A stretch of DNA of 64,000 bases from Clostridia bacterium (GTDB taxonomy: Bacteria; Bacillota; Clostridia; Christensenellales; Borkfalkiaceae): positions 1-64,000 of the forward strand of contig JAFTPK010000010.1 of NCBI GenBank assembly GCA_017463325.1, given 5' to 3'. A program made the position numbers and the translations under genes. Shown here piece by piece: positions 1-64,000 of the stretch (within the stretch, counting starts at the first letter, position 1; each line of letters opens with the position of its first letter). Below the pieces are notes generated by a model, which ran no database searches, had not been told where the DNA came from, and saw only the letters and a program-made list of their open reading frames with translations.

Positions 1-53
1 CGACTTTTAACTACCTTCCGCAAACCACAATATATGGTTAAGGTGCAATATAT

Positions 54-365
54 TTACCCACAATATCTTGTGGTTTCATTTATGCATTTTGAAAAATCCC
101 ACCCAAATCCCACCCGAACAGCTAAAAATACCCCTTGAAACGCCTTTAATTCTCTTGCGATTTTGAATATTTTGAACGGGTTGATTTGATTGTGTTTTTT
201 CTTAAAAAGTGGTATAATATTACTGTTGGGGATAGTTAATAGACTGAATAAATGAATAAAATCATTTTTCTCGTTTATCATTATTGTAGCAAATTTTCTT
301 ACTTTCTCATAATCATTTCTAACGCTTTTAATAAGACCTAAAAAAATGACAAAAGTATTTGTCAA
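54..365 (-). CDS. Doubtful small hypothetical ORF (103 aa)
   Basis: An AT-rich open frame that would start at TTG. I recognise no domain. No good ribosome binding site precedes the start, and the start codon lies in a TTGACA/TGTCAA-containing palindrome that may instead be a promoter or operator. It sits beside a degenerate tRNA in an accessory region, so it may be a leftover of an integrated element. I list it only because it is the sole frame covering this stretch. Confidence 0.15.
   Translation of the reverse strand: MTNTFVIFLGLIKSVRNDYEKVRKFATIMINEKNDFIHLFSLLTIPNSNIIPLFKKKHNQINPFKIFKIARELKAFQGVFLAVRVGFGWDFSKCINETTRYCG
347..364. repeat. Perfect 7-4-7 palindrome upstream of the tRNA-like sequence
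   Basis: TGACAAA-AGTA-TTTGTCA is a perfect inverted repeat 9 bp before the degenerate tRNA at 374. It could be a protein-binding site or part of a recombination site. No function can be assigned from sequence alone. Confidence 0.35.
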
Positions 366-373
366 TAGTTTAT

Positions 374-446
374 GTGCTTGTAGTCTAATTGGATAAAATC
401 TCGGCTTCCGACGCCGACGTTCTGAGTTCGAGCCTCAGCCACGAGC
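374..446 (+). pseudogene. Degenerate tRNA-Arg(CCG)-like sequence
   Basis: The anticodon arm (TCGGC/GCCGA, loop TTCCGAC, anticodon CCG) and T arm (CTGAG TTCGAGC CTCAG) are intact. The acceptor stem is not: 5' GTGCTTG cannot pair with 3' CCACGAG. The D stem GTCT faces AAAA. Similarity to the intact tRNA at 612 stops exactly after CTCAGC, so the acceptor 3' arm appears to have been replaced, as expected from integration into a tRNA 3' end. It is probably not functional. Confidence 0.65.
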
Positions 447-611
447 CGAACTATACCCATAACACAACCTTATCTTAAAAGGTAAAGTGCAGGAAATACC
501 TAATAAAAAAGTTAAAAATTCCAAAACCGAAAACGCAGACTACCCCAAGAAGTCTTGTAAGGACGAAATTTCCGCCCCTTGACTTTCAGGGTGGAGCAAA
601 AACAGAATAAC

Positions 612-688
612 GTACTCGTAGTGTAATTGGATAACATAACAGCCTCCGACGCTGTCGATTCTGAGTTCGACCCTCAGCGGGTACACCA
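612..688 (+). tRNA. tRNA-Arg (anticodon CCG), CCA encoded
   Basis: The cloverleaf is complete. Acceptor GTACTCG pairs with CGGGTAC (one G-U), the D stem is GTGT/ACAT, the anticodon stem ACAGC/GCTGT encloses loop CTCCGAC (anticodon CCG, reading CGG), and the T arm is CTGAG TTCGACC CTCAG. A discriminator A and encoded CCA end at 688. A terminator follows at 694. The last 13 bases recur at 8320-8332, so this gene is the likely attachment site of the element to its right. Confidence 0.9.
676..688 (+). repeat. Putative att direct repeat, left copy
   Basis: AGCGGGTACACCA, the 3' end of the tRNA, is repeated exactly at 8320-8332. A short tRNA-3'-end duplication like this is the usual footprint of a site-specifically integrated element. 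Confidence 0.65.
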
Positions 689-693
689 CCGAC

Positions 694-737
694 AACCCCT
701 AAATGCTTACTGAAATGTATGGCGTTTAGGGGTTTTT
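694..737 (+). terminator. Intrinsic terminator after tRNA-Arg
   Basis: AACCCCTAAATGC pairs with GCGTTTAGGGGTT and is followed by a T run. It lies 6 nt after the encoded CCA. Confidence 0.75.
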
Positions 738-829
738 CCTATGTTTGGAAACGGAAAAAACGGTTGGTGGTAAAACAAGACTACCCCAAGAAGTTCAGTG
801 ACAGCAAAAAATGCAACCCTTGACTTTTA

Positions 830-936
830 GGGGTATATACTCAAAAGCGGTGGAAAAGTGGGAATTGTGGAACGTTCAACGCATACACGGTATGGGGATA
901 TATACTCAAAGTAGTGGGAAAAGTGGGAACTGTGGG
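830..936 (+). repeat. Tandem direct repeat, period about 64 bp
   Basis: GGGGTATATACTCAAAAG at 830 and GGGGATATATACTCAAAG at 894 each continue into a GTGGGAAAAGTGGGAA(C/T)TGTGG-like purine-rich stretch. There is no coding potential. It forms part of the about 400 bp untranslated left end of the element. Confidence 0.55.
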
Positions 937-1032
937 AATCCCCGCAAGGGGTAAAATCTTATCAAAGGCTTCGGCTCTTTGCAATCTATCTGGGGGTGGG
1001 CGGTGAACCCCTACCTTTCAAAATAAAACATT

Positions 1033-1057
1033 CGGCATACGGACAAAACCGTATGCC
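1033..1057 (+). terminator. Strong hairpin just upstream of the vWA-like gene
   Basis: GGCATACGG-ACAAAA-CCGTATGCC is a 9-bp stem followed by TTTAT. It ends 28 nt before the start codon at 1085, so it could be an attenuator or a terminator of upstream transcription. Confidence 0.45.
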
Positions 1058-1084
1058 TTTATCATTACAACAAGGAGAAACTAA

Positions 1085-1606
1085 ATGAAACAAACAACGA
1101 ACATCTATATACTTGCGGATTGCTCTTTTAGAATGCAGGGCTATGCCGCGAAAATGCAAACCATACTTACACGCTATGCACGGGCTTTGTCCTTTCAAAG
1201 AAATAAAACCAAATTGCATATCATAGGCTATAACGACAAGGCAAGAACGCTTGCGCCCTATGAGCCGATACGGACGGGTGGCAATCCCGACTTTGGGCAG
1301 GGCTTGGAATACCTTGAAAGCATTGTCCGCTATCAAAGAAAATACGAGAGAACACAAACGCGCTCAATCTTCCTTTGGTTTACGGCAGAAAACGTGTTGC
1401 AGGGTTGGCAAAAGCCCCTTGAAAGCCTGTTCAAGCAACGGGAATTTGCGTTCGGTGCAAGGTATATCGTGTACTTTGGCAATCCCGACAAATACGCAAA
1501 AGAAGCCTTTTACCGTTTCGTCGATTCGCCCGACAGGATTTTGCGTTACTTCTCGGAAAATCGGCTTTGTGGACTTGTCAACACTTTGCAATCTTCCTAC
1601 AAGTAG
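1085..1606 (+). CDS. vWA-like domain protein of the integrated element (173 aa)
   Basis: The protein starts with a beta strand and a MIDAS-like motif, YILADCSFRMQG, at residues 8-19. This resembles the DxSxSMxG signature of small bacterial von Willebrand factor A proteins (TerY type), but Phe and Arg occupy positions where Ser is expected, so metal binding may be impaired. Later segments (RTQTRSIFLWFTAENVLQGW, ARYIVYFGNPD) fit the alternating strand-helix vWA fold. The length, 173 residues, matches a single vWA domain with no partner domain. The ATG at 1085 has CAAGGAG 8 nt upstream. Such genes are common cargo of mobile elements and fit the tRNA-flanked setting. The function is unknown and the vWA call is by motif only. 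Confidence 0.5.
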   Translation: MKQTTNIYILADCSFRMQGYAAKMQTILTRYARALSFQRNKTKLHIIGYNDKARTLAPYEPIRTGGNPDFGQGLEYLESIVRYQRKYERTQTRSIFLWFTAENVLQGWQKPLESLFKQREFAFGARYIVYFGNPDKYAKEAFYRFVDSPDRILRYFSENRLCGLVNTLQSSYK

Positions 1607-1634
1607 GAAGAATTTACGCAAGATATAAAATTCC

Positions 1635-1664
1635 CTTGACGGAAAAGGCAAAATATGCTAAAAT
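1635..1664 (+). promoter_or_regulatory. Promoter of the first lipoprotein leader RNA
   Basis: TTGACG (1635-1640), 18-nt spacer, extended TGC-TAAAAT (1656-1664). The predicted start is at about 1671, exactly where the outer stem GCGACG of the leader RNA begins. The promoter at 62259 has the same layout. Confidence 0.75.
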
Positions 1665-1670
1665 ATACTT

Positions 1671-1832
1671 GCGACGTAACTGAATATTTTAAGATGAAGT
1701 ATACTTCTGGGTAGAAGTGTACCTTTTCGCGTTTACATAAATCTTTGTCTTAAAGTATTCTTATGGTTGCGTCGCGGCAAAGCGGAAAAACACTTTTATC
1801 AGTGCTGTCTGTTTTGCAGGCGGCACTTTTTT
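1671..1832 (+). ncRNA. Structured leader RNA (copy A) ending in a terminator, candidate riboregulator
   Basis: The outer stem GCGACGTAAC (1671-1680) pairs with GTTGCGTCGC (1766-1775). A central 10-bp hairpin (1699-1708 with 1713-1722) contains the conserved GGGTAGAAGTGTA. The conserved CTTTTCGCGTT follows, then GTCGCGGCAAAGCGG after the outer stem. CACT (1791-1794) can pair with AGTG (1801-1804), which is also the 5' arm of the terminator AGTGCTGTCTG/CAGGCGGCACT + T6 (1801-1832). Copy B lies at 62294-62468 before another lipoprotein gene, with compensatory changes. It matches no riboswitch class I know; control of the downstream lipoprotein by attenuation is inferred. Confidence 0.7.
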
Positions 1833-1859
1833 CATTTATACGAAAACGGAGGTACTTCT

Positions 1860-4800
1860 ATGAAAAGAAGGAAACTTTACATATCTATTTTACTTGGGCT
1901 TTGCTTGTGCTTATTCACGGCATTCTTTACGGCTTGTAAGGAAGAAACGCCCCCTGCGCCCACGCTGGAAAGTATCAGTGTTTCGGGCGAAACGGAAGCC
2001 TTTATCGACGAATTTGACTATGCGGACTACACCATCACGGCAACATATAGCGACGATTCCACGAAAACGGCAACCTTGACCGCAGAAAACCTGTCTGCGG
2101 AAGATAGCGCCAAGCTTTCCACCGTCGGCACGCACGCTTTGACGGTAAGCTATGAAAGCGTGACCTGCTCTTGGACGATTACCCTGAAAAATCACGACTT
2201 CGCAGGGCTGACATTTGACGACGTGACGACGACCTACGACGGAACGGCAAAAACGCTTGCCGTTGCGGGCGCACCTGCGGGCGCGCAAGTGTCCTACGAT
2301 AAGGCAACAAGCTACACGAACGCAGGAGAATACACCGTCAAGGCAACCATAACCCTTGCAAACTACAACCCCGTTGAATTGACGGCAACGCTCACTATCA
2401 ATAAAGCAGTTTATGATATGAGCGCGGTTGTCTTTGCGGATAAAACCGTGACCTACAACGGGCAAGCGCACTCTATTGAAGCAACGAACCTGCCCAACGG
2501 AGTGACCGCACAATACACGGGCAATAACCAAATTAACGCTGGCGAATATGAAATAACGGCAACGTTCACAGGCGACAGCGCAAACTACGAGCCGATTGCA
2601 AGCCAAACGGCAACGCTCACTATCAACAAGGCAACCTACGATATGTCGGGTGTTCGCTTTGAAAACACCGAAGCGACCTATGACGGGCAAACGCATTTCG
2701 TAACGGCAACGGGCTTGCCGAGCGGTGTTTCCGTGGATTGGGAGAATAATGGAAAAGTCAACGCCGACACGTACACGGTAACGGCGAAGTTTACGGGCGA
2801 TAGCACGAATTACAACGCAATCCCCAACCAAACGGCAACGCTCACTATCCACAAAGCAACGATAACGGGGATAACCTTTACGGGTGCAGAATATACCTAC
2901 GACGGCACGGAAAAATCGCTTGCTATTGCGGGAACGCTCCCCAACGGCGTGACCGTTTCCTACGACAAGGAAACGAGCTACACGAACGCAGGCGAATACA
3001 CGGTTACGGCAACGTTCTCGAAAAACGCGAACTACAACGACCTTTCGGATATGCAAGCGACCTTGAAAATCAACAAAGCCACCTACGATATGTCGGGCGT
3101 GGTGTTCAAGGACAAGAGCGTAAACTACACGGGCGAAGCATATTCAATCGAAGCGACTAACTTACCCGAAGGCGTTTCGGCAACCTATGATGGGAACAAT
3201 CAAACGCAAGCAGGAGAATACACGATAACGGCGCATTTCACGGGTGATAGAGCGAACTATAACGCAATTCCCGATATGACGGCGAAACTCATCATCAGCG
3301 CAAGCGACTTGACGGGCATTTCTTTCCACGACGGCGAATTTACCTACGACGGCACGAAAAAATCTATCTATATTACGGGTGAACTTCCCGAAGGCGTGAA
3401 AATAGATTACACGAATAACGAACAAATCAACGCAAATTCCTATACCGTCACGGCGACGTTCACTTGCACAAACGGCAACTACACTAATCTGCCCGAGTTG
3501 ACGGCAACCTTACTCATCAACAAGGCAACCTATGATATGACGGGCGTGGTGTTCAAGGATAAGAGCGTGAATTACACAGGCGAAGTCTATTCCCTTGAAG
3601 CAACCAACCTGCCCAACGGCGTGACGGTTGACTACGAGAATAATGACCAAACGCAAGCAGGTGAATACACCGTAACGGCGATTTTCACGGGTGACAGCCA
3701 AAACTACAATGCAATCCCGAATATGACGGCGAAGCTCACTATTAGCGCAAGCGACTTGACGGGCATTTCCTTCCACGACGGCGAATTTACCTATGACGGA
3801 ACGAAAAAATCTATCTTCATCACGGGAACGCTCCCCGAAGGCGTGACGGTTGACTACACGAATAACGAACAAATCAACGCGGATTCCTATACTGTCACGG
3901 CGACGTTCACTTGCACGAACGGCAACTATACGAACCTGCCCGAATTGACGGCAACGCTGACCATTAAGAAAGCTGTTTACGATATGAGCGCGGTTGTCTT
4001 TGAAGATAAAACCGTGACCTATGACGGGCAAACGCACTCTATCGAAGCCACGAACTTGCCCCAAGGCGTGACCGCACAATACACGGGCAATAAGCAAAGC
4101 AACGCGGGCGAATATGAAATAACGGCAACGTTCAAAGGCGATAGCGCAAACTACGAGCCGATTGCAAGCAAGACGGCAACGCTGATTATCAAGAAAGCCG
4201 TTTACGATATGAGCGCGGTTATCTTTGAAGATAAAACCGTGACCTATGACGGGCAAGCGCACTCTATCGAAGCAACGAATCTGCCCCAAGGCGTGACTGC
4301 CGAATACACGGGCAATAAGCAAATTAACGCTGGCGAATATGAAATAACGGCAACGTTCACGGGCGATAGCGCAAACTACGAGCCGATTGCAAGCCAAACG
4401 GCAACGCTCACGATTAAACAGCGCGAACTTACGCTTGCGTTTAACGGCGAAACCACGCTCAAATATAACGGCAACGTGCAAAAAACGATTACCGTCCAAG
4501 CGACCAACCTTGTGGACGGCGACAGCGTGGAACTGACGGTAAGCTATAACGGCGCAATGATAGAAGCGGGAGAATATATCGCCACCGCTACTTTGACAGC
4601 GCACCAAAACTACAAGCTCACGGCAAACAACACGGTGAAAGTGACGATTACCCGCGCCACGCACACGGTAACGTTCAAGCAGGACGGCTTTGCGGAAGTT
4701 ACGCGCGAAGTGCTTGACCTTGCCGATTTGACAGATATTCCCACGCCCCAACACGTGGACGGCTATACGTTCACGTGGAATAGAACGGATTTTACAAGCA

Positions 4801-7800
4801 TAACGGAAGATATCACCGTCACGGCAAATAAAACGGTTATCACTTATACGATTGAATACGTTGTGTATGACGGCGTAAACAGCGAAAGCAACCCTACCGC
4901 GTACACGGTGGAAAGCGCAACGTTCACGCTCAAAAATCCTACGCCAAGCGAAGCGTTCGGTAAATCGTTCGACGGTTGGTTCACTTCGCCTGATTTCACG
5001 CTTGATAGCAAAATCACGAAGATAGAAAAAGGCTCGTTCGGCGATTTGAAGCTGTATGCGTATTGGCTCGAATACCGCGTGACGGAAGTGGTCGGCGGTA
5101 CGGTGGACTATTCGCAAGCCACGCCCGAAATCACGATTAAGGTAGACTATGGAACGGCGAACCTTGCCGTGAAAGACTTAATTTCCGTCAGCGACGGTTG
5201 CACGTGGAAGCTTTATAACGGCTTTGAGTGTTTGCCCACGCAGGAACTCACGGCAAAACGCCTTTCCGTGTCGAATATCGGGGATAATATCTTCTATATT
5301 CTCGTTTATCACCCCGATAGCGACGAATACTATACCGACTACGTTTTGAACGTGTATCAGCTCGATATGAAAGCCTATACGTTCTTGAAAGACGGCGAAA
5401 CTTGGGCAAGCGGTGAAATGCAAGAAGAATCCGCGCTCAACGCACCCGAAAACCCCGAAAAGACGGGCTACACCTTCAACGGTTGGAAAGTGAACGGTGA
5501 ATTTGTTTCCTTCCCGTACACCGTTTTGACGGATACCACCTTTATAGCAGGGGGATTTACGCTCATTACTTATATCGTTTCGTATGAATTGAACGGTGGC
5601 GAAAACGACGAAAGTAATCCCGAAACGTACAATATCGAACAGGCATACACGTTGAAAAAACCGACGAGAACGGGCTACGATTTCAAGGGTTGGTTCACAG
5701 AAGAAACGTTTGATAATCAAGTGACGGAAATTACACTTGGTTCGTATGGCGATAAGAAATTCTACGCGAAATGGACTCCCACCGTTTACATGATTGCCTA
5801 TGAATTGAACGGCGGAGTGAACAACGCCGAAAACCCCGAAACTTATACCATTGAAACGGAAACAATAACGCTAAAAACGCCGACCAAATCGAATTACGAT
5901 TTCAAAGGTTGGTTCGCGGAGGAAACGTTTGATAATCAAGTGACGGAAATTGCGCTTGGCTCGTATGGCGATAAGAAATTCTATGCGAAATGGATGCCTA
6001 CGGTTTATACGATTGAATATGAATTGAATGGTGGCGAAAATGACGAAAGTAATCCTGAAACTTATACCATTGAAACACCAACAATCACGCTTGGCAACCC
6101 GACGAGAGCAGGCTATACGTTCAAGGGTTGGTTCACGGAAGAAACGTTTGAAAATCAAACGACGGGAATTGCGCTCGGCTCGTACGGCGATGAAAAATTC
6201 TATGCAGAATGGACGGCAAATCTCAATACGCTGAAATTCGACGGCAACGGCGCAACGGATGGTAGCACGGCTGAAATGGGCATTTACACTGACGAAACGG
6301 CAACGCTTGCGACAAACGAGTTCTTAAAGGATTACTATCATTTTATCGGTTGGGCTTTAACCCCTAACGGTGAAGTTGAATATGCTGACGGTGCTGAATA
6401 TACAATGGGAACGGAAAGCGAATATACCCTTTATGCAGTTTGGGAGTATGGGACGAACGGCATAGAATACACCCTTTCCAATGACGGAACTTGTTATACG
6501 GTTAGCGGATATTCTGGAACGGAAACGGACGTTAAAATTCCTTCGGTGTATAATGGTATTGCAGTAATTTCTATTGAAGAAGAAGCATTTTACAAGGACG
6601 AAGCCAAGACGGGAACGGACGGAAATCGCGAAGAATTTCAGCAAATGTTGCAGGAAGCGAATTTAGGGTTGTTCGACGTCGTAATCGTCCACCGTTGGGA
6701 TAGATTCGCGCGAAACGTGGAGCTTGCTTTGTCGGCGCAAAAACAGCTTGAAAGAATAGGCGTTAAGGTCATAAGCACGGTGGAGAACTTCGACGATACC
6801 CCCGAAGGCGACTTCTTCAAGCTGATGAGTATGGGTATGGCGGCGTTGTATAGCAAACGGCTTTCCCGTGAAGCGTTCAACGGGCAAATCGAAAACGCGC
6901 AAAAAGGTAAGGCGCACGGCGGCGTTCCCCTTTACGGGTATGAAGTGGTAAATAAAAAATACCGCATAGTCCCACACGAAGCGGAAGCGATAAGGACAAT
7001 GTTCCAAATGGTCGCGGACGGTTATTCTTACAAGCAAACGGTCAACTATCTCAACGAAAAAGGCTATCGTCGGCGGGACGGCAGACCGTTATCGTATAGC
7101 ATAACGGACACTCTGCGAAATCGGCAATACGTTGGCGAATACGTGTTTAATCAATACAAACGCAAGCCTGCTCATAAATGGCGCACGCAAAAGAAAACGG
7201 AAAACGAAGTCGTGCGGATTCAAGGCGGTATGCCCGCTATCGTGGACGAAGAACTTTTTGAACGGGTACAAGCCCTGTTGGATAAGCGAATGCAAAAGAA
7301 CGGGCGCGGACGGAAAAAGGGAAAATATCTCTTGTCGGGGTTAATGGTTTGCGGTGTATGCGGCTATGCAATGGGCGGCGGTAAAACAATGCCACGCGGA
7401 AAGCCGTTTTTCACTTATACTTGCAATGCAAAATATCACTTACAGGCAAGAAAAAGCATAAACGTCGTTTATTTGGATAAATACGTGGTGGGCTTGTTCA
7501 CGCAAGCCTTTTTGCTTGTGCGGAATATGGAAAACGTAATCGAGCTAATACGGCAAGACATAGCGGCGCAGCACGATGAAAAGGTACAGCGGCTGAAAGT
7601 CTTGAAAAAAGAATGGGAAGAAAAGCAAGCACTTCTTGTCAGCTTGGAGGAAATCGAGCAGAGAAATAAAGGCAAAGCCCTTGCCACGTTGATTGAAAAC
7701 AACCGCAAGGAAGAACAACAGGCATTGGACGAATTGGCGGGGAAAATTGCGGAATTGCAAGCAAAGCGCACGACTACGCCACGCGTGAACAGGGAAACGT

Positions 7801-8099
7801 TGCGCCGAAATATGCGCGAATACAAGACTGCGTTGGAAGGCATTGACTTCTACAAGAAACAGGAAATTCTGCAAACGCTTGTGGAAGAAATCAAAATCGG
7901 CGCGGACACGGTGGAAACGACAATCAATCTGCACGAGCTTGCAGGAATAGAACAGCCGTTGACCTGCACCGTCATAGAGAAGTTGGAGAACGTAAGACGG
8001 GTTTATAATCTACGCGGAATGGACTTCGACTTCAAGGAAATGACGATACGCGCGGGCTATAAACGGGAAAATCCTGAACTTCAAGGGGGTGAAAAATAA
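1860..8099 (+). CDS. Chimeric frame: MBG/Listeria-Bacteroides repeat lipoprotein fused to the C-terminal part of a serine recombinase (2079 aa)
   Basis: Residues 1-26 form a lipoprotein signal (lipobox FFTAC, Cys26). Next come about ten MBG-like immunoglobulin repeats of 70-80 residues with ATYDMSGVVF, YDGQ.HSIEATNLP and NAGEYT motifs, then several Listeria-Bacteroides repeats (GYDFKGWF, KFYAKW), then the start of a BspA-type leucine-rich repeat. Near 6586-6600 the frame changes character within AFYKDEAKTGTDGN and becomes a large serine recombinase: end of the resolvase domain (DVVIVHRWDRFARN), recombinase domain, zinc ribbon (MVCGVCG) and coiled coil. The catalytic N-terminus with its Ser is absent, and an exported recombinase makes no sense. 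The lipoprotein half may be expressed from the leader RNA; the recombinase half is probably a remnant, or the join is an assembly chimera. The start ATG has GGAGG 8 nt upstream. Confidence 0.75.
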   Translation: MKRRKLYISILLGLCLCLFTAFFTACKEETPPAPTLESISVSGETEAFIDEFDYADYTITATYSDDSTKTATLTAENLSAEDSAKLSTVGTHALTVSYESVTCSWTITLKNHDFAGLTFDDVTTTYDGTAKTLAVAGAPAGAQVSYDKATSYTNAGEYTVKATITLANYNPVELTATLTINKAVYDMSAVVFADKTVTYNGQAHSIEATNLPNGVTAQYTGNNQINAGEYEITATFTGDSANYEPIASQTATLTINKATYDMSGVRFENTEATYDGQTHFVTATGLPSGVSVDWENNGKVNADTYTVTAKFTGDSTNYNAIPNQTATLTIHKATITGITFTGAEYTYDGTEKSLAIAGTLPNGVTVSYDKETSYTNAGEYTVTATFSKNANYNDLSDMQATLKINKATYDMSGVVFKDKSVNYTGEAYSIEATNLPEGVSATYDGNNQTQAGEYTITAHFTGDRANYNAIPDMTAKLIISASDLTGISFHDGEFTYDGTKKSIYITGELPEGVKIDYTNNEQINANSYTVTATFTCTNGNYTNLPELTATLLINKATYDMTGVVFKDKSVNYTGEVYSLEATNLPNGVTVDYENNDQTQAGEYTVTAIFTGDSQNYNAIPNMTAKLTISASDLTGISFHDGEFTYDGTKKSIFITGTLPEGVTVDYTNNEQINADSYTVTATFTCTNGNYTNLPELTATLTIKKAVYDMSAVVFEDKTVTYDGQTHSIEATNLPQGVTAQYTGNKQSNAGEYEITATFKGDSANYEPIASKTATLIIKKAVYDMSAVIFEDKTVTYDGQAHSIEATNLPQGVTAEYTGNKQINAGEYEITATFTGDSANYEPIASQTATLTIKQRELTLAFNGETTLKYNGNVQKTITVQATNLVDGDSVELTVSYNGAMIEAGEYIATATLTAHQNYKLTANNTVKVTITRATHTVTFKQDGFAEVTREVLDLADLTDIPTPQHVDGYTFTWNRTDFTSITEDITVTANKTVITYTIEYVVYDGVNSESNPTAYTVESATFTLKNPTPSEAFGKSFDGWFTSPDFTLDSKITKIEKGSFGDLKLYAYWLEYRVTEVVGGTVDYSQATPEITIKVDYGTANLAVKDLISVSDGCTWKLYNGFECLPTQELTAKRLSVSNIGDNIFYILVYHPDSDEYYTDYVLNVYQLDMKAYTFLKDGETWASGEMQEESALNAPENPEKTGYTFNGWKVNGEFVSFPYTVLTDTTFIAGGFTLITYIVSYELNGGENDESNPETYNIEQAYTLKKPTRTGYDFKGWFTEETFDNQVTEITLGSYGDKKFYAKWTPTVYMIAYELNGGVNNAENPETYTIETETITLKTPTKSNYDFKGWFAEETFDNQVTEIALGSYGDKKFYAKWMPTVYTIEYELNGGENDESNPETYTIETPTITLGNPTRAGYTFKGWFTEETFENQTTGIALGSYGDEKFYAEWTANLNTLKFDGNGATDGSTAEMGIYTDETATLATNEFLKDYYHFIGWALTPNGEVEYADGAEYTMGTESEYTLYAVWEYGTNGIEYTLSNDGTCYTVSGYSGTETDVKIPSVYNGIAVISIEEEAFYKDEAKTGTDGNREEFQQMLQEANLGLFDVVIVHRWDRFARNVELALSAQKQLERIGVKVISTVENFDDTPEGDFFKLMSMGMAALYSKRLSREAFNGQIENAQKGKAHGGVPLYGYEVVNKKYRIVPHEAEAIRTMFQMVADGYSYKQTVNYLNEKGYRRRDGRPLSYSITDTLRNRQYVGEYVFNQYKRKPAHKWRTQKKTENEVVRIQGGMPAIVDEELFERVQALLDKRMQKNGRGRKKGKYLLSGLMVCGVCGYAMGGGKTMPRGKPFFTYTCNAKYHLQARKSINVVYLDKYVVGLFTQAFLLVRNMENVIELIRQDIAAQHDEKVQRLKVLKKEWEEKQALLVSLEEIEQRNKGKALATLIENNRKEEQQALDELAGKIAELQAKRTTTPRVNRETLRRNMREYKTALEGIDFYKKQEILQTLVEEIKIGADTVETTINLHELAGIEQPLTCTVIEKLENVRRVYNLRGMDFDFKEMTIRAGYKRENPELQGGEK

Positions 8100-8281
8100 T
8101 GAAAATAACAGGGCAAGGCGTAAATCTGCGGTTGACGGAAAAGGGCGTGAAATGCGCGTTGTGGGTTCGGGTTGATATAGGAAAATCAACCCACGAAACG
8201 AAAAAATTGCCGAGCCGAAAAGGACGAGCGAAAAGTGCGAAAAACCGCACAAAATCAGCGATTTTTCAAGTTCACTTATGA
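8099..8281 (+). CDS. Small basic ORF coupled to the recombinase remnant (60 aa)
   Basis: The start overlaps the preceding stop (TAATGA). The product is very Lys/Arg-rich towards the C-terminus with no recognisable domain. It may be a small accessory protein or a chance frame at the right end of the element. Confidence 0.25.
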   Translation: MKITGQGVNLRLTEKGVKCALWVRVDIGKSTHETKKLPSRKGRAKSAKNRTKSAIFQVHL

Positions 8282-8319
8282 AAAATAAACGGGCGAGTTT
8301 TGGGTAAAGTTCGGTTCAT

Positions 8320-8332
8320 AGCGGGTACACCA
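8320..8332 (+). repeat. Putative att direct repeat, right copy
   Basis: AGCGGGTACACCA is identical to the 3' end of the tRNA at 676-688. The rest of a tRNA is not present upstream (only a weak AAGTTCGG T-loop resemblance). A tRNA-like terminator follows immediately, as expected for the displaced downstream flank of the original tRNA gene. Confidence 0.65.
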
Positions 8333-8337
8333 ACTTC

Positions 8338-8383
8338 AACCTAAATCAAACATTCAAAAGGTGTTTGTTTTGGGTTGTTTTTT
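8338..8383 (+). terminator. Terminator right of the att repeat
   Basis: AACCTAAATCAAACA pairs with TGTTTGTTTTGGGTT (two mismatches), followed by a T run. It probably once ended the tRNA-Arg transcript before the element was inserted. Confidence 0.6.
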
Positions 8384-8480
8384 GTTGTAAAAGAAAACGG
8401 TGGTTTATATCGGGATAGGCACCGAAGAATCAAAATAATAAATTTGACTCCATCTTTATTTTTTCAACAGGTTAAAAGGG

Positions 8481-8509
8481 TTGAAAAAATTTTAAATATA
8501 TGCTATACT
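8481..8509 (+). promoter_or_regulatory. Promoter of the restriction-modification operon
   Basis: TTGAAA (8481-8486), 17-nt spacer, extended TGC-TATACT (8504-8509). It overlaps an upstream in-frame ATG at 8500, which argues that translation starts at 8551. Confidence 0.7.
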
Positions 8510-8550
8510 ATTTATGGATTAGCGTAACTTTTTATAAGGTGTGTGCAAAT

Positions 8551-9711
8551 ATGACTATAATATCTAAAAAAGATAAGTTGTCGCCATTATTAAAATATCC
8601 TGGCGGTAAAGAAAAAGAATTAAGTTATATTTTGCCCAACTTACCAACAACGGCGAAAAATTATTACGAGCCATTTGTTGGTGGTGGGGCTGTCTATTTT
8701 GCACTTAATGCAGAATATTATTTCTTAAATGATAAATCTGAAGAATTGATTGAATTATATCAATTAGTACAAAAGCAAGATTTAGAATTTTTGAACAAAC
8801 TAAATCAAATTGACCACAATTGGAAAATCATTGAAAGTGTCGTTCTTAATCATTCTGAAGAAATTTCTCAAACTTATTATCAATATAAAAATGGAACGAT
8901 TGATAAATTAAAATTGCATGATAAAATTTCTGCGTTCGTATTGCATAATGCAAACGAATTTAATGGACTTTTATCGCCAGAGTTTAATGTAGGTATTCAA
9001 AATTTTGTTGATGAGCTTATTAAAAGTTTTAAAAATAAAATCGTTAGAATGTCAGAAATTGAAAAAGAAAAGGGCGATTTATCCGAAGAAGATTTTTTGT
9101 CAAATATCGAATGTGCCTTTAAGTCGGCGTTCTATATGCATTTTAGATATTTATATAATCATTCCAAGGAACTTAATTTAAGTAAGGCTTTTTATATAGC
9201 GATATATTACTATATTAGAGAATTTTGCTATTCTTCAATGTTTAGATATAATAGTGATGGGGATTTTAATGTTCCCTATGGCGGTATTTCCTATAATAGA
9301 AAGTATCTTACAAAGAAGATTGAATATTTAAAAGATGCTGAACTTCAAAAGCAATTAAAAAACACAAAAATATCTTGCGCTGATTTCTATGATTTTTTAA
9401 GAGAATATAAACCAACCGTAGATGATTTTATGTTTTTGGATCCCCCATATGATACTGAATTTAGCACATATGCAAAAAACACTTTTGATAAAAATGATCA
9501 AGAACGTCTTGCCGACTATTTAAAAAAAGAATGTGATTGTTTCTTTATGTTAATTATAAAAAATACGGATTTTATTTTAGGTTTATATGAAAATTCCGTG
9601 GATAAGCATGGAAGAAAAATTAATATTTCAAAGTTTGATAAAAAATATTTTGTAAGTTTTCAAAACAGAAACAATAAAGAAGCGGAGCATTTGATTATCA
9701 AAAATTATTAA
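8551..9711 (+). CDS. D12-class DNA adenine-N6 methyltransferase of a type II restriction-modification system (386 aa)
   Basis: SAM-dependent DNA adenine methylase of the Dam/DpnM (D12) family, which protects host DNA from the linked nuclease. Motifs visible are LKYPGGKEKEL near residue 13, the SAM-binding YYEPFVGGGAVYF, and the catalytic DPPY (FLDPPYDTEFSTYA) about 295 residues in. The long insert between them is the target recognition region; at 386 aa it is larger than Dam (about 280). ATG 8551 is chosen because AAGGTG lies 9 nt upstream and the promoter overlaps the earlier ATG. The restriction gene follows after 9 nt. The gene is strongly AT-rich compared with its surroundings, consistent with horizontal acquisition. 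The recognition sequence cannot be read from the protein. Confidence 0.88.
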   Translation: MTIISKKDKLSPLLKYPGGKEKELSYILPNLPTTAKNYYEPFVGGGAVYFALNAEYYFLNDKSEELIELYQLVQKQDLEFLNKLNQIDHNWKIIESVVLNHSEEISQTYYQYKNGTIDKLKLHDKISAFVLHNANEFNGLLSPEFNVGIQNFVDELIKSFKNKIVRMSEIEKEKGDLSEEDFLSNIECAFKSAFYMHFRYLYNHSKELNLSKAFYIAIYYYIREFCYSSMFRYNSDGDFNVPYGGISYNRKYLTKKIEYLKDAELQKQLKNTKISCADFYDFLREYKPTVDDFMFLDPPYDTEFSTYAKNTFDKNDQERLADYLKKECDCFFMLIIKNTDFILGLYENSVDKHGRKINISKFDKKYFVSFQNRNNKEAEHLIIKNY

Positions 9712-9720
9712 GGAGTTTTT

Positions 9721-10512
9721 ATGGCAATTTCAGAAAGTAGTTTACACCCCTATATTAAAGGTTTAGTAGAAGAAAACGGAAAACTTACCGTTACGGAATT
9801 AAATAAATTATTGAGAGAAATTTTAATCTTGGATTCTGATGATTTAACTATTCTTTCAGGCAGAAAAGATGATAAATTTTCTCAAATCGTAAGAAATGTA
9901 GTTGCTCATTCTCCCGAAGGTATTTCAAGTAAGAATGGGTATATTATCGACAAGACAAAAAAGCCCGCCGTTTTTTATGCAAAAGTAGCAATATCGGATG
10001 ATGCAACACAATCCATTATCACGACAGATAAAATAAAAGAACGCAAAGAAAAGAAACGTAAATTTACGGCAAGAAAAGTTGATTTTAAAACAATAAATAA
10101 TGAAAATTCCGCCTTGGGTGATGCAGGTGAAGTCTTTGCTTTAGAATGGGAACGCAATAGATTAAAAGACTTAAATGTTACATTTAATATTTTAGACGAA
10201 GTGATCCATTTTTCAAGAAAATTTGGAGATGGGGCTGGCTACGATATACTTTCTCGTAAAGATAATAATTATGAACTTTTATATATCGAAGTAAAAACTA
10301 CCAAAGGTGGTTTAGATACACCGTTTTATATATCAGAGAATGAAAAAAACTTTATGGAAATATATAAAGAAAACACTTTGATATATCGTGTCTATAACTA
10401 TGATAAGGATACTAATGTTGGAGAAATAGAAATAATTACATACGATAAACTCGTTGCAAATTATGATTTTAACCCTATAACTTACAAAGTCACAAAGAAA
10501 ATGGATATCTGA
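9721..10512 (+). CDS. Type II restriction endonuclease-like protein, DUF3883 domain (263 aa)
   Basis: The C-terminal half carries a DUF3883-type PD-(D/E)xK nuclease core: GDAGEVFALEWERNRL around residue 136, GDGAGYDILSR around 175 (catalytic Asp), YIEVKTTKGG around 198 (E-x-K), then DTPFYISENE. The N-terminal 90 residues look like a small winged-helix or specificity domain (GKLTVTELNKLL...). It lies 9 nt after the methylase with AAGGAG before the ATG, the standard arrangement of a type II system. It shares the low GC of the methylase and is followed by its own terminator. Function as the cognate nuclease is inferred from the motifs and pairing. Confidence 0.8.
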   Translation: MAISESSLHPYIKGLVEENGKLTVTELNKLLREILILDSDDLTILSGRKDDKFSQIVRNVVAHSPEGISSKNGYIIDKTKKPAVFYAKVAISDDATQSIITTDKIKERKEKKRKFTARKVDFKTINNENSALGDAGEVFALEWERNRLKDLNVTFNILDEVIHFSRKFGDGAGYDILSRKDNNYELLYIEVKTTKGGLDTPFYISENEKNFMEIYKENTLIYRVYNYDKDTNVGEIEIITYDKLVANYDFNPITYKVTKKMDI

Positions 10513-10517
10513 CATTC

Positions 10518-10549
10518 AAAGGCGAACGATTAAAAGTCCGCCTTTTTTT
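10518..10549 (+). terminator. Terminator of the restriction-modification operon
   Basis: GGCGAAC pairs with GTCCGCC (one mismatch) followed by T7, 6 nt after the endonuclease stop. Confidence 0.75.
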
Positions 10550-10573
10550 GCATATTGTGAATTTTGTAATCGG

Positions 10574-10795
10574 ATTCTAAAAGTTCACAATTGTCATGTA
10601 TATCTACGCGTTTTAAGAGAAAAAGCGGGATTTACGCAAGAATACGTGGCAACGAAATTACAGCTCGGCGGTTGCGATATAACGCGTAGCGCCGTTGCAA
10701 AGATCGAGGTGGGGCAACGGCATTTATATCCCGACGAAATTATTTTGCTGAAAAAAATTTTAAACGCTCGCTACGACGATATTTTTCAGTTATAG
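10574..10795 (+). pseudogene. XRE-family helix-turn-helix regulator, 5' end missing
   Basis: The frame encodes YLRVLREKAGFTQEYVA...ITRSAVAKIEVGQRHLYPDEI and ends at TAG 10793-10795, a typical small Cro/C1-type HTH protein with the helix pair around TQEYVATKL and ITRSAVAKIE. No ATG, GTG or TTG is available in frame upstream. The first 5-8 residues seem lost near the right edge of the AT-rich restriction island (terminator ends 10549). Truncation during island insertion is the simplest reading; an ATT start at 10574 is possible but unlikely. Confidence 0.6.
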
Positions 10796-10836
10796 TGTAG
10801 GCAAGCGAATCGCGGCGGGAAATTTGCCGTGGGCGC

Positions 10837-10865
10837 TTTACAAATGCAAAAAAGTATGCTATAAT
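10837..10865 (+). promoter_or_regulatory. Promoter of the DUF1508 gene
   Basis: TTTACA (10837-10842), 17-nt spacer, TATAAT (10860-10865), 30 nt before the start codon. Confidence 0.75.
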
Positions 10866-10895
10866 TAAAGTATCAATACCAAGGAGGAAAAGGAT

Positions 10896-11297
10896 ATGGG
10901 AAAATTTGTGATCAAGAAAACGCCTACGGGCGCGTTCAATTTTAGTTTGTACGCCGCGAATATGGAAAAAATTGCCGTCGCGTCACAGGTCTATTCTACG
11001 AAAGCTGCTTGTAAAAAGGGTATGGAAAGCGTTGGTAAAAACGCTGCAAAGTGTATCGCCGAGGAGCGCGTGGAGGATCAGACCTTAAAAACGCCCTCCC
11101 AGAAAACTTGCCCGAAATTCGAGATCTATTTTGATAAGGCGGGCCTGTACCGTTACCGTCTTTTCGCTGCAAACGGGGAAAGTATCGCTATGAGCGAGGA
11201 GGGGTATAAGTCCAAAAGCGGGGTGATGAACGGCATTAAGAGTGTTGCCTTGAACGCCGCGGCGGCGGAAATTGTGGACGAAACGCTTGATAAATAA
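10896..11297 (+). CDS. DUF1508 (YegP-like) protein with two repeats (133 aa)
   Basis: Two copies of the short DUF1508 fold: residues 1-50 (GKFVIKKTPTGAFNFSLYAAN...IAVASQVYSTKAACKKGMESVGKNA) and 71-125 (PKFEIYFDKAGLYRYRLFAANGESIAMSEEGYKSKSGVMNGIKSVALNA). The signature is F-x-L-x-A-x-N-G-x-x-I followed by SE-x-Y-x-[ST]K. The family is small, cytosolic and of unknown biochemical role; YegP is its model member. The start has AAGGAGG 8 nt upstream and the gene is monocistronic between its own promoter and terminator. Confidence 0.88.
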   Translation: MGKFVIKKTPTGAFNFSLYAANMEKIAVASQVYSTKAACKKGMESVGKNAAKCIAEERVEDQTLKTPSQKTCPKFEIYFDKAGLYRYRLFAANGESIAMSEEGYKSKSGVMNGIKSVALNAAAAEIVDETLDK

Positions 11298-11309
11298 AAC
11301 TTGCTTTTA

Positions 11310-11340
11310 AAAGGAGATGCCTAAGTTGCATCTCCTTTTT
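11310..11340 (+). terminator. Terminator of the DUF1508 gene
   Basis: AAGGAGATGC-CTAAGTT-GCATCTCCTT followed by T's. Confidence 0.85.
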
Positions 11341-11350
11341 CATTACTAAA

Positions 11351-11392
11351 AAACAAGCGGCTGCCTAAAATAGGCAACCGCTCGTTTTTTTA
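11351..11392 (-). terminator. Terminator of the GGGGST lipoprotein gene
   Basis: A long stem, CAAGCGGCTGCCTA with TAGGCAACCGCTCG, with T runs on both strands. It probably serves the minus-strand gene ending at 11411. Confidence 0.75.
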
Positions 11393-11410
11393 AGAGGTTA
11401 TTAAAAATGC

Positions 11411-13258
11411 TTATTCAGCCGTCACCCAGGTTTCGGGGAAATCGGTCGTCCAAGTATCCGTCGCTTCGTCGTACGTGATTGTGAACGTAGGATCGTTATT
11501 GAAGATCGTTGCGATATCGGTCGAGTCGTCGCTTCCGCCGTATCCGTTAGGGAGAATCCCAATAACGTACGTTACCGTGCAGGTGAAAACAGTTTCGTCT
11601 TCGTTAGCCGTGTAGGTAAAATTTGCGCCCCAAAGAAGCTTCATTTCCATTACTGCTTGATAGCCAAGTCCATTGAGAGTGTCTTTGCTATCAAAGTAAA
11701 TCGTACCTTCGCCATATTCTATATCAAGGTAATCCAACGGGAGCATGTATTCGCCGACGAAGTTATCGTTTCTAAGTTTTGCCGAAAGAGGAACTATAAC
11801 GTTCGCATTTTCAGGGATCGCAATCGTCGTCGCCGTTCCCGAAAGAGCAAGCTCGATAGTGGCGTTCGCAATGCTGTTTGCTGCGTTCGACTTATCCTGT
11901 GCAACAACGGAAGTCGTCGTGATGTCGGTATTTTGCGTCACGGTAATCTTGGAAACGTTGTAGCTGGAATCGAAGTTGAGGGTGATGGAGTTGTTCGCTG
12001 CGTTCGCTGCAACACCGCCGATCGTTGCAAATACTTCTGCGGGTACCATCTGTTTGATAGGCATATCCAACATTGCGTTGATCTGCGCCGTCATTTGTGC
12101 AAGCGTAGGCATACCGGAAACTTCGCCATCGCCTTCCGTTGCGGGAGCCTGCGAGCCTACCATCATCATAATCAAATCGTAAAGCGTCGTCGTGCCAAGG
12201 CCTTCCTGCGCTGCGATCATAGCTGCGAGGTCGAACGCTTTAATCTGCGTGAGCATAGCTTCTACTTCCGCCTGGGAAGCACCTTCGATTTCCGCATAGT
12301 TGGTGAGAATGGTTTCCACTCTGGGATCGTCCGTTACGGTGTCGATAATGCCCTGCAAGGTGGTTTCATAATTTTCGGTGAGCCATGCGTCGATCGCTGC
12401 AATCGCTTCGTTTACCGTCTTGCCCGCGAATTCGGAAACCTTCGTAACGAGGGTAGCCGCGGTGAGGTCTTCGTCTACGAGTGCAAGCACGTCGTCCAAA
12501 ACTTCTTCGATCGTCGTCGTTTCTTCGATAGCGTTTACGTAAGCAACGAGATCGTTGATCGTGGATTTATAGTCATAGTTCCAGGTTGCCGTGGTGCCCG
12601 TGAAAGTGAACGTTTCGCCCACAAGCTCGCCAAGGCTCGCGAAGAGCTGCGTTTTCTCTTCTGCCGTAATTTCTACCCCTTCAAGAAGCACGCCGATCAT
12701 AGAAGTAGCCGTTTCCAGTTCTTCCATATCCGCAACGTCTTTTCTAAAATTTACGTTGTCCGCGCTCGTGTAAGAGAAACCGTCGATAAGATATGCGTAA
12801 GACGTTTCCGTTTCGTACTCGCCGTTCTTTTCCTCGCGTTCTTCCGTCGTGATTTTAACCTTTGCGTTAAACGCCGTTTCCGTTTTTGCAACCGTCGCTT
12901 CAAGCGCCACCTTTTCTTCGTTGTAATACGTCTTTTCTGTGTAAGTGGTTTCCGTTCCGTCCACCTCTTCTTCCCAGTACGTTTCGTCAACGATATTCGT
13001 CGCGTTCATCTTGATGGTGATCGTTTTTGCGTTTTCGATCTGCGAGGTGAGTGCGGTTATGAGGGAAGTACCCTGTTCGGTAGCCGTAGGGGGAGTGGTG
13101 CCGCCGCCCGTGCTGCCACCGCCGCCAGTACTACCACCGCCGCCGGTGCTACCACCGCCACCAGTGCTGCCACCGCCGCCCGTGTTGCCACACGCCGCAA
13201 ACGAGAAGGTGAGCGCGCCGCCAAGCGCAATCGCCAAAGCTTTCTGCCAAAGTTTCAT
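11411..13258 (-). CDS. Secreted lipoprotein with GGGGST linker, unknown function (615 aa)
   Basis: A lipoprotein signal with lipobox FSFAAC (Cys23) is followed at once by four GGGGST repeats, a flexible spacer holding the body away from the membrane. The mature part is acidic and Thr/Glu-rich with long helical stretches (KTEFAGKTVNEAIAAIDAWL-like) and a beta-rich C-terminus ending in YDEATDTWTTDFPETW. I recognise no catalytic motif. ATG is preceded by GGAGGACATT. The gene is alone between its own promoter (TTGACA-17-TATAAT) and terminator. It could be a surface-anchored binding or structural protein. The 18-bp repeat units could change number by slippage. Confidence 0.75.
   Translation of the reverse strand: MKLWQKALAIALGGALTFSFAACGNTGGGGSTGGGGSTGGGGSTGGGGSTGGGTTPPTATEQGTSLITALTSQIENAKTITIKMNATNIVDETYWEEEVDGTETTYTEKTYYNEEKVALEATVAKTETAFNAKVKITTEEREEKNGEYETETSYAYLIDGFSYTSADNVNFRKDVADMEELETATSMIGVLLEGVEITAEEKTQLFASLGELVGETFTFTGTTATWNYDYKSTINDLVAYVNAIEETTTIEEVLDDVLALVDEDLTAATLVTKVSEFAGKTVNEAIAAIDAWLTENYETTLQGIIDTVTDDPRVETILTNYAEIEGASQAEVEAMLTQIKAFDLAAMIAAQEGLGTTTLYDLIMMMVGSQAPATEGDGEVSGMPTLAQMTAQINAMLDMPIKQMVPAEVFATIGGVAANAANNSITLNFDSSYNVSKITVTQNTDITTTSVVAQDKSNAANSIANATIELALSGTATTIAIPENANVIVPLSAKLRNDNFVGEYMLPLDYLDIEYGEGTIYFDSKDTLNGLGYQAVMEMKLLWGANFTYTANEDETVFTCTVTYVIGILPNGYGGSDDSTDIATIFNNDPTFTITYDEATDTWTTDFPETWVTAE
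13100..13190 (-). repeat. Tandem 18-bp coding repeats (GGGGST linker)
   Basis: Four near-identical 18-bp units encode GGGGST directly after the lipidated Cys. Third positions vary (GGC/GGT, AGC/AGT), so the copies are not freshly expanded. Confidence 0.8.
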
Positions 13259-13325
13259 AATGTAATGTCCTCCTTATTTTCCGTTTCGCCGTTTTTTCGC
13301 GGCGATCTTTTTACGGGTTTATTTT

Positions 13326-13354
13326 ATTATACACGCCAAAAAAAATTTTGTCAA
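13326..13354 (-). promoter_or_regulatory. Promoter of the GGGGST lipoprotein gene
   Basis: On the minus strand TTGACA (13354-13349), 17-nt spacer, TATAAT (13331-13326). Confidence 0.8.
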
Positions 13355-13398
13355 TAGGGTTTTGAAAAATTTTTTTTCGTTCTTGACTTTTTTTATAA

Positions 13399-13427
13399 AA
13401 AAAACGAGCCGTAAGACCCGTTTTTTG
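13399..13427 (-). terminator. Terminator of purC
   Basis: ACGAGCC-GTAA-GACCCGT (G-U allowed) flanked by A and T runs, 12 nt after the purC stop. Confidence 0.7.
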
Positions 13428-13439
13428 CACTATTTTTTA

Positions 13440-14123
13440 TTATCTATTGTTGATCAGCTTGGTAAGCTCGACAGGATCAACGATTTTTCCGTCCTTGTAT
13501 ACGCGCATATTACCCGAGGCGATCTCGTCAATCAGAATAACCTCGCCGCCGTTATAGCCGAACTCAAATTTGATGTCCCAAAGGTCAAGGCCGATAGATT
13601 TCAAATCGTCTGCAACTACCTTGGTGATCGCAAGCGTTTGCTGTTTCATGCTTTCAAACATTTCAGGGGTCATCACGCCGAGTGCCGCAAGCCCCTCGGA
13701 GGTAACGAGAGGATCGCCCTTGGCGTCGTTTTTAAAGGTACATTCGACGTACCCGCCCGTAAGGGGAGTGCCGTCGGCAATGTATTCGCCGTATCTTCTA
13801 ATAAAGCTGCCCGTCGCGACGAGGCGGCAAATGACTTCCAGCCCGTGACCGAATACGGTGGCGGGGAGGACTTCCATGGTGGCGTTTTCAAGATCGGCAG
13901 AAACGTAATGGGTTTTGACGCCTGCCTTTTTCAGTAATTCAAAATAATACACGGACGTTTGGAGGTTGGCTTTGCCGATCCCCTCAATCGTAAGACCGAC
14001 GGTGTTTTCACCCGGGTCGAACACGCCGTCTTTGCCCGTGCAATCGTCCTTGAATTTAAGCATTACGTTGCCGTTGTCAAGGGAGTAAACGTCTTTGGTT
14101 TTGCCTGCGTAAATTTTTTTCAT
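13440..14123 (-). CDS. purC: Phosphoribosylaminoimidazole-succinocarboxamide synthase (227 aa)
   Basis: SAICAR synthase, ATP-dependent ligation of aspartate to CAIR in purine biosynthesis. The N-terminal [14 protein letters not shown] and [12 protein letters not shown] form the ATP-binding strands of the PurC fold. [15 protein letters not shown] is the PurC signature with the conserved Arg pair, and [10 protein letters not shown] plus [13 protein letters not shown] provide the acidic metal-binding residues. The length is typical of the short bacterial form. GGAGAA precedes the ATG. It is alone here rather than in a pur operon, with its own terminator downstream. Confidence 0.95.
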
Positions 14124-14344
14124 AATTTTTTTCTCCGTAAAAAAGATTTTTTTTACTTTATTATTATAGCAAACTTTTTTTTATATGGCAAGCGTTGAAA
14201 GAAAAATTTTTGTAAAAAAAATTCAGGCGGGCATTACCGTTTGTTTTTTGCTTTGTCGGACGACAAAATTTCTTTATTTTAAAGGGTTTTTAGATTTCTG
14301 CAAAAAAAATTTTAAAAAAAATCAAAAAATTTTTCAAAAACCCC

Positions 14345-14372
14345 TTGACAAATAAAAATTTCGTGCTATAAT
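14345..14372 (+). promoter_or_regulatory. Promoter of the long structured RNA
   Basis: TTGACA (14345-14350), 16-nt spacer, extended TGC-TATAAT (14364-14372). Predicted start about 14379. Confidence 0.8.
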
Positions 14373-14534
14373 AAAGGTACAAAAAGGAAAGGAAGTCACA
14401 AAAAGTGTGAAAAGTTTTCATTTTTCACAAAGATAGTAGCGGAGAGAGGTTCTCCGACGGGTAACCGAGTAGGCCAAGGGGCCGACGCCGTAGGGATGCG
14501 GCAAAAATTCAAGGAAAGGAGGGTACGAAAAGAG

Positions 14535-14567
14535 ATGATTCCTTCCCACGAAGAGGCGAAAGCCTAA
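14535..14567 (+). CDS. Very short ORF in the long RNA (MIPSHEEAKA)
   Basis: Ten codons from ATG 14535, with AAGGAGG at 14516-14522, a rather long 12-nt spacing. Listed with low confidence because the three downstream short ORFs have better-placed ribosome binding sites. Confidence 0.25.
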   Translation: MIPSHEEAKA

Positions 14568-14769
14568 AAGGTAGGAGTTAAAACGAATTTTCAGAACGGG
14601 ACAAATGGGAGGTTGACGAATTTCCGGTAGGTACTCGGCAGCCGAAGGGCGGAAAGGAGTTTTAACAGGCACGAAAAAGGAGGGTGCTCGGCGGGGCGTC
14701 TAAGAGTTTCGGAAACCGAGGAGAGCGGCCGCGGAAAAACCGCTTAAATAAAAGCGAAGGAGGCGTAGT

Positions 14770-14814
14770 ATGAAAGCCGTAACTTCGAGAAGAGGGGAAA
14801 CCAGAGCAGGCTAA
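14770..14814 (+). CDS. 14-codon ORF 1 in the long RNA (MKAVTSRRGETRAG)
   Basis: ATG 14770 follows AAGGAGG (14757-14763) by 6 nt. The last eight residues RRGETRAG are shared with ORF 2, and codon differences in that segment are synonymous (AGA/CGC, GCA/GCG, stops TAA/TGA). The stop falls in the loop of the GGCT/AGCC hairpin. A basic short peptide, or a leader peptide coupling translation to RNA folding, are both possible. Confidence 0.45.
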   Translation: MKAVTSRRGETRAG

Positions 14815-14867
14815 GTTAGCCCGAGTAGAAAGCTCGGGAAAACAGAAAAGAAAAGGAGGATAAGCAA

Positions 14868-14912
14868 ATGATGCAAAAAACTCCAAGAAGAGGGGAAACC
14901 CGCGCGGGCTGA
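14868..14912 (+). CDS. 14-codon ORF 2 in the long RNA (MMQKTPRRGETRAG)
   Basis: ATG 14868 lies 8 nt after AAGGAGG (14853-14859). It lies 98 nt downstream of ORF 1, with the same length and the same C-terminus RRGETRAG. The stop TGA again falls in the hairpin loop. Confidence 0.45.
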   Translation: MMQKTPRRGETRAG

Positions 14913-14970
14913 GTTAGCCCGACGGAAAAGTCGGGAAAACGGTCCAAAAAAATCCAAGGAGGTACGGGAA

Positions 14971-15015
14971 ATGGTAAAATTCAGAGTATCTCAAAGGTAT
15001 TCAATCAAGAAATAA
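14971..15015 (+). CDS. 14-codon ORF 3 in the long RNA (MVKFRVSQRYSIKK)
   Basis: ATG 14971 lies 8 nt after AAGGAGG (14956-14962) and 103 nt downstream of ORF 2. It has exactly the same length but an unrelated, also basic, sequence and no RRGETRAG. A fourth possible ORF of 11 codons (MHNEIAEQNVG, 15034-15069) follows with only a weak GAGG. Confidence 0.35.
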   Translation: MVKFRVSQRYSIKK

Positions 15016-15195
15016 CAAAGTGAGGGCAGACCAATGCACAACGAAATCGCGGAGCAGAACGTCGGCTAAAAACCGTGGAAAGAAAGAGCGGTAACGAAAA
15101 CGTCGTACCGCAAGGAGAATTTCCAAAATAAAAACACGGATACGGCTGACAGAGGAAAAGCTCCCTAAAAAACGACAATTGAATAAGAAAAAGAT

Positions 15196-15235
15196 ACGCC
15201 CCTCGGAACGTAGAGGGGCGTTAGTTTTTATTTTT
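15196..15235 (+). terminator. Terminator of the long RNA
   Basis: ACGCCCCTC-GGAACGTA-GAGGGGCGT followed by a T-rich tract that runs into the stop codon of the convergent gene at 15228. Confidence 0.85.
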
Positions 15236-15950
15236 TTATTTTCCGTTTTTTCACCGCATAATAGATCCAGAACGGCGCGAAGAATAAGAGCAGTACGACG
15301 AGCACGACGGCTACGTAGCTAAGGAAATAGATTAGCCAGCCGTTGTCCATATTGAGAATAGGCAACCCGTCCATAGGCGGTGCGGCGACGTACAAAAAGT
15401 TGGTGCGTTGGGTTACGGCGTTGATATAGATTGCAATCATCATTGCCACGCCCAGCCCTGCAAGGACTTGTAAAAACGCCTTGACGTCAAGCGGGTCTTT
15501 TTTTCGGTAGATCGCAAAGATTGCGAACCAAGACAGCCCCGCGTGGTAAAGAAAGTACTGATACGTTCTAACGTTGGCGAACGAACAAGTGATGGTGGGA
15601 ATGAGAATAGCGGCAAGCCCGCCAAATAATCCTGTCGGGATCATGAACCGCACGAAAAATTCACGAATACGCTCGCTCTTGGTAAAGCGCGCGATAAAGG
15701 CGCAAAAAATTTGCATAGAGCAAAGATGAAAGGGTAGGTCGGTTTCCTTGATGTACACGCCGTATTCGTTATGGCGTTCTTCACGAATGAGCACGAAGAA
15801 GATTTTCACGACCTCGCTTGCAACACAAAGTGCGCAAAAGATATTCAGCCCGCCCTTCAAAGAAAGATTTTTTTTGAGAGAGAGGACGGTGCCGCCGACA
15901 ATGACCAAGGCGCATATAGCAAGCCAAACGAAATGCAACGGTTCAAACAT
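15228..15950 (-). CDS. YwaF-family integral membrane protein (240 aa)
   Basis: A multi-pass membrane protein with about seven hydrophobic segments and the YwaF/TIGR02206 signature LPFHLCSMQIFCAFIA after the second segment, then NVRTYQYFLYHAGLSW, and near the C-terminus LNMDNGWLIYFLSYV. A basic tail KKRKIKK ends on the cytoplasmic side. The biochemical role of the family is not established. AAGGAG precedes the ATG. The gene converges on the long RNA and shares its terminator region; glyS ends 56 nt upstream on the same strand. Confidence 0.75.
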   Translation of the reverse strand: MFEPLHFVWLAICALVIVGGTVLSLKKNLSLKGGLNIFCALCVASEVVKIFFVLIREERHNEYGVYIKETDLPFHLCSMQIFCAFIARFTKSERIREFFVRFMIPTGLFGGLAAILIPTITCSFANVRTYQYFLYHAGLSWFAIFAIYRKKDPLDVKAFLQVLAGLGVAMMIAIYINAVTQRTNFLYVAAPPMDGLPILNMDNGWLIYFLSYVAVVLVVLLLFFAPFWIYYAVKKRKIKK

Positions 15951-16005
15951 AGTTTTCTCCTTAGTAAATAATTTGCCTTGCGGTTGTTTTCCGCAAGGCA
16001 GAACT

Positions 16006-17406
16006 TTAAAATTCGATTTTTTCTTCGATATACTTAATGGCTTCGTCTACGGAAACTCGGATTTGCTCCATAGTATCGCGGTCGCGTACGGTGACGGTGC
16101 CGTCCTCCACCGTTTGGAAATCGACGGTGACGCAGAAGGGGGTACCGATCTCGTCCTGACGACGATAGCGTTTGCCGATCGAACCTGTCACGTCGTAGGT
16201 GGCAGGGAATTTTTTCATCATTTTTGCATAGATCTCGTCTGCCGTATCGACAAGACCTTTCTGTAAAGGCAGCACCGCACACTTATAGGGCGCAAGGAAA
16301 GGATGCAAGCGAAGAACGGTACGCACGTCGTTCTTTTCGGCGTCTACCACTTCTTCGTCGTAGGCGTCGGTGAGGAAAGCAAGCACCACGCGGTCAGCGC
16401 CGAGCGACGGCTCGATTACGTAAGGCACGTAACGCTCGTTCGTGACGGGGTCGGTGTATTCGATCGCCTTGCCACACTCTTTTGCGTGCTGAGAAAGGTC
16501 GTAGTCCGTTCTGTCCGCGATTCCCCAAAGCTCGCCCCAGCCAAATGCGAAATTATATTCAAAGTCGGTGGTTGCTTTGGAATAGAAACAAAGCTCTTCG
16601 GGCGAATGGTCGCGCAGGTGCAGGTTTTCCGACTTCATGCCAAGCGAAAGCAACCAGTCGCGGCAGAAATCTTTCCAGTAAGCAAACCATTCGAGGTCGG
16701 TGCCGGGCTTGCAGAAGAATTCCAGCTCCATTTGCTCAAATTCGCGGGTACGGAAGGTAAAGTTGCCGGGCGTGATCTCGTTGCGGAAGGATTTTCCGAT
16801 TTGCCCGATCCCGAACGGTACGCGAAGACGGGTAGCTCTCTGCACGTTTGCAAAATTGACGAAGATCCCTTGCGCCGTTTCGGGACGAAGATAAACGGTA
16901 TTCGCGCTATCTTCCGTGACCCCTTGGAAAGTCTTGAACATCAAATTGAATTTACGAATCGAGGTAAAGTCGGAGTTGCCGCAAACGGGACAGACGATTT
17001 TATGCTCGGTGATAAAGGCTTCCAACTGATCGTTGTCCATGCTTTCCACCTTGACGTCAAGCCCCTTTTTGGCGACGTACGCTTCCACGAGGTTGTCCGC
17101 GCGGTGGCGCGCTTTACACGACTTGCAGTCCATGAGCGGATCGGAGAAGCCGCCGAGGTGCCCCGACGCCTGCCACGTGCGCGTATTCATGAGGATTGCG
17201 CAGTCTACCCCCGTATTGTGCGGGTTTTCCTGAATAAATTTTTTCCACCACGCCTTTTTGACGTTGTTTTTCAGCTCTACGCCGAGAGGACCGTAATCCC
17301 AAGTATTTGCCAGCCCGCCGTAAATTTCGCTGCCGGGGAAGATAAAGCCTCTCGTTTTGCAAAGGGAAACGAGCTTTTCCATCGTTACCGCTCTCTTTTC
17401 TGCCAT
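16006..17406 (-). CDS. glyS: Glycyl-tRNA synthetase, single-chain class II type (466 aa)
   Basis: Charges tRNA-Gly. This is the homodimeric GlyQS type: [22 protein letters not shown] at the N-terminus, motif 2 around [19 protein letters not shown] and [14 protein letters not shown], motif 3 at [14 protein letters not shown], and a C-terminal anticodon-binding domain. A zinc-binding insertion shows CKSCKAR and CPVCGN. ATG 17406 is chosen over upstream in-frame codons because AAGGAGAAC lies 8 nt before it. No T-box leader is seen in the 95-nt upstream gap. About 466 aa is normal for the family. Confidence 0.95.
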
Positions 17407-17500
17407 TGTAGTTCTCCTTATAGTTACATTCGATATTTTATCTATTATACAATTTTTTTTCGCGCCCGTCAAGCGTACGCGCGCCGCTTGCGCGAGTTTT

Positions 17501-18370
17501 TTAAATCTTTAACCGTTTAAAAAGGTAGGGCACCAGTAAAGCCCCGACGAGTACCGTGAGGAAGTATTTGACGAATTTCCAACCCAAAAGCTCTAAAAAT
17601 GCAAAGGGCAGGTATGAGAATAACCCAAAAATAAGCCCTACACAGGCAAGTCCTACGAGCGCGCGGAAAAGACGGTTTTTCGTCCCTTTTGCGTTTTGAA
17701 AATTCACAAATTTTTCTTCTACGGGGAGGGCGATTGCCGCCGCGCAGAGCATACCGCATTGTTCTATGGCTGATTTGGAAGGCTCTAAAATACAAAATAC
17801 GATAGAAAGGAGGGCGAACCCTACGAGGACAAAATGTTTCTTTTTAGGGCAATAGCGGTATACCATGTCCCAAATTACGGCAACCAAGATGCCAAGGGAG
17901 GCACCCGCAAGGACGTCGGTGAAGTAGTGTACCCCCAAATATAGCCTCGACGCCATGACGCCGAGCGTCAAAAAAGGGCAAAGCACCCACAGCCATTTTC
18001 TTTTTTCAAAACGGAGCGCCGTGGCAAAGAACAGCCCGCCGCCCATTGTCGAATGACCGCTTGGGAAAGAGAGGCTACTATTGAGGTTCATGGTAGAGAG
18101 GAACGGGTTATCCACCTCGACGCGGGTGACGACGCCCGCTGCGTACGGCCGCGTTCTTTGAAAAATGCCTTTGAAAAAATTACAAAAGGCCATAGCGGAA
18201 AAAGCGGTGACGACGGCGCGTTCCCCCCAAGACTTATCCGCAAGCCAGTAAAGGACGCAGATGAGCAGAACGAGAAACAGCGCTTCGCCGAAGAGGGAAA
18301 AGATGCAAGCGATCACGTCCAAAAAGGGGGTACGGATCGCCTCAAAAAATTGTGAAATCCAAATATCCAT
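17501..18370 (-). CDS. PAP2-superfamily phosphatase, membrane (289 aa)
   Basis: A membrane phosphatidic-acid-phosphatase-like enzyme, likely acting on undecaprenyl pyrophosphate or a lipid phosphate at the outer face. All three PAP2 motifs are visible: [16 protein letters not shown], and [12 protein letters not shown] with the catalytic His. About eight membrane segments occur; the C-terminal third is an extra hydrophobic domain beyond the PAP2 core. The ATG at 18370 lies exactly 6 nt after a TATACT -10 box with no ribosome binding site, so the mRNA is probably leaderless. A GTG at 18415 upstream would lie before the promoter. Confidence 0.88.
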
Positions 18371-18376
18371 ACCCAA

Positions 18377-18405
18377 AGTATAGCATACTTGGAAAAAAAT
18401 TGCAA
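18377..18405 (-). promoter_or_regulatory. Leaderless promoter of the PAP2 gene
   Basis: Minus strand TTGCAA (18405-18400), 17-nt spacer, extended TGC-TATACT (18382-18377), then 6 nt to the A of ATG. The predicted start site is the start codon itself. Confidence 0.7.
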
Positions 18406-18487
18406 AAAATTCCACCTTTTAAAAAATATTTTTTTAAAAAAATACAAAAATTCGCCTTTTTCTTATTTCCATTTTCGGAAATATGTG

Positions 18488-18785
18488 CTATACTATAAGG
18501 GAATAAAACGAACCCGCCTCAAAATTGTCTTTTTGGCTCTTTTGTGCTCGTCGTCATGATAATACGGCAAGTATTATTGCTTCCTCCTCGCAAAAAATAA
18601 CTCAAAAATACATATTTTGAGGTGCGAAGCAATTTTCAGCAGCCGAATTTTAGCGATAGACGAGGCGAAAGCCGCAGAACAACCAAACGGTTGATCAAGG
18701 CTTTCAACGAAGAAAAGTGCAAAATTCGGCGCTCAAAATCGGGGTTCTGATTATTCACTTATAGTATCCTATAAGAGAATAAAAT
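18488..18785. mobile_element. MITE-like palindromic element upstream of fhs
   Basis: About 300 bp without coding potential. Its ends are inverted repeats: left ATACTATAAGGGAATAA...GAACCC, right end read on the other strand ATACTATAAGTGAATAA...GAACCC. Inside, GCCGAATTTT..GGCGAAAGCC faces GGCTTTC..AAAATTCGGC, so the whole element can fold as one long hairpin. A short derivative lies at 24258-24313. It fills the gap between the PAP2 gene and fhs and contributes TATAGTAT sequences close to the fhs start. Confidence 0.6.
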
Positions 18786-18803
18786 TTAAAGCAAGAGGTT
18801 TTT

Positions 18804-20459
18804 ATGCTTTCAGACATTGAAATTGCAGAGAGTGCGGAGCTTAAAGACATCCGCGAGATCGCAAAAAAGCTCGGACTGAGCGAAAACGAATTAGAACTGT
18901 ACGGCAAATACAAGGCGAAGATTGCGCTCCCCAAGAACGCGCAGAGAAAGGCGAAGCTTATTCTCGTCACCGCGATCAATCCCACCGCCTCGGGCGAGGG
19001 GAAAACGACGGTATCGATCGGTTTGGCTGACGGGATTTCCCGTCTTGGAAAAACGGCCTGTCTTGCACTTCGCGAACCCTCTCTCGGCCCCGTATTCGGG
19101 ATCAAGGGCGGTGCGGCGGGCGGCGGCTACGCGCAGGTGGTGCCTATGTCGGAAATCAACCTCCATTTCACGGGTGACTTGCACGCGATTACGGCGGCGA
19201 ATAACCTGCTTTGCGCGCTCATGGATAATCATATTTTCCGCGGCAACGCGCTTAAAATCGACGTCAACAATATTTATTTCCATCGTTGTATGGATATGAA
19301 CGAGCGTCAGCTTATCAATATCACGATCGGCGGCAAAGGGCGCGGCGTGGAGAGAGAGGATCATTTCGACATCACGGCGGCCAGCGAGATTATGGCGGTG
19401 CTTTGTCTTGCGACGGATATTGCCGATTTAAAAAAGCGGCTCGGCAACATTATCGTTGGCTTAAATACGGACGGCGATTACGTACGGGCGAAAGATATTC
19501 CCGGGGCGGTAGGGTCTATGGCGGTGCTTTTAAAGGACGCCATGAAACCCAACCTCGTGCAGACGCTTGAAGGAACGCCCGCGATTATTCACGGCGGCCC
19601 GTTTGCAAATATCGCACACGGCTGTAACAGCGTGCAGGCGACCTATGCGGCAATGAGCCTTGCCGACTACGCCGTGACGGAGGCGGGCTTCGGCGCTGAC
19701 CTCGGCGCGGAGAAATTTCTCGACACCAAGTGCCGCGCGGCGGGGATCGAGCCTGATTGCGTCGTGATCGTTGCGACGGTAAAAGCGCTTAAACTGCACG
19801 GCGGTGCGGCGAAAGAAAACCTTTCAACGGAGGACTTGGCTGCGCTTGAAAAAGGAATTCCCAACCTTTTAAAGCATATTGAAAACGTCAAGAACGTTTA
19901 CAAAAAGCCTGTTGTCGTAGCCATGAACCGTTTTGCGAGCGATACGACAGCCGAAACCGATTTCGTGATTGAAGCGGTGAAAAAAGTGGGGTCGAAAGCG
20001 GTGTTTACCGACGTCTTTTTGAAAGGCGGCGAGGGCGGCGTGGAGCTTGCGAAAGAGGTTGTCGCGGCGTGTGAGATCCCCTCGAAGATGGAATACGCAT
20101 ACGAGCTTTCGGACGGCGTAGAAAAGAAAATTAACGATATCGTAACGAGAATTTACGGCGGCGAGGGGGCGGATTTTGCTCCTGAGGCACTTGAAAAAAT
20201 TAAGGTGATCGAGGAAAAGGGTTGCGGCAACCTGCCTGTGATCATTGCGAAAACGCAATATTCCCTGTCTGACAATGCCGAGCTGCTCGGTCGGCCGACG
20301 GGCTTCCGCATCTTTGTGAAAGACATTGTCTTAAAAGGCGGCGCGGGCTTTATCGTGGCGATTGCGGGGAAGATTATGTTGATGCCGGGGTTGGGCGCGC
20401 ACCCTGCGGCAGAGGTGATCGACTTGACGGAGGACGGGCAGATCGTCGGTCTTTCGTAA
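18804..20459 (+). CDS. fhs: Formate--tetrahydrofolate ligase (551 aa)
   Basis: Makes 10-formyl-THF from formate, THF and ATP, feeding one-carbon and purine metabolism. The P-loop-like ATP site is NPTASGEGKTT at about residue 62, followed by REPSLGPVFGIKGGAAGGGYAQV, a family hallmark, EAGFGADLGAEKF, and the C-terminal MPGLGAHPAAEVIDL. The length is normal. AGAGG precedes the ATG. Unlike in acetogens it is not next to folD or metF here, so it need not indicate acetogenesis. The upstream region is taken up by a MITE-like element that may carry its promoter. Confidence 0.96.
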   Translation: MLSDIEIAESAELKDIREIAKKLGLSENELELYGKYKAKIALPKNAQRKAKLILVTAINPTASGEGKTTVSIGLADGISRLGKTACLALREPSLGPVFGIKGGAAGGGYAQVVPMSEINLHFTGDLHAITAANNLLCALMDNHIFRGNALKIDVNNIYFHRCMDMNERQLINITIGGKGRGVEREDHFDITAASEIMAVLCLATDIADLKKRLGNIIVGLNTDGDYVRAKDIPGAVGSMAVLLKDAMKPNLVQTLEGTPAIIHGGPFANIAHGCNSVQATYAAMSLADYAVTEAGFGADLGAEKFLDTKCRAAGIEPDCVVIVATVKALKLHGGAAKENLSTEDLAALEKGIPNLLKHIENVKNVYKKPVVVAMNRFASDTTAETDFVIEAVKKVGSKAVFTDVFLKGGEGGVELAKEVVAACEIPSKMEYAYELSDGVEKKINDIVTRIYGGEGADFAPEALEKIKVIEEKGCGNLPVIIAKTQYSLSDNAELLGRPTGFRIFVKDIVLKGGAGFIVAIAGKIMLMPGLGAHPAAEVIDLTEDGQIVGLS

Positions 20460-20579
20460 AACGGCGTATATGCGTCGCAATACTTCGTCGGATTTGCGTT
20501 TTCCCTCGGTCACGTACGCCAAGTACGCTCCCGTCGGGAAAGCCGCGTCCTCCTTGTCTTGCTTGCATCTTCACCGTTT
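20459..20579. repeat. Dispersed palindromic repeat, copy 1
   Basis: AAAACGG at the left end faces CCGTTTT at the right end, and the centre carries TCGGTCACGTACGCC-AA-GTACGCTCCC. A relative with the same centre (TCGGTCACGTACG..GTACGCTCCC) is at 62086-62208. It lies directly after the fhs stop and could act as a terminator. Confidence 0.6.
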
Positions 20580-20617
20580 TATTCTACAAGCTTTATCAAA
20601 ATCACAGTGAGAGAACC

Positions 20618-22252
20618 ATGAAAATCATTGAAGAAACCAACTTTATTGAAAAAATTATCAACGAGGACATCACCTCGGGAAAGGTGACGGAAATTCAGAC
20701 CCGTTTCCCTCCCGAACCCAACGGATATTTGCATATCGGACATATCAAGAGTATGCTTGTCAATTTCGGTACGGCGAAAAAATACGAGGGAAAATGCAAC
20801 CTCTTTTTCGACGACACCAACCCCTCCAAGGAAAAGACGGAGTTCGTGGACGCGATCCGTCGTGATATCGAATGGGTGGGCTACGAATGGGCGAAAGAGG
20901 TGTATGCTTCCGACTTTTTTGAAAATATTTACGCGTTCGCGGAAAAGCTGATCGAGGACGGCAAGGCGTTCGTTTGCGACCTTTCCCCCGAAGAGATCAG
21001 TAAGTCGCGCGGCACCCTTACCGAGGCAGGCAAGGAAAGCCCGTATAGAAACCGTAGCGTGGAAGAGAATATGACCTTGTTCCGTGAAATGCGGGCGGGG
21101 AAATACGCAGACGGTAGTAAGTGCCTTCGCGCTAAGATTGATATGGCGTCGCCGAATATGAATATGCGCGACCCCGTGATTTATCGTATTTTGCGTAGCA
21201 CCCATCACCGCATGGGCGATACTTGGTGTATTTATCCTATGTACGATTTCGCACACCCCATTTGCGACTACTTGCAGGGCGTGACCCATTCCCTGTGTAC
21301 CCTTGAATTTGAGGATCACCGCCCCCTGTACGACTGGGTGGGGATCAATCTTGGATTTACCCCCAAGCCTCAGCAGATCGAATTTGCAAGGCTGGCAGTC
21401 ACCAACACGGTCATGTCCAAGCGATATTTGAAAAAGCTGGTGGAAGAGGGGCACGTACACGGCTGGGACGATCCCCGTATGCCGACGGTGGCGGGGCTTA
21501 GAAACCGCGGCGTACCGCCCGAGGCGCTTTTGGATTTCTGTACGAAGATCGGAATCGTCAAAGCAAATTCCGAATGTCAGCTTGCTTATTTAGAGGCTTG
21601 TATTCGCGACAACCTCAACGAGAATGCGGAGCGCGCAATGGCGGTGCTTGATCCTCTTAAAATCACCCTTACCAACTACGAGGGCGAGGAAGAGCTTGAA
21701 ACGCCGTTGCACCCGTTAAAGCCCGAGCTTGGCACGAGAAAGGTGGCTTTCTCGAATACGGTGTATATCGACCGCGCGGACTTCTCGCTTGACCCGCCGC
21801 CCAAATATCAGCGTTTGAAAGAGGACGGGTATGTGCGGCTCAAAGGTGCGTATATCATTCATTGTGACGAAGTGATCAAGAACGAGGCAGGGGAAGTGGT
21901 AGAGCTGAAATGCTCGTACGTGCCCACCAGCCGTTCTTCTAACGACACGAGCGGGATTAAAGTGAAAGGCACCATTCAATGGGTGGACGGTAAGACGGGC
22001 GTAGACGCGGAGATCAGACGCTACGGCGTGCTTTTAAAGGACGCGGAATATCCCGGACAGGACTTTGGCGAACGCATGAATTTGGATAGCGAGCATATTT
22101 ATAAAGGAAAGGCAGAGCCGTATCTTGCCGAAAGCAAAGACGGTAAGCAATTCCAGCTGATGCGCGTAGGATACTATAAAAAATGTAGAGATGAAAAAGG
22201 CGGGCTGGTTCTGTCGGAAATCGTTTCTTTGAAAGATAATTTTAACAAATAA
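20618..22252 (+). CDS. glnS: Glutaminyl-tRNA synthetase (544 aa)
   Basis: A class I synthetase charging tRNA-Gln directly. The HIGH motif is in PPEPNGYLHIGHIKSM near residue 30, and the KMSKS equivalent is VMSKRYLKKL near 267. The middle has ALLDFCTKIGIVKANS, and the C-terminal beta-barrel anticodon domain (residues 340-544) is complete. ARSTHHRMGDTWCIYPMYDFAHP-type sequence supports GlnRS rather than GluRS. Having glnS means this organism need not rely only on the Glu-tRNA amidotransferase route. No T-box is visible upstream. Confidence 0.94.
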   Translation: MKIIEETNFIEKIINEDITSGKVTEIQTRFPPEPNGYLHIGHIKSMLVNFGTAKKYEGKCNLFFDDTNPSKEKTEFVDAIRRDIEWVGYEWAKEVYASDFFENIYAFAEKLIEDGKAFVCDLSPEEISKSRGTLTEAGKESPYRNRSVEENMTLFREMRAGKYADGSKCLRAKIDMASPNMNMRDPVIYRILRSTHHRMGDTWCIYPMYDFAHPICDYLQGVTHSLCTLEFEDHRPLYDWVGINLGFTPKPQQIEFARLAVTNTVMSKRYLKKLVEEGHVHGWDDPRMPTVAGLRNRGVPPEALLDFCTKIGIVKANSECQLAYLEACIRDNLNENAERAMAVLDPLKITLTNYEGEEELETPLHPLKPELGTRKVAFSNTVYIDRADFSLDPPPKYQRLKEDGYVRLKGAYIIHCDEVIKNEAGEVVELKCSYVPTSRSSNDTSGIKVKGTIQWVDGKTGVDAEIRRYGVLLKDAEYPGQDFGERMNLDSEHIYKGKAEPYLAESKDGKQFQLMRVGYYKKCRDEKGGLVLSEIVSLKDNFNK

Positions 22253-22302
22253 AAAAAGAAAGCTTACGGAAAAAACCGTAAGGTTTAAGGAGATAGTGAG
22301 AT

Positions 22303-23532
22303 ATGAGAACTTTATCTTCGTTACTTGTGGCAGGTATGGACGGGATTATTCCCTATATCGGGATCGGCGGTGCTGCAATCATTCTTTTGATCGCGTTCTT
22401 CGTCGGGCTTAGAAAGGGCTTTTCGGGAATCGGCCGTCGGCCGCTTTCTTGGGGCTTTGGTTGCGCGGTGTTCGCCGTTTGCGAATACTTCCTGCACAAA
22501 CCGATAGCAGAGGCGTTGAATATGGGCGCGATCGGCGATTTTGCAACGACGACCGTTTTCCTTGCGGCGGCGTTACTTCTTCGTTTCGTCGTATTTGCGG
22601 GTTTGGAAAAGATTTTTGCGTCCGTCTTTAAAAAGCAGCTTGCTCGGGCAGAGAAAATCCGCGTAGAGGAAATGGCAACGGGTGAATTCGTTACCTTTGA
22701 CGAAAACAAGCTGCATAAGCATATCCATTTCGACGGAAAGGCGAAACCGAGCGCAATCAACCGTTTCTTCGGCGGCGTCTTCGAGATGGTGAACGTAGTG
22801 CTCGTCGTAGGCCTCCTTGTTTCGCTGGCGCTACTCGTTTTGAATTTTACCCCGCTTCGCGCGACGCTCGCCGTCGTTTATGAAAACGAAACGTTTGCGA
22901 AGATATTCGGGTATTTGTGTACTTATACGTTGGATTTCCTGTTGATCGCGCTGCTGGTCGTGATCGTTCGCTACGGCTACAAGTCGGGGATTTTCACCGT
23001 CGTAAGAACGGCGGGGATCTTCCTCTTGAATATTGCTGTGGTCGTGGGTTCGTTCTATCTTCCCTTCTCCCCGCTCGTTGCGGAGGGGCAGCCGTTCCAC
23101 GTAATTACCAAGGTTGTAAACTATCTTGGAGGGTTGATACTTACGGCTATTCCCACCGATTTCCCGATCGCAATTCCTCAGGGCGTCGTATACGGCGCGG
23201 TGAAAGTTGGGGTAGGGCTTGTGCTCTGTATCTTGCTTTGTATTACGGTAAAGCTGATGGCTTGGATCTTCTCCAAGATACAGGAAGCGATTGACGAATC
23301 GGACGGCGCTTGCGTCGTTGACGGCGTGCTTGGCGCGTTGTTCTGGTTTGTGATCGGTATGGTTACCGTTGCAGTCATTTGTTGCGGCTTGTACCTTGCG
23401 CAGTATTATAATACGTTGAATATAAGCGCGATATTTAGCGATAGTGCCTCCCTCGTCAATAGTTTCTTCGGCGTATTCGAGCAATACCTTGCGCCGCAAC
23501 TGAAAACGATCGGCGAAACCATAGGCTTATAA
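22303..23532 (+). CDS. CvpA-like multi-pass membrane protein (409 aa)
   Basis: Eight or more hydrophobic segments. The N-terminus (IILLIAFFVGLRKGFSGIGRR) has the glycine/arginine pattern of CvpA-like proteins, and a similar run, GALFWFVIGMVTVAVICCG, occurs near the C-terminus. A soluble charged segment (residues 105-150) separates the halves. It is more than twice the length of CvpA. The gene lies 50 nt after glnS with AAGGAG and ends at a good terminator. No specific function can be given. Confidence 0.55.
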   Translation: MRTLSSLLVAGMDGIIPYIGIGGAAIILLIAFFVGLRKGFSGIGRRPLSWGFGCAVFAVCEYFLHKPIAEALNMGAIGDFATTTVFLAAALLLRFVVFAGLEKIFASVFKKQLARAEKIRVEEMATGEFVTFDENKLHKHIHFDGKAKPSAINRFFGGVFEMVNVVLVVGLLVSLALLVLNFTPLRATLAVVYENETFAKIFGYLCTYTLDFLLIALLVVIVRYGYKSGIFTVVRTAGIFLLNIAVVVGSFYLPFSPLVAEGQPFHVITKVVNYLGGLILTAIPTDFPIAIPQGVVYGAVKVGVGLVLCILLCITVKLMAWIFSKIQEAIDESDGACVVDGVLGALFWFVIGMVTVAVICCGLYLAQYYNTLNISAIFSDSASLVNSFFGVFEQYLAPQLKTIGETIGL

Positions 23533-23546
23533 AATCAAGCGTACAT

Positions 23547-23579
23547 AAAAAGAGCTGTTTTGTTAAACAGCTCTTTTTG
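23547..23579 (+). terminator. Terminator after the CvpA-like gene
   Basis: AAAAAGAGCTGTTT-TGTT-AAACAGCTCTTTTT, effective on both strands, so it may also end the convergent gene at 23599. Confidence 0.9.
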
Positions 23580-23598
23580 TTTTGTTGCAAATGCTTGA

Positions 23599-24144
23599 TT
23601 AAAGACGGGATAAGATGGTATCCACGTCGGAAATTTCCGCGCCGTACGTTTCCTTTAAGTATTTAATACCGTAGTTGTAATCCTCTTCCGTGAAGGAATC
23701 GGTGGCGTCTTTTGCAACGACGACGTCATAGCCGTACTGATAGGCGTCGGCGGACGTATGCCGTACGCACATATGCGCGTGAAGCCCCGTCATAATTACC
23801 GTGTTTACGCCAAGCTCCCGAAGTAAAAGGTCGAGATCGGTTTGAAAAAAGCCGCTGTAACGGCGTTTGGGCACGACGTAGTCCTTTTCGCAAAGATCAA
23901 GCTCGGGAATGACCTCCGCGCCGTAGGTGCCTGCAATCGCGTGATCGCCCCAGAATTTCAGCTCGTGGTCGATCCCCTTCAAATGCGCGTCGTTACAAAA
24001 AATAACGGGCACTCCTTTTTCGCGGCAACCAGCCAAAAGCTGCTTGGTCTTGGGGACGATCGCCAGTCCGCGGTCGCATTTCAGCGCGCCTGTGACAAAG
24101 TCGTTCAACATATCGACGACTAATACTGCGTATTTTTTTTCCAT
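23599..24144 (-). CDS. pncA: Isochorismatase-family cysteine hydrolase, probable nicotinamidase (181 aa)
   Basis: The family catalytic triad is visible: Asp in VVDMLNDF (residue 10), a Lys in the DYVVPKRRYSGF segment, and the nucleophilic Cys in GLHAHMCVRHTSADA. FCNDAH and WGDHAIAGTYGAEV supply Asp/His residues placed like the metal ligands of nicotinamidases. Nicotinamide to nicotinate conversion for NAD salvage is inferred mainly from the neighbour: the niacin repressor niaR is divergently transcribed, and tandem operator-like repeats overlap this promoter. Other isochorismatase-like hydrolase activities remain possible. ATG 24144 follows TAGGAGAAC. Confidence 0.75.
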   Translation of the reverse strand: MEKKYAVLVVDMLNDFVTGALKCDRGLAIVPKTKQLLAGCREKGVPVIFCNDAHLKGIDHELKFWGDHAIAGTYGAEVIPELDLCEKDYVVPKRRYSGFFQTDLDLLLRELGVNTVIMTGLHAHMCVRHTSADAYQYGYDVVVAKDATDSFTEEDYNYGIKYLKETYGAEISDVDTILSRL

Positions 24145-24171
24145 GTGTTTAGTTCTCCTAAAAAAATATTC

Positions 24172-24196
24172 TATATACACACCTGTATATACACCT
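24172..24196 (-). promoter_or_regulatory. Candidate NiaR operator (tandem 12-bp repeat)
   Basis: On the minus strand AGGTGTATATAC is followed directly by AGGTGTGTATAT, immediately downstream of the -10 box of the pncA-like gene, so a bound repressor would block its transcription. NiaR is encoded next door. Binding is inferred from position only. Confidence 0.55.
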
Positions 24197-24225
24197 ATTA
24201 TAGCGCGATTATTTTAAAATGTCAA
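24197..24225 (-). promoter_or_regulatory. Promoter of the pncA-like gene
   Basis: Minus strand TTGACA (24225-24220), 17-nt spacer, TATAAT (24202-24197). Confidence 0.8.
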
Positions 24226-24257
24226 TACAATTTACATTGCAATTTTTATTTTTTTAT

Positions 24258-24313
24258 AGTATACTATAAGAGAGTAATCTAAAACCGATTTTGAGGCGGG
24301 TTTGTTTTATTTC
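24258..24313. repeat. Short derivative of the MITE-like element
   Basis: ATACTATAAG at the left and CTTATAGTAT at the right bracket about 35 bp containing GATTTTGAGGCGGGTTTG. The reverse strand matches the left end of the element at 18488 (AACCCGCCTCAAAAT) almost base for base. It lies just upstream of niaR and may act as its promoter region. Confidence 0.6.
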
Positions 24314-24352
24314 CTTATAGTATCAAAAAATATTTGGGGGAGAAGAGTAGGA

Positions 24353-24871
24353 ATGAGCGGCGAGGAGAGAAGAAATTTAATAGTGACCCGTTTACAGGAG
24401 TGCGGCGGGCCGATCAGCGCGAATAAATTTGCGGAGGAATTTTCCGTAACGCGGCAGATCGTCGTGGCGGACGTGGCGCTTTTGCGTGCGGCGGGGGTTC
24501 CGATTGTAGCCGACAACAGAGGGTATACTTTACGCGCGGTAGACGAAACACGGGTAAAAAGGCTTGTTGTCAAGCACGGAAAAAGCGAGGTTTCGGACGA
24601 GTTTTACGCGATCGTAGACAACGGCGGCAAGGTGCTTGATGTCATTGTAGAACATTCCGTATACGGTAGGCTGTCAGCGGAGCTGAATATTTCTTCCCGC
24701 TACGACGCCGACGAGTTTGTGCGAAAGATAAACGAAACGAAGGCAAATCCGCTTTCGTTGTTGACGGAGGGGGTGCATATCCACACGATCGTGGTGGAGA
24801 GCGAGGACGCGTTTTCCCGTATCAAGCAGCAGCTTTGGGGGCTGGGGATCTTGATTGAGGCGACCGAGTAA
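24353..24871 (+). CDS. niaR: Niacin-responsive transcriptional repressor NiaR (172 aa)
   Basis: An N-terminal winged helix (HTH_11 type, residues 1-60: EERRNLIVTRLQECGGPISANKFAEEFSVTRQIVVADVALLRAAG) is followed by a 3H ligand-binding domain in which three conserved His occur (VKHGKSEVSDEFY, VIVEHSVYG, EGVHIHTIVVE). NiaR represses NAD salvage and niacin uptake genes when nicotinate is bound. The start ATG 24353 follows GAGAAGAGTAGGA. It is divergent from the nicotinamidase-like gene, whose promoter carries a tandem repeat suited to a dimeric repressor. Confidence 0.9.
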   Translation: MSGEERRNLIVTRLQECGGPISANKFAEEFSVTRQIVVADVALLRAAGVPIVADNRGYTLRAVDETRVKRLVVKHGKSEVSDEFYAIVDNGGKVLDVIVEHSVYGRLSAELNISSRYDADEFVRKINETKANPLSLLTEGVHIHTIVVESEDAFSRIKQQLWGLGILIEATE

Positions 24872-24887
24872 GATTTAAAAAAGGCGT

Positions 24888-24928
24888 GAAAAAAGGCCGA
24901 GCTTTTTAAAAGCTCGGCCGTATTTTTT
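24888..24928. terminator. Bidirectional terminator between niaR and gap
   Basis: GGCCGAGCTTTT-TAA-AAAGCTCGGCC-like palindrome with A run on the left and T run on the right. Confidence 0.85.
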
Positions 24929-24935
24929 GTTGCGA

Positions 24936-25955
24936 TTAAAGCTCTGCGAAGTACTTAATCGTTCTAACCATCTGGCTGGTGTAGGAGTTTTCGTTGTCAT
25001 ACCACGAAACAACTTTAACGAGCGTGGTGCCGTCGCCCATGGGCATACACTTGGTCTGCGTAGCGTCGAACAAGGAACCGTATTTGATACCAACGATATC
25101 GCTAGAAACGATTTCTTCTTCGGTGTAGCCGAAGGACGCGGATGCAGCCGCTTTCATTGCTGCGTTGACGTCTGCCGCCGTCACTTCGCCGTTGCAGATC
25201 GCAACGAGCTGCGTAAGGGAACCGGTGGGAACGGGAACGCGCTGTGCGCAACCGTCAAGAACGCCGTTGAGTTCGGGAATAACAAGTCCGATCGCTTTCG
25301 CTGCGCCCGTGGAGTTGGGAACGATATTCACAGCAGCCGCTCTTGCACGACGAAGGTCGCCCTTTCTGTGGGGGCCGTCGAGAACCATCTGGTCACCCGT
25401 GTAAGCGTGGATCGTGGTCATATAGCCTTTCTTGATCGCCGCAAGCTTGTTGAGCGTGTCAGCCATAGGAGCAAGGCAGTTGGTGGTGCAGGACGCTGCG
25501 GAGATGATGGTGTCAGCCGCGGTGAGCGTCTTTTCGTTTACGCTGTAAACGATCGTGGGAAGGTCGTTGCCTGCGGGAGCAGAGATAACGACTTTCTTTG
25601 CACCTGCGTTGATGTGTGCCTGGCTCTTTGCTTTGGACGTGTAGAAGCCCGTACATTCAAGCACAACGTCTACGTTGAGTTCGCCCCAAGGGCAGTTGTT
25701 TGCGTCTTTTTCCGCATAGATTCTGATCGTTTTGCCGCATACGGTGATGGTGCCCGCTTCGTCGTTCGCGGAAACCGTTTCAGCGTGCTCGTATCTGCCC
25801 TGAGCAGAGTCGTACTTCAAAAGGTGTGCGAGCATGGAAGGGCTGGTAAGATCGTTGATCGCAACGATTTCATAGCCTTCTGCGCCGAACATCTGTCTGA
25901 AAGCAAGACGGCCGATACGACCGAAGCCATTGATTGCAACTTTTACGTTTGCCAT
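24936..25955 (-). CDS. gap: Glyceraldehyde-3-phosphate dehydrogenase, type I (339 aa)
   Basis: The NAD-dependent glycolytic enzyme converting G3P and phosphate to 1,3-bisphosphoglycerate. The Rossmann start [17 protein letters not shown], the active site [12 protein letters not shown] with catalytic Cys near residue 154, and the C-terminal [22 protein letters not shown] are all intact. The length is normal. GGAGGAATT precedes the ATG. A promoter TTGACG-17-TAAAAT lies about 100 nt upstream on the minus strand. It is not clustered with pgk/tpi in the usual way; fba follows upstream on the same strand. Confidence 0.96.
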
Positions 25956-26121
25956 AATAGAAATTCCTCCAAAAATTTATATGAATTTATTTTGTAGCAT
26001 ACTGATGAGGTGGACAAGCTTTTTTCCACCAAGTATCATTTTACCATACTTTTATTTTTTCGTCAATTATTTTAGGCGTAATTGCAAAATTATTTTTTAG
26101 CGACTTCCCGAGGGGAAATAA

Positions 26122-26149
26122 AAAAGCAAGCCGCGAAAGGCTTGCTTTT
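26122..26149 (-). terminator. Terminator of fba
   Basis: AAAAGCAAGCC-GCGAAA-GGCTTGCTTTT, 11 nt after the fba stop. Confidence 0.85.
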
Positions 26150-26159
26150 GAGTTTTTCC

Positions 26160-27098
26160 TTAAAATGCTTTCCCTGCCGAGCCGAGAACGTTCACGATCT
26201 TATGACGAACGATTTCTTTCATCATCTTTCTCGCGTCGCCGAGGTATTGACGAGGGTCGAAATGAGAAGGCTCTTCGCTGAAATGCTGACGGATCGCCGC
26301 CGTGAACGCTACGCGCAAGTCGGAGTCGATATTGATCTTACATACCGCCATTTGCGCCGCCTTTCTCAGCTCGCTTTCAGGGATCCCGATCGCGTTAGGC
26401 ATACTGCCGCCGAATTTATTGACGATCGCTACTTTGTCCTGCGGAACGCTGGACGCGCCGTGTAAAACGATCGGGAAACCGGGCAAACGTCTGCCGATTT
26501 CTTCAAGAATATCCAAACGAAGCTTGGGGTCCTGACCGGGCTTGAATTTATACGCACCGTGGGAGGTGCCGATTGCAATTGCAAGAGAGTCAATTCCCGT
26601 TCTTGACGTAAATTCTTCTACTTCGTCGGGGGAGGTGAACTGCGCGTCTGCTGCCGAAACGTTGACGTCGTCCTCGATCCCTGCAAGCTTACCAAGCTCA
26701 GCCTCTACAACGACGCCGCGTTCGTGCGCGTACTCGACAACCTTTCTCGTGATTTCAATATTTTCTTCCCAAGGGTGAGAGGACGCGTCGATCATAACGG
26801 AGGTAAAGCCGCCGTCAATGGACGATTTGCAAATTTCAAAATCAGCGCCGTGGTCAAGGTGCATGGCGATAGGAATATCTGTCGTTTCCACCGCGGCTTG
26901 TACGAGGTGTTTTAAATAGGTGGGGTTCGCGTACTTTCTCGCGCCCGCGGATACCTGCAAAATTACGGGCGACTTTTCTTCGTTCGCAGCCTCGACGATT
27001 GCTTGGATCATTTCCATATTGTTGACGTTGAATGCGCCCACCGCGTATTTCTCGGCGTACGCTCTCTTAAACATTTCGGTAGTGGTTACCAAAGGCAT
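26160..27098 (-). CDS. fba: Class II fructose-1,6-bisphosphate aldolase (312 aa)
   Basis: A zinc-dependent aldolase of glycolysis. Zinc and substrate motifs are present: AMHLDHGADFE (near residue 80), EAELGKLAGIEDD, GTSHGAYKFKPG, VLHGASSVP and KINIDSDLR. N-terminal MPLVTTTEMFKRAYAEKYAVGAFNVNNMEMI matches the family start. The length is typical. The ATG follows GGAGGAATTATAGCT and a TATAAT box lies about 45 nt upstream of it. It neighbours gap, giving a small glycolytic pair. Confidence 0.95.
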   Translation of the reverse strand: MPLVTTTEMFKRAYAEKYAVGAFNVNNMEMIQAIVEAANEEKSPVILQVSAGARKYANPTYLKHLVQAAVETTDIPIAMHLDHGADFEICKSSIDGGFTSVMIDASSHPWEENIEITRKVVEYAHERGVVVEAELGKLAGIEDDVNVSAADAQFTSPDEVEEFTSRTGIDSLAIAIGTSHGAYKFKPGQDPKLRLDILEEIGRRLPGFPIVLHGASSVPQDKVAIVNKFGGSMPNAIGIPESELRKAAQMAVCKINIDSDLRVAFTAAIRQHFSEEPSHFDPRQYLGDARKMMKEIVRHKIVNVLGSAGKAF

Positions 27099-27215
27099 AG
27101 CTATAATTCCTCCAAGTGTTTTTTATATCACGCAAATTATTATACCGCATTTCACAAAAAAAAGCAAATAAATAACAGCGCAACTGTGAAAATTTTTCAC
27201 GCAAATAGCGAAAAG

Positions 27216-27242
27216 AAAACCCGCCGAAAACGGCGGGTTTTT
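27216..27242 (-). terminator. Terminator of the 1171-aa surface lipoprotein gene
   Basis: AAAACCCGCCG-AAAA-CGGCGGGTTTTT. Confidence 0.85.
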
Positions 27243-27261
27243 AGCGATTATTTTGCAAAGA

Positions 27262-30200
27262 TTAGTCGTTGTAAGGGTCTTTTTCGTCCTTTACGTCGTC
27301 GGCCTTTTTAGGGGCTTTTTGCGCCTTTTCTTTGCGTTCCTTTTTAGGAGCCGCGGCTCTCTTTGCTTTGGCTCTGTTTGCTTTCTTGAATACGGGGCGA
27401 AGCGCCATACCTACGATAGCCACGAGCATTGCAACACAGATCGCGATAGAGCCTGCAAGCAACAAAGCGTTGGTGCCGTCGGTAGGAGCAGCCTCCTCGT
27501 GGTCGTGGTCGTGGTCGTGATCGTGATCGTCGTCATCTTCTACGGGATCGGGATCGACCGTCACGTCGTTTGCTGCCCAGTCGGCAAAGAGGAAGGTTTC
27601 TTCGCTCGTTTCATGGAAGAGATAGGAAAGGGTAGCCGTGTAATAGGTTGCGTTGTAGTTGTCGTAGGAGTTGCCGACCTCATTTTCGTCGATCGTCGCG
27701 TTATAGCGCAGGAAAGTGGGTTGATCGAAGAAAGAGAACGCGTTATAAAGAACGCCCGTATAGCCCGCCTCAAACGCTTCTTTCGTTGCGTAACCGTTTT
27801 CGTCCATGATCGTTTCAACGACTTCGTCACGGAGAGCTTCAAATTTCGTTTGGTCGATCGTGCCGACGGTGTTGGCGTCGAAGAGCACGTAGCTGCCCTC
27901 TACATTCTTTATTGCGCCGTCACGGCTGCCGCTCCATACCTCTAAGCGGTAAGTTTTATCGGTCGCGCCCGCGTGCACGTAGAAGGTTACCGTCTTCCAT
28001 ACGGGAACTTCCGCGTCGCCCGTTACGGTGGCGAACAGCTCTTTGTTTTCGCTGACGCTCGTATAGCGGGGAGCAAGTGCGGAAACGGTGGAAAGGTCGA
28101 GAACTTCAACCGTCTTCTTTCTGTCTGCGAAGAACTTGCCGTTTTCGCCTGCGTAGTAGGCAATGCCGTCAAGACCCTCGTTGTCCCAAGCGCTGTCGTA
28201 GTCGTAGCTTACGCCGCCTTCCGCAACCACGAGGTTGCCGTTGCTATCCTTTTCGTAGTTGGCAAGGTTTGCGAAATATTTGCCGTCAAGATTAGCGGAG
28301 TACCCGCTCCATTTCTTGTTGACCGTGTACAGACCGTTGTCGCCGAGATAGAACGCGACGTCCGTCTTTTTGTTGAAATCCTTTGCCGTCGGGTCGGAAG
28401 CGCAAACGTTGCCGTCTGCGTCGTACCAGTAGGAGATCTGTCTGCCGACGGAGAGTTTGCTCTCGTGCGAAAGATCGCTCGTGTCGGTGAGATATACCGT
28501 CGCCGTTGCGCCTTGGCTCACTTTCATACGCACGGAAATCGCCGTGTAAACGCTTGCCGAAAGGTTGGTTTCGGAACCGATAAAGCCGTACGCTTGCTCC
28601 TGATTATTATAAATAAGGAGGGGCTGCGTTGCGTCGTCAAGCAAAGCCGTCAGGCTCGCTTTATTGAGCGACATTTTATTCAGCCAGTAATTTTCGCCGA
28701 CCTTGCGGGCTTGCTCGACATAGTTCTCAATATATTCCTTAGAGATAAGACCTGCGTAGTCCTTTTCGCCGTTCGCCGTTTCGTCAAGCCCCTCTGCGCC
28801 GTTTACGTACGCGCTGCCGCCGTATACACCCGTGTAGTTTTTAAGCTGCGCAATGCCCGTTTCGATCGCGTTCGTGGGCACGTAAGCGGGTGCGTCAAAG
28901 ACGTTCTCAGAGTAGGTCGTTTCGTTTTCGTCTGTCAAGGAAACGGTCTTTGCATAAGTGCCGCTCGAAACGTAGCCGTATTCCTGTTTGGTGAGCAGGG
29001 TATTGATTTGGAAACCCGTGAACGCCGCGTAACCGGGATAGTAGGAAGCTTTCGTCGTACCTACGATTTCGGTGGGACCAAGGGTGAATTCAAGGGTAAA
29101 GGTAAGTCCGTCCTTCTCCGTGTCGTTTTCTACAAAGAAGAAGCATTGCTGCCAACCGTCGTAAATGTTTTCCTGTTCGTCAACGTCTACGGTGGTGATG
29201 CCCGTCGTGTCGATCTTCTCGATCGCGTGGGCGTTTGCGCCCTCACGTAAGGTTACGGTCGCACCCGTTACGCCTTGCATATTCGAGGTCTTGACGAAGA
29301 AGGAGATTGCTACGTATTCGCCCTTGTCGAGGGTGAAACGGCTGTCGGTGAGCTTTGCGGTGTAGCTCGCGCCGCCCGCGCTCATCATCATCAAAATTTT
29401 CTGATCGCCAAACGGGTAGTTTTCCCCGAAATCTTCGGCAAGTCTTGCTTTCAAGAAAGCGTTGTCGCTCGCTTTGAGCGAGTCGAGCTTATTGACTTTC
29501 AAAACGTCGCGGGAAACGTCGAAGCCCGCGCCGAGCTGTCCGTATACTACGGTGCTTGCGTCGCCATCCTCTGCCGAAACGTAGGTGTCGTTCCCTTTCT
29601 TCTGCGAGGTAAGCGCAATGTCGCCGTCGCTGATGGGAAGAGTGTAGTCCTCAAAATCGGTGTACAGGTCGATCACAAACTGCTTGTCGTCCTTGTTGGC
29701 AGCGTCGGCGTAGAAGATTTTTTCTTCGGCGGTGCTGTCAAGAGTAACGACGGGGGCGTTCTGCGCGACGCTCGTTTCAAATTCTTCGTTGGTGATCACC
29801 GAGCAGGTAATATCGTCGAAGAAAGCATATCCCTCCACGTATTCGTGGATATTATCCGAGTTGCCGCGGCCAAGACCGAGTACAACGGTGAAGGTGCTGT
29901 CCGCAAACGAGCAGCCGCGGAAAAGGAATTCGTATTTTACCCAACCGTTTTGCGCCGATTCGTCTGCTTTAGTGTTGATATTTTTTACTTGCAATTCGTC
30001 AAGCGTCGTACCGCCGACGGTGTGCGTTACGCCGATATATGCGCCGCGGTTGCCGATCACGTTGCCGCCCAAATGTTTTAAATCGGAGGTCTTTACCCAT
30101 ACGGAAAAGACGGCGGAAGTGCCCGCAGAAACGGTAATTGTCGTAGAGCTGGTCGCTTTTTGCGCCGTACCCTTGTTTGAACCGTAGCTGTTATGCAGCA

Positions 30201-30777
30201 TCAAAATTTGCGTATCGCCCGCTTTTGCCTCGGGATTTACGCCGGGATTTTGACAGGAGGGGACGTCCTCGAAGTCGATATTGAAATCGTCCGTTGCTTT
30301 GTCGAAGAAATCAAGCTCGTCATAGTCCTCGTCGTTGTCGCCGTCCTCCCACGTTTTGTAGAATTTAAGCTTGTCGTACGTGGACATAGTATCCCAAAGC
30401 GCCTTTGCGCCGTCTGCCGTCGTGGGAGCGTCAACGGTGAGAGCCGTTTTCGTGAGGTTGTCCCAAGCGTCTTCGGAAACGTCGAGCACGCCGCTTGCGG
30501 TTGCGGAAGTATCCGCACCCGAATTTTTTGCAATCGACCAGCCCGTAGGCGAAGTGACGACGGGTTTCTTCGTTTCGATATCCGTGTACTCAAAGGAGCC
30601 GTTCGTGATGTGGGAGCTGTCCGTTTCGGTCGTAGAGGTAGAAGACGAAGAGGAGCTGCTCGACCCGTCCGTTTCCTCGGTGCACGAAGTAAGACCCACC
30701 GCCGTGGAACTCACCATCATAAACGACAAGAAGAGTGCAAGAAGATTTTTCTTGCGTTTGTTAAAATTAGTTGCCAT
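27262..30777 (-). CDS. Large surface lipoprotein with C-terminal membrane anchor and His/Asp tract (1171 aa)
   Basis: A lipobox VGLTSC (Cys32) is followed by a Ser-rich spacer, then repeated beta-rich domains that start with ITNGSFEYTD...GWSIAKNS, a carbohydrate-binding-module-like opening, and with WVKYEFLFRGCSFADSTFTVVLGLG. A similar jelly-roll pattern recurs around residues 430-650 and 800-1000. Near the end come VEDDDDHDHDHDHDHEEAA, one membrane helix and a Lys/Ala-rich cytoplasmic tail of about 50 residues. An N-terminal lipid plus a C-terminal helix is unusual. I cannot name a function; glycan binding at the cell surface is a guess. The ATG at 30777 follows GGAAGGTGG. The leader has two hairpins with complementary loops. 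Confidence 0.75.
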   Translation of the reverse strand: MATNFNKRKKNLLALFLSFMMVSSTAVGLTSCTEETDGSSSSSSSSTSTTETDSSHITNGSFEYTDIETKKPVVTSPTGWSIAKNSGADTSATASGVLDVSEDAWDNLTKTALTVDAPTTADGAKALWDTMSTYDKLKFYKTWEDGDNDEDYDELDFFDKATDDFNIDFEDVPSCQNPGVNPEAKAGDTQILMLHNSYGSNKGTAQKATSSTTITVSAGTSAVFSVWVKTSDLKHLGGNVIGNRGAYIGVTHTVGGTTLDELQVKNINTKADESAQNGWVKYEFLFRGCSFADSTFTVVLGLGRGNSDNIHEYVEGYAFFDDITCSVITNEEFETSVAQNAPVVTLDSTAEEKIFYADAANKDDKQFVIDLYTDFEDYTLPISDGDIALTSQKKGNDTYVSAEDGDASTVVYGQLGAGFDVSRDVLKVNKLDSLKASDNAFLKARLAEDFGENYPFGDQKILMMMSAGGASYTAKLTDSRFTLDKGEYVAISFFVKTSNMQGVTGATVTLREGANAHAIEKIDTTGITTVDVDEQENIYDGWQQCFFFVENDTEKDGLTFTLEFTLGPTEIVGTTKASYYPGYAAFTGFQINTLLTKQEYGYVSSGTYAKTVSLTDENETTYSENVFDAPAYVPTNAIETGIAQLKNYTGVYGGSAYVNGAEGLDETANGEKDYAGLISKEYIENYVEQARKVGENYWLNKMSLNKASLTALLDDATQPLLIYNNQEQAYGFIGSETNLSASVYTAISVRMKVSQGATATVYLTDTSDLSHESKLSVGRQISYWYDADGNVCASDPTAKDFNKKTDVAFYLGDNGLYTVNKKWSGYSANLDGKYFANLANYEKDSNGNLVVAEGGVSYDYDSAWDNEGLDGIAYYAGENGKFFADRKKTVEVLDLSTVSALAPRYTSVSENKELFATVTGDAEVPVWKTVTFYVHAGATDKTYRLEVWSGSRDGAIKNVEGSYVLFDANTVGTIDQTKFEALRDEVVETIMDENGYATKEAFEAGYTGVLYNAFSFFDQPTFLRYNATIDENEVGNSYDNYNATYYTATLSYLFHETSEETFLFADWAANDVTVDPDPVEDDDDHDHDHDHDHEEAAPTDGTNALLLAGSIAICVAMLVAIVGMALRPVFKKANRAKAKRAAAPKKERKEKAQKAPKKADDVKDEKDPYND

Positions 30778-30815
30778 GTAACCACCTTCCGGAGTTGAAA
30801 TTTTTCTGTTTGCCT

Positions 30816-30859
30816 CTCCTCTGCTTTGGAGGAGTGCCAAGCCGCAAAGCACGGCTCGG
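30816..30859 (-). promoter_or_regulatory. Two leader hairpins with perfectly complementary 7-nt loops
   Basis: On the minus strand CCGAGCCG-TGCTTTG-CGGCTTGG is followed after 2 nt by CTCCTC-CAAAGCA-GAGGAG. Loop TGCTTTG is the exact reverse complement of loop CAAAGCA, allowing a kissing interaction. It lies between a TTGCGT-17-TAAAAT promoter and the ribosome binding site of the 1171-aa lipoprotein gene. Confidence 0.6.
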
Positions 30860-31010
30860 TAATATTGCACTCTACTATTTTAATATAAATTTCGATTTCA
30901 CGCAAGCGTTTATGAGTGATAATCAGAAGAAAAAGTTTTAAAAATTAAAATTTTTACGCAAATTATGGGTAAAAGAGAAAACTTTTTCCATGGAAAGGGG
31001 GAAAATAAGC

Positions 31011-31379
31011 GTGCGCGAAAAAAGGAAACTAAATTTAAAAAGCATTTTTGCAGGCTCTTTCGTGGGGGTTGTCAACGGTTTGTTTGGAGGGGGAGGGGGT
31101 ATGATTGCCGTGCCTGCTCTGCAAAGCACGGGACTTGACGAAAAAAGCGCCCACGCTACGGCGATTCTCGTGATTTTGCCTGTGTCCGCACTTTCGTTTT
31201 TGCTGTATGCGTTCGAGGGCTGGGTGGAAAGCTCGGTGCTAATTCCCACCTCGCTCGGGGTGTTTTTCGGCGGGATTCTCGGGGCAAAATTGCTTTCGGG
31301 TATGAAAACGAAATGGGTAAATTACCTATTCGCGTTTTTACAGGCTGCGGCGGGGGTATGGATGCTTATAGGCAAGTGA
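31011..31379 (+). CDS. TSUP (TauE/SafE) family half-length permease, first half (122 aa)
   Basis: A membrane protein with about four helices and the TSUP glycine-rich entry GSFVGVVNGLFGGGGGMIAVPAL, then EKSAHATAILVILPVSALSFLLY. Full TSUP exporters have two such four-helix halves (about 250 aa); this frame stops after one. A second half-size gene follows at 31591, so the pair may assemble a split transporter for a small anion or sulfur compound. Start GTG 31011 is chosen for AAGGGGG 9 nt upstream; an ATG at 30990 is the alternative. The stop codon overlaps the first GTGAATT of a hairpin array. Confidence 0.75.
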   Translation: MREKRKLNLKSIFAGSFVGVVNGLFGGGGGMIAVPALQSTGLDEKSAHATAILVILPVSALSFLLYAFEGWVESSVLIPTSLGVFFGGILGAKLLSGMKTKWVNYLFAFLQAAAGVWMLIGK

Positions 31380-31570
31380 ATTCTCGCTACGCTCCGTGAA
31401 TTGCCCTTACGGGCGTGAATTGCACACTTTGTGTGCATGAATTGCGCAGCGTTGCCGCGCGTTGCGGAATAATTCCATAACGAATTGCCACAGGCAATTC
31501 AATTCACGCTTGCGAAGCAAGCAATTCACGCGCCGTTAGGCGCAATTCACGAAAGCAACGCTTTCAATTC
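31376..31570. repeat. Hairpin array with GTGAATT/AATTCAC spacers
   Basis: The left half is (G/A)TGAATT followed by a hairpin, several times: GCCC-TTAC-GGGC, GCACAC-TTT-GTGTGC and others. The centre is GAATTGCC-ACA-GGCAATTC. The right half is a hairpin followed by AATTCAC: GCTTGC-GAA-GCAAGC, GCGCC-GTTA-GGCGC, GAAAGC-AAC-GCTTTC. Stems differ completely in sequence; spacers of the two halves are complementary. It fills the gap between the two TSUP genes. I can assign no function. Confidence 0.8.
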
Positions 31571-31590
31571 ACTTAAAAAAGGAGTTTACA

Positions 31591-31953
31591 ATGTCATTTT
31601 ACGTCTATCTTCTTCTCGGTTTTCTCGGCGGGATCCCCGCGGGTATGGGTATGGGCGGGGGCACCGTAACCATTCCTCTGCTCGTTCTGTTCGGGGGGGT
31701 ACCGCAAAAGCTTGCGCAAGCGGCGAATTTGTTCGCTTTTTTGCCTATGAGCCTTTCCGCGCTTAAATTACACGCCGATAACGGTCTATTAAAAACGCAG
31801 GGGATTTGGCAAGTCGTTGTGCCCGCCGCGCTGCTTTCCGCGCCCGCCGCGTTTCTTGCGGCGCTACTTCCGGGAGAGGCGCTTGGAAAACTGTTCGGCG
31901 GGTTTCTGATCGCCCTTGCGCTCATCACTTTTACCGCTCAAAAAAACGCGTGA
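31591..31953 (+). CDS. TSUP (TauE/SafE) family half-length permease, second half (120 aa)
   Basis: Four predicted helices opening with YLLLGFLGGIPAGMGMGGGTVTIPLLVLFGG, the TSUP half-domain signature, then QAANLFAFLPMSLSALKLH. The size matches half of a full exporter. AAAGGAG lies 8 nt before the ATG. It is the downstream partner of the 31011 gene, separated by about 210 bp of hairpin array. A heteromeric transporter is inferred; each could also homodimerise. The substrate is unknown. Confidence 0.78.
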   Translation: MSFYVYLLLGFLGGIPAGMGMGGGTVTIPLLVLFGGVPQKLAQAANLFAFLPMSLSALKLHADNGLLKTQGIWQVVVPAALLSAPAAFLAALLPGEALGKLFGGFLIALALITFTAQKNA

Positions 31954-32064
31954 CGAAGGATCGTTGCGTGTTATTTTTTTAACAAAGCGCACAAAAAAAT
32001 AGGTCCAAAAACATAAAATATGCAAAAAAATGGCAAAAAAATCAAAAAATTTTTCAAAAGGGTA

Positions 32065-32093
32065 TTTACAAAAACGGTTTTATGTGGTAAACT
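32065..32093 (+). promoter_or_regulatory. Promoter of ppx with hairpins in the leader
   Basis: TTTACA-17-TAAACT. The 115-nt leader contains GGCGAA...TTCGCC around CCTACTAACGGGA and GGCGCG-TCACGT-TCGCGCC before the ribosome binding site GAGGAG. Confidence 0.6.
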
Positions 32094-32211
32094 ATGGGAA
32101 ATATAAATTACAGAGGGCGAAGCCTACTAACGGGATTTCGCCTGATTTATGTTAAATAGAGAAGAATAAAATACGCGGGCGCGTCACGTTCGCGCCGAAA
32201 GAGGAGAACTA

Positions 32212-33723
32212 ATGGAAAAAATAGGGATTATTGATTTAGGGTCCAACACCGCCCGTCTTGTGATCGTCAATTTGTTTGCAGACGGGCATTTTATGGTGGT
32301 AGACGAGTTGAAAGAAAGCGTTCGGCTCGGACAAGATATGGAACGGGACGGCTTTTTGAAGCCGCAACGGGTGGCGGAAACCATTCGTACGCTGAAACTT
32401 TTTAAACGGCTTTGCGACGCGAGCGGCGTGGAAAGAATTATTGCAGTGGGAACGGCGGCCGTTCGTCGCGCGAAAAATCAACGCTCTTTCCTCGACGAAA
32501 TTCAGGCGACCTGTAATATCAAGATCCGCGTTCTTTCCGAAGAGGAAGAGGCGATCCTCGTCTATCGCGGCGTCATCAATACCATGGATATTCCCAAAGG
32601 GATCATTCTCGAAATCGGCGGCGGGAGCACGAAAATTATTTACTACAACAGAAGAAATATGCTCAATTACGCCAGCTTGCCCTTTGGCGCGGTGACGCTC
32701 ACCGACCTTTTCTCGGGCGATCTTCCTCCGCAGGAGGCGGCAAAGCAAGCGGAAGAATTTTTCACCGAGCATTTGAAGAAATTGCCTTGGCTGAAAGAGA
32801 TCGACCCCGAGGTGCAAATGATCGGCGTGGGCGGCTCGTTCAGAAATCTGTTCAAGATCGCGAAAATGATCAAAAAATACCCGCTCGACACCGTGCATAA
32901 TTATAAGTTCGAGGTGGAGGATTTCGTCGGTACGTATAACACCGTCAAGGCGCTTGACGTGGAAAAACGCAAAAAGATTAAGGGGCTTTCGCCGTCTAGG
33001 GCAGACATCATGCCTGCGGCAATGGCTATCATTAAATCTTTCGTTGATTATATGGGTTTCAATACGTTTACGATCGGCGCAAACGGGCTGCGTGAGGGAC
33101 TTATGTACAATCAAGCGGTGCCCATCACCGTGGAAAAACCTATTTCCGACGTTCTTGGGCATAGCCTCGTGACCCTTGTGAAGTATTACGACGGTAACGT
33201 GGAACACGTGGAACAGGTCGTTTCGCTTTCCGTACAGCTTTTCAAACAGCTTCGCGTTTTGCATAAATTCCCCCGTCAGTACTTAAAGGTACTTAAAATC
33301 GCGGCGAGCTTACACGGCTGCGGGCTTAGAATGAGATACTATAACCACGAGAAAAATAGCTGGTATATTATTTTGAACTCAAATATTCACGGCGCGACGC
33401 ACAGAGAGATCGTGCTTGCGGCGTTCGTGGCGGCCTGTCAAAGACACGAGGACGTCAATCTTGCCGAATGGCAGAAATATAAGGGGATCGTGCTTGAAGA
33501 GGATCTCGAAGCGGTGAAAAAACTGGGTGTTCTTTTGCGTATTGCGGAAAGCCTCGATCGGAGTAGAGCAAAGCTCGTGACCTCGATTGACTGCGACGTG
33601 CTCGGCGATTCGGTGATTATGAAAACGTCGGTGACTGGCGACGCGGCCTTGGAAATCCGCGACGCGTCTATGATTGGCGGCGAATTCAAAAAGGCGTTCA
33701 GAAAGAACCTCGAAATTTTGTAA
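32212..33723 (+). CDS. Ppx/GppA family phosphatase, exopolyphosphatase-like (503 aa)
   Basis: An actin-fold (ASKHA) phosphatase that removes phosphate from polyphosphate and/or pppGpp. The first phosphate loop is IGIIDLGSNTARLVIV at residue 3, the second ILEIGGGSTKIIYY near 139, with GTAAVRRAKNQ and the acidic LSEEEEAILVYRGV between them. The C-terminal half (from about residue 310) is an HD-domain-like helical region with IAASLHGCGLRMRYYNHEKNS and LRIAESLDRSRA. The length is that of bacterial Ppx. GAGGAG precedes the ATG. Choice between Ppx and GppA cannot be made from sequence. Confidence 0.9.
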   Translation: MEKIGIIDLGSNTARLVIVNLFADGHFMVVDELKESVRLGQDMERDGFLKPQRVAETIRTLKLFKRLCDASGVERIIAVGTAAVRRAKNQRSFLDEIQATCNIKIRVLSEEEEAILVYRGVINTMDIPKGIILEIGGGSTKIIYYNRRNMLNYASLPFGAVTLTDLFSGDLPPQEAAKQAEEFFTEHLKKLPWLKEIDPEVQMIGVGGSFRNLFKIAKMIKKYPLDTVHNYKFEVEDFVGTYNTVKALDVEKRKKIKGLSPSRADIMPAAMAIIKSFVDYMGFNTFTIGANGLREGLMYNQAVPITVEKPISDVLGHSLVTLVKYYDGNVEHVEQVVSLSVQLFKQLRVLHKFPRQYLKVLKIAASLHGCGLRMRYYNHEKNSWYIILNSNIHGATHREIVLAAFVAACQRHEDVNLAEWQKYKGIVLEEDLEAVKKLGVLLRIAESLDRSRAKLVTSIDCDVLGDSVIMKTSVTGDAALEIRDASMIGGEFKKAFRKNLEIL

Positions 33724-33728
33724 CACGG

Positions 33729-33760
33729 AAGTCGCCTTTTATACGGAAAGGCGACTTTTT
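33729..33760 (+). terminator. Terminator between ppx and maf
   Basis: AAGTCGCCTTT-TATACGG-AAAGGCGACTT followed by T's, ending only 17 nt before the maf start codon. Confidence 0.85.
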
Positions 33761-33777
33761 CCTATTATTTTTGGCGT

Positions 33778-34350
33778 ATGGAAATTATTTTGGCAAGCGC
33801 CTCGCCTCGGCGTAAGGAGCTTTTAAAAGAGATCGTAGAAGAATTCACCGTCCTCCCCTCGGAGTTTGACGAAAGCTCGGTAAATCCGTCCCTGCCCCCT
33901 GCAAAGCTCGTGAAAGAGCTTGCGAAAGGCAAGGCGCTTTCGGTGTACGAGGCGGCAAAAAAGGAGGGACGGGACGCCCTCGTGCTCGGCTCGGACACGG
34001 TGGTGGCGTTTGGAAAAAAGGTGCTTGGAAAGCCCAAGACGAAAGAGGAGGCGCGGGAGATGCTCTTTCTTCTTTCGGGGAAAAAGCACGCGGTGTATAC
34101 GGGCGTTTGTCTAATTAAGGGCGGAAAGGTGAAAGTTGCGGCGTGTAAAACGGCGGTGTATTTCGAGAAGTTGACGGAAAAATTCGTCGAGGAATACGTC
34201 GAGGGCGGCTCGCCCATGGACAAAGCGGGCGCCTACGGCATACAGGACGGCGGGCTCGTGAAAAAAATCAAGGGCAGTTATTCCAACGTAGTGGGACTTC
34301 CCGTTGAGCTTGTGCGGAAAATGCTGTCGAGGCAAAGGAGTGGGAAATGA
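33778..34350 (+). CDS. maf: Maf-like nucleoside triphosphate pyrophosphatase (190 aa)
   Basis: Hydrolyses non-canonical or m5U/dTTP-type NTPs to NMP and PPi. The Maf signature ILASASPRRKELLKE is at residue 3, the catalytic region LVLGSDTVVAFGKKVLGKPKTKEEA near 75 and GGSPMDKAGAYGIQ near 143. The start has no ribosome binding site: a terminator ends 17 nt upstream and a TATTAT -10-like box lies 9 nt upstream, suggesting a very short or absent leader. The stop overlaps the start of the MreB-like gene (ATGA), as in the maf-mreB gene order of many Gram-positives. Confidence 0.92.
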   Translation: MEIILASASPRRKELLKEIVEEFTVLPSEFDESSVNPSLPPAKLVKELAKGKALSVYEAAKKEGRDALVLGSDTVVAFGKKVLGKPKTKEEAREMLFLLSGKKHAVYTGVCLIKGGKVKVAACKTAVYFEKLTEKFVEEYVEGGSPMDKAGAYGIQDGGLVKKIKGSYSNVVGLPVELVRKMLSRQRSGK

Positions 34351-35354
34351 TCAGACTGGCAATTGATTTAGGGTCTTCGGTGACGAAGATCTACCGTGCG
34401 GACGCGAGCAACGGAATCGTGCTTACGGAGCCGTCTTGCGTGGCTGTTTCGGGGGAAGAACACGAAATCCGCGCAATCGGCAAGGACGCGAAAAAGCTGA
34501 TCGGGAAAACGACGGAGCTGACGAATATCGTCTACCCCGTATACGAGGGAGAGATTGTGGACGCCCGTCTTGCGGTGGTCATGCTCAGAGAATTTCTCGC
34601 CCGTGCGGGGATTAATCCCGTTTTAAAACGGTCGGAAACGGTGTTCTCGGTGCCCTGCGGAGCAAGCGGGGATTCGCTCAATGCGTACGCCGAGCTTGCG
34701 AGAGAGTGCGGGCTGAAAAAGGTACGCTTCGTGGAGGCGCCTTATTTGGCGGCGATCGGTGCGGACGTGGCGCTGGGAGAAGAAACTCCCGTGTTTTGCT
34801 TAGACGTGGGCGGCGGCGTTACCAACGTGGCGGTGGTGTCCTCGGCGGGTATGATTGCAGGGGTGTCTATGAATATCGGCGGCAATAATATGGACGCAAC
34901 CATTATTCACGAGCTTGCCAAGGAAAAGGGCTTGAATATCGGGTTTTTAAGCGCGGAACGCATCAAGAATGAAATCGGTTCCCTTTCCCCCGGGGCAAGA
35001 GGAACGACGGTGGCGGAGGGTAGCTCGGTACAGACCTACCGTCCCTCGGCGGCGAGCGTGCAAGCGTCGGAGATTGCCGACTGTATTCGTATTTACGTGG
35101 ATAAAATTTTGGAATATTCGTCGCTTGTTTTAAACAGATTGCCCGCAGAGGTGGCCGCAGAGGTCAATCAAAACGGGATATTCCTGTCGGGCGGGGTAAT
35201 GAAGATCCCGTTTATCGCGGAATATATCGCGCGAAAGATGGAAATGCGCGCGCACGTGTGCGAAGAACCGCAATTTGCGGTGGTGCGTGGCGGCGGCGCG
35301 GTGGTGCGCGATAAAAAGCTTTTGGACAAGGTTGCAGTCAAATGCATGGAATAA
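34347..35354 (+). CDS. MreB-like actin-family protein (335 aa)
   Basis: An actin-fold ATPase related to the cell-shape filament MreB. Phosphate 1 motif LAIDLGSSVTKIYRA, phosphate 2 VFCLDVGGGVTNVAVV, the GGNNMDATIIHELAKEKGLNIGFLSAERIKNEIGS connection and the adenosine motif GIFLSGGVMKIPFIAEYI are clear. It is more divergent than canonical MreB (for example SAERIKNEIGSL instead of TAEEIKKEIGSA) and shorter at its N-terminus. It overlaps maf by 4 nt and is followed by two terminators; mreC/mreD do not follow. It may be an MreB paralogue (Mbl/MreBH type) or the main MreB of this lineage. Confidence 0.85.
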   Translation: MIRLAIDLGSSVTKIYRADASNGIVLTEPSCVAVSGEEHEIRAIGKDAKKLIGKTTELTNIVYPVYEGEIVDARLAVVMLREFLARAGINPVLKRSETVFSVPCGASGDSLNAYAELARECGLKKVRFVEAPYLAAIGADVALGEETPVFCLDVGGGVTNVAVVSSAGMIAGVSMNIGGNNMDATIIHELAKEKGLNIGFLSAERIKNEIGSLSPGARGTTVAEGSSVQTYRPSAASVQASEIADCIRIYVDKILEYSSLVLNRLPAEVAAEVNQNGIFLSGGVMKIPFIAEYIARKMEMRAHVCEEPQFAVVRGGGAVVRDKKLLDKVAVKCME

Positions 35355-35356
35355 AG

Positions 35357-35384
35357 AAAAAGCCTCGCTTTTGCGAGGCTTTTC
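35357..35384 (+). terminator. Terminator of maf-mreB-like operon
   Basis: AAAAAGCCTCGC-TTTT-GCGAGGCTTTT. A second, weaker hairpin GAGGG/CCCTC + T's follows at 35416-35446. Confidence 0.85.
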
Positions 35385-35568
35385 GTTTAAAATCCACAAT
35401 CTTCTTGAAAACCACGGAGGGCGCGTAAGTAACCCTCTTTTTCTTTGGGGGGCTTCAAGTAATTTTTAGGAAAATATTCGTGAAATTATTTAAAAAAGTC
35501 GCCGTTTTTCCTTGCTACTTTTTGTTGATAGGTGTATAATAATACTTGTTTTTTTGTGAGGAGTACTT

Positions 35569-36843
35569 ATGAGAACCTTTGAACCGAAACTACTTACTTC
35601 TTTGAAAGGGTATACGGGGAAACAAGTTTTGTCTGACCTCGTGGCAGGCGTGATCGTCGCGATCATAGCCCTCCCTCTTTCGATTGCGCTCGCTATTGCG
35701 TCGGGGGCAACGCCCGAACGGGGACTGTACACCGCTATTTTCGCAGGCTTTACCATTTCCCTGCTCGGTGGCAGTCGCGTCAATATTTCAGGACCGACCG
35801 CCGCGTTCGCTACGATCGTCGCGGGGATTATTGCCCAACACGGCATGGACGGACTTATTCTTGCTACCTTAATGGCAGGGCTGATCCTCGTGATTATGGG
35901 GGTGTGCCGCTTAGGCTCGCTCATTCGCTTTATCCCCCATTGCATCACCGTTGGATTTACGGGTGGGATTGCCGTCACGCTCGTAATCGGTCAGCTCAAA
36001 GACTTCTTCGGGCTTACTTATCCCGACGGTGTGAGCGCAATTGAAACGGTGGATAAGATCAAGCTTGTTTTTGAGCATATCGGTACGATCAATCCATGGG
36101 CGGTGCTTGTCGGCGCGCTGGGGCTGGCGGTGTTGATCGTTTGGCCGAAAGTATCCAAAAAAATCCCCGGGTCGTTGATTGCCGTGCTCGTCGGTGCGGC
36201 GGCGGTAGCGATTTTTTCTATGTCCGTCAATACGATCGGCTCTCTGTACACCGTAAGCTCGGCTTTTCCTAGCGTTTCTGTGCCTGAGATCACGGGGGAA
36301 AAGGTGCTTGCGCTGCTTCCGAATGCGGCGACGATTGCGCTGCTGGCGGGGATCGAGTCGTTGCTTTCTTGTGTGGTTTCCGACGGTATGATCGGGGACA
36401 AGCATAATTCCAACACCGAGCTAATTGCGCAAGGGGTGGGGAATATGGTATCGGGGCTGTTCGGCGGGATCCCCGCAACGGGGGCGATTGCGCGGACGGC
36501 TGCCAACGTGCGTAACGGCGGGCGGTCGCCTATCGCGGGTATGACGCACGCTGTGGTGTTGCTTTTGGTGTTACTTGTTTTAATGCCTGCGGCGGCGCTT
36601 ATTCCCATGCCTATTATCGCGGCGATCCTCTTTATCGTCGCCTATAATATGTCCGAGTGGCGGCAGTTTGTAAAAATCGTCAAAGGTAAGCAATGGAGGG
36701 AGATCCTCGTGCTTGTCCTCACCTTTCTTTTGACGGTGATCTTCGACCTCGTGAAAGCGATCGCCGTCGGTATGGTAGTTCATTATTTGATCGTGCTGAT
36801 TGATTTTTTGATAGCGAAAAAGAAAGCGAAAAAAAGTGAGTAA
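35569..36843 (+). CDS. SulP-family anion permease lacking a STAS domain (424 aa)
   Basis: A membrane transporter for sulfate, bicarbonate or another anion. Typical SulP features are DLVAGVIVAIIALPLSIALAIASGATPERGLYTAIFAGF at the N-terminus, GGSRVNISGPTAAF, and QGVGNMVSGLFGGIPATGAIARTAAN. About 11-12 membrane segments occur. The protein ends KKKAKKSE directly after the last helix, so the usual cytoplasmic STAS domain is missing, leaving a 424-aa minimal form. GAGGAG precedes the ATG, with a TATAAT box (GTGTATAATAATAC) 35 nt upstream. Confidence 0.9.
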   Translation: MRTFEPKLLTSLKGYTGKQVLSDLVAGVIVAIIALPLSIALAIASGATPERGLYTAIFAGFTISLLGGSRVNISGPTAAFATIVAGIIAQHGMDGLILATLMAGLILVIMGVCRLGSLIRFIPHCITVGFTGGIAVTLVIGQLKDFFGLTYPDGVSAIETVDKIKLVFEHIGTINPWAVLVGALGLAVLIVWPKVSKKIPGSLIAVLVGAAAVAIFSMSVNTIGSLYTVSSAFPSVSVPEITGEKVLALLPNAATIALLAGIESLLSCVVSDGMIGDKHNSNTELIAQGVGNMVSGLFGGIPATGAIARTAANVRNGGRSPIAGMTHAVVLLLVLLVLMPAAALIPMPIIAAILFIVAYNMSEWRQFVKIVKGKQWREILVLVLTFLLTVIFDLVKAIAVGMVVHYLIVLIDFLIAKKKAKKSE

Positions 36844-36846
36844 ATG

Positions 36847-36883
36847 AAAAACCTCTGCGGGAATTTTCCGTAGAGGTTTTTTT
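36847..36883. terminator. Bidirectional terminator between SulP and OFA genes
   Basis: AAAAACCTCTGCGG-GAATTTT-CCGTAGAGGTTTTTTT. Confidence 0.85.
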
Positions 36884-36891
36884 GTTTGGAT

Positions 36892-38250
36892 TTATTCGGT
36901 CTTAGCCTCGCCGTTTTCCGTGGCGGGGGCTTCCGTTACCGTTTCTTCCTGTTCCTTTTTATGGTGGAAATGGAAGGGCAGGTGCAGGTTAAACCAATGG
37001 TGATGGTGATGATCTTCTTCCTTGGGAGTCGATTTACTGTGCTTGGTGCGAATGAGCAGGAAATCGACGAGGATCGCCACCGCATACAGGGCGAGCGTGA
37101 AGATGAGAACGTTCTGATAGCTGCCCGTTTTCGATACGATCAAATCTGCGATTTGATTGCCCGTCAAACCTGCGACTGCCCAAGCGGACAGCGCGATCCC
37201 GTGAATGGAAGAAATTTTGCTCATACCGTATACGTCGGAAAGGAGGGTGGGCAGGTTGGAAAAGCCGCCGCCGTAGCCGAGATTGACGAGAACGAGCAGA
37301 ATGATACAAATCACGACGATATGATTTTCGATTGCACCCGTGAAAAGAGCAAGCGCGGTGATGATGATTTCGCTGATGAGAATGATTTTATAAATGGTAT
37401 TTCTGTCTTTGAGATGATCGCCGATTGCCGAGTAGCCCAAGCGTCCCGCGGCGTTGAAAAATCCCGTCATAGTGCCGAGGAGCGCCGCCGCGCCGCTTAA
37501 ACCGATCGCCATATAAATATTCTTTTCTTGGCTGATCAGCGCAAGGCCGCAAGTGATATTTATGTAGAAAACAAGCCAAATGCCGATAAATTTGGGATCG
37601 AGGAAAATTTTGAAACGGGCGAAGAACGCTTTTACCTCGAATTTCTCGTGCGGTTCTACCCAGCCCTCGGGTTTACTGAGGAGCAGGTGCCCGACGAACA
37701 TCATTACGAACCAAACGCCCGCGAGAATGTACAGCGCGAATTCTACGCCTACGGCGTCGATCAAGGCGGTGATGATGGGAGCAAAGACCATTTTTGCTGC
37801 ACCGAACCCCGCAACGGCTAAACCTGTCGCAAGACCTTTATTGTTCTTGAACCAAAGCATCAGCGTTTTGACGGGGGAGAGATAGCCCAAGCCAAGCCCG
37901 ATCCCCATGATCACGCCGTAGCAAACGAGGATCAGCGGAATGGAATGAAGACGAATCGCAAGACCCGTACCCGCCACGCCGACGGCAAAGCAAAGGGTGG
38001 CGATCAAGCTTGCCTTATGAATATCCTTTTCCACGAAGTTGCCGAGAAACGCGGCGCTCATGCCGAGGAAGAAGATTGCGAGAGAGAACGCCCAACCGAG
38101 CGCGTCCGCACTTCCTACGCCGTTCGCCAGCTCGATCGCGTTCTTGATCGCGCCCGAGAAATACGACCAGCAATACACCGTGCCGATACTGCAATGCAAC
38201 AGGAGCGCAGGGATTGCCGCGCGCGTCCATTTATTAGAGAGTTTTGCCAT
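36892..38250 (-). CDS. OFA-type major facilitator transporter with His-rich tail (452 aa)
   Basis: A twelve-helix MFS protein of the oxalate/formate antiporter group: CSIGTVYCWSYFSGAIK at the N-terminus, FFLGMSAAFLGNFVEKDIHKASLI, GLGLGYLSPVKTLMLWF near residue 120, then NKGLATGLAVAGFGAAKMVFAP. The substrate could be a small carboxylate such as oxalate, formate or pyruvate. The cytoplasmic C-terminus carries HHHHHWFNLHLPFHFHHKK, a histidine cluster not normal for the family that could bind metal or sense pH. GAAGGTATTTT precedes the ATG. Confidence 0.85.
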   Translation of the reverse strand: MAKLSNKWTRAAIPALLLHCSIGTVYCWSYFSGAIKNAIELANGVGSADALGWAFSLAIFFLGMSAAFLGNFVEKDIHKASLIATLCFAVGVAGTGLAIRLHSIPLILVCYGVIMGIGLGLGYLSPVKTLMLWFKNNKGLATGLAVAGFGAAKMVFAPIITALIDAVGVEFALYILAGVWFVMMFVGHLLLSKPEGWVEPHEKFEVKAFFARFKIFLDPKFIGIWLVFYINITCGLALISQEKNIYMAIGLSGAAALLGTMTGFFNAAGRLGYSAIGDHLKDRNTIYKIILISEIIITALALFTGAIENHIVVICIILLVLVNLGYGGGFSNLPTLLSDVYGMSKISSIHGIALSAWAVAGLTGNQIADLIVSKTGSYQNVLIFTLALYAVAILVDFLLIRTKHSKSTPKEEDHHHHHWFNLHLPFHFHHKKEQEETVTEAPATENGEAKTE

Positions 38251-38427
38251 AAAATACCTTCTTTTTATGATTTTTGCTTTCGTTGGTCTTCTTACAACCT
38301 TGCCTATTATAGACCTTTAAAATAAATTTGTCAATCAAAAATCTGTAAAAAAATTTGTTTTCTTTTTATAAAAAAGAAAGTGTGGTACGCGGCGCTTTTT
38401 TTGCTTGCGTACTTTCCCGTTTTATAG

Positions 38428-38433
38428 TATAAT
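38428..38433 (+). promoter_or_regulatory. -10 box of the TraX gene, near-leaderless
   Basis: TTGCGT-17-TATAAT with the -10 box at 38428-38433 and ATG at 38443. The predicted leader is only 2-3 nt and no ribosome binding site is possible. Confidence 0.6.
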
Positions 38434-38442
38434 AAGAAAGCT

Positions 38443-39189
38443 ATGGAACAAAAGAGAAATATGGGAATTTTTAGCGGGAATATACTCAAATTGATTGCGG
38501 CGGCGTCTATGCTGCTCGATCATTTTGGCGTGCTCTTTTTTCCCAAAATCTCGATTTTCCGTATTCTCGGTAGGATCGCCTTTCCTATTTTCGCTTTTTT
38601 TATTGCAGAGGGTTGCCGCTATACGCGAGATAAACGTCGGTATTTTCTCACCGTTTTTTCCCTCGGCGTCCTCTTTCAATGCGTTTACGCCATCGTGGAA
38701 GAAACGCCCTATTACGGTGTTCTGATCACCTTTTCCCTCTCTATTTTGCTTGCCTACGCGTTGCAATGGTTTAAGGACTGTTTGTTTGCGGGGGTAAAAG
38801 CTTGGAAAAGCGTGCTTGTTGGGGCGTTGTTTATTGCCTTGGTGGCAGGCGTGTACGCGTTGAACAGGGCTTTTGTAATTGACTACGGTTTTTGGGGCTG
38901 CCTTGCGCCCGCCCTTGTTTCGTTGACAAATCCGCCGAAAAATGCGCCTGCGTGGTGGGGAAAATTCGTCGATCGTTCCCTTGTAAAGCTTGCGCTCCTT
39001 GGTGGGGCGTTGGTGGGAATTTGGCTAAAAACGGGATATAGCTTGCAGGTGTATTCGCTGTTTGCTTTGCCCCTCCTGTTCTTGTATTCGGGCAAGCGCG
39101 GTAAATGGAAAATGAAGTATTTTTTCTATATCTTTTATCCCGCGCACCTCGCACTTTTGTACGGCGTTTGGTTTTTGATAAACTTATAA
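38443..39189 (+). CDS. TraX-family membrane acetyltransferase-like protein (248 aa)
   Basis: An eight-helix membrane protein of the TraX family: LKLIAAASMLLDHFGVLFFP (conserved LDH), ILGRIAFPIFAFFIAEGCRYTRDKRRYFLTVF and the C-terminal YFFYIFYPAHLALLYGVWF (Y-P-x-H). TraX N-acetylates F-pilin in enterobacteria; chromosomal relatives in Gram-positives lack a conjugation context and have no established substrate. Nothing conjugative is nearby here. The start is close to the -10 box, pointing to a near-leaderless mRNA. Confidence 0.85.
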   Translation: MEQKRNMGIFSGNILKLIAAASMLLDHFGVLFFPKISIFRILGRIAFPIFAFFIAEGCRYTRDKRRYFLTVFSLGVLFQCVYAIVEETPYYGVLITFSLSILLAYALQWFKDCLFAGVKAWKSVLVGALFIALVAGVYALNRAFVIDYGFWGCLAPALVSLTNPPKNAPAWWGKFVDRSLVKLALLGGALVGIWLKTGYSLQVYSLFALPLLFLYSGKRGKWKMKYFFYIFYPAHLALLYGVWFLINL

Positions 39190-39233
39190 AAAAGAAAAGC
39201 TTGACGGTATATATTTACGGTCGCGCGCGAAAT

Positions 39234-39269
39234 AGCCCCCGTTGGAAACCTCCGACGAGGGCGTTTTTT
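39234..39269 (+). terminator. Terminator after the TraX gene
   Basis: GCCCCCGTTGG and CCTCCGACGAGGGC form an imperfect stem, followed by T6. Confidence 0.7.
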
Positions 39270-39325
39270 ATTTGTCGAAAATGAAAAATTTTTTGGATTT
39301 TTTTCTTAACTTAGGTTTATTTTTC

Positions 39326-39354
39326 TTGACAAGCGCATAAATTAGTGATATAAT
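39326..39354 (+). promoter_or_regulatory. Promoter of the feo operon
   Basis: TTGACA (39326-39331), 17-nt spacer, TATAAT (39349-39354). Confidence 0.85.
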
Positions 39355-39364
39355 ACCGTTGAAA

Positions 39365-39380
39365 CTTAACCGTGGTTAAG
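39365..39380 (+). promoter_or_regulatory. Palindromic operator candidate of the feo operon
   Basis: CTTAACC-GT-GGTTAAG, a perfect 7-2-7 inverted repeat just downstream of the -10 box, placed to block transcription. A metal-responsive repressor of the DtxR/IdeR or Fur type is the natural candidate; its identity is inferred from the operon content. Confidence 0.6.
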
Positions 39381-39409
39381 ATTTAAATGCAATCGGGAGA
39401 AAAAAGAAT

Positions 39410-39622
39410 ATGCCTATCAGAATGGCGCCGATCGGCGAGGAAATGGAGATCCGTCGTTTATCGGCAGACGAGAAAGTAAAGCGTCACCTGGAAAATTTAG
39501 GGCTTGTCGTCGGGCAAAAGATCACGCTGATGTCGTCGGAGGGCGGCGCGGTGATTTTAAAGGTGAAAGACGGGAGAGTTGCGCTCGACAAGCAGATGGC
39601 GAGCGGGATCTTCGTCGCGTAA
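39410..39622 (+). CDS. feoA: FeoA-domain protein 1 (70 aa)
   Basis: A small SH3-like FeoA domain that supports FeoB in ferrous iron uptake. The family pattern is present: a start with MAPIGEEMEIRRLSADEKVKRHLENLGLVVGQKITLMSSEGG and end VKDGRVALDKQMASGIFV. GGGAGAAAAAAG precedes the ATG. It is first in the operon, with a second FeoA 39 nt downstream. The two differ in sequence, and in such duplicated systems one may interact with the G domain and the other elsewhere; that is inference. Confidence 0.9.
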   Translation: MPIRMAPIGEEMEIRRLSADEKVKRHLENLGLVVGQKITLMSSEGGAVILKVKDGRVALDKQMASGIFVA

Positions 39623-39661
39623 TCAGTCATGGATTGAAAAGAAAATATAAAGGAGAAAACT

Positions 39662-39904
39662 ATGCAAAAATTGTTGTCTGAGCTTTCGATCGGCGAGGGC
39701 GGAAAAATTGTTTCCGTAGCGGGCGAGGGAAGAATCAGAAGAAGACTGTTCGACATGGGTGTTACGCCTGGGGCAGAGGTGCTACTTCGTAAGAAGGCGC
39801 CGCTTGGCGACCCGATCGAAGTTACCCTGCGCGGTTACGAGCTTACTCTGCGTAAGACGGAGGCTGCTTGCGTTGTTGTGGAAACGGAAGGAGGGAACGC
39901 GTAA
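39662..39904 (+). CDS. feoA: FeoA-domain protein 2 (80 aa)
   Basis: A second FeoA: LSIGEGGKIVSVAGEGRIRRRLFDMGVTPGAEVLLRKKAPLGDPIEVTLRGYELTLRKTEAACVVV, an excellent match to the canonical domain (RxRLxxMGxxPGxxV, GDP, LR). AAAGGAG precedes the ATG. Its stop overlaps the feoB start (TAATG), implying translational coupling. Confidence 0.92.
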   Translation: MQKLLSELSIGEGGKIVSVAGEGRIRRRLFDMGVTPGAEVLLRKKAPLGDPIEVTLRGYELTLRKTEAACVVVETEGGNA

Positions 39905-42210
39905 TGTTGAAATTTGCGCTTGCGGGCAACCCCAACTCGGGGAAAACCACCCTTTTTAATGCGTTGACGGGCAGTACTGCGCACGTAGGCAACTGGCCGG
40001 GCGTTACCGTGGATAAAAAAGAGGGCGTTTATAAAAAGGGGAGCGAGCCTGTTCAAATCGTAGACCTGCCCGGGATTTATTCCCTTTCTCCGTATACTCC
40101 CGAAGAGGTGATCGCGCGGAATTTCGTGCTTGACGAACGCCCTGACTGTATCGTCAATATCGTAGACGCAACGAATTTGGAGCGTAACCTGTACTTAACG
40201 ACGCAGCTTCTCGAAGTGGATATTCCCGTAATCGTGGCTTTGAACATGACGGACGTTTTGGAAAAGAGCGGCGACGATATCGACGAAAAGACCTTGGAAA
40301 AGCGTATCGGCGTACCCGTCGTGGAAATTTCCGCACTTAGAGAAAAGAATATTGACGTGCTCATGAACCGTGCGATTGAAGCGGCAAAAAAAGGCAGAGC
40401 GGCGGCGAGCGTGCTCAAAGGCAATTCCCTTTGGCAGGCGGTGACGAATGCGGAGATCGCGCTTCAGCTCAAAGGGGTCACTTCTCCCTTATTCCATGCG
40501 GTAAAGCTTGTGGAAAGAGATGAGATCGAAGTGGAAAATCACCCCGAAGAAGCGGCTGCCGTGGAAGCGTTTATCAAAGCGAATGCGGCGGAGGGCTTGG
40601 ACGCGGAGGCGGAGATTGCCGACGCGAGATATAAGTACATAGCGGAGAATTTCTCCACGACGCTTACCCGCGCAAAGACCTATAAAAAAGGGGAATTGAC
40701 GAGATCGGATAAGGTGGATAAGGTGCTCACCAACAAATGGGCGGGTATTCCCATCTTCCTTGTGATCCTGTTCGCCGTTTTCCACGTCACTTTCTCGGAA
40801 AATTTCCTTTACCTCGGTTCGATTATCCCTGCGTTCGGCGAATGGTGCGGCGTAGAGAGCGAGAGCGTTTGGAAGGGCGTTTTCTTTGCGGGTGGGCTGA
40901 ATTCCCCCGGCGTGATCTTGTTTAACCTGCTCGACCTTGCCACCTCGTCCTTGGGCGAATGGATTGTCGGCGGCTTGGAAAGTGCGGGCGCAAGTGAATG
41001 GGCGATCGGGTTGATCGGCGACGGTATTCTCGGCGGCTTGTTTGGCGTTATGAGCTTTTTGCCTCAAATTCTCGTACTTTTCTTGCTCTTCTCCATTTTG
41101 GAAGACAGCGGATACATGGCGCGTGTAGCGTTCATTTTGGATAGAATTTTCCGCCGTTTCGGCGTTTCGGGTAGAGCGTTTATGCCCATGATCATGGGGT
41201 TTGGTTGCTCGATTCCTGCAATGATCAATACCCGTACCCTTGCAGATGAGAAAGAACGCACGGCGACGATCCGTGTTATTCCGTTCTTCTCTTGCGGTGC
41301 GAAATTGCCTATTTTGACGGCAATTGCAGGCGGGCTTGTCACCGTGTTTGGGTTCGGCAATGCGGACGTAATTACATATAGTATGTACGTAATCGGTATG
41401 GCGGTCGCGGTGATTGCGCTGCTCGTAATGCGTTCTACCACCATGAAAGGGGAAACGCCTCCGTTCATTATGGAACTGCCCACCTATCATATGCCGAGAT
41501 TTAAAAATTTAATGCTGCACCTTTGGGATAAGACCAAACATTTCGTGAAAAAAGCGTTTACCATTATTCTTGCGTCTACGATCGTGATTTGGTTCCTGTC
41601 GAGTTTTGGCTGGGCGTTTTGGAAGGGTATGGTGGAGATGGATCAGTCCATTCTCGCCTCGATCGGCCGTATTTTACAGCCTATCTTTACGCCGCTCGGT
41701 TTCGGTTCGCAGACGGGCGCTTACGGTTGGGTGTTTGCGGTGGCGGCGGTCACGGGCTTGATCGCGAAAGAAAACGTCGTTTCCACTTTCTATACGTTGG
41801 CTTGCTGCCTCGTTGGCGCGCTGACCTCGGGAGCGCTTGTCGAGGTTGACGCTTCCGTAATGGCCGAAGTTATGGCTATGATTGCGGGAGGTGAGGGAAG
41901 TGAAGAGGGTGTGTTGGAAGTAGTTGCCATGATCGCGGCGACCAACATCACTCCCGCAGCGTTGATTTCCTTTATCGTCTTTAATATGACCACGATTCCT
42001 TGCTTTGCGGCGGTGGCGACGGCAAAAGCCGAGCTTCCCAAAGGAAAACTGATTTGGACCATTTTGTTCTGGCTCCTTGTTTCCTACTTGGCGTCCGCGC
42101 TCGTTTACACGATCGGTCAATGGTGGTGGACGGCGTTTATCTGGGCGGCTGTTGCGGCGGCGGTAACGACAATTATTATACTTAAAAACAAAGCGGACAA
42201 AAAGGCGTAA
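39904..42210 (+). CDS. feoB: Ferrous iron transport protein B (768 aa)
   Basis: Imports Fe(II) across the membrane. The N-terminal G domain has G1 GNPNSGKTT (residue 8), G3 DLPGIYSLSPYTPEE, G4 LNMTD and G5 SALREKN, with NFeoB helical region to about 260. The membrane domain contains the two inverted Gate motifs (residues 350-460 and 590-680), with MGFGCSIPAMINTRTL and PFFSCGAKLPI, which include the conserved Cys. The start ATG 39904 overlaps feoA2. It is followed by a small Cys-rich membrane protein. Iron-dependent repression through the palindrome at 39365 is likely. Confidence 0.96.
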   Translation: MLKFALAGNPNSGKTTLFNALTGSTAHVGNWPGVTVDKKEGVYKKGSEPVQIVDLPGIYSLSPYTPEEVIARNFVLDERPDCIVNIVDATNLERNLYLTTQLLEVDIPVIVALNMTDVLEKSGDDIDEKTLEKRIGVPVVEISALREKNIDVLMNRAIEAAKKGRAAASVLKGNSLWQAVTNAEIALQLKGVTSPLFHAVKLVERDEIEVENHPEEAAAVEAFIKANAAEGLDAEAEIADARYKYIAENFSTTLTRAKTYKKGELTRSDKVDKVLTNKWAGIPIFLVILFAVFHVTFSENFLYLGSIIPAFGEWCGVESESVWKGVFFAGGLNSPGVILFNLLDLATSSLGEWIVGGLESAGASEWAIGLIGDGILGGLFGVMSFLPQILVLFLLFSILEDSGYMARVAFILDRIFRRFGVSGRAFMPMIMGFGCSIPAMINTRTLADEKERTATIRVIPFFSCGAKLPILTAIAGGLVTVFGFGNADVITYSMYVIGMAVAVIALLVMRSTTMKGETPPFIMELPTYHMPRFKNLMLHLWDKTKHFVKKAFTIILASTIVIWFLSSFGWAFWKGMVEMDQSILASIGRILQPIFTPLGFGSQTGAYGWVFAVAAVTGLIAKENVVSTFYTLACCLVGALTSGALVEVDASVMAEVMAMIAGGEGSEEGVLEVVAMIAATNITPAALISFIVFNMTTIPCFAAVATAKAELPKGKLIWTILFWLLVSYLASALVYTIGQWWWTAFIWAAVAAAVTTIIILKNKADKKA

Positions 42211-42236
42211 GCGTTCTTTGTCCAAAGGAGGATCCT

Positions 42237-42410
42237 ATGCCAAATCCCATTGATATTCTGATCGGCGTTATGGCTGTGGCTGTCGTTGCGTTCGTGATCG
42301 TTCTTGCGATCGTGAAAAAGAAACAGGGGAAGAGCCTTTCGTGTGATTGTGCGTCCTGCGACGGTTGTTGCGGGTGCAAATCGAAAGCAAAAAAGGAAGA
42401 AAAGAAATGA
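42237..42410 (+). CDS. FeoB-associated Cys-rich membrane protein (57 aa)
   Basis: One membrane helix (residues 5-27, DILIGVMAVAVVAFVIVLAI) is followed by KKKQGKS and a cysteine cluster C-x-C-x-x-C-x-x-C-C-x-C, then a Lys/Glu tail. This is the hallmark of the small FeoB-associated family found at the end of Gram-positive feo operons, proposed to help handle iron on the cytoplasmic side. AAAGGAGGATCCT precedes ATG 42237, 26 nt after feoB. Confidence 0.9.
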   Translation: MPNPIDILIGVMAVAVVAFVIVLAIVKKKQGKSLSCDCASCDGCCGCKSKAKKEEKK

Positions 42411-42450
42411 TTTAATACTGCTTACACCTCCTATTGCATTTTATATAAGA

Positions 42451-42490
42451 AGAGATCCTTTGCTTTGCGGCTAAGGGTCTTTTCTTCTTT
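42451..42490 (+). terminator. Terminator of the feo operon
   Basis: AGATCCTT and AAGGGTCTTTT form an imperfect stem followed by a T-rich tract. Confidence 0.6.
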
Positions 42491-42541
42491 TGGCGATAAA
42501 AGTGCAGGGGATTGCAAATACTGTGTTCAATAGGGGCAGGT

Positions 42542-43861
42542 ATGGATCGAGAGAAAAAAGATGGACTAATGAAAGGAGCGGCGCAAATTGCGCTTGGCGG
42601 GTTTTTGGCAAAGGTGATCGGGGCGGTTTATCGGATCCCGCTCACAAACATTTTAGGGGGCGAGGGGATCGGGCTGTATCAGCTGGTCTATCCTTTTTAC
42701 TGTCTACTTCTCACCGTGTCCGCTACGGGAATCCCGTCGGCGATTGCAAAGCTTGTCGCTGAAAAACGGGCAAAGGGGCTATCTCCGTACCCGCTTTTTA
42801 AAACGGCTATGCGGATATTTTTATTGATCGGCGGCACTTCTACCCTTTTAATGATCGCATTTTCCCCGTTTTTAAGTGCGGCGCAAGGGGAAAGAGAGCT
42901 TTGGAGGGGATACGTTGCGCTCTCCCCCTCCGTCTTTCTCGTATCGGCAATTTCCGTCCTTCGCGGTTATTTTCAAGGACATGGAGAAATGTTTCCGACT
43001 GCCTCTTCGGAGGTGATAGAACAGCTTGTTAAGGTGGGGGTTGGGCTGTCGGCTGCCTGGTTGTTCCGTGGACAGCTCTTGACGGCGGTCACCGCTTTAC
43101 TTGGTGCGGTTTCCGTTTCGGAGCTGGTTACGCTTGGTTATCTATTTTTGAGGTATAGGCGACGCCGCGCGTCACTAAAAGAGGAAAAATGGGGCGGGCA
43201 GGTACGCGCCAAACAGGTGCTTTCCCTTTCGCTGCCCGTAACGCTTGCCTCGCTGCTACTGCCCCTTTCGGGACTTTTGGATAGCGTTATTTTAGTGCGG
43301 CTTTTAAAGGGGTACGCCGAGAATGCGGTAGCGCTTTTCGGGCTTTTTTCAGGGGGCGCGGTGACCATCGTCAATCTGCCAGTTTCCGTGTGCTATGGCG
43401 TAGCAACGGCAAGCGTTCCCGCTGTTGCGCGGGCGGCTGCCTTGGGGCGGGGAGTGAAAAAAAAGATTGCCCGTTCGCTTGGATTGACTTTTCTTTTATC
43501 GGCCTTGGCGGCGGTGGGGCTTTACTTTTTGGCAGACGTTGCCGTGCGGCTTGTTTACCGTTCTTTATCCGAAAGCGAAACGCAGACGCTTGTAAGGCTC
43601 GTTAAACTGTTCTCGGTGAGTGCAGTCACCCTCTCTTGCACGCAGACCCTTTCGGCATCTCTTACCGCGCTTGGAAAGCCGATGCGTTCAGCTTTCTCTA
43701 TGACGATAGCGGTGGCGGTCAAAACGGCGTTGGGAATCGTACTTGTAAGAGAGGCGAGCGTTTCCGTTTACGGCGCAGCGATCGCCGCGGACGTAGGGTA
43801 TTTCGTGGCGGCATTGCTTAATTTGTTTTTCGTGTTTTTTACGGCGAGAAAAAGGAAATAG
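42542..43861 (+). CDS. MOP-superfamily lipid flippase, SpoVB/YabM-like (439 aa)
   Basis: A polysaccharide or lipid-linked precursor flippase with 12-14 helices. The family opening KGAAQIALGGFLAKVIGAVYRIPLTNILGGEGIGLYQLVYPFY and SATGIPSAIAKLVAE are typical of SpoVB/YabM. RGYFQGHGEMFPTASSEVIEQLVKVGVG occurs near residue 145. In Bacillus yabM lies directly before yabN (mazG); the same order here supports the YabM/SpoVB assignment, a role in cell wall or spore cortex precursor export. ATG 42542 follows AGGGGCAGG. Confidence 0.85.
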   Translation: MDREKKDGLMKGAAQIALGGFLAKVIGAVYRIPLTNILGGEGIGLYQLVYPFYCLLLTVSATGIPSAIAKLVAEKRAKGLSPYPLFKTAMRIFLLIGGTSTLLMIAFSPFLSAAQGERELWRGYVALSPSVFLVSAISVLRGYFQGHGEMFPTASSEVIEQLVKVGVGLSAAWLFRGQLLTAVTALLGAVSVSELVTLGYLFLRYRRRRASLKEEKWGGQVRAKQVLSLSLPVTLASLLLPLSGLLDSVILVRLLKGYAENAVALFGLFSGGAVTIVNLPVSVCYGVATASVPAVARAAALGRGVKKKIARSLGLTFLLSALAAVGLYFLADVAVRLVYRSLSESETQTLVRLVKLFSVSAVTLSCTQTLSASLTALGKPMRSAFSMTIAVAVKTALGIVLVREASVSVYGAAIAADVGYFVAALLNLFFVFFTARKRK

Positions 43862-43932
43862 TTTTTTGCGGGAAATCGCTTGCGTTTTCCCGTATTTTTA
43901 TTGTATAATAAAAAGAAAACGGTAGGAAAAAA

Positions 43933-45381
43933 ATGATCACAGTAGTTGGACTGGGAGTGGAAAAGGGCGATTTGTCTTTGCGTGGCAAAGAGGCGATTTT
44001 GGAGGCAGCGGACGCGGGACTTCCCGTTTTTGTGCGTACAGCTTTGACCCGTTCGTACGAGAGCTTGCTTGGGCTTGGCGTGCAGCCGATCGCGCTTGAC
44101 GATATTTATGAAAAGAGCCGTTCGTTTGCGACGCTCAATAAAAACCTTGCGGCGAGGGTGGCTACGGAAAAGGACGGTTGCGTGTATTGCGTGGACGGTG
44201 CGGCAAGCGAGGACAATTCCGTGAAGATTCTTCTCAAAAAACGGCGGCGCGTGCGTATGATTGACGGGCCGTCTAAAAGCGGATATTTTGCCCTCCGTGC
44301 GGGATTTGCGCAATGCTCCTATTTGGCGGTTTCTGCCTACGAGGCGGTGGAAAGGGCGGGGGCAGGTACGCTTTCATTGCCGCTCGTCGTATATGATTTG
44401 GACGGGCGGGGGCTTGCTTCGGACGTTAAGCTTGCGCTTGGAGAGCGGTTTGGTGACGAAACGACCGTTCGTTTCGTGCAAGGAGAGCGGGTTAAAAAAA
44501 TTCCGCTCTTCGAGTTGGACAGGCAAAAGAGCTATGATTATTTGACGGCGGTGACGATCGAGGCGACGGACGTCGTGCAAAAAACCCGTTTTACCATGGA
44601 GGATTTAAAAGAGATCGTCGTGCGTTTGCGTGCCCCCGGCGGCTGTCCTTGGGACCGTGCGCAGACCCCCGAAAGTATTAAAATGAACGTGATCGAAGAG
44701 GCGTACGAGCTTGTGGACGCGGTGGATTCGGGCGACGATAGTAAGGTGCTTGAAGAAACGGGGGATATTTTATTGCAAGCCGCTTTTTACGCCGTGATGA
44801 AAGAAGAGGTGGGGGCGTTCACCTTAACGGACGCAATCAGCGGGATTTGCGAAAAGCTTATTTCCCGTCACACGCATATCTTCGGCGCGGACAAAGCGGA
44901 GGGCGCGGAAGGCGCGCTGTCCGTTTGGGAGAAGAATAAGCGCAAGGAAAAGCACCAAGAAACTTTTGGGGATTCGGTAAGCGACGTGCCTAAATGCTTC
45001 CCTGCTGCTATGCGGGCGCAAAAAGTGGGCAAGCGCGCGGCGAAATCGGGTATGGATTTTGTATCCGCGGACGAGGCAATGGTTCGTTTAAAAGAGGAGA
45101 TCGCCGAATTTGAAAACGCCTATTCCTCGGGGTGCGCGGAAGAAACGGAAAAAGAGCTTGGCGACGTCTTATTCTCGGCGGTAAACGTCGGGCGTAAGGC
45201 GGGCGTGGACTGTGAAAAGGCGCTCAAAGAGAGCACGGAACGGTTTGCTGCGCGGTTTGTTTTAGCGGAAAAGCTGGCGTTAAAAAGTACGGGCGACGTT
45301 TGTGCTCTTTCGGCGGAGGAGTGGGAAGAGTACTATCAAGCGGCGAAAAAAGCGTTGAAAGAGGGGAAAAATGTGGAATAA
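43933..45381 (+). CDS. mazG: MazG family protein with N-terminal tetrapyrrole-methylase-like domain, YabN type (482 aa)
   Basis: Residues 1-205 form a TP-methylase-like domain (ITVVGLGVEKGDLSLRGKEAIL). Then come two MazG NTP-pyrophosphohydrolase modules: 223-345 starting MEDLKEIVVRLRAPGGCPWDRAQTPESIKMNVIEEAYELVDAV with the EExxE metal motif, and 365-470 with RLKEEIAEFENAY and EKELGDVLFSAVNVGRKAG. MazG hydrolyses NTPs/dNTPs and aids house-cleaning. The full YabN architecture is conserved. It lies 71 nt after the flippase with its own TATAAT box (TTGTATAATAAAA); the end overlaps dus by 11 nt. Confidence 0.92.
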   Translation: MITVVGLGVEKGDLSLRGKEAILEAADAGLPVFVRTALTRSYESLLGLGVQPIALDDIYEKSRSFATLNKNLAARVATEKDGCVYCVDGAASEDNSVKILLKKRRRVRMIDGPSKSGYFALRAGFAQCSYLAVSAYEAVERAGAGTLSLPLVVYDLDGRGLASDVKLALGERFGDETTVRFVQGERVKKIPLFELDRQKSYDYLTAVTIEATDVVQKTRFTMEDLKEIVVRLRAPGGCPWDRAQTPESIKMNVIEEAYELVDAVDSGDDSKVLEETGDILLQAAFYAVMKEEVGAFTLTDAISGICEKLISRHTHIFGADKAEGAEGALSVWEKNKRKEKHQETFGDSVSDVPKCFPAAMRAQKVGKRAAKSGMDFVSADEAMVRLKEEIAEFENAYSSGCAEETEKELGDVLFSAVNVGRKAGVDCEKALKESTERFAARFVLAEKLALKSTGDVCALSAEEWEEYYQAAKKALKEGKNVE

Positions 45382-46315
45382 AGAAATCGACGTCGGCGGT
45401 TTAAAAACGCGCGGGAACGTGTTTTTGGCGCCGCTTGCGGGATATACGAATTATCCTTTTCGCTTGCTTGCCAAAGAGAGCGGCGCAGGGCTTTGCTTTA
45501 CCGAAATGGTGAGCGGAAAGGGGCTGAAATACGGCAATGAAAACACGCGGGAGCTTTTGTATACGACGCCCCGAGAGGGGACGGTCGCGGCGCAGCTTTT
45601 TGGGAACGATCCTGAGATTTTACGTTCGGCGTGTGAAAGTGAGGAGCTTGCTCCTTTTCCGATCGTGGATTTGAATATGGGCTGTCCCGTACCCAAAATT
45701 TATAAAAACGGCGAGGGGAGTGCGCTTTTGGAAAATCCCGCGCTTGCGGAAAGGCTTGTGAAAGAGTGCGTAAAGAGCGGGAAGATCATCACTGTGAAGT
45801 TTCGTATCGGAATTGACGAAAAGCATCTGATCACGGCGGAGTTTGCAAAGAGAATGGAGGGGGCAGGTGCGAGTTTACTTACAATTCACGGCCGTACAAA
45901 AGATAAGGTGTATTCGGGTGAGGTAAATTTTAAAGAGATTACCTCGGCAAAAAATGCGGTAAAAATTCCCGTGATCGCAAACGGTGGCGTATTTGGCGTA
46001 CAGGACGGAGAAAGGCTGCAAAACGAAACGGGCGCGGACGGGATCATGATTGCGCGGGCGGCGTTATTCGACCCGCAGATCTTCTGTGAATTTTCAGGGC
46101 AGCCCCGTCTTGGGAAATATCAAGCGTTCGCTTGGCAAATGGAGGAAACGGAAAAAATTTTCGACGAACATTTCACGACGGTATTCATGCGAAAAATGGC
46201 GGCGTTTTACGTGAAGGGCGCGCGCGGGGCAGCAGGCTTTAAGGAACGGTTCTTTGCGGCGAAGACCCCAAAAGAAATTCTGACGATTGCGAAAGAGGCG
46301 TTTGTAGGCGATTAA
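45371..46315 (+). CDS. dus: tRNA-dihydrouridine synthase, DusB-like (314 aa)
   Basis: A flavin enzyme reducing uridine to dihydrouridine in tRNA D loops. A TIM barrel with VFLAPLAGYTNYPFRLLAKESGAGLCFTEMVSGKGL, the catalytic-Cys motif VDLNMGCPVPKIYKNGEGSALL (Cys near residue 98), FRIGIDEK, LTIHGRTKDKVYSG and PVIANGGVFGVQD, plus ADGIMIARAAL. The start lies inside the end of mazG (GAGGGGAAAAATG), giving coupled translation. A strong terminator follows directly. Confidence 0.94.
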   Translation: MWNKEIDVGGLKTRGNVFLAPLAGYTNYPFRLLAKESGAGLCFTEMVSGKGLKYGNENTRELLYTTPREGTVAAQLFGNDPEILRSACESEELAPFPIVDLNMGCPVPKIYKNGEGSALLENPALAERLVKECVKSGKIITVKFRIGIDEKHLITAEFAKRMEGAGASLLTIHGRTKDKVYSGEVNFKEITSAKNAVKIPVIANGGVFGVQDGERLQNETGADGIMIARAALFDPQIFCEFSGQPRLGKYQAFAWQMEETEKIFDEHFTTVFMRKMAAFYVKGARGAAGFKERFFAAKTPKEILTIAKEAFVGD

Positions 46316-46348
46316 AAAACAGGCTTCCAAGTGGGAGCCTGTTTTTTG
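46315..46348. terminator. Terminator of mazG-dus
   Basis: AAAAAACAGGCT-TCCAAGTGGG-AGCCTGTTTTTT. Confidence 0.9.
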
Positions 46349-46349
46349 C

Positions 46350-46455
46350 TTATTCGTGGACGTAGATAGGCTTGCCGTCCGCTTTTCTCGATTCTTCGGC
46401 GCAGATGCTGATATAATGGCTTACAGCGTTTACCGTTTCCCTTCGCTCGGCGCAA
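46350..46455 (-). pseudogene. C-terminal remnant of a lost gene (about 33 codons)
   Basis: The minus strand reads ...ETVNAVSHYISICAEESRK, ADGKPIYVHE, stop, a plausible protein C-terminus (it resembles the end of Gfo/Idh/MocA oxidoreductases). The frame overlaps the end of the membrane protein at 46430 in another phase and has no start. It is probably the last piece of a gene whose rest was deleted when the 46430 gene arrived. Identity is tentative. Confidence 0.35.
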
Positions 46456-47197
46456 TTTCTTCGGTGAGGTCGGACAAGTTCTTCACCTGCTTTGCGCGAA
46501 CTTTTGCATCCTTTTTGGCTTGGATTTTTTGCATCTTTTCAAATTTTTTGTTGGTGATTTTTTGAAGTTTTTTCTGTTTTTCTTCCGCTTTGGTTTTATC
46601 GGCGATTGCTTGCAGGATGCGAAGATTTTTTTCTTCGCTCTTGGATTTAGGCGCCTCCTCTTCGATTTCTTGTCCCGTCATTTTTTTGAAAAAATTGCCT
46701 ACGTTTTTGACGGGCTGTTTAATGACGGCGATATCCTCTTCAAAGCCGTCGATAAAAAGCTGCGCTCGCTTTTTGACGATATAGCCGATTACCTCGAATA
46801 CGACGCCGAGGAGGAAACCGACGATCATCATAGCGTTCATGATCAGGGCGAACGGAGTAACCGATTTAGCCGTCAGGGTAAGGCCGTAGAGCATGACGCC
46901 GATATTGTAAAGGGCGATCAGGCGTTTGCTCCACCTGTAAATAAAGGCGACGGGGCGTTTCAAATTTTCCCGCCCGTCAATGGCTTTGCCGAATTTTGTG
47001 GCGATCAGAAAAAACAGAAAATAAACAAGTGAAATCCCCGCAAGGATCCCGCTGACGATCGGGTTGCCATTTCCAAAGAAAAAAGCGTAGACGAGATAGA
47101 CGAGGTAAACAAGCTGTGTAAGAACGTTGGTTAGGTAAGTAACTTTTTTAAAATCGTCAATGGTTTTTTTGATAGCCGCTTTGGTAAAATCAAACAT
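46430..47197 (-). CDS. Membrane protein with basic coiled-coil C-terminus, unknown (255 aa)
   Basis: Four hydrophobic segments lie between residues 22 and 150 (NVLTQLVYLVYLVYAFFFG, ILAGISLVYFLFFLIATKF, ALYNIGVMLYGLTL, IMNAMMIVGFLLGVVFEVIGYIV). A cytoplasmic tail of about 110 residues rich in Lys/Glu/Gln is predicted to be a coiled coil (KAEEKQKKLQKITNKKFEKMQKIQAKKD). No known family is recognised. ATG 47197 follows CGGAGC. It is divergent from the DUF697 gene, with a 170-nt intergenic region. Confidence 0.7.
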   Translation of the reverse strand: MFDFTKAAIKKTIDDFKKVTYLTNVLTQLVYLVYLVYAFFFGNGNPIVSGILAGISLVYFLFFLIATKFGKAIDGRENLKRPVAFIYRWSKRLIALYNIGVMLYGLTLTAKSVTPFALIMNAMMIVGFLLGVVFEVIGYIVKKRAQLFIDGFEEDIAVIKQPVKNVGNFFKKMTGQEIEEEAPKSKSEEKNLRILQAIADKTKAEEKQKKLQKITNKKFEKMQKIQAKKDAKVRAKQVKNLSDLTEEIAPSEGKR

Positions 47198-47368
47198 GAT
47201 AAGCTCCGTTTTTTCTTTCATTATACTATAAACTTTGAAAAAATCAAAACGAACGGAGGGGGAGAAAAGGGGGAATTTTTTTCCATAAGGTGAAATTTTT
47301 GAAAAAGGTATTGATTTTTTTCTAAAAGTATGCTACAATAACGGAAACTCTTACGAAAGGAAAAGGAT

Positions 47369-48403
47369 ATGAAAAAAGAAAAAAATGCCGTGATCCCTAT
47401 TAAGGAAGAGCGGGTAGACGAAGCGGGCTTTGAAAATTCTATTTCCGAGGCCTTTCAACAAAAAAATGAAAAACTTTGGTTTTTCCTTTTGCTAGGCGTG
47501 GTGGCGGTGATCGTGCTTTTGATCGTTTCCGCGCTTGCCGATCTTTTGGTGCTTTGCTTTGAGGTAAACCGTTGGTTTGGCTATGCCATGTCCGCGATCA
47601 TGCTTGTTTTGGTATGTATTTTTATCATTCGCCCGTGCGTAAAAGTATTTGCCTCGCGCTTTTTTACCGTCAATGTTACAGCCGACGGTTTTGACGCGGC
47701 TAAGCGTAGAAATGCAAAGGTGCTTAAAGGGGTGGCGGGCGCCCTCGTTGCGTATAATGAGAACCCGAAAAATATTCGCTACCGCTATATCACGCCCGAG
47801 AATACGGAAAAATTAAAGTCGGCGGCGACAAAAGGGGGCGAGGAATTGAAGGCGGCGCTTAAAGAGGTGTACGCGGACGACGTGGGCAGGTGCGCGAACG
47901 CCTTGATTTGGAAGAATGCGGGAAAAACCTTTTTGACTACCTCTATTTCACAAAACGACAAGATAGACGCGCTAAGCGTATTGCTCGTCAATCTGTCGCT
48001 TGTCAAACAAATCGTCGGGATTTACGGCTATCGACCGAGCTACGCGAAGCTTTTCCGCATTTATTTTACCGTTCTTCGCAGCGCGTTGCTTGCGTACGGT
48101 ATGCAGAATGTGAACTGGTTCAACGTCTTTGGGAAATTTTTCTCGGGGGTAGCGAAGAAAATTCCGTTTATGGATACGCTGATCGACAGCGCGGTACAGG
48201 GCACGGTGAGCGCGTTTTTGACGGTGCTCGTTGGGTATAAAACCAAGAAATATCTTTGCGCCGATTATAAAAAGCAGGAAAAGATCGCCGTTGTGGGTGA
48301 GGAGAATACGGAGTGTGCGGACGACGAGGTGCGTATCGCGGCAGCGCTCGCCAAAGAAATTTGCAGTAAAAATAAAGAGAAAGCCAAGGCTTGCAACGAA
48401 TAA
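47369..48403 (+). CDS. DUF697 (YcjF-like) membrane protein (344 aa)
   Basis: Two N-terminal helices (residues 35-95) are followed by a cytosolic part and a C-terminal DUF697 domain (residues 190-310): TSISQNDKIDALSVLLVNLSLVKQIVGIYGYRPSYAKLFRIYFTVL, with GKFFSGVAKKIPFMDTLIDSAVQGTVSAFLTVLVG. DUF697 proteins often associate with dynamin-like or Era-like GTPases, but no GTPase gene is adjacent. Molecular role unknown. GAAAGGAAAAGG precedes the ATG. The tail contains Cys residues (ECADD, EICSKN, ACNE). Confidence 0.8.
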   Translation: MKKEKNAVIPIKEERVDEAGFENSISEAFQQKNEKLWFFLLLGVVAVIVLLIVSALADLLVLCFEVNRWFGYAMSAIMLVLVCIFIIRPCVKVFASRFFTVNVTADGFDAAKRRNAKVLKGVAGALVAYNENPKNIRYRYITPENTEKLKSAATKGGEELKAALKEVYADDVGRCANALIWKNAGKTFLTTSISQNDKIDALSVLLVNLSLVKQIVGIYGYRPSYAKLFRIYFTVLRSALLAYGMQNVNWFNVFGKFFSGVAKKIPFMDTLIDSAVQGTVSAFLTVLVGYKTKKYLCADYKKQEKIAVVGEENTECADDEVRIAAALAKEICSKNKEKAKACNE

Positions 48404-48404
48404 T

Positions 48405-48441
48405 AAAAATCGCCCGCCGAGTAGCTCGGCGGGCGATTTTT
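48405..48441. terminator. Bidirectional terminator between DUF697 and GH3 genes
   Basis: AAAATCGCCCGCCGAG-TAG-CTCGGCGGGCGATTTT. A near-identical stem closes glnN at 51331. Confidence 0.9.
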
Positions 48442-50467
48442 ATGGCTCGGAATAAGGATGGGGCGCGTCCTCGATTTTTAGCTTTGTTTGTAAGGGAAGT
48501 ATCCGTGAGGAGGGACCTACGAGAATTTCAAAATCCCCGTTTTCAACCGTCCATTTTTTTAAAGCAACGCTGTAAAATGCGAAAGAACGGGCGTTTAAAG
48601 GAATGTGGATTCGCTTACTTTCTCCCGCTTTTATCAAATCTTTCGAGTACCCTTTCAACTCCTTGGGCGGGCGGGAAACGCTTGCAAAAACGTCGCGGAC
48701 GTACACTTCGGAAATTTCCTCCCCATCCACCGAGGAAAGGTTGGTGACGGTATAGGAAACCTCGTAAGCAAGCTTGCCTGTTTTTTCCACCGTTAAATCG
48801 GAATAGACAAACTGCGAATAAGACAGCCCGTGGCCAAACGGGAAGAGCACTTCTTTCGCCTGTTCGTCGTAGTGGCGGTAGCCGACGAACACACCCTCTA
48901 AGTACCGCTCTACGAACCCGTTATTGCCTTTCATTGCGCCCACGGGTGTGTCGTTTAGATCGAGCGGGAAGGTTTCGGAGAGCTTGCCTGAGAAATTCGC
49001 TTCGCCTGTCAGCAGGGCGGCGAGCGCTTCGTTTGCGCCTTCGCCCGCAAAGCCCACGAAAACGACGCCCTTAACCTTGTCGATCCATGCGCTCATGTCG
49101 ATCGCGCTGCCTGCATAAACGAGAACGACGAGGTTTTTTGTATATTTTGCCGTCGTATCAATTAAATCTTCGTATACCTTGGGGAGGCGCAGATATTCCC
49201 TGTCGCCGCCCTCAAATTCAAGTTTTCCGTCGTTGCCGACGCAAAGCAAGGTGACGTCGGCACCGTATGCCGCTTTGTATACGGCGGGGGCGTTGAGGAT
49301 CGCGCTACCGATTGCACCGCGGTCATGGCAGGGCAGGTACGAAACGAACGCGTCGGAACCGAGCTTTTCTTGTAATAACTGGTGTAAAGGGGTGGGTTTG
49401 AACGTCGTCCAAACGGCAGAGGAACCGCCGCCCGTGGGTGCGCCGAGCAGGGCATTTTTGCCGCAAACGAAAATTTTATTTTTTTGCAAAGGCAAAATTC
49501 CGTCCTCGTTTTTCAAAAGCACGATCCCCGCTTTCGCCGCTTTTACGGCAATTTCATGGCGTTCTTTTGGTGTCGTTGTAGGGCTATGCTTGGGAGCGGC
49601 GGCTTTTTCGCTTAGCAAAAGTACCTTTTGCGCCCGTTCGTTGATTTCCTCTTCCGTGAGAATACCTGCGCTGTAAGCAGCGCGTAAATTGTCAAGGTGC
49701 TCTTTTTGATAGGGCATGGTTAGATCGAGCGTTGCTTTTGCGGCGAGTGTGGCGTTGTGGGTTGCGCCCCAGTCGGAGATGATTATTCCGTCGAAACCGA
49801 ACTCGTCGCGTAAAATTTCTTTCAGCGTCCACGGATTTTCGGAGGCGTAGATGCCGCCTACGCGGTTGTAGGAGCACATCACCGTCCACGGCTTGGCTTC
49901 GAGCGCGATTTCAAACGGAGTGAGATAGATTTCCCGTAAAGTTCGCTCGTCCACCTCGGAGGAGATCGCCTGCCGATCGTATTCGGCGTTGTTGGCGCAG
50001 AAATGCTTGAGCGAGGTGCCCACGCCCTTACTTTGTACCCCTTGAATATACGCCCGCGCCAGCGTGCCGGTAAGGAACGGGTCTTCGGAAAAATACTCGA
50101 AATTTCGCCCGCAAACGGGGGTACGCTTGATGTTTACGCCCGGTGCAAGTAAAAGATCCCTTTGATGATCGAGGCAATCGTCCGCGATCGCGGCTGCAAG
50201 CGAAAAGGTAAGGGTGGGATCCCAAGTATTTGCCAGTACGTTGGTGGCGGGCATGGCGACGGGGGAAACGGGAATAGTTTCGCCCGTTGTAGGGTCAACC
50301 GTTTTCGGCGTGGCGGGGTGTTTAGGGCCTGTACGTAAGCCTAAGGGGCCGTCGCACATTTGAACGGGACGCACCTTTCCGTTTGCGTCCGAGGTTGTCA
50401 TGGAGTTCGCTCCGACGAGCAGGGAGATTTTTTCGTCGATCGTAAGCTTGGTTAAGTCGTATTTCAT
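48440..50467 (-). CDS. Glycoside hydrolase family 3 beta-glucosidase (675 aa)
   Basis: A cytoplasmic enzyme (no signal peptide) hydrolysing beta-glucosides or related beta-glycosides. GH3 N-domain (residues 1-300): PATNVLANTWDP, KHFCANNAEYDRQAISSEVDERTLREIYLTPFE, and the nucleophile Asp in GIIISDWGATHNATL. The GH3 C-domain (330-550) has VLLKNEDGILPLQ and FVGFAGEGANEALAALL, and a fibronectin-III-like domain closes the protein (EISEVYVRD...PPKELKGY). The start ATG 50467 follows AAGGAAGGTG. The divergent AraC-type regulator at 50569 is the likely transcriptional controller. Confidence 0.94.
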   Translation of the reverse strand: MKYDLTKLTIDEKISLLVGANSMTTSDANGKVRPVQMCDGPLGLRTGPKHPATPKTVDPTTGETIPVSPVAMPATNVLANTWDPTLTFSLAAAIADDCLDHQRDLLLAPGVNIKRTPVCGRNFEYFSEDPFLTGTLARAYIQGVQSKGVGTSLKHFCANNAEYDRQAISSEVDERTLREIYLTPFEIALEAKPWTVMCSYNRVGGIYASENPWTLKEILRDEFGFDGIIISDWGATHNATLAAKATLDLTMPYQKEHLDNLRAAYSAGILTEEEINERAQKVLLLSEKAAAPKHSPTTTPKERHEIAVKAAKAGIVLLKNEDGILPLQKNKIFVCGKNALLGAPTGGGSSAVWTTFKPTPLHQLLQEKLGSDAFVSYLPCHDRGAIGSAILNAPAVYKAAYGADVTLLCVGNDGKLEFEGGDREYLRLPKVYEDLIDTTAKYTKNLVVLVYAGSAIDMSAWIDKVKGVVFVGFAGEGANEALAALLTGEANFSGKLSETFPLDLNDTPVGAMKGNNGFVERYLEGVFVGYRHYDEQAKEVLFPFGHGLSYSQFVYSDLTVEKTGKLAYEVSYTVTNLSSVDGEEISEVYVRDVFASVSRPPKELKGYSKDLIKAGESKRIHIPLNARSFAFYSVALKKWTVENGDFEILVGPSSRILPLQTKLKIEDAPHPYSEP

Positions 50468-50556
50468 CAAAATCACCTTCCTTTTTTAAGGATAGTATAA
50501 CAGAAAAAATTCTCAAAATCAATATCAAAACCCTTTCTTTTATTCTCAAAATTTGA

Positions 50557-50562
50557 TATAAT
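50557..50562 (+). promoter_or_regulatory. -10 box placed for a leaderless AraC-type mRNA
   Basis: TATAAT (50557-50562), 6 nt, then ATG at 50569. The -35 region (TTTCTT) is weak, fitting activator-dependent or low expression. Confidence 0.55.
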
Positions 50563-50568
50563 CAAGAT

Positions 50569-51321
50569 ATGAAAGAATTTTTTGAGGTTCGGAAGAACGA
50601 AAATGAAATACTTGTCCGTCGACGGGCGAATTACGACTTCCCTTTGCATTTTCATTTGGATTTGGAGGTGGTGCTCGTACGGTGCGGGAGGCTATACGTA
50701 AACGTAAACGGGCGAGAGTACGTGGCGGAGGCAGGTTCGGTGCTTGCTATGGATAGCTATGACATACACGGCTACGAGAAAAATGAGCAAGGCGACGATT
50801 GCGTGGTGGTCATTCCCTTTCGCTACCTATCGGGCTGGGAGGCTAAGCGCAAGGGGGGTGTCCTTGCCTCGCCGCTGATCGAAAACGGGGCGCTTTGTGA
50901 CGAGCTTCTCTCGATTGTGGACGAGTATTTGCAAAAGGAGAATTCCGCGGAGGTGAGAGAGGCAGCGGTGCGGTTGTTTTTGGCTCGACTTTCCGAGGGG
51001 GTGCAATTTTTGGAAAAGAGCGGCCGCGACGAAAGAGTGCTCGTGCGAAAAATTCTCGGGTACGTGCAGGCGCATTATCGCGAGGACGCGTCTTTAAAAC
51101 GGCTCGCGCGGGAGCTTGGGTACGCACAGGAGCATATTTCCCGTGTTTTTCACCGTTACGTCAAAAAGAGTATCAGCGAATACGTTAACGGACTTCGGCT
51201 GACCTATATTGCCGAGCGAAAACGGGCGGGCGATGGACGAAAAATGGCAGAGCTTATTTACGATTCAGGGTTTAAAAGTTTGCAAACCTATTACAGGTGT
51301 CTTGCGAAAACGAAAATGTAA
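50569..51321 (+). CDS. AraC-family transcriptional regulator (250 aa)
   Basis: An N-terminal cupin-like sensor (NYDFPLHFHLDLEVVLVRCGRLYVNVNGREYVAEAGSVLAM, with the usual H-x-H) is joined to a C-terminal double HTH (residues 155-250): GYVQAHYREDASLKRLARELGYAQEHISRVFHRYVKKSISEYVNGLRLTYI and MAELIYDSGFKSLQTYYRCLAK. The second HTH is short and ends soon after, so the protein is slightly truncated relative to the family. It is divergent from the GH3 glucosidase, which it probably regulates in response to a sugar. It appears leaderless: no ribosome binding site, TATAAT 6 nt before ATG. Confidence 0.9.
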   Translation: MKEFFEVRKNENEILVRRRANYDFPLHFHLDLEVVLVRCGRLYVNVNGREYVAEAGSVLAMDSYDIHGYEKNEQGDDCVVVIPFRYLSGWEAKRKGGVLASPLIENGALCDELLSIVDEYLQKENSAEVREAAVRLFLARLSEGVQFLEKSGRDERVLVRKILGYVQAHYREDASLKRLARELGYAQEHISRVFHRYVKKSISEYVNGLRLTYIAERKRAGDGRKMAELIYDSGFKSLQTYYRCLAKTKM

Positions 51322-51330
51322 CAAAAAAAC

Positions 51331-51357
51331 CGCCCGCCGAGGTACTCGGCGGGCGAA
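51331..51357. terminator. Terminator between the AraC gene and glnN
   Basis: CGCCCGCCGAG-GTA-CTCGGCGGGCG with a T run on the minus strand side, best suited to end glnN. Confidence 0.85.
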
Positions 51358-51362
51358 AGTTT

Positions 51363-53450
51363 TTATTTGACGCTGTATAACAGCTCGTAATAGTTGGGGA
51401 AAGGCCAGTACTCTTTGGAGCAAAGCCGCTCTGCCTCGTCGGCGTATTTTCGCAGCTCGGCCATGGCAGGAACGACGACGTGCGCCGTAAACAGCGACGC
51501 CTCCGTTTCCTCCTTAACGATTTCCGCTGCTTTGGCTTTTAAGCTGTTCGCGCAAGAGAGAAGATGTTCGTTTGCCGTGGACAGGTCTTTGATGAGCGCT
51601 TCTTCCGCAGCGTAGGGCAGGGATGCGAACGCCGCTTTTTTTGCGGTGAGATTGCGACAAAGCTCGGCGACGTAGTTATTGACGGCGGGATAGATCTGCT
51701 TGATTGCCATGTCCGCGGCGGTCAACGCCTCAATGCGCACCGTTTTGACGTAATTTTCAAGCTGTATCTTCGCCCGCGCCACGGCTTCGTTCTTGGTGTA
51801 AACGCCTTGACGGACAAAGACGTCGATATTTTCTTTTTTGAAACATTCCGCTACGGCTTCGGCGGTGTTTTTGTGGTTAAGCAGACCACGTCTTGCCGCC
51901 TCCTCCTCCCATTCGGGGCCGTAACCGTTGTAGTTGAAGATGATGCGGTAATGCTTTTTCAAAAGCTTTTCGGTATACCCTTTCACGGCCTCGTCAAAAT
52001 CCTGTGTTTTGATCGCCTTTTCCAGCTTTTCCGTCGCGTCCGCAAAGGCCTCGGCGACGATTGTGTTGAGGACGATATTCGGGTCGGCAACGGAGGCTGA
52101 GGAGCCGAGCATACGGAACTCGAATTTATTGCCCGTGAACGCAAAGGGCGACGTGCGGTTTCTGTCCGTGGAATCAATGGGGAAGATGGGGCTTTCAGGC
52201 ACGCCGATCGAGCCTTTTACCGATTTATGCGGCACGTAGTTTTTGCCGAGCACAATCGAATCGACAAGGGCGCCTACTTCGTCCCCGAGATAGATGGAAA
52301 TGATCGCGGGAGGGGCTTCGCCGCCGCCCAGACGGTGATCGTTGGACGCGCTGGCGACGCACGCGCGCAGCAGTCCTTGATATTTATCCGCAGCCTTGAT
52401 CACGCAAGCGAGAATAAGCATAAACAGCTTGTTTTCTTCGGGCTTGTCGCCGGGGTCGAGCAGGTTTAAACCCGTCGTGGATAAGGACCAGTTATTGTGT
52501 TTGCCGCTACCGTTGATGTACGCGAACGGCTTTTCGTGCAATAGACAGGCAAGACGGTGCTTTGCCGCCACCTTTTTCATCAGCTCCATCGTCAGCTGGT
52601 TGGTATCGACAGCGACGTTGGTCGTCGTGAAAATAGGCGCAAGCTCGTGCTGTGCGGGCGCTGCCTCGTTATGCTTGGATTTGGAAAGGATTCCGTATCG
52701 CCACAAAGTTTCGTCTAAATCCTTCATGAAAGCGGCGACGCGAGGCTTTAAGCTGCCGAAATAGTGATCCTCTAATTCCTGTCCTCTGGGGGCGGGGGCG
52801 CCAAAGAGTGTTCTGCCTGTAAGCACGAGGTCTTGACGCTTGTTGAACACCTCCTCGTCCACGAGGAAATATTCCTGTTCGGGGCCGACGGTGGTGCTCA
52901 CCTTGTTTGCCTCGATTCCAAACAGCTTTAAAAGCTTTTTCGCCTCTCTGTCGATCGCCGTCATGGATTTGAGCAAAGGAGCTTTTTTATCGAGCGTTTC
53001 CCCCGTATAGGATACGAAAATGGTGGGAATGTAAAGGGTACCCTCTTTCACGAAGGCGGGGGAGGTGGGATCCCACGCCGTATATCCTCTTGCCCGTTCG
53101 GTCGCTCTCGACCCGCCGGAGGGGAAGGAGGAGGCGTCTGGCTCGCCGACGATCAACGATTTGCCTGTAAGTTGCATAATGACCGCGTCGCCGCCAACCG
53201 GCTCGATAAAGTTGTCGTGCTTTTCCGCCGTCAGGTTGGTGAGAGGTTGGAACCAGTGGGTATAATGGGTCGCGCCCTTGGAGAGCGCCCAGTCCTTCAT
53301 GGCGTTCGCCACCGAGTCGGCGATAGTCATGTCAATCGTTTTGCCGTCGTCGATCGTTTTGCGTAAGGATTTGTACACCTCGCTTGGCAAGGTGCTCCGC
53401 ATAACGCCGTCGTTAAATACGTTTTCGCCAAAAATTTCAGGGATCTTCAT
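51363..53450 (-). CDS. glnN: Glutamine synthetase type III (695 aa)
   Basis: Makes glutamine from glutamate, ammonia and ATP. GS III hallmarks: the N-terminal DGVMRSTLPSEVYKSLRKTI, AMKDWALSKGATHYTHWFQPLT, FPSGGSRATERARGYTAWDPTSPAFV, VGPEQEYFLVDE (metal Glu), NGSGKHNNWSL near residue 370 and RTSPFAFTGNKFEFRMLG. The length of about 700 is typical of GSIII, much larger than GlnA. AGGAAATACTT precedes ATG 53450. No glnR or glnK neighbour is present. The stop lies next to a strong terminator. Confidence 0.95.
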   Translation of the reverse strand: MKIPEIFGENVFNDGVMRSTLPSEVYKSLRKTIDDGKTIDMTIADSVANAMKDWALSKGATHYTHWFQPLTNLTAEKHDNFIEPVGGDAVIMQLTGKSLIVGEPDASSFPSGGSRATERARGYTAWDPTSPAFVKEGTLYIPTIFVSYTGETLDKKAPLLKSMTAIDREAKKLLKLFGIEANKVSTTVGPEQEYFLVDEEVFNKRQDLVLTGRTLFGAPAPRGQELEDHYFGSLKPRVAAFMKDLDETLWRYGILSKSKHNEAAPAQHELAPIFTTTNVAVDTNQLTMELMKKVAAKHRLACLLHEKPFAYINGSGKHNNWSLSTTGLNLLDPGDKPEENKLFMLILACVIKAADKYQGLLRACVASASNDHRLGGGEAPPAIISIYLGDEVGALVDSIVLGKNYVPHKSVKGSIGVPESPIFPIDSTDRNRTSPFAFTGNKFEFRMLGSSASVADPNIVLNTIVAEAFADATEKLEKAIKTQDFDEAVKGYTEKLLKKHYRIIFNYNGYGPEWEEEAARRGLLNHKNTAEAVAECFKKENIDVFVRQGVYTKNEAVARAKIQLENYVKTVRIEALTAADMAIKQIYPAVNNYVAELCRNLTAKKAAFASLPYAAEEALIKDLSTANEHLLSCANSLKAKAAEIVKEETEASLFTAHVVVPAMAELRKYADEAERLCSKEYWPFPNYYELLYSVK

Positions 53451-53653
53451 AAGTATTTCCTGCCTTACAGTCGTTTTTACGCTTTCATTATAGGGGATTC
53501 CTGAAAAAAAGTCAATGAAAAAATACACGCAAAACACAAAAAACGGCGTTTTTTCGCCCTTTTCTTTAAAAAAAGCAAAAAAACGCCAAGTTGCTTTATT
53601 TTATCAAGTCAAATATAACAAAAATTAAAATATAAAGAAGATTTTACTTGATT

Positions 53654-54808
53654 TTATTTTGTGTTGTTGCATTTTGGAGGACGGCCAAAATAAGAATATA
53701 AGCCGCAAGGAAGGTTGGCGTTGGAAAATTTTTTCTTTTTATCGGCAGTTTTTCCGAAATATCGCTCGAAATTTTCAAGGGCGGTGAAAAGATAGGCGTT
53801 CCACTCGGGCAGAGCGCGAAAGGTCTTTCCAAGGGCGCGCATCAGCTCCTGCGCCTCCGTTTTTTCCATAAGCCGTTCGCCGTAGGGCGGGTTGGAAAGG
53901 AGGACGCCGTAGGGGGTGGAGGAAGCGAATTTGCGCGCGTCTGCCACTCGAAAAGTGATATATTTGTCAACGCCCGCCGCTTTGGCATGGTATTTGGCGA
54001 TAGAAATTGCCTTTTCGGAAATATCGCCGCCGTAAATTTGCGGCTTGCGAGAGAGCAGCTCTCCGTCTTTTGCCTCTTCTCTTGCCCGCTTGATAAACGT
54101 CGGGTCGATAAAATGCCAACGCTCGAAATCAAAGCTGCGCCGTCCACCGGGGGCGATATGCAGGGCTTTGAGCGCCGCCTCGATCGGGAGGGTGCCGCTG
54201 CCGCAAAAAAGATCGGCGAACGGTTTTTCCTCGTCGGCGTCGGGGTTGTAAAAGGTGTTGTCGATCAGCCCCGCGGCTAGCGTTTCTTTTAAAGGCGCGC
54301 TGTACGCAAGGGTACGGTAGCCGCGTTTGTGCAGGCTCTCCCCCGTCGTGTCCAAGGTGACGGTGACCTCGTCTTTCAAGATGGAAAAGCCGACGACGCT
54401 CCTTGCGCCGCTTTCGGAGAAGGTTTTTCTGCCCATGTTCAGCTTGTCCGACAGGCGACGAATGATCGCCTTTTTTGCTACGCCGCCCGAGGCTTTGACG
54501 GCACCAAGTACGCTTTGAACGCACTTTCCGTCCATTAAGATCTTGGAGTCTGCGGCGAGGTATTCCTCCCACGGCAGAGCGTAAAAGCCCTCGTATAATT
54601 CGTCGAAAGTCGTGGCGGGAAAGACGCCAAGCTTGATACACACCCGTTCGCCGCTACGCAAAAATACGTTGAGGCGGGCAACGTCGAAAAAATCGCCGTC
54701 AAGCTCGATCCGCCCGTTTTCCGCGGGGGCTTTTTCGTAGCCGAGCTTGAAAAGCTGGCGTTTGACCGTTTGTTCAAGACCCGCCGCGACGGGAATAAGA
54801 AGTTTCAT
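53654..54808 (-). CDS. THUMP-domain rRNA methyltransferase, RlmL/YpsC-like (384 aa)
   Basis: An N-terminal THUMP RNA-binding domain (residues 45-160) is followed by a class I SAM methyltransferase: KPFADLFCGSGTLPIEAAL (SAM motif I) near residue 197, YGGDISEKAISIAKYHAKAAG, and the catalytic LLSNPPYGERL of N2-guanine methylases near 300. It most likely makes m2G in 23S rRNA, like the YpsC/RlmL N-terminal enzyme. The ATG overlaps the queH stop (ATGA), with AAGGAGCC upstream, so the two RNA-modification genes are coupled. Confidence 0.9.
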   Translation of the reverse strand: MKLLIPVAAGLEQTVKRQLFKLGYEKAPAENGRIELDGDFFDVARLNVFLRSGERVCIKLGVFPATTFDELYEGFYALPWEEYLAADSKILMDGKCVQSVLGAVKASGGVAKKAIIRRLSDKLNMGRKTFSESGARSVVGFSILKDEVTVTLDTTGESLHKRGYRTLAYSAPLKETLAAGLIDNTFYNPDADEEKPFADLFCGSGTLPIEAALKALHIAPGGRRSFDFERWHFIDPTFIKRAREEAKDGELLSRKPQIYGGDISEKAISIAKYHAKAAGVDKYITFRVADARKFASSTPYGVLLSNPPYGERLMEKTEAQELMRALGKTFRALPEWNAYLFTALENFERYFGKTADKKKKFSNANLPCGLYSYFGRPPKCNNTK

Positions 54809-55401
54809 AAAAGGCTCCTTTTGGAAAAATCGCAGCCGCAGTAATCCTGACGGTACAAGTGGTATTCTTTGGAAAGCTCGATTGAACGGAGATAGCCGTT
54901 TTTCTTTTTAAAATCGGTGGGGAGATAGGTTACGCCGAACGTTTTTTCTGCCTCCTTGCCAAGTTCGTTGAGCCAATCGGCGTTTTTGTAGGGGGAAAGG
55001 GTAAGGGTAGTGGCGAAATAAGTAAAGCCGCCCTCCTTGGCGACGCGTGCCGTTTGGTCTAACCGTAGCTTATAACAGCGATAGCAGCGTTTTCCTCGTT
55101 CAGGCTCTTGCTCGTAGCCTTGCGCGATTTTTTCAAATGCCGCTTTATCGTGGTCGCAATCGAGAATATCCGCGTAGCCCGTTTCTTGGAGAAAACGAAT
55201 TTGCTCCGCTTTCCGCTTTTCATATTCCGCAGGGTCGCCGATATTCGGATTGTAGTAAAAGACGGTGAGCTTGATTTTGCCGAAAAGCCGTTCTAAACAC
55301 GCCGAAGAACAGGGCGCGCAACAGCTGTGCAAAAGCAGCGTTGCGTCCTTGGGTGCGGCGGCTAAAACCTCGGTCATTTGTTCGTCGTAATTGATTTTCA
55401 T
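54805..55401 (-). CDS. queH: Epoxyqueuosine reductase QueH (198 aa)
   Basis: Reduces epoxyqueuosine to queuosine, the last step of Q-tRNA synthesis, using a 4Fe-4S centre. The QueH (DUF208) fingerprints are LLLHSCCAPCSSACLERLFG (residue 23), FYYNPNIGDPAEYEKR, GKRCYRCYKLRLDQTA and the C-terminal YHLYRQDYCGCDFSK, giving all conserved Cys pairs. Start ATG 55401 is chosen over an upstream TTG at 55419 because that TTG lies inside the terminator hairpin of the preceding gene. It is coupled to the rRNA methylase gene downstream. Confidence 0.94.
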   Translation of the reverse strand: MKINYDEQMTEVLAAAPKDATLLLHSCCAPCSSACLERLFGKIKLTVFYYNPNIGDPAEYEKRKAEQIRFLQETGYADILDCDHDKAAFEKIAQGYEQEPERGKRCYRCYKLRLDQTARVAKEGGFTYFATTLTLSPYKNADWLNELGKEAEKTFGVTYLPTDFKKKNGYLRSIELSKEYHLYRQDYCGCDFSKRSLL

Positions 55402-55414
55402 AGTCGTAAGAAAA

Positions 55415-55439
55415 AACAAACCCGAAAAACGGGCTTGTT
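55415..55439 (-). terminator. Terminator of the yfcE-containing operon
   Basis: AACAAACCCG-AAAAA-CGGGCTTGTT with a T run on the minus strand, 8 nt after the yfcE-like stop and 14 nt before the queH ATG. Confidence 0.75.
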
Positions 55440-55446
55440 GATTAGG

Positions 55447-55986
55447 TCAAAGCTTTTGGGTAAAAAAGACGGCGCCCGTTTCAAGGTCTATCCAAGAAAG
55501 GAGATCGTCTTCCAAGAGGATACAGGAGTGCGGTTTACCTGATTTCGGCAACGCCACGGAACCGTCGTTAAATACCTGCCCCCCTTGTTCGCCTGTCGTG
55601 ACCCCTGCAAGATGGGTGTGACCTTGAACGACGGCAACGTTTTTTTCAAGCGTCGGCAAGGTCAAATGTCCGTGGGTCAAAAACAGCGTCCGCTCTCCCC
55701 AAGGGAGCAGGGCATAGTCGGCAAGGCAGGGGAATTCCAACACCATTTGATCTACCTCGCTGTCGCAGTTCCCTCTAACGGCAACGATTTTTTCCTTGTA
55801 TGCGTTGAGCTGTTTGGTGACGGAAAGGGTGTCGTAGCCGAGGGGGAGGGGGTTTCTGGGGCCGTGGTAAAGGAGGTCGCCAAGTAGGACGAGCTTTTCC
55901 GCGCCCGCGTTTTCAAAAAAGCTTAAAAGCTTTTCACACCAGTACGCCGAGCCGTGAATATCGGAGGCGATCACAATTTTTTTCAT
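55447..55986 (-). CDS. YfcE-like metallophosphoesterase (179 aa)
   Basis: A calcineurin-type phosphodiesterase with all metal motifs: IASDIHGSAYW (D-x-H) at residue 5, VLLGDLLYHGPRN (GD), VAVRGNCDSEVD (GN-[HC]-D, here GNCD as in YfcE) and VVQGHTHLAG (GHxH). The YfcE group hydrolyses phosphodiesters in the cytosol; the natural substrate is unclear. Its start lies 12 nt downstream of the MDR dehydrogenase stop with AAGGAGTACC, so the two form an operon. Confidence 0.92.
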   Translation of the reverse strand: MKKIVIASDIHGSAYWCEKLLSFFENAGAEKLVLLGDLLYHGPRNPLPLGYDTLSVTKQLNAYKEKIVAVRGNCDSEVDQMVLEFPCLADYALLPWGERTLFLTHGHLTLPTLEKNVAVVQGHTHLAGVTTGEQGGQVFNDGSVALPKSGKPHSCILLEDDLLSWIDLETGAVFFTQKL

Positions 55987-55998
55987 AGACGGTACTCC

Positions 55999-56997
55999 TT
56001 AAAAGATAAATTTGAAAATATCCACCTGTTCGGGGAAATTCGTGCCGCTTGCAATCAGCTCGGCGTATTCCTGCATTTTTTCAGGCAAAGCCTCTTCGGG
56101 ATAGGTGAAGAAAGAGAATTGCGAGATACTCACCGCTTTGTTGGCGAGGATATTGATGGCGCTTGAAACGTACTCTCTGCACTCGGTGATTCCTTTGATG
56201 GTGACGTTGTTTTTCATGGCGTTTTCTACGTTCACGTTGATAGGCTTTCCCGTCAGCGCACAAAAGGCAACGTAGGTATCCCGCGCCAAGAAATTAAATA
56301 CCGAGGATGCCTCGATACGGTTGTTGAACGCGAGGTAAACAGCGCCGTCGGCAAGCCTGCCGCCCGTCACCTTTAAGACGTTTTCTTTCAGCGTTTCGTC
56401 AAAACGGAAGGTGTAGTAAATCCCGCTCTTTTTCGCCCGCTCCAAGCGTTCTTGATTGTTGTCTACAAGAATGGGCACGGCGCGGTGATAAATGAGGATC
56501 TGACAAAGGATATTCCCGTACAGCCCGCCGCCGAGGACGAGGATATGCTGTCCAACGGAAACGTGCATTTCGTCAACCACCTTTTCCGCAAGCGCAACCG
56601 CCTCAATCAAAAAAGCCGATTCGTCGGAAACGGAGGCGGGGAGTACGTACGCCTCGTCTGCGTTGGCGAGGACGAAATCGCGGTAAAAGCCGTCCGCCGT
56701 CGCCCCTGCAACCTTTAAGCCGTCGGGGGAAAGCTCGTCTTCCGTCGTACCCGCCAAATACACTCTGTCACCTTTTTTCATGAAGGATTCCGCGCCCGCT
56801 TCGGTAACTTGGCCGATTGCATATCTGCCGAGGGTGAGCGGGGTTTTGACTTTGAGCGCACCCATATAGGTGGCGACGTCCGCTTCAGAGAGGAGGGCTT
56901 TCGTCACCTTGACCTTTGCTGTATTTTCGCTGATGCGAAGGTCAGGGGTTTCTGCGCGTTGTAAGTTTTTAGGGGAGGCTAATTGCCAAATTTTCAT
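55999..56997 (-). CDS. MDR-family dehydrogenase without zinc ligands (332 aa)
   Basis: Medium-chain dehydrogenase/reductase fold: GroES-like N-domain (residues 20-130), then a Rossmann domain with VGQHILVLGGGLYGNILCQILIYHRAVPILVDNN. The catalytic zinc Cys (usual GICGSDxH) is replaced by LLSEADVATYMG and the structural four-Cys lobe is missing, so it should not be a zinc alcohol dehydrogenase. It may act as a zinc-independent reductase on an unknown substrate, or in a moonlighting role. ATG 56997 follows AGGAGTTTTT. Confidence 0.7.
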   Translation of the reverse strand: MKIWQLASPKNLQRAETPDLRISENTAKVKVTKALLSEADVATYMGALKVKTPLTLGRYAIGQVTEAGAESFMKKGDRVYLAGTTEDELSPDGLKVAGATADGFYRDFVLANADEAYVLPASVSDESAFLIEAVALAEKVVDEMHVSVGQHILVLGGGLYGNILCQILIYHRAVPILVDNNQERLERAKKSGIYYTFRFDETLKENVLKVTGGRLADGAVYLAFNNRIEASSVFNFLARDTYVAFCALTGKPINVNVENAMKNNVTIKGITECREYVSSAINILANKAVSISQFSFFTYPEEALPEKMQEYAELIASGTNFPEQVDIFKFIF

Positions 56998-57123
56998 AAA
57001 AACTCCTATGCTTTTCTTTGCGAAGAGCGGGGAAAAGGTCCACGCGTCTTTCGCGGATAAATTAAGTATAACGCATTTTTGGAAAATTTGCAACTATTTT
57101 TTATAAATTCCCGTCAAAAACAG

Positions 57124-57152
57124 TTGACGAAGAAAAAAAAAAGCATTATAAT
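57124..57152 (+). promoter_or_regulatory. Promoter of rpmE
   Basis: TTGACG (57124-57129), 17-nt A-rich spacer, TATAAT (57147-57152). Confidence 0.85.
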
Positions 57153-57196
57153 TAGAAAGCATTTAAATAGAATAACGAACAGCGAGGTGAAAAATA

Positions 57197-57400
57197 ATGA
57201 AAGCTGACATTCATCCCAAATATCACGAAGTAACTGTTACCTGTGCTTGCGGCGCTACCTTTAAAACGGGTACGACGAAAGAAGGCGACGTAATGAAAGT
57301 GGATATCTGCAGTAGCTGCCATCCTTTCTTTACGGGTAAACAGAAGTTAGTTGATACCGGTGGACGTATTGATAAGTTCAAAAAGAGATACGGTATGTAA
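57197..57400 (+). CDS. rpmE: 50S ribosomal protein L31, zinc-binding type (67 aa)
   Basis: Type A L31 with two Cys pairs (TCACGATF and ICSSCHPF) for zinc, and the conserved [12 protein letters not shown] start, [26 protein letters not shown] end. GAGGTG precedes the ATG. It heads the usual Gram-positive cluster with the yqhQ-prmC and prfA genes, but its own terminator at 57416 separates its transcript partly from them. Confidence 0.96.
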
Positions 57401-57415
57401 TGGTAGAAACTATCG

Positions 57416-57442
57416 GGGTTTAGGGAAGCCTAAACCCTTTTT
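57416..57442 (+). terminator. Terminator of rpmE
   Basis: GGGTTTAGG-GAAG-CCTAAACCC followed by T5. Confidence 0.85.
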
Positions 57443-57517
57443 ACTTTTCGCGGGCGCGCGTGCCCGCGAAGTATTTTAACAGCATAGCATAAGCATAATA
57501 TAATAACGGAAGCTATT

Positions 57518-59353
57518 ATGAAAGAGAAAAAAACTTGTAAAAAAACGCCTACGTATATCGGCGGTCAGGCGGTTATGGAAGGGGTCATGCTACGCGGCAA
57601 AACGGCGTATGCCACCGCCGTGCGCGACCCGCATGGAAAAATTCAACTGGAAACGGAGCGTCTTACGCCCGCGGAAAAAAAGCCGCGCTTTTTGCGTTTT
57701 CCGATCGTTCGCGGGGTGGTGAATTTTATTTCCTCGCTCGTACTGGGGAATAAAGTGCTCATGCGGAGCGCCGACGTGAGCGTAGAGGTGGACGAAACGC
57801 CCTCCAAAGCGGAAAAATGGTTGGCGGAAAAATACAATATCGACGTCAACGGCATTTTTAATTTTATTGCGACGTTGTTTGGCGTTGTGCTTGCGGTGGT
57901 CATTTTTATTTGGTTGCCGCAATTCCTTACCGACTTCACCCCTTTTTCCCCGACGGGGCAGGGGCTTTCCATGCTTTGGTACAACCTAATTGAAGGCGGG
58001 ATTCGATTGTTAATCTTTTTTGCGTATATGCTGCTCGTGGCGCTGATCCCCGACATGAAACGGGTGTATATGTATCACGGTGCGGAGCATAAAACGATCA
58101 CCTGCTTTGAGGAGGGAAAGCCGCTTACGGTGGAAAACGTACGCGGTTGCGCGCGCGTACACGATAGGTGCGGCACCACTTTTTTGTTTATTGTTATGAT
58201 TGTTTCCATTCTTTTATTCTCGCTAGCGAATTTTGCGCTCGGGAAATGGATTTACGTGGAGAGCGCGGCACTCAACAAGCTGATAAGGATCGGGTTTAAA
58301 TTGCTGATGCTACCCGTTGTTGCGGGCGTTTCCTACGAGGTGCTTCGCGGCCTTGCCAAGACGAAGAATAAATTTTTCACTCTCTTTAAAATGCCGGGCC
58401 TTTTATTGCAACGGGTAACGACGCGCGAGCCGTCGGACGATATGATCGAGTGCGCGATCGCCGCCTTTGAAGAGGTGCAAAAAATGGACGCCGATCCGAC
58501 CCGTCCCGTTCGCTCGTTTGCGGTGCAGGGCAAGATGAGCGACGTGCTCTCTTCCGTCAAGAAAACGTTTGCTGCGGCGGGGATCGAGGAGGACGAGGCG
58601 GAATGGATTTTTGCTTTAACGCTTGAAATGCCCAAGAGCGCGGTGGCGAGCGAGGAACGTATTTTAAAAACGCCGCAGGTAAAGGCGATTTTTAAGATCG
58701 TCGAAGAGAGAATGACGGGGCGGCCGCTGTGGTATATTATCGGCGATACCGATTTTTGCGGTTATAAGATCAAGGTGGACGAACGGGTGCTTATTCCCCG
58801 TCCGGAAACGGAGGAGCTTGTTATGATCGCGGTGAACAGCGCGGAGGAGGAGTTTAATATTCTCGACCTTTGCACGGGCAGCGGCGCTATTGCAATTGCC
58901 GTTAAAAAGGAGCTGGAAAAGCGCAAAATTCCCGTTACGGTGACGGCGAGTGACGTCAGCGAGGACGCTCTCGCACTTGCCAAAGAGAATGCGGAGCAAA
59001 ACGAGGCGGAGGTAAAATTTATCCATTCCGACCTGTTTACGCGTATTCGCGACCGTTTCCATATTATTGTAACGAATCCCCCCTATATTCCCAAAGCGGA
59101 GTGCGAGGGGTTGCAAAAAGAGGTGCGTGACTTCGAGCCGCGGCTTGCGCTTGACGGCGGCGAGGACGGGTTAGAGTATTACCGCCAAATCGCCAAAGAG
59201 GCGCCCAAGTATTTAACGCAGGGCGGCATGGTAATCATGGAAGTTGGCGCAGGGCAGGCGCAAGACGTCGTAAAATTGTTCCGCTACGCCGATTACGCGA
59301 TCGTTATGAAGGATTTTGCAGGCGTGGATAGATTTGTTAAAATAGTCATTTAA
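57518..59353 (+). CDS. prmC: Fused YqhQ (DUF1385) - PrmC release factor methyltransferase (611 aa)
   Basis: Residues 1-305 are a DUF1385/YqhQ membrane protein: YIGGQAVMEGVMLRGKTAYATAVRDP, four hydrophobic segments, YMYHGAEHKTITCFEEG and NVRGCARVHDRCGTTFLF. Residues 325-611 are PrmC, the N5-glutamine methyltransferase of release factors: TGRPLWYIIGDTDFCGYKIKVDERVLIPRPETEELV, SAM motif ILDLCTGSGAIAIAVKKEL, and the catalytic IIVTNPPYIPKAE near residue 519. In many Gram-positives these are separate neighbouring genes; here no stop or start separates them. The substrate gene prfA follows 15 nt downstream. Fusion would tether PrmC to the membrane. Confidence 0.93.
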   Translation: MKEKKTCKKTPTYIGGQAVMEGVMLRGKTAYATAVRDPHGKIQLETERLTPAEKKPRFLRFPIVRGVVNFISSLVLGNKVLMRSADVSVEVDETPSKAEKWLAEKYNIDVNGIFNFIATLFGVVLAVVIFIWLPQFLTDFTPFSPTGQGLSMLWYNLIEGGIRLLIFFAYMLLVALIPDMKRVYMYHGAEHKTITCFEEGKPLTVENVRGCARVHDRCGTTFLFIVMIVSILLFSLANFALGKWIYVESAALNKLIRIGFKLLMLPVVAGVSYEVLRGLAKTKNKFFTLFKMPGLLLQRVTTREPSDDMIECAIAAFEEVQKMDADPTRPVRSFAVQGKMSDVLSSVKKTFAAAGIEEDEAEWIFALTLEMPKSAVASEERILKTPQVKAIFKIVEERMTGRPLWYIIGDTDFCGYKIKVDERVLIPRPETEELVMIAVNSAEEEFNILDLCTGSGAIAIAVKKELEKRKIPVTVTASDVSEDALALAKENAEQNEAEVKFIHSDLFTRIRDRFHIIVTNPPYIPKAECEGLQKEVRDFEPRLALDGGEDGLEYYRQIAKEAPKYLTQGGMVIMEVGAGQAQDVVKLFRYADYAIVMKDFAGVDRFVKIVI

Positions 59354-59368
59354 AGGAGAACGGTCAGG

Positions 59369-60445
59369 GTGCTGAAAAAAACGGAAGAAATTTTACGTCG
59401 GTATCGTTTTTTGTCCGACGCGCTTGCTGATAGCGCCGTGATCGCGGACGTGCCCCTTTGGCGTAGCTATTCCAAGGAACACGCCGAGCTTCGGGATACG
59501 GCGGAAAAGTACGAGGAATACCTCGCCGTGGAAAAGGAGATGAAGGACGCGTTCGAGGTAGCGGAGGCGGAAACGGACGTCGAGATGAAAAAGCTGCTCA
59601 CGGAAGAGGGCTATTCGTGTAAAGAACGGCTTTCGACCATTTTGGGCGAGCTGAGGGTGTTACTTCTACCCAAGGACAAAAATGACGAAAAGAACTGTAT
59701 TTTGGAGGTTCGTGCGGGGACGGGCGGCGAGGAGGCGGCACTGTTCGCTGCGGAGCTTTGCCGTATGTATTTGAATTTTTGCGCGGCGCACCGTTTAAAG
59801 GTGGAGGAGATCGACGTTGCCGGCACCGAGCTTGGCGGCGTCAAGGAGGCCGTGTACTCGGTTTCGGGCGCGGGGGCGTATAAATTGCTGAAATATGAGA
59901 GCGGCGTTCACCGCGTTCAACGCGTACCTGCCACCGAAACACAGGGTCGGATTCACACCTCGGCTGCCACCGTGGCGGTTCTTCCCGAGGCGGAGGAAGT
60001 GGAGGTGGAAATTAAAGAAAAGGATATCCGTATCGACATTTTCCATTCGGGCGGAGCGGGCGGCCAGAACGTCAATAAAGTGGCGTCGGCTGTGCGTATC
60101 ACCCATTTCCCGACGGGGATCGTCGTCACCTGTCAAGACGAACGCTCGCAGCTCAAAAATAAGGAACGGGCGTTTAAGGTATTGCGTTCGCGCGTGTACG
60201 ATCACTACAACGGGCAGAGCGAGAAGGCGCGGGAGGAAAACCGTAGAAATATGGTTGGGAGCGGAGATAGGAGCGAACGGATCCGTACCTATAATTTCCC
60301 GCAGAGCCGCGTAACCGATCACCGTATCGGGCTGAGCCTTTACAGCCTCGACGCATTTATGACGGGCGAGATCGACGAAATGGTGGAGGCGCTCACGATT
60401 GCGAACAGGGAGGCGCTTTTGGCGTCCGAAGAAAATAACGGGTGA
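59369..60445 (+). CDS. prfA: Peptide chain release factor 1 (358 aa)
   Basis: Reads UAA/UAG and releases the peptide. The catalytic GGQ is in FHSGGAGGQNVNKVASAV near residue 230, VHRVQRVPATETQGRIHTSAATVAV lies in domain 2-3, and the C-terminal NFPQSRVTDHRIGLSLYSLDAFMTGEIDEMV is typical of RF1. Translation starts at GTG 59369, with AAAGGAG 10 nt upstream. It directly follows prmC, its modifying enzyme, and is followed by rsmI after 4 nt. Confidence 0.96.
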   Translation: MLKKTEEILRRYRFLSDALADSAVIADVPLWRSYSKEHAELRDTAEKYEEYLAVEKEMKDAFEVAEAETDVEMKKLLTEEGYSCKERLSTILGELRVLLLPKDKNDEKNCILEVRAGTGGEEAALFAAELCRMYLNFCAAHRLKVEEIDVAGTELGGVKEAVYSVSGAGAYKLLKYESGVHRVQRVPATETQGRIHTSAATVAVLPEAEEVEVEIKEKDIRIDIFHSGGAGGQNVNKVASAVRITHFPTGIVVTCQDERSQLKNKERAFKVLRSRVYDHYNGQSEKAREENRRNMVGSGDRSERIRTYNFPQSRVTDHRIGLSLYSLDAFMTGEIDEMVEALTIANREALLASEENNG

Positions 60446-60449
60446 AAAG

Positions 60450-61253
60450 ATGGTTAGTTTCGTTGCTACCCCGATCGGGAATTTAAAAGATATTACCCTT
60501 CGCGCGTTGGAAACGCTGAAAGAGGCGGACGTTATTTTTTGCGAGGATACTCGCCATACCCTCAAATTGCTCAACGCATACGAGATCAAAAAGCCTTTGC
60601 AGGCTTGCCACAAATTCAATGAAACAGAGGCGGCGGGGCGAATTTTAGAGGCGTCGCGTTCGGGAAAGAAAGTGGCGGTGGTGTCCGACGCGGGAACGCC
60701 CGTCGTATCCGATCCCGGGAATATCGTTTGTAAAACGCTTAGAGAGGCGGGAGAGCCGTATACGCTGATCCCCGGAGCGTGCGCGTTCGTGGCGGCGCTC
60801 GTACTTTCTGCGCTTGACGCGGGAAAATTTGCGTTTATCGGGTTTCTTCCCGAGAAAAAAGGGGAAAAATTAAAAGTGTTGGAACGGTACAAGGACGTCG
60901 ATCTTACCCTCGCGTTTCATAGCGCGCCGCAAGACGTCGATAAAGACGTGGCAGCCATGTACGAGATCTTTGGGGAAAGACGGGCGGTGGCTGTGCGTGA
61001 AATCACCAAATTGCACGAGGAGAGCAGGGAGTTTCTTCTCTCCGAGGGGTTAAGCGGGGAAAAGCGCGGAGAATACGTGCTCGTCGTTGAGGGCGCGGGG
61101 GAAAAAGAGAACCCGTTGAGCGCGTTAAGCGAAAAGGAGCATATCGCGTATTATTTGGCGCAAGGTATGGATAAAAAAGAAGCGCTTAAAAAAGCGGCGA
61201 AGGACCGCGGCGTTTCCAAGTCCGATCTGTACCCGTTCGCAATAGATTTGTAA
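60450..61253 (+). CDS. rsmI: 16S rRNA 2'-O-ribose C1402 methyltransferase RsmI (267 aa)
   Basis: A SAM-dependent tetrapyrrole-methylase-fold enzyme. The RsmI opening SFVATPIGNLKDITLRALETLKEADVIFCEDTR, VAVVSDAGTPVVSDPG, LIPGACAFVAALVLSAL and FIGFLPEKKGEK are diagnostic. ATG 60450 lies 4 nt after the prfA stop, with GGTGAAAAG as weak ribosome binding site, implying reinitiation after prfA. The C-terminus (KKEALKKAAKDRGVSKSDLYPFAIDL) matches the family. RsmI fine-tunes initiation at the decoding centre. Confidence 0.95.
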   Translation: MVSFVATPIGNLKDITLRALETLKEADVIFCEDTRHTLKLLNAYEIKKPLQACHKFNETEAAGRILEASRSGKKVAVVSDAGTPVVSDPGNIVCKTLREAGEPYTLIPGACAFVAALVLSALDAGKFAFIGFLPEKKGEKLKVLERYKDVDLTLAFHSAPQDVDKDVAAMYEIFGERRAVAVREITKLHEESREFLLSEGLSGEKRGEYVLVVEGAGEKENPLSALSEKEHIAYYLAQGMDKKEALKKAAKDRGVSKSDLYPFAIDL

Positions 61254-61266
61254 GGAGCGGAAAGTT

Positions 61267-62001
61267 ATGTATTTAAAAGACTATCTTTTCTTTATTGCAG
61301 CAATTCTCGTTTGCCTTGTTTTTTCGGGGTGGGCGAGCGCGAAAGTACATTCGGCGTACGCGGCGTTTTCGGAGGAAAAGACGCGGTCGAATATGACGGG
61401 CTACGATACGGCGGTGCGTTTGCTGCGCGCAAACGGGGTGACGGATATTTCCGTGGGGCGCATTTCGGGCAGACTTTCCGACCATTATCACCCGACGAAA
61501 AAAACCGTCAATCTTTCGACGAGCACCTACGGGGATAATTCGGTGGCGGCGGTGGCTGTGGCGGCGCACGAAATCGGGCACGTGATGCAAAATAAGCGGG
61601 GCTATCTTCCGTATAAAATACGGACGGCGCTCGTGCCCGTGGCGAATTTCGGGTCGTTTCTTGCAATGCCGCTTGTGCTTATCGGGGTGCTGCTCGACGC
61701 TTTTTTGTTGGCTGGGAGCGACAGTCGGTTAGGCTTTACGTTTGCGTTGATCGGCGTAGCGTTCTATGGAGCGGCAACCCTTTTTCAGCTCGTGACGTTG
61801 CCCGTAGAATTTAACGCGAGTAAAAGAGCGAGAAAGATGCTCGTGGAAGAGGGTGTTTTGACGGAGGAAGAGAGCGTGGGGGCAAAGCGGGTGCTGGACG
61901 CGGCGGCTTTAACGTACGTAGCGGGGCTTGCGACTTCGCTTGTGTATTTTTTACGGTTTTTCGTCTGGGTGCTCACGATTTTTGGTCGGAGAAGAAGATA
62001 G
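61267..62001 (+). CDS. YugP-family zinc metallopeptidase, membrane (244 aa)
   Basis: An integral membrane protease with the zinc motif AVAAHEIGHVMQ (HEIGH) near residue 100, preceded by the family stretch DHYHPTKKTVNLSTSTYGDNSVAAV and SGRLSDHYHP. About four membrane segments: one at the N-terminus, three after the HEIGH motif. A second characteristic region, LPVEFNASKRARKML, contains the third Glu/Asn region. Substrate unknown. AAGGAGCGGAAAG precedes the ATG. It closes the prmC-prfA-rsmI run. Confidence 0.9.
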   Translation: MYLKDYLFFIAAILVCLVFSGWASAKVHSAYAAFSEEKTRSNMTGYDTAVRLLRANGVTDISVGRISGRLSDHYHPTKKTVNLSTSTYGDNSVAAVAVAAHEIGHVMQNKRGYLPYKIRTALVPVANFGSFLAMPLVLIGVLLDAFLLAGSDSRLGFTFALIGVAFYGAATLFQLVTLPVEFNASKRARKMLVEEGVLTEEESVGAKRVLDAAALTYVAGLATSLVYFLRFFVWVLTIFGRRRR

Positions 62002-62085
62002 ACTTTTTTATAATATCAATAAGTGGCTCCGTATCGGGTCTTTGTCAAGGCTCGGTGCGGGGTTTCTTTTTGTTTGGAGACGCCT

Positions 62086-62208
62086 GCCTATTCTTATAAA
62101 CGGCGCATCTCGGCGTTGAACTCCGCTTTGTTTCGGTCACGTACGTCTATGTACGCTCCCATCAACAAATGCTCGTTCGCCTTGACCTGCTTGTTTCTAA
62201 AAATAGGC
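62086..62208. repeat. Dispersed palindromic repeat, copy 2
   Basis: GCCTATTCTTATAAAC at the left end faces GTTTCTAAAAATAGGC at the right. The centre reads TTTCGGTCACGTACG-TCTAT-GTACGCTCCC, shared with copy 1 at 20459. It fills most of the gap between yugP and the leader RNA promoter. Confidence 0.6.
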
Positions 62209-62258
62209 AAATCCTGCTTCCCGTAAAATTCGGAGATAAGAAATCTAATTTTAAACCC

Positions 62259-62287
62259 TTGACAAAACGGGCGAAAACTGCTACAAT
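62259..62287 (+). promoter_or_regulatory. Promoter of the second lipoprotein leader RNA
   Basis: TTGACA (62259-62264), 17-nt spacer, extended TGC-TACAAT (62279-62287). Predicted start about 62294, at the first base of the outer stem, exactly as in copy A. Confidence 0.8.
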
Positions 62288-62293
62288 AGAATT

Positions 62294-62468
62294 GCGACCA
62301 AACTGAATAAAAGCCATTTGAGCGAAATATACTTCTATGGGTAGAAGTGTATCTTTTTCGCGTTACAATTTTCGTGAAGATGGTAATTGTATTTTCAGTT
62401 TGTGTCGCAGCAAAGCGAGAAAGGCATTTTTACGGGTGCCGTTCCGTTTTGCAGGGCGGCACTTTTTT
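62294..62468 (+). ncRNA. Structured leader RNA (copy B) ending in a terminator, candidate riboregulator
   Basis: The outer stem GCGAC + AAACTG (62294-62305) pairs with CAGTTT + GTCGC (62396-62408). The central hairpin ATACTTCT/AGAAGTGTAT encloses ATGGGT, then CTTTTTCGCGTT, as in copy A. After the stem comes GTCGCAGCAAAGCGAG. GGCA (62423-62426) can pair with TGCC (62437-62440), the 5' arm of the terminator GTGCCG/CGGCAC + T6. In copy A the same position is CACT/AGTG, so both outer stem and anti-terminator covary. The promoter, leader and lipoprotein layout is the same as at 1671. Confidence 0.7.
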
Positions 62469-62496
62469 GTTAAATAAATAGAAGGAGATACATATA

Positions 62497-64000
62497 ATGA
62501 AAAAAACAAAAAAACTCTTAACTGTTTTCCTTACCCTTGCGCTTGTCGGTGCGGCGGGCGCTTTGGCGGCTTGCGGGCATACCCATGAATACACGGCGGC
62601 GGTGACCGAACCTACCTGTACGGAGGAAGGCTATACCACGTACACTTGCGAGTGCGGCGACAGTTACGTGGACGGCAATACGGCTGCGCTTGGGCACGAA
62701 TTTACGGAGTACGTATCGGACGGAAACGCAACGTACGATAGCGACGGCACGAAAACGGCGCATTGCAACAGAACGGGCTGCGAGGCGACGGATACCGTAA
62801 TCGAAGAAAATACAAAGCTTGACAGCCGCATTGTCTTTAAAACGCTGACCTGCGAGGGGCAGACGGCAGGGGCGGTCTTTTCCAACGCAACGACGGAATT
62901 TTCGTTTAAAGACGAAATCGAGGTTTGTGGAAACGTAACCTTTGAGGTTTCTAAGGACGAGTACGGCTCGCAGATTTATTTAACGAAAAAGGTTCCGCTT
63001 GCAGAGGGGGATAACGTATTTTACGTATTCGAGATCGAGGGCGAGGATATGACGAGGTACACGGTGACGTTGCGGCGTAGACCTATGTACACGGTGGCGT
63101 TTAATACAAACGGCGGCGAGGCAGTCGAAAGTCAGACGGTTGAAGAGGGCTGTTTGGCAAGCGAGCCAACTACGACGAGAGTAGGCTACACCTTTGCGGC
63201 ATGGGAATACGATTTTACTGAGCCGATCACGGGAAATACCACGATCGAGGCGAAATGGACAGCGAATGAGAACACGGCGTATAAGGTGGAATATTATTTG
63301 CAAAATGTTGACGGGAACGGTTTTACGCTTGCAGAGGAGGAAACGGAAAGTTTGACGGGCACGACGGACACGACGGCGAGCGCGGAAATCAAGGAGTTTG
63401 CACATTTTACGGCAAGGACAGAGAGCGTAACGGGCAATATCAACGGCGACGGCTCAGCCGTTTTAAAGGTATATTACACGAGAAATCGGTATGAAGTGAA
63501 AACGAGCGGCAATAACGATTTGGCGGGAGAGTATACGAGAGTCGACAGAAATTGTTATTACGAAACGGAAATAACGGTAACGGCGACAACGAATTTGGGG
63601 TACACTTTCGTCGGTTGGTATGTAGGGGAAATGCTTGTGTCTAATGAGGCAGAGTTTTCCTTTACGACGCAAGCGGATATGGAGTACATAGCGAAATGGA
63701 CGGCGAATGAGGAAATGCAACCGTTTACTTTCATTTCTACGGCGACTACTTGTTCTATTACGGGCTTGAATGACAAAACGGCGACGGAAATTGTAATCCC
63801 CGACTATGTAACGAGTATCGGTTGGAGGGCGTTCAGTGGTTGCAGTAGCTTGACGAGTGTGGTAATTCCCGACAGCGTAACGAGTATCGGTTATGAGGCG
63901 TTCTCTGATTGCAGTAGCTTGACGAGCGTGGTAATCCCCGACGGTGTAACGAGTATTGGTTATGAGGCGTTCTATAATTGCGAGGGTTTGACTGGGGTAT
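62497..64000 (+). CDS. Repeat lipoprotein with Listeria-Bacteroides and BspA leucine-rich repeats, 3' end outside the window
   Basis: A lipobox LAAC (Cys26) is followed by HTHEYTAAVTEPTCTEEGYTTYTCECGDSYVDG, a short Cys-containing module frequent in gut Clostridia surface proteins, then Listeria-Bacteroides-like repeats (VAFNTNGGEAVESQTVEEG..GYTFAAWEYDF; VEYYLQNVDGNGF) and, from about residue 428, BspA-type leucine-rich repeats (IPDYVTSIGWRAFSGCSSLTSVVIPDSVTSIGYEAF). No stop before 64000. GAAGGAG precedes the ATG. It is a surface adhesin-like protein; domain order and leader are the same as in the lipoprotein half of the gene at 1860. Confidence 0.88.
   Translation, partial: MKKTKKLLTVFLTLALVGAAGALAACGHTHEYTAAVTEPTCTEEGYTTYTCECGDSYVDGNTAALGHEFTEYVSDGNATYDSDGTKTAHCNRTGCEATDTVIEENTKLDSRIVFKTLTCEGQTAGAVFSNATTEFSFKDEIEVCGNVTFEVSKDEYGSQIYLTKKVPLAEGDNVFYVFEIEGEDMTRYTVTLRRRPMYTVAFNTNGGEAVESQTVEEGCLASEPTTTRVGYTFAAWEYDFTEPITGNTTIEAKWTANENTAYKVEYYLQNVDGNGFTLAEEETESLTGTTDTTASAEIKEFAHFTARTESVTGNINGDGSAVLKVYYTRNRYEVKTSGNNDLAGEYTRVDRNCYYETEITVTATTNLGYTFVGWYVGEMLVSNEAEFSFTTQADMEYIAKWTANEEMQPFTFISTATTCSITGLNDKTATEIVIPDYVTSIGWRAFSGCSSLTSVVIPDSVTSIGYEAFSDCSSLTSVVIPDGVTSIGYEAFYNCEGLTGV

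Follow-up and report, generated by a model that had tools for sequence, protein, structure and literature searches.

Two leader RNAs in a 64,000-nt stretch of Clostridia DNA (the window, meaning the whole stretch analysed) belong to an apparently uncatalogued family of folded RNAs that is widespread in Clostridia. They probably represent a new, riboswitch-like class of cis-acting transcription attenuators, in which a folded domain captures a short tail and terminates transcription. The class appears to be new; its kind, the terminator-type attenuator, is already known. Rfam 15 lacks the class, whose switching design is clear and which occurs in at least 49 Clostridia genera; in gut bacteria that have been sampled well, riboswitch-like orphan classes numbering hundreds of members have become uncommon. 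The leader offers a defined RNA with which to screen ligands, and a way into surface regulation in uncultured gut Clostridia.

Anatomy and structural evidence

Both leaders lie on the forward strand, at 1671-1832 (copy 1) and 62294-62468 (copy 2), and run from a promoter through a terminator to a lipoprotein ATG, as the initial annotation of this DNA had proposed. The conserved order from 5' to 3' is promoter, P1, a UUAAUA-like internal bulge, P2, P3, J3/2, P2', P1', tail, terminator and ATG. The layout given in that annotation holds; it had missed the long variable P2 between P1 and P3, the part of GCAAAGCG in the antiterminator and putative pseudoknot, and how far the family extends. P1, P2, P3, the promoter, the terminator and the antiterminator are established by covariation, conservation or folding energy.

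The promoter of copy 1 (1636-1664) consists of a -35 box TTGACG (1636-1641), a 17-nt spacer and an extended -10 box TGCTAAAAT (1656-1664), and the RNA starts at about 1671. Its folded domain (1671-1775), which is supported by folding energy and covariation, comprises P1 (1671-1680 with 1766-1775), P2 (about 1682-1699 with 1743-1760), the P3 hairpin (1699-1722) and the J3/2 strand (1723-1742). The switching tail GGCAAAGCGGAAA follows (1776-1788) and contains the 5' strand of the antiterminator (1777-1786); the 3' strand is the loop side (1808-1817) of the intrinsic terminator (1801-1832), which was recognised from sequence and whose T-run ends at 1832. By complementarity, the J3/2 segment UUUUCGC (1724-1730) is the proposed pseudoknot partner of the tail, which would supply the 3' strand. 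The SD sequence (1848-1852) and the regulated gene, starting at ATG 1860, span 1848-8099.

In copy 2, the promoter (62259-62287) carries a -35 box TTGACA (62259-62264) and an extended -10 box TGCTACAAT (62279-62287), and the RNA starts at about 62294. The folded domain (62294-62408) contains P1 (62294-62309 region with 62396-62408), P2 (about 62313-62327 with 62374-62384), P3 (62327-62352) and J3/2 (62353-62374), the latter including the putative pseudoknot strand CUUUUUCGC (62353-62361). The switching tail AGCAAAGCGAGAAAGG (62409-62424) provides the antiterminator 5' strand (62410-62417), and the intrinsic terminator, supported by sequence and fold, occupies 62435-62468 with its T-run ending at 62468. 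The SD sequence and regulated gene (62483-64000, ATG at 62497) continue past the end of the window.

In both copies, the RNA start lies about 7 nt after the extended -10 box. None of 200 shuffled sequences was as stable as either folded domain (z -7.4 for copy 1 and -7.3 for copy 2); the predicted fold is the terminator state in copy 1 and the antiterminator state in copy 2. The copies are alike in promoter, P3, J3/2, tail and terminator, and their P2 sequences are unrelated. The claim that different bases maintain the outer stem in the two copies was confirmed in the sequence. That the leaders are just a recent duplication is ruled out, because P2 differs throughout and the same architecture spans 49 Clostridia genera.

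Across the family, the -10 box stands at a fixed distance ahead of the RNA in all 98 members. P1 begins with TGCGAC at the start site and P1' ends with GTGTCGC; P2 varies in sequence and length, the latter over a range of about 7 nt. P3 frequently contains a U-G wobble and has a GG-containing loop, J3/2 reads CUUUUCGCGUUACAUAAAUC in group A and CUCUGUUUU in group B, and the tail is GCAA followed by GCGAAA (group A) or UCGGAG (group B). Conservation is highest in P3 and in the single-stranded J3/2; the invariance of P3 in alignment A2 is partly by construction, because the A2 sequences were found by a P3 pattern; matches of the covariance models R1 and R2 (see below) relax this invariance.

Covariation was evaluated in two MAFFT alignments, A2 and A4, that were not fitted to structure. 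P1, P2 and P3 covaried above all of 500 shuffles on every measure in A2, and P1 and P3 above nearly all shuffles in A4 (0/500 on four measures, 2/500 on one). The same helices also exceeded all slid registers in the respective alignments. Covariation was likewise above shuffles and slid registers in A5, an alignment of 44 distinct rows fitted to the model and biased as such towards structure; P1 pair 4, for example, is GC in 31 rows, CG in 7, AU in 4 and UA in 2. Covariation, strong in P1, supports the folded domain; such support is a hallmark of riboswitches.

Distribution and relation to catalogued RNAs

Searching with the P3-hairpin pattern yielded ten further genuine relatives. A covariance model from twelve sequences (R1) matched 40 of 57 genus genomes (E <= 0.1), 54 of 151 family genomes representing 12 of 18 genera (E <= 0.01), and 31/297 order genomes and 25/291 class genomes (E <= 0.001). 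The second model, R2, was built from twenty class-level members (group B) with the window's lineage left out; it recovered the two copies of the window with E-values of 2.3e-6 and 2.8e-6, which are rough for these models because calibration was short, and matched 83 of 391 class Clostridia genomes in 49 of 223 genera. The relatives and covariation that the initial annotation had suggested seeking were found, as the covariance models returned hundreds of covarying relatives. Genomes carry up to at least 8 copies, a lower bound because 8 candidates per genome were scored in the R2 class search. In a phylum-wide draw of 348 genomes, no match at 1e-4 was obtained except in the window's own genome, and this draw therefore also serves as a specificity control.

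Most of the distant neighbourhoods examined consist of ordinary chromosomal genes, and the plasmid search gave short, chance-like matches only. A phage element was considered and rejected: the first short viral pattern matched mostly by chance, stricter viral patterns gave 3 and 0 contigs, no PHROG family matched the small proteins encoded downstream, and scoring viral loci with R2 left a single true copy. This copy (84 bits; L198, 7138-7264) lies in a 45-kb viral contig (IMGVR_UViG_3300035427_000106) and is surrounded by genes that look phage-like by eye. A group B leader is also matched, at 79%, by two records from human faeces that carry the label Bacteriophage sp. At seven loci (L274, L278, L282, L284, L285, L272, L283) the RNA occurs in tandem, with copies about 90 to 800 bp apart; in most cases every copy has a promoter and terminator of its own and a single gene follows.

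The initial annotation knew of no riboswitch with this core, and Rfam 15 bears this out: at gathering score, the window and 20 diverse distant relatives gave no leader match, only tRNAs, and a permissive E-value search below the gathering threshold returned nothing beyond chance-level matches. A description of the motif was not found in the open-access literature. Fremin and Bhatt (2021; PMC8040213) presented a large list of candidate RNAs from the human microbiome, filtered against Rfam, and the main text of that paper does not mention such leaders. Because relatives of the leader occur in human faecal contigs, the list could include group B members under a number.

A tail with two alternative partners

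In the proposed mechanism, transcription would start at GCGAC and P1-P2-P3 would fold first. The short tail just 3' of P1 (GCAA...) could then pair with either of two partners. With the terminator loop it would form an antiterminator, allowing RNA polymerase to read through into the gene; captured by the J3/2 loop in a pseudoknot beside the conserved P3 hairpin, it would let the terminator form. We infer that the captured state is the off state, and a signal that stabilises it would turn the gene off.

The first pairing is sequence-specific. In the window, the tail pairs with 1808-1817 in copy 1 and with 62445-62452 in copy 2, and across members the tail pairs much better with the loop and 5' part of its own terminator than with the equivalent segments from other members (z 7.0, n = 55 and z 7.2, n = 44 in the two groups); none of 5000 permutations matched the own pairing, and the control pairing of J3/2 with the terminator gave z -0.8 and 0.2. 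In several members, the 3' strand of P1 also matches the terminator 3' arm, with antiterminators of up to 14 bp (L062, L064). Fold predictions, which leave out pseudoknots and kinetics, placed 54 members in the terminator state and 42 in the antiterminator state. The predicted cost of freeing the tail has medians of 2.0 and 2.2 kcal/mol, the two states being nearly isoenergetic, and with the tail held unpaired the terminator forms in 94 of 98 members. Because the antiterminator pairing is sequence-specific and the states are nearly isoenergetic, terminator and antiterminator are predicted to be mutually exclusive, a further hallmark of riboswitches.

The second pairing is likely. The tail is complementary to J3/2 in nearly all members, through UCGC/GCGA in group A (all that some members keep), CUCU/GGAG in group B and CUUUGG/CCGAAG in L084. 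Permuting J3/2 and tail within groups revealed an association at a flanking position only (p 0.007); both strands are nearly fixed within a group and the permutation therefore has little power, which is why we call the pseudoknot likely rather than shown. Since P2 varies by about 7 nt, capture of the tail would need flexibility or a hinge.

Regulated genes, candidate signals and alternative readings

Both genes behind the window copies encode surface-type lipoproteins, as had been claimed: Pfam assigns MBG_3 and Flg_new repeats to the copy 1 product, and Flg_new repeats and a BspA-type LRR region to that of copy 2. In the window's lineage most leaders stand before lipoproteins: 47 of 55 are followed by an SD-preceded ORF and 36 of these 47 ORFs have a lipobox, compared with 4 of 31 background ORFs of the window. 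The proposed tie to BspA/MBG lipoproteins does not hold for the class as a whole; behind distant members lie genes for small cytosolic proteins or for other secreted proteins, or no clear ORF. In group B, an SD-preceded ORF stands behind 28 of 43 leaders, encoding either small proteins of recurring unknown families or secreted proteins that by eye are BspA-like, Cu-amine-oxidase-N-like, DUF6273-like or RCC1-like. The small group B proteins tested matched no Pfam or PHROG family. Some third of the group B copies lack a clear ORF immediately behind them, in part because such copies open a tandem pair and lead into the second.

These ORF-less and tandem copies would fit a trans-acting small RNA, namely the terminated transcript of about 160 nt, with the downstream gene being secondary. 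This is improbable given the SD-preceded ORFs at a consistent distance (35-135 nt) in 47/55 and 28/43 cases and a covarying antiterminator that makes no sense for a dedicated sRNA. Still less credible, to the point of being dismissed, is a mobile or repeated DNA element, carrying a promoter and a terminator, of which the leaders would be copies. In its favour, genomes hold many copies, duplicates in tandem share their flanks (L284), serine recombinase genes lie close to copies in L272 and L278, the copy 1 gene is fused to one, and one copy is on a phage-like contig; yet copies are very rare in virus contigs, and copies within one genome differ in the whole of P2 with the pairing kept. Compensation within P1, P2 and the antiterminator, seen across 49 genera, calls for selection acting on the RNA, and we rejected a mobile repeat on this P2 divergence and covariation.

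An attenuator remains the preferred reading. The genes it controls have no metabolic theme in common, and this suggests that the signal is either a signalling molecule or a protein. Tentatively, and with somewhat less than even confidence, we propose a Clostridia-wide riboswitch class that would sense a signalling molecule new to RNA sensing in these hosts and control surface lipoproteins and small orphan proteins as a dispersed regulon, the antiterminator strand being captured by a long-range pseudoknot. The leader RNA would then bind a ligand, a small molecule rather than a protein. That the same attenuator is instead regulated by an RNA-binding protein recognising the P3 hairpin and the J3/2 strand is rather doubtful: P3 and single-stranded J3/2 are indeed the most conserved parts, and genes without shared metabolism are as compatible with a regulon under protein control as with a signalling ligand, but of the antiterminator protein families tested the genus has none or almost none (CAT_RBD 0/57, ANTAR 3/57).

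As in terminating riboswitches, a conserved folded domain lies at the 5' end, a switching strand is probably common to the domain and the antiterminator, and an intrinsic terminator is followed by an SD sequence and ORF, often in tandem arrangement; unlike these, the leader matches none in Rfam 15 by sequence or structure, and its genes lack a common metabolic pathway. In Clostridia, the c-di-GMP-I and c-di-GMP-II riboswitches (RF01051, RF01786) occur in multiple copies and govern regulons of surface and secreted proteins. The leader shares this kind of regulon but not an Rfam match, and c-di-GMP is disfavoured as the signal because GGDEF, the mark of proteins that make c-di-GMP, is nearly absent from RNA-carrying genomes: it was found in 4 of 57 genus genomes and in 1 of the 40 that carry the RNA (G028; absent in 39), all counts coming from incomplete MAGs. 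In LicT/BglG (CAT_RBD) and ANTAR antitermination, a leader hairpin likewise competes with a terminator and a bound factor decides, but the genus has no such proteins or hardly any. CAT_RBD occurs in 0/57 genus genomes, the same search being positive in 4 of 14 control genomes; ANTAR occurs in three, the window's own genome not among them, and its 0/14 in the controls is uninformative. The known RNA sites of both systems are far smaller than the leader RNA.

Three recurring families of unknown small proteins (about 60-80 aa) are encoded directly behind group B leaders from different families, at L083, L243, L254 and L094; at L086, L084, L257 and L283; and at L080 and L093. Around window position 6590, inside the copy 1 gene (1860-8099), the lipoprotein is cut short of its BspA-type C-terminus and continues in frame as a C-terminal serine recombinase, which is without the start of the resolvase domain; the LRR region is kept in the homologues in L018 and L023. 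The fusion may be genuine, may mark an integration or excision, or may come from the assembly. Genes that by eye are serine-recombinase-like also adjoin RNA-controlled secreted-protein genes in L272 (7078-8715) and L278 (10893-14173), and recall the fused copy 1 gene of the window.

Follow-up and report, generated by a model that had tools for sequence, protein, structure and literature searches.

The window analysed here, a 64,000-nt stretch of DNA, carries on its plus strand (14345–15229) a unit formed by a promoter, a well-folding RNA and an intrinsic terminator. The unit is conserved among relatives, contains an array of micro-ORFs opened by Shine–Dalgarno (SD) sequences, and forms covarying helices that keep a set register. 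It appears to represent a previously undescribed RNA family of gut bacteria; no known RNA family seems to combine such a fold with a row of SD-preceded micro-ORFs. In annotation this well-conserved RNA of one bacterial family is seen as empty DNA: gene finders pass over units this short, and Rfam has no entry for it.

The transcription unit and its parts

As the preliminary description had proposed, a region without a normal gene is bounded here by a promoter and a terminator of its own, enclosing about 850 nt; an ORF scan found no ORF of ordinary size through the plus strand of the unit. The claim that the RNA is structured also holds: the 857-nt RNA folds at -258.9 kcal/mol compared with -206.0 kcal/mol (sd 7.4) for shuffles (z -7.15), and helices covary in relatives. 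The neighbouring genes, purC, a TMEM164/YwaF-like membrane protein and a class II tRNA synthetase (which we take to be glycyl-tRNA synthetase), all lie on the opposite strand. A strong promoter-like site on the minus strand (window 14163–14191, TTGCCA-17-TATAAT) leads into purC, divergent from the RNA promoter. The parts of the window copy, from 5' to 3', are these:

14345–14372, plus strand: promoter, with -35 TTGACA, a 16-nt spacer and TGC plus TATAAT (extended -10); 12 of 12 positions match
14387–14419, plus strand: 5' leader hairpin, from a consensus fold built on 29 copies; both sides of the stem vary while the stem is retained
14444–14464, plus strand: remnant of ORF A (2–5 codons in relatives), start here ACG; aligned relatives have CCRATG and then a stop, the window copy CCGACG
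14472–14502, plus strand: two covarying hairpins (GGCC/GGCC; GCCGTAGGGATGCGGC); 8 pairs changed on both sides, 0 of 500 shuffles
14511–14567, plus strand: SD and ORF B (14535–14567; MIPSHEEAKA-stop), the most conserved block in the genus
14568–14753, plus strand: structured middle region, variable and missing from some of the copies
14754–14814, plus strand: SD and ORF C copy 1, an SD-preceded frame (14770–14814; MKAVTSRRGETRAG-stop)
14820–14838, plus strand: hairpin behind C copy 1 (CCCGAG/CTCGGG)
14851–14912, plus strand: SD and ORF C copy 2 (14868–14912; MMQKTPRRGETRAG-stop), a tandem duplicate 98 nt downstream of copy 1
14918–14935, plus strand: hairpin following C copy 2, CCCGAC/GTCGGG, a compensatory counterpart to that of copy 1
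14954–15015, plus strand: SD and ORF D (14971–15015; MVKFRVSQRYSIKK-stop), found in copies of five genera (g1, g2, g4, g5, g9); synonymous excess z 2.0
15020–15069, plus strand: SD and ORF E (15034–15069; MHNEIAEQNVG-stop)
15051–15055, plus strand: GGAGC, the 5' arm of the long-range helix, lying 18 nt past the A of the AUG of E; register from relatives, read by eye here
15160–15164, plus strand: 3' arm of the long-range helix, GCTCC; register from relatives, by eye; displaced from the tail in this copy and so outside the register of the scan
15175–15185, plus strand: conserved tail ACAATTGAATA (ACAACTGAATA in most relatives), the near-invariant end of the alignment, also present in other genera
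15196–15229, plus strand: intrinsic terminator, with 9 pairs at 15196–15221 followed by a T-run

The window copy is atypical in that the start of ORF A is lost and ORF C is duplicated. Its middle region holds a GTG-initiated ORF (14684–14773, 29 aa) that is not seen in other copies. The SD of ORF B (AGGAG, 14517–14521) can pair with UUCCU inside the same ORF (14539–14543); this helix, helix 3, is intact in 23 of 23 copies and almost invariant, so that covariation says little about it. The two modules reported earlier, 98 nt apart at 14770 and 14868, are confirmed: both have AGAAGAGGGGAAACC and GGCT/AGCC, and then CCCGAG..CTCGGG in one and CCCGAC..GTCGGG in the other. What had been overlooked is that AGAAGAGGGGAAACC, the 15-mer shared by both, lies in frame within the two copies of ORF C, each of which has 14 codons, ends in RRGETRAG-stop and starts 6–8 nt behind AAGGAGG. 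The compensatory change had been read as showing that pairing is selected; two copies in one genome are thin evidence for this when taken alone, but covariation across relatives supports the same conclusion.

Distribution and genomic setting

The conservation in relatives is extensive within the genus: BLAST located the element in 44 of its 57 genomes, and a covariance model of 133 positions in 49 of them. Nearly all same-genus copies examined share the perfect promoter, including its spacer and TGN, and have a terminator 430–910 nt further on. Copies outside the genus were found by a pattern combining promoter and leader, in records under the titles Borkfalkia, Gallimonas, Coproplasma and uncultured Clostridia. 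When the order was sampled evenly, the exact pattern matched 12 of the 34 genomes from the family of the window and 0 of 362 from other families. At two mismatches the pattern reached 18 of 18 genera, a figure inflated by chance promoters; after a sample of the hits was read, real copies remained in six genera, namely g1 (the genus of the window), g2, g4, g5, g9 and g10, all in one family, the Borkfalkia group. Weak R1 matches outside the genus (in g2, g4, g5 and g15) came without promoter and leader and were rejected as false. Judged by record titles, the family is Borkfalkiaceae of GTDB; NCBI taxonomy places Borkfalkia under Christensenellaceae.

A mobile or phage element was rejected as an explanation, as the phage records and viral contigs searched held no match to the element, there is usually one copy per genome, and neighbourhoods are shared. 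An ordinary gene or pseudogene was likewise rejected: a long frame is absent, and relatives are equally short. Searched against Rfam, the unit had no match at the gathering score and, with E allowed up to 10, nothing above chance level; relatives searched at gathering and permissive thresholds gave no family either.

The interval between purC and ywaF, which had been suggested as the setting in which to compare relatives, is not ancestral. Most g1 copies sit behind maf and mreB, and in several other genera the element lies beside spore genes: the germination genes gerAB/gerAC precede copies in g2, g5 and g9, as well as in one g1 genome (G055), and spoIIE adjoins some copies in g5 and g10. Spo0A is present in most well-sampled genomes of the genus. 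The genes downstream of the unit differ in identity and strand between copies. These neighbourhoods suggest that the loci share an ancestor, and perhaps that the RNA is tied to a spore-forming life style.

Micro-ORFs, covarying helices and selection on the peptides

The RNA carries three to six micro-ORFs of 2–20 codons, and their order is the same in most of the six genera. Behind the perfect promoter comes the leader AGGTACAAAAR and then a hairpin; in most genera there follows ORF A, with 2–5 codons (MN, MHK, MKDK or MKFK, each before a stop) and a hairpin close behind it, most of these hairpins beginning at about +14 to +20. ORF D (about 10–18 codons) is followed by ORF E (about 8–14 codons), whose start lies within CCRATG near or overlapping the end of D, and the RNA closes with a folded 3' domain, the tail and the terminator. 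In most relatives the stop of D falls between -18 and +4 of the start of E, a position that would be fit for coupling. Copies of g1 often have in addition ORF B, the variable middle region and ORF C. The most divergent copies, those of g10, read by eye, have repeated three-codon ORFs (MKA, MIA, MFA and MTA, each before a stop) in hairpin loops that SD:anti-SD pairing closes, and lack a clear ORF D. In two g10 elements (L278, L279) a single anti-SD stretch lies behind each three-codon ORF, from where it could pair either with the SD upstream or with a further GGAGG downstream, a layout suggestive of two SDs in competition for the same partner.

The array is far denser than chance would provide. 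GGAGG and ATG stand at the right distance 1.93 times in an average copy and 0.08 times in an average dinucleotide shuffle (24-fold, 74 copies). This ratio is somewhat favoured for E, as copies were partly selected for that ORF; the presence of A, B, C or D was no condition. The AUG mostly lies 6–12 nt behind GGAGG, and at least one such pair is found in 96% of copies. The encoded peptides, on the other hand, differ almost wholly between genera. In nearest-neighbour comparisons within the genus, ORF C has 15 synonymous single changes where 8.2 are expected (z 2.95) and ORF D 26 where 18.9 are expected (z 2.0); the same test gave nothing clear for ORF E (z 1.4) or ORF B (z -0.8). These z values are approximate, a few ORFs being misassigned in the automatic grouping. 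This partial excess points to a role of peptides C and D in their own right; overall the signal is modest, with frames retained and amino acids retained weakly, except perhaps in C and D. In one relative (L032) a merged B–D ORF is still open.

Covariation supports pairing at both ends of the RNA. Of 18 pairs in the 5' part, 10 are changed on both sides, more than in any of 500 shuffles, and the signal is lost when the helices are slid. At the other end, a segment inside ORF E (codons 6–9) pairs with the 7–10 nt before the tail, the arms of this long-range helix being usually 115–140 nt apart and up to about 470 nt apart in some copies. The mean pairing score is 16.2 for the real copies; exchanging tails among them lowers it to 10.3 (sd 0.35; no more than 11.3 in any of 200 rounds). 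The 74 copies use 66 distinct stems: the sequence turns over and the pairing stays. With the register left unconstrained, 82% of the best stems begin within +16 to +19, counted from the A of the AUG of E, compared with 28% for swapped tails. An initiating ribosome has its front edge, the toeprint position, at this same place; the fixed register could instead reflect the architecture of the RNA. Consensus folding over a MAFFT alignment yielded no pairs in the 3' domain, because the alignment slid; the register-anchored comparison recovered the helix. The window copy scored low in the helix scan because its 3' arm is further from the tail than usual. Between tail and terminator no obvious competing structure was seen, and the complement of the tail, considered as a target in trans, occurs at unrelated sites, with no conserved site elsewhere.

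Possible function and relation to known RNAs

We tentatively favour, as a real possibility, a stand-alone RNA in which ribosomes on the micro-ORFs open or close the 3' domain. A strongly transcribed RNA of 350–900 nt would be folded and translated at the same time, and several efficient ribosome-binding sites, each opening a micro-ORF of 2–20 codons, would bring ribosomes to defined positions in the fold. On initiating ORF E, a ribosome would stand directly before the E-to-tail helix, and elongation through E would open this helix and free the 3' domain, so that the state of initiation and elongation would determine the shape, stability or binding of that domain. Such a mechanism would resemble leader-peptide attenuators, but without a downstream gene. 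Ribosomes acting as regulators of the fold would be the most economical way to explain an anatomy that seems to call for several set points of translation initiation with no conserved proteins as products. That the unit is transcribed, its ORFs translated, the helix gated by ribosomes and the RNA active in trans is what we infer from the sequence. A bolder and rather doubtful form of the idea is a stand-alone RNA machine with initiating ribosomes as working parts: ribosomes would load at several fixed stations, helices would lie directly against their leading edge, and the 3' domain would report the translation state of the cell in trans; it would be the first of its kind. If ribosomes on frames of 2–20 codons do belong to the fold, RNA would have a new way to read translation and the line between messenger and noncoding RNA would blur. 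The system is directly testable, with natural covariation and the natural loss of single ORFs as guides.

Other explanations have to be weighed against these data. A polycistronic messenger of functional micropeptides (signals, stress or antimicrobial peptides), in which the folds serve expression and stability, would account for the retention of SD, start codon, frame and stop, for the synonymous excess in C and D and for the open merged ORF of L032; we consider it rather improbable, as ORFs of 2–4 codons are unlikely to yield useful proteins, the peptides are almost wholly different between genera, B and E lack clear amino-acid constraint, and the sequence of E tracks base pairing. The opposite extreme, a purely structured noncoding RNA in which untranslated SD and AUG look-alikes are structural or protein-binding motifs, is unlikely: it agrees with the strong covariation, the folding z and the ability of GGAGG to pair with anti-SD stretches, but the SD spacing, the AUG, the early in-frame stop and the order of the ORFs are found again across genera despite sequence change, and nearly every copy has a GGAGG-AUG pair.

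An abundant RNA could also act as a sink for ribosomes or initiation factors, titrating 30S subunits by perfect SDs and short frames and so slowing translation, for example at entry into sporulation. The perfect promoter, the several SDs per molecule, the minigenes of 2–4 codons, Spo0A in the genus and the adjoining spore genes in several genera are in keeping with this; such a sink would have no need of a covarying long-range helix and a conserved tail, the housekeeping-type promoter speaks against use in stationary phase, and the neighbourhood varies between genera, and the idea is decidedly unlikely. A decoy of the CsrB/RsmZ type, soaking up CsrA through the many GGA motifs (some of them in loops), is to be regarded as refuted unless an unrelated GGA-binding protein exists: CsrA (PF02599) is absent from 20 of 20 genomes, by a search that detects the protein in its controls, B. 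subtilis and E. coli. It is very improbable, too, that the RNA is a counterpart of raiA (ModT), a different molecule doing the same transition-phase job in the family of the window. Both are highly structured clostridial RNAs with a possible spore link, ModT affecting sporulation (PMC11706538), and their distribution in the order is complementary, with raiA (RF03072) scoring above cut-off in many other families (110 of 362 genomes) and in none of the 34 genomes sampled from the family of the window; many other families of the order, however, also lack raiA, the unit does not match raiA in sequence or structure even at E 10, and the raiA copies of the order lack SD/micro-ORF features and have nothing obvious in common with the window RNA in sequence.

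Other comparisons leave the RNA apart from known classes. A tmRNA (RF00023) also unites structure and a short ORF in one RNA, but the unit gave no match and a separate tmRNA is encoded elsewhere in G000 and five relatives. In G000 the main tmRNA lies at C24:100709-101075, and a second tmRNA-like match was noted at C24:226078-226395 (57.7 bits, cut-off 47). The 6S RNA (RF00013) is found elsewhere in 6 of 6 genomes tested. A type I toxin-antitoxin system was rejected on the peptides, which are short and mostly charged, where such a system has a short hydrophobic membrane peptide and an antisense RNA. ROOL and GOLLD are carried by phages or prophages, often near tRNA islands, and ROOL, GOLLD and OLE form homo-oligomeric RNA complexes. 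The preliminary description had likened the unit in size and ornateness to these three (PMC12286853), which are similarly large, ornate, strongly structured and mostly without an assigned function. A non-coding RNA of their kind is not supported: their covariance models do not match at the gathering score or at E up to 10, the phage collections searched hold no match, the single tRNA hit in the window is weak and 14 kb off, and the window RNA has an array of SD-preceded micro-ORFs that is kept across genera, the supposed module itself being coding sequence.

Among RNAs that combine structure and translation, the dual-function sRNAs RNAIII of S. aureus, SR1 and SgrS typically have one ORF with a conserved peptide. 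As judged from sequence, the window RNA has the promoter, terminator and structure expected of such molecules, with strong SD/ORF conservation and weak to moderate amino-acid constraint. It shares with dual-function sRNAs and sRNA ORFs (PMC5521070) the stand-alone promoter and terminator and a structured RNA with a short ORF, and departs from them in its three to six micro-ORFs, the low peptide conservation and ORFs built into the fold. In leader-peptide or uORF switches, such as toiL of topAI (PMC12121999), the position of a ribosome on a short ORF alters RNA pairing, as may happen here, but those switches lie upstream of the gene they control; a leader-peptide attenuator was rejected for the present family, in which nearly all same-genus copies have their own terminator and no downstream gene is shared. 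Two-codon minigenes, e.g. that of axe-txe (PMC8708949), are similar in acting in cis through translation; the axe-txe minigene is within an operon leader, unlike the recurring ORFs of this stand-alone RNA. Open full texts contained no paper joining Borkfalkia with noncoding RNA, an absence that, like the one from Rfam, does not prove that the RNA has gone unseen.

Three further RNAs were met. Borkfalkia-like genomes (g2) have a second RNA of at least about 430 nt, around position 1501, with a near-perfect promoter of the same type, leader GTACAAAC/A and inner TCTGCAGACG..CCGTAAGG, and without an SD-ORF array (L235, L236, L241–L243, L245, L246, L248–L250, L253, L255–L258, L260, L261, L263, L264); L235, L241 and L243 had no Rfam match. 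An RNA of about 400 nt in Clostridium/Lachnospiraceae (L107, L157, L160) has a perfect promoter and a conserved GGAAAAGGAGGTACGGTCC, and no Rfam family matched it at the gathering score (all three loci) or at permissive thresholds (L160). In Ruminococcaceae, an RNA with the same promoter type (GATACAAAAGGGCGCTGTTGATTTGACGG; L118, L124, L127, L128, L130, L142, L146, L151, L161, L179, L182) runs towards an SD-preceded 28-aa hydrophobic ORF on the opposite strand (MDKRRILRFVLCLIVIVMI..., by eye in L118), and the two together look like a type I toxin-antitoxin pair.
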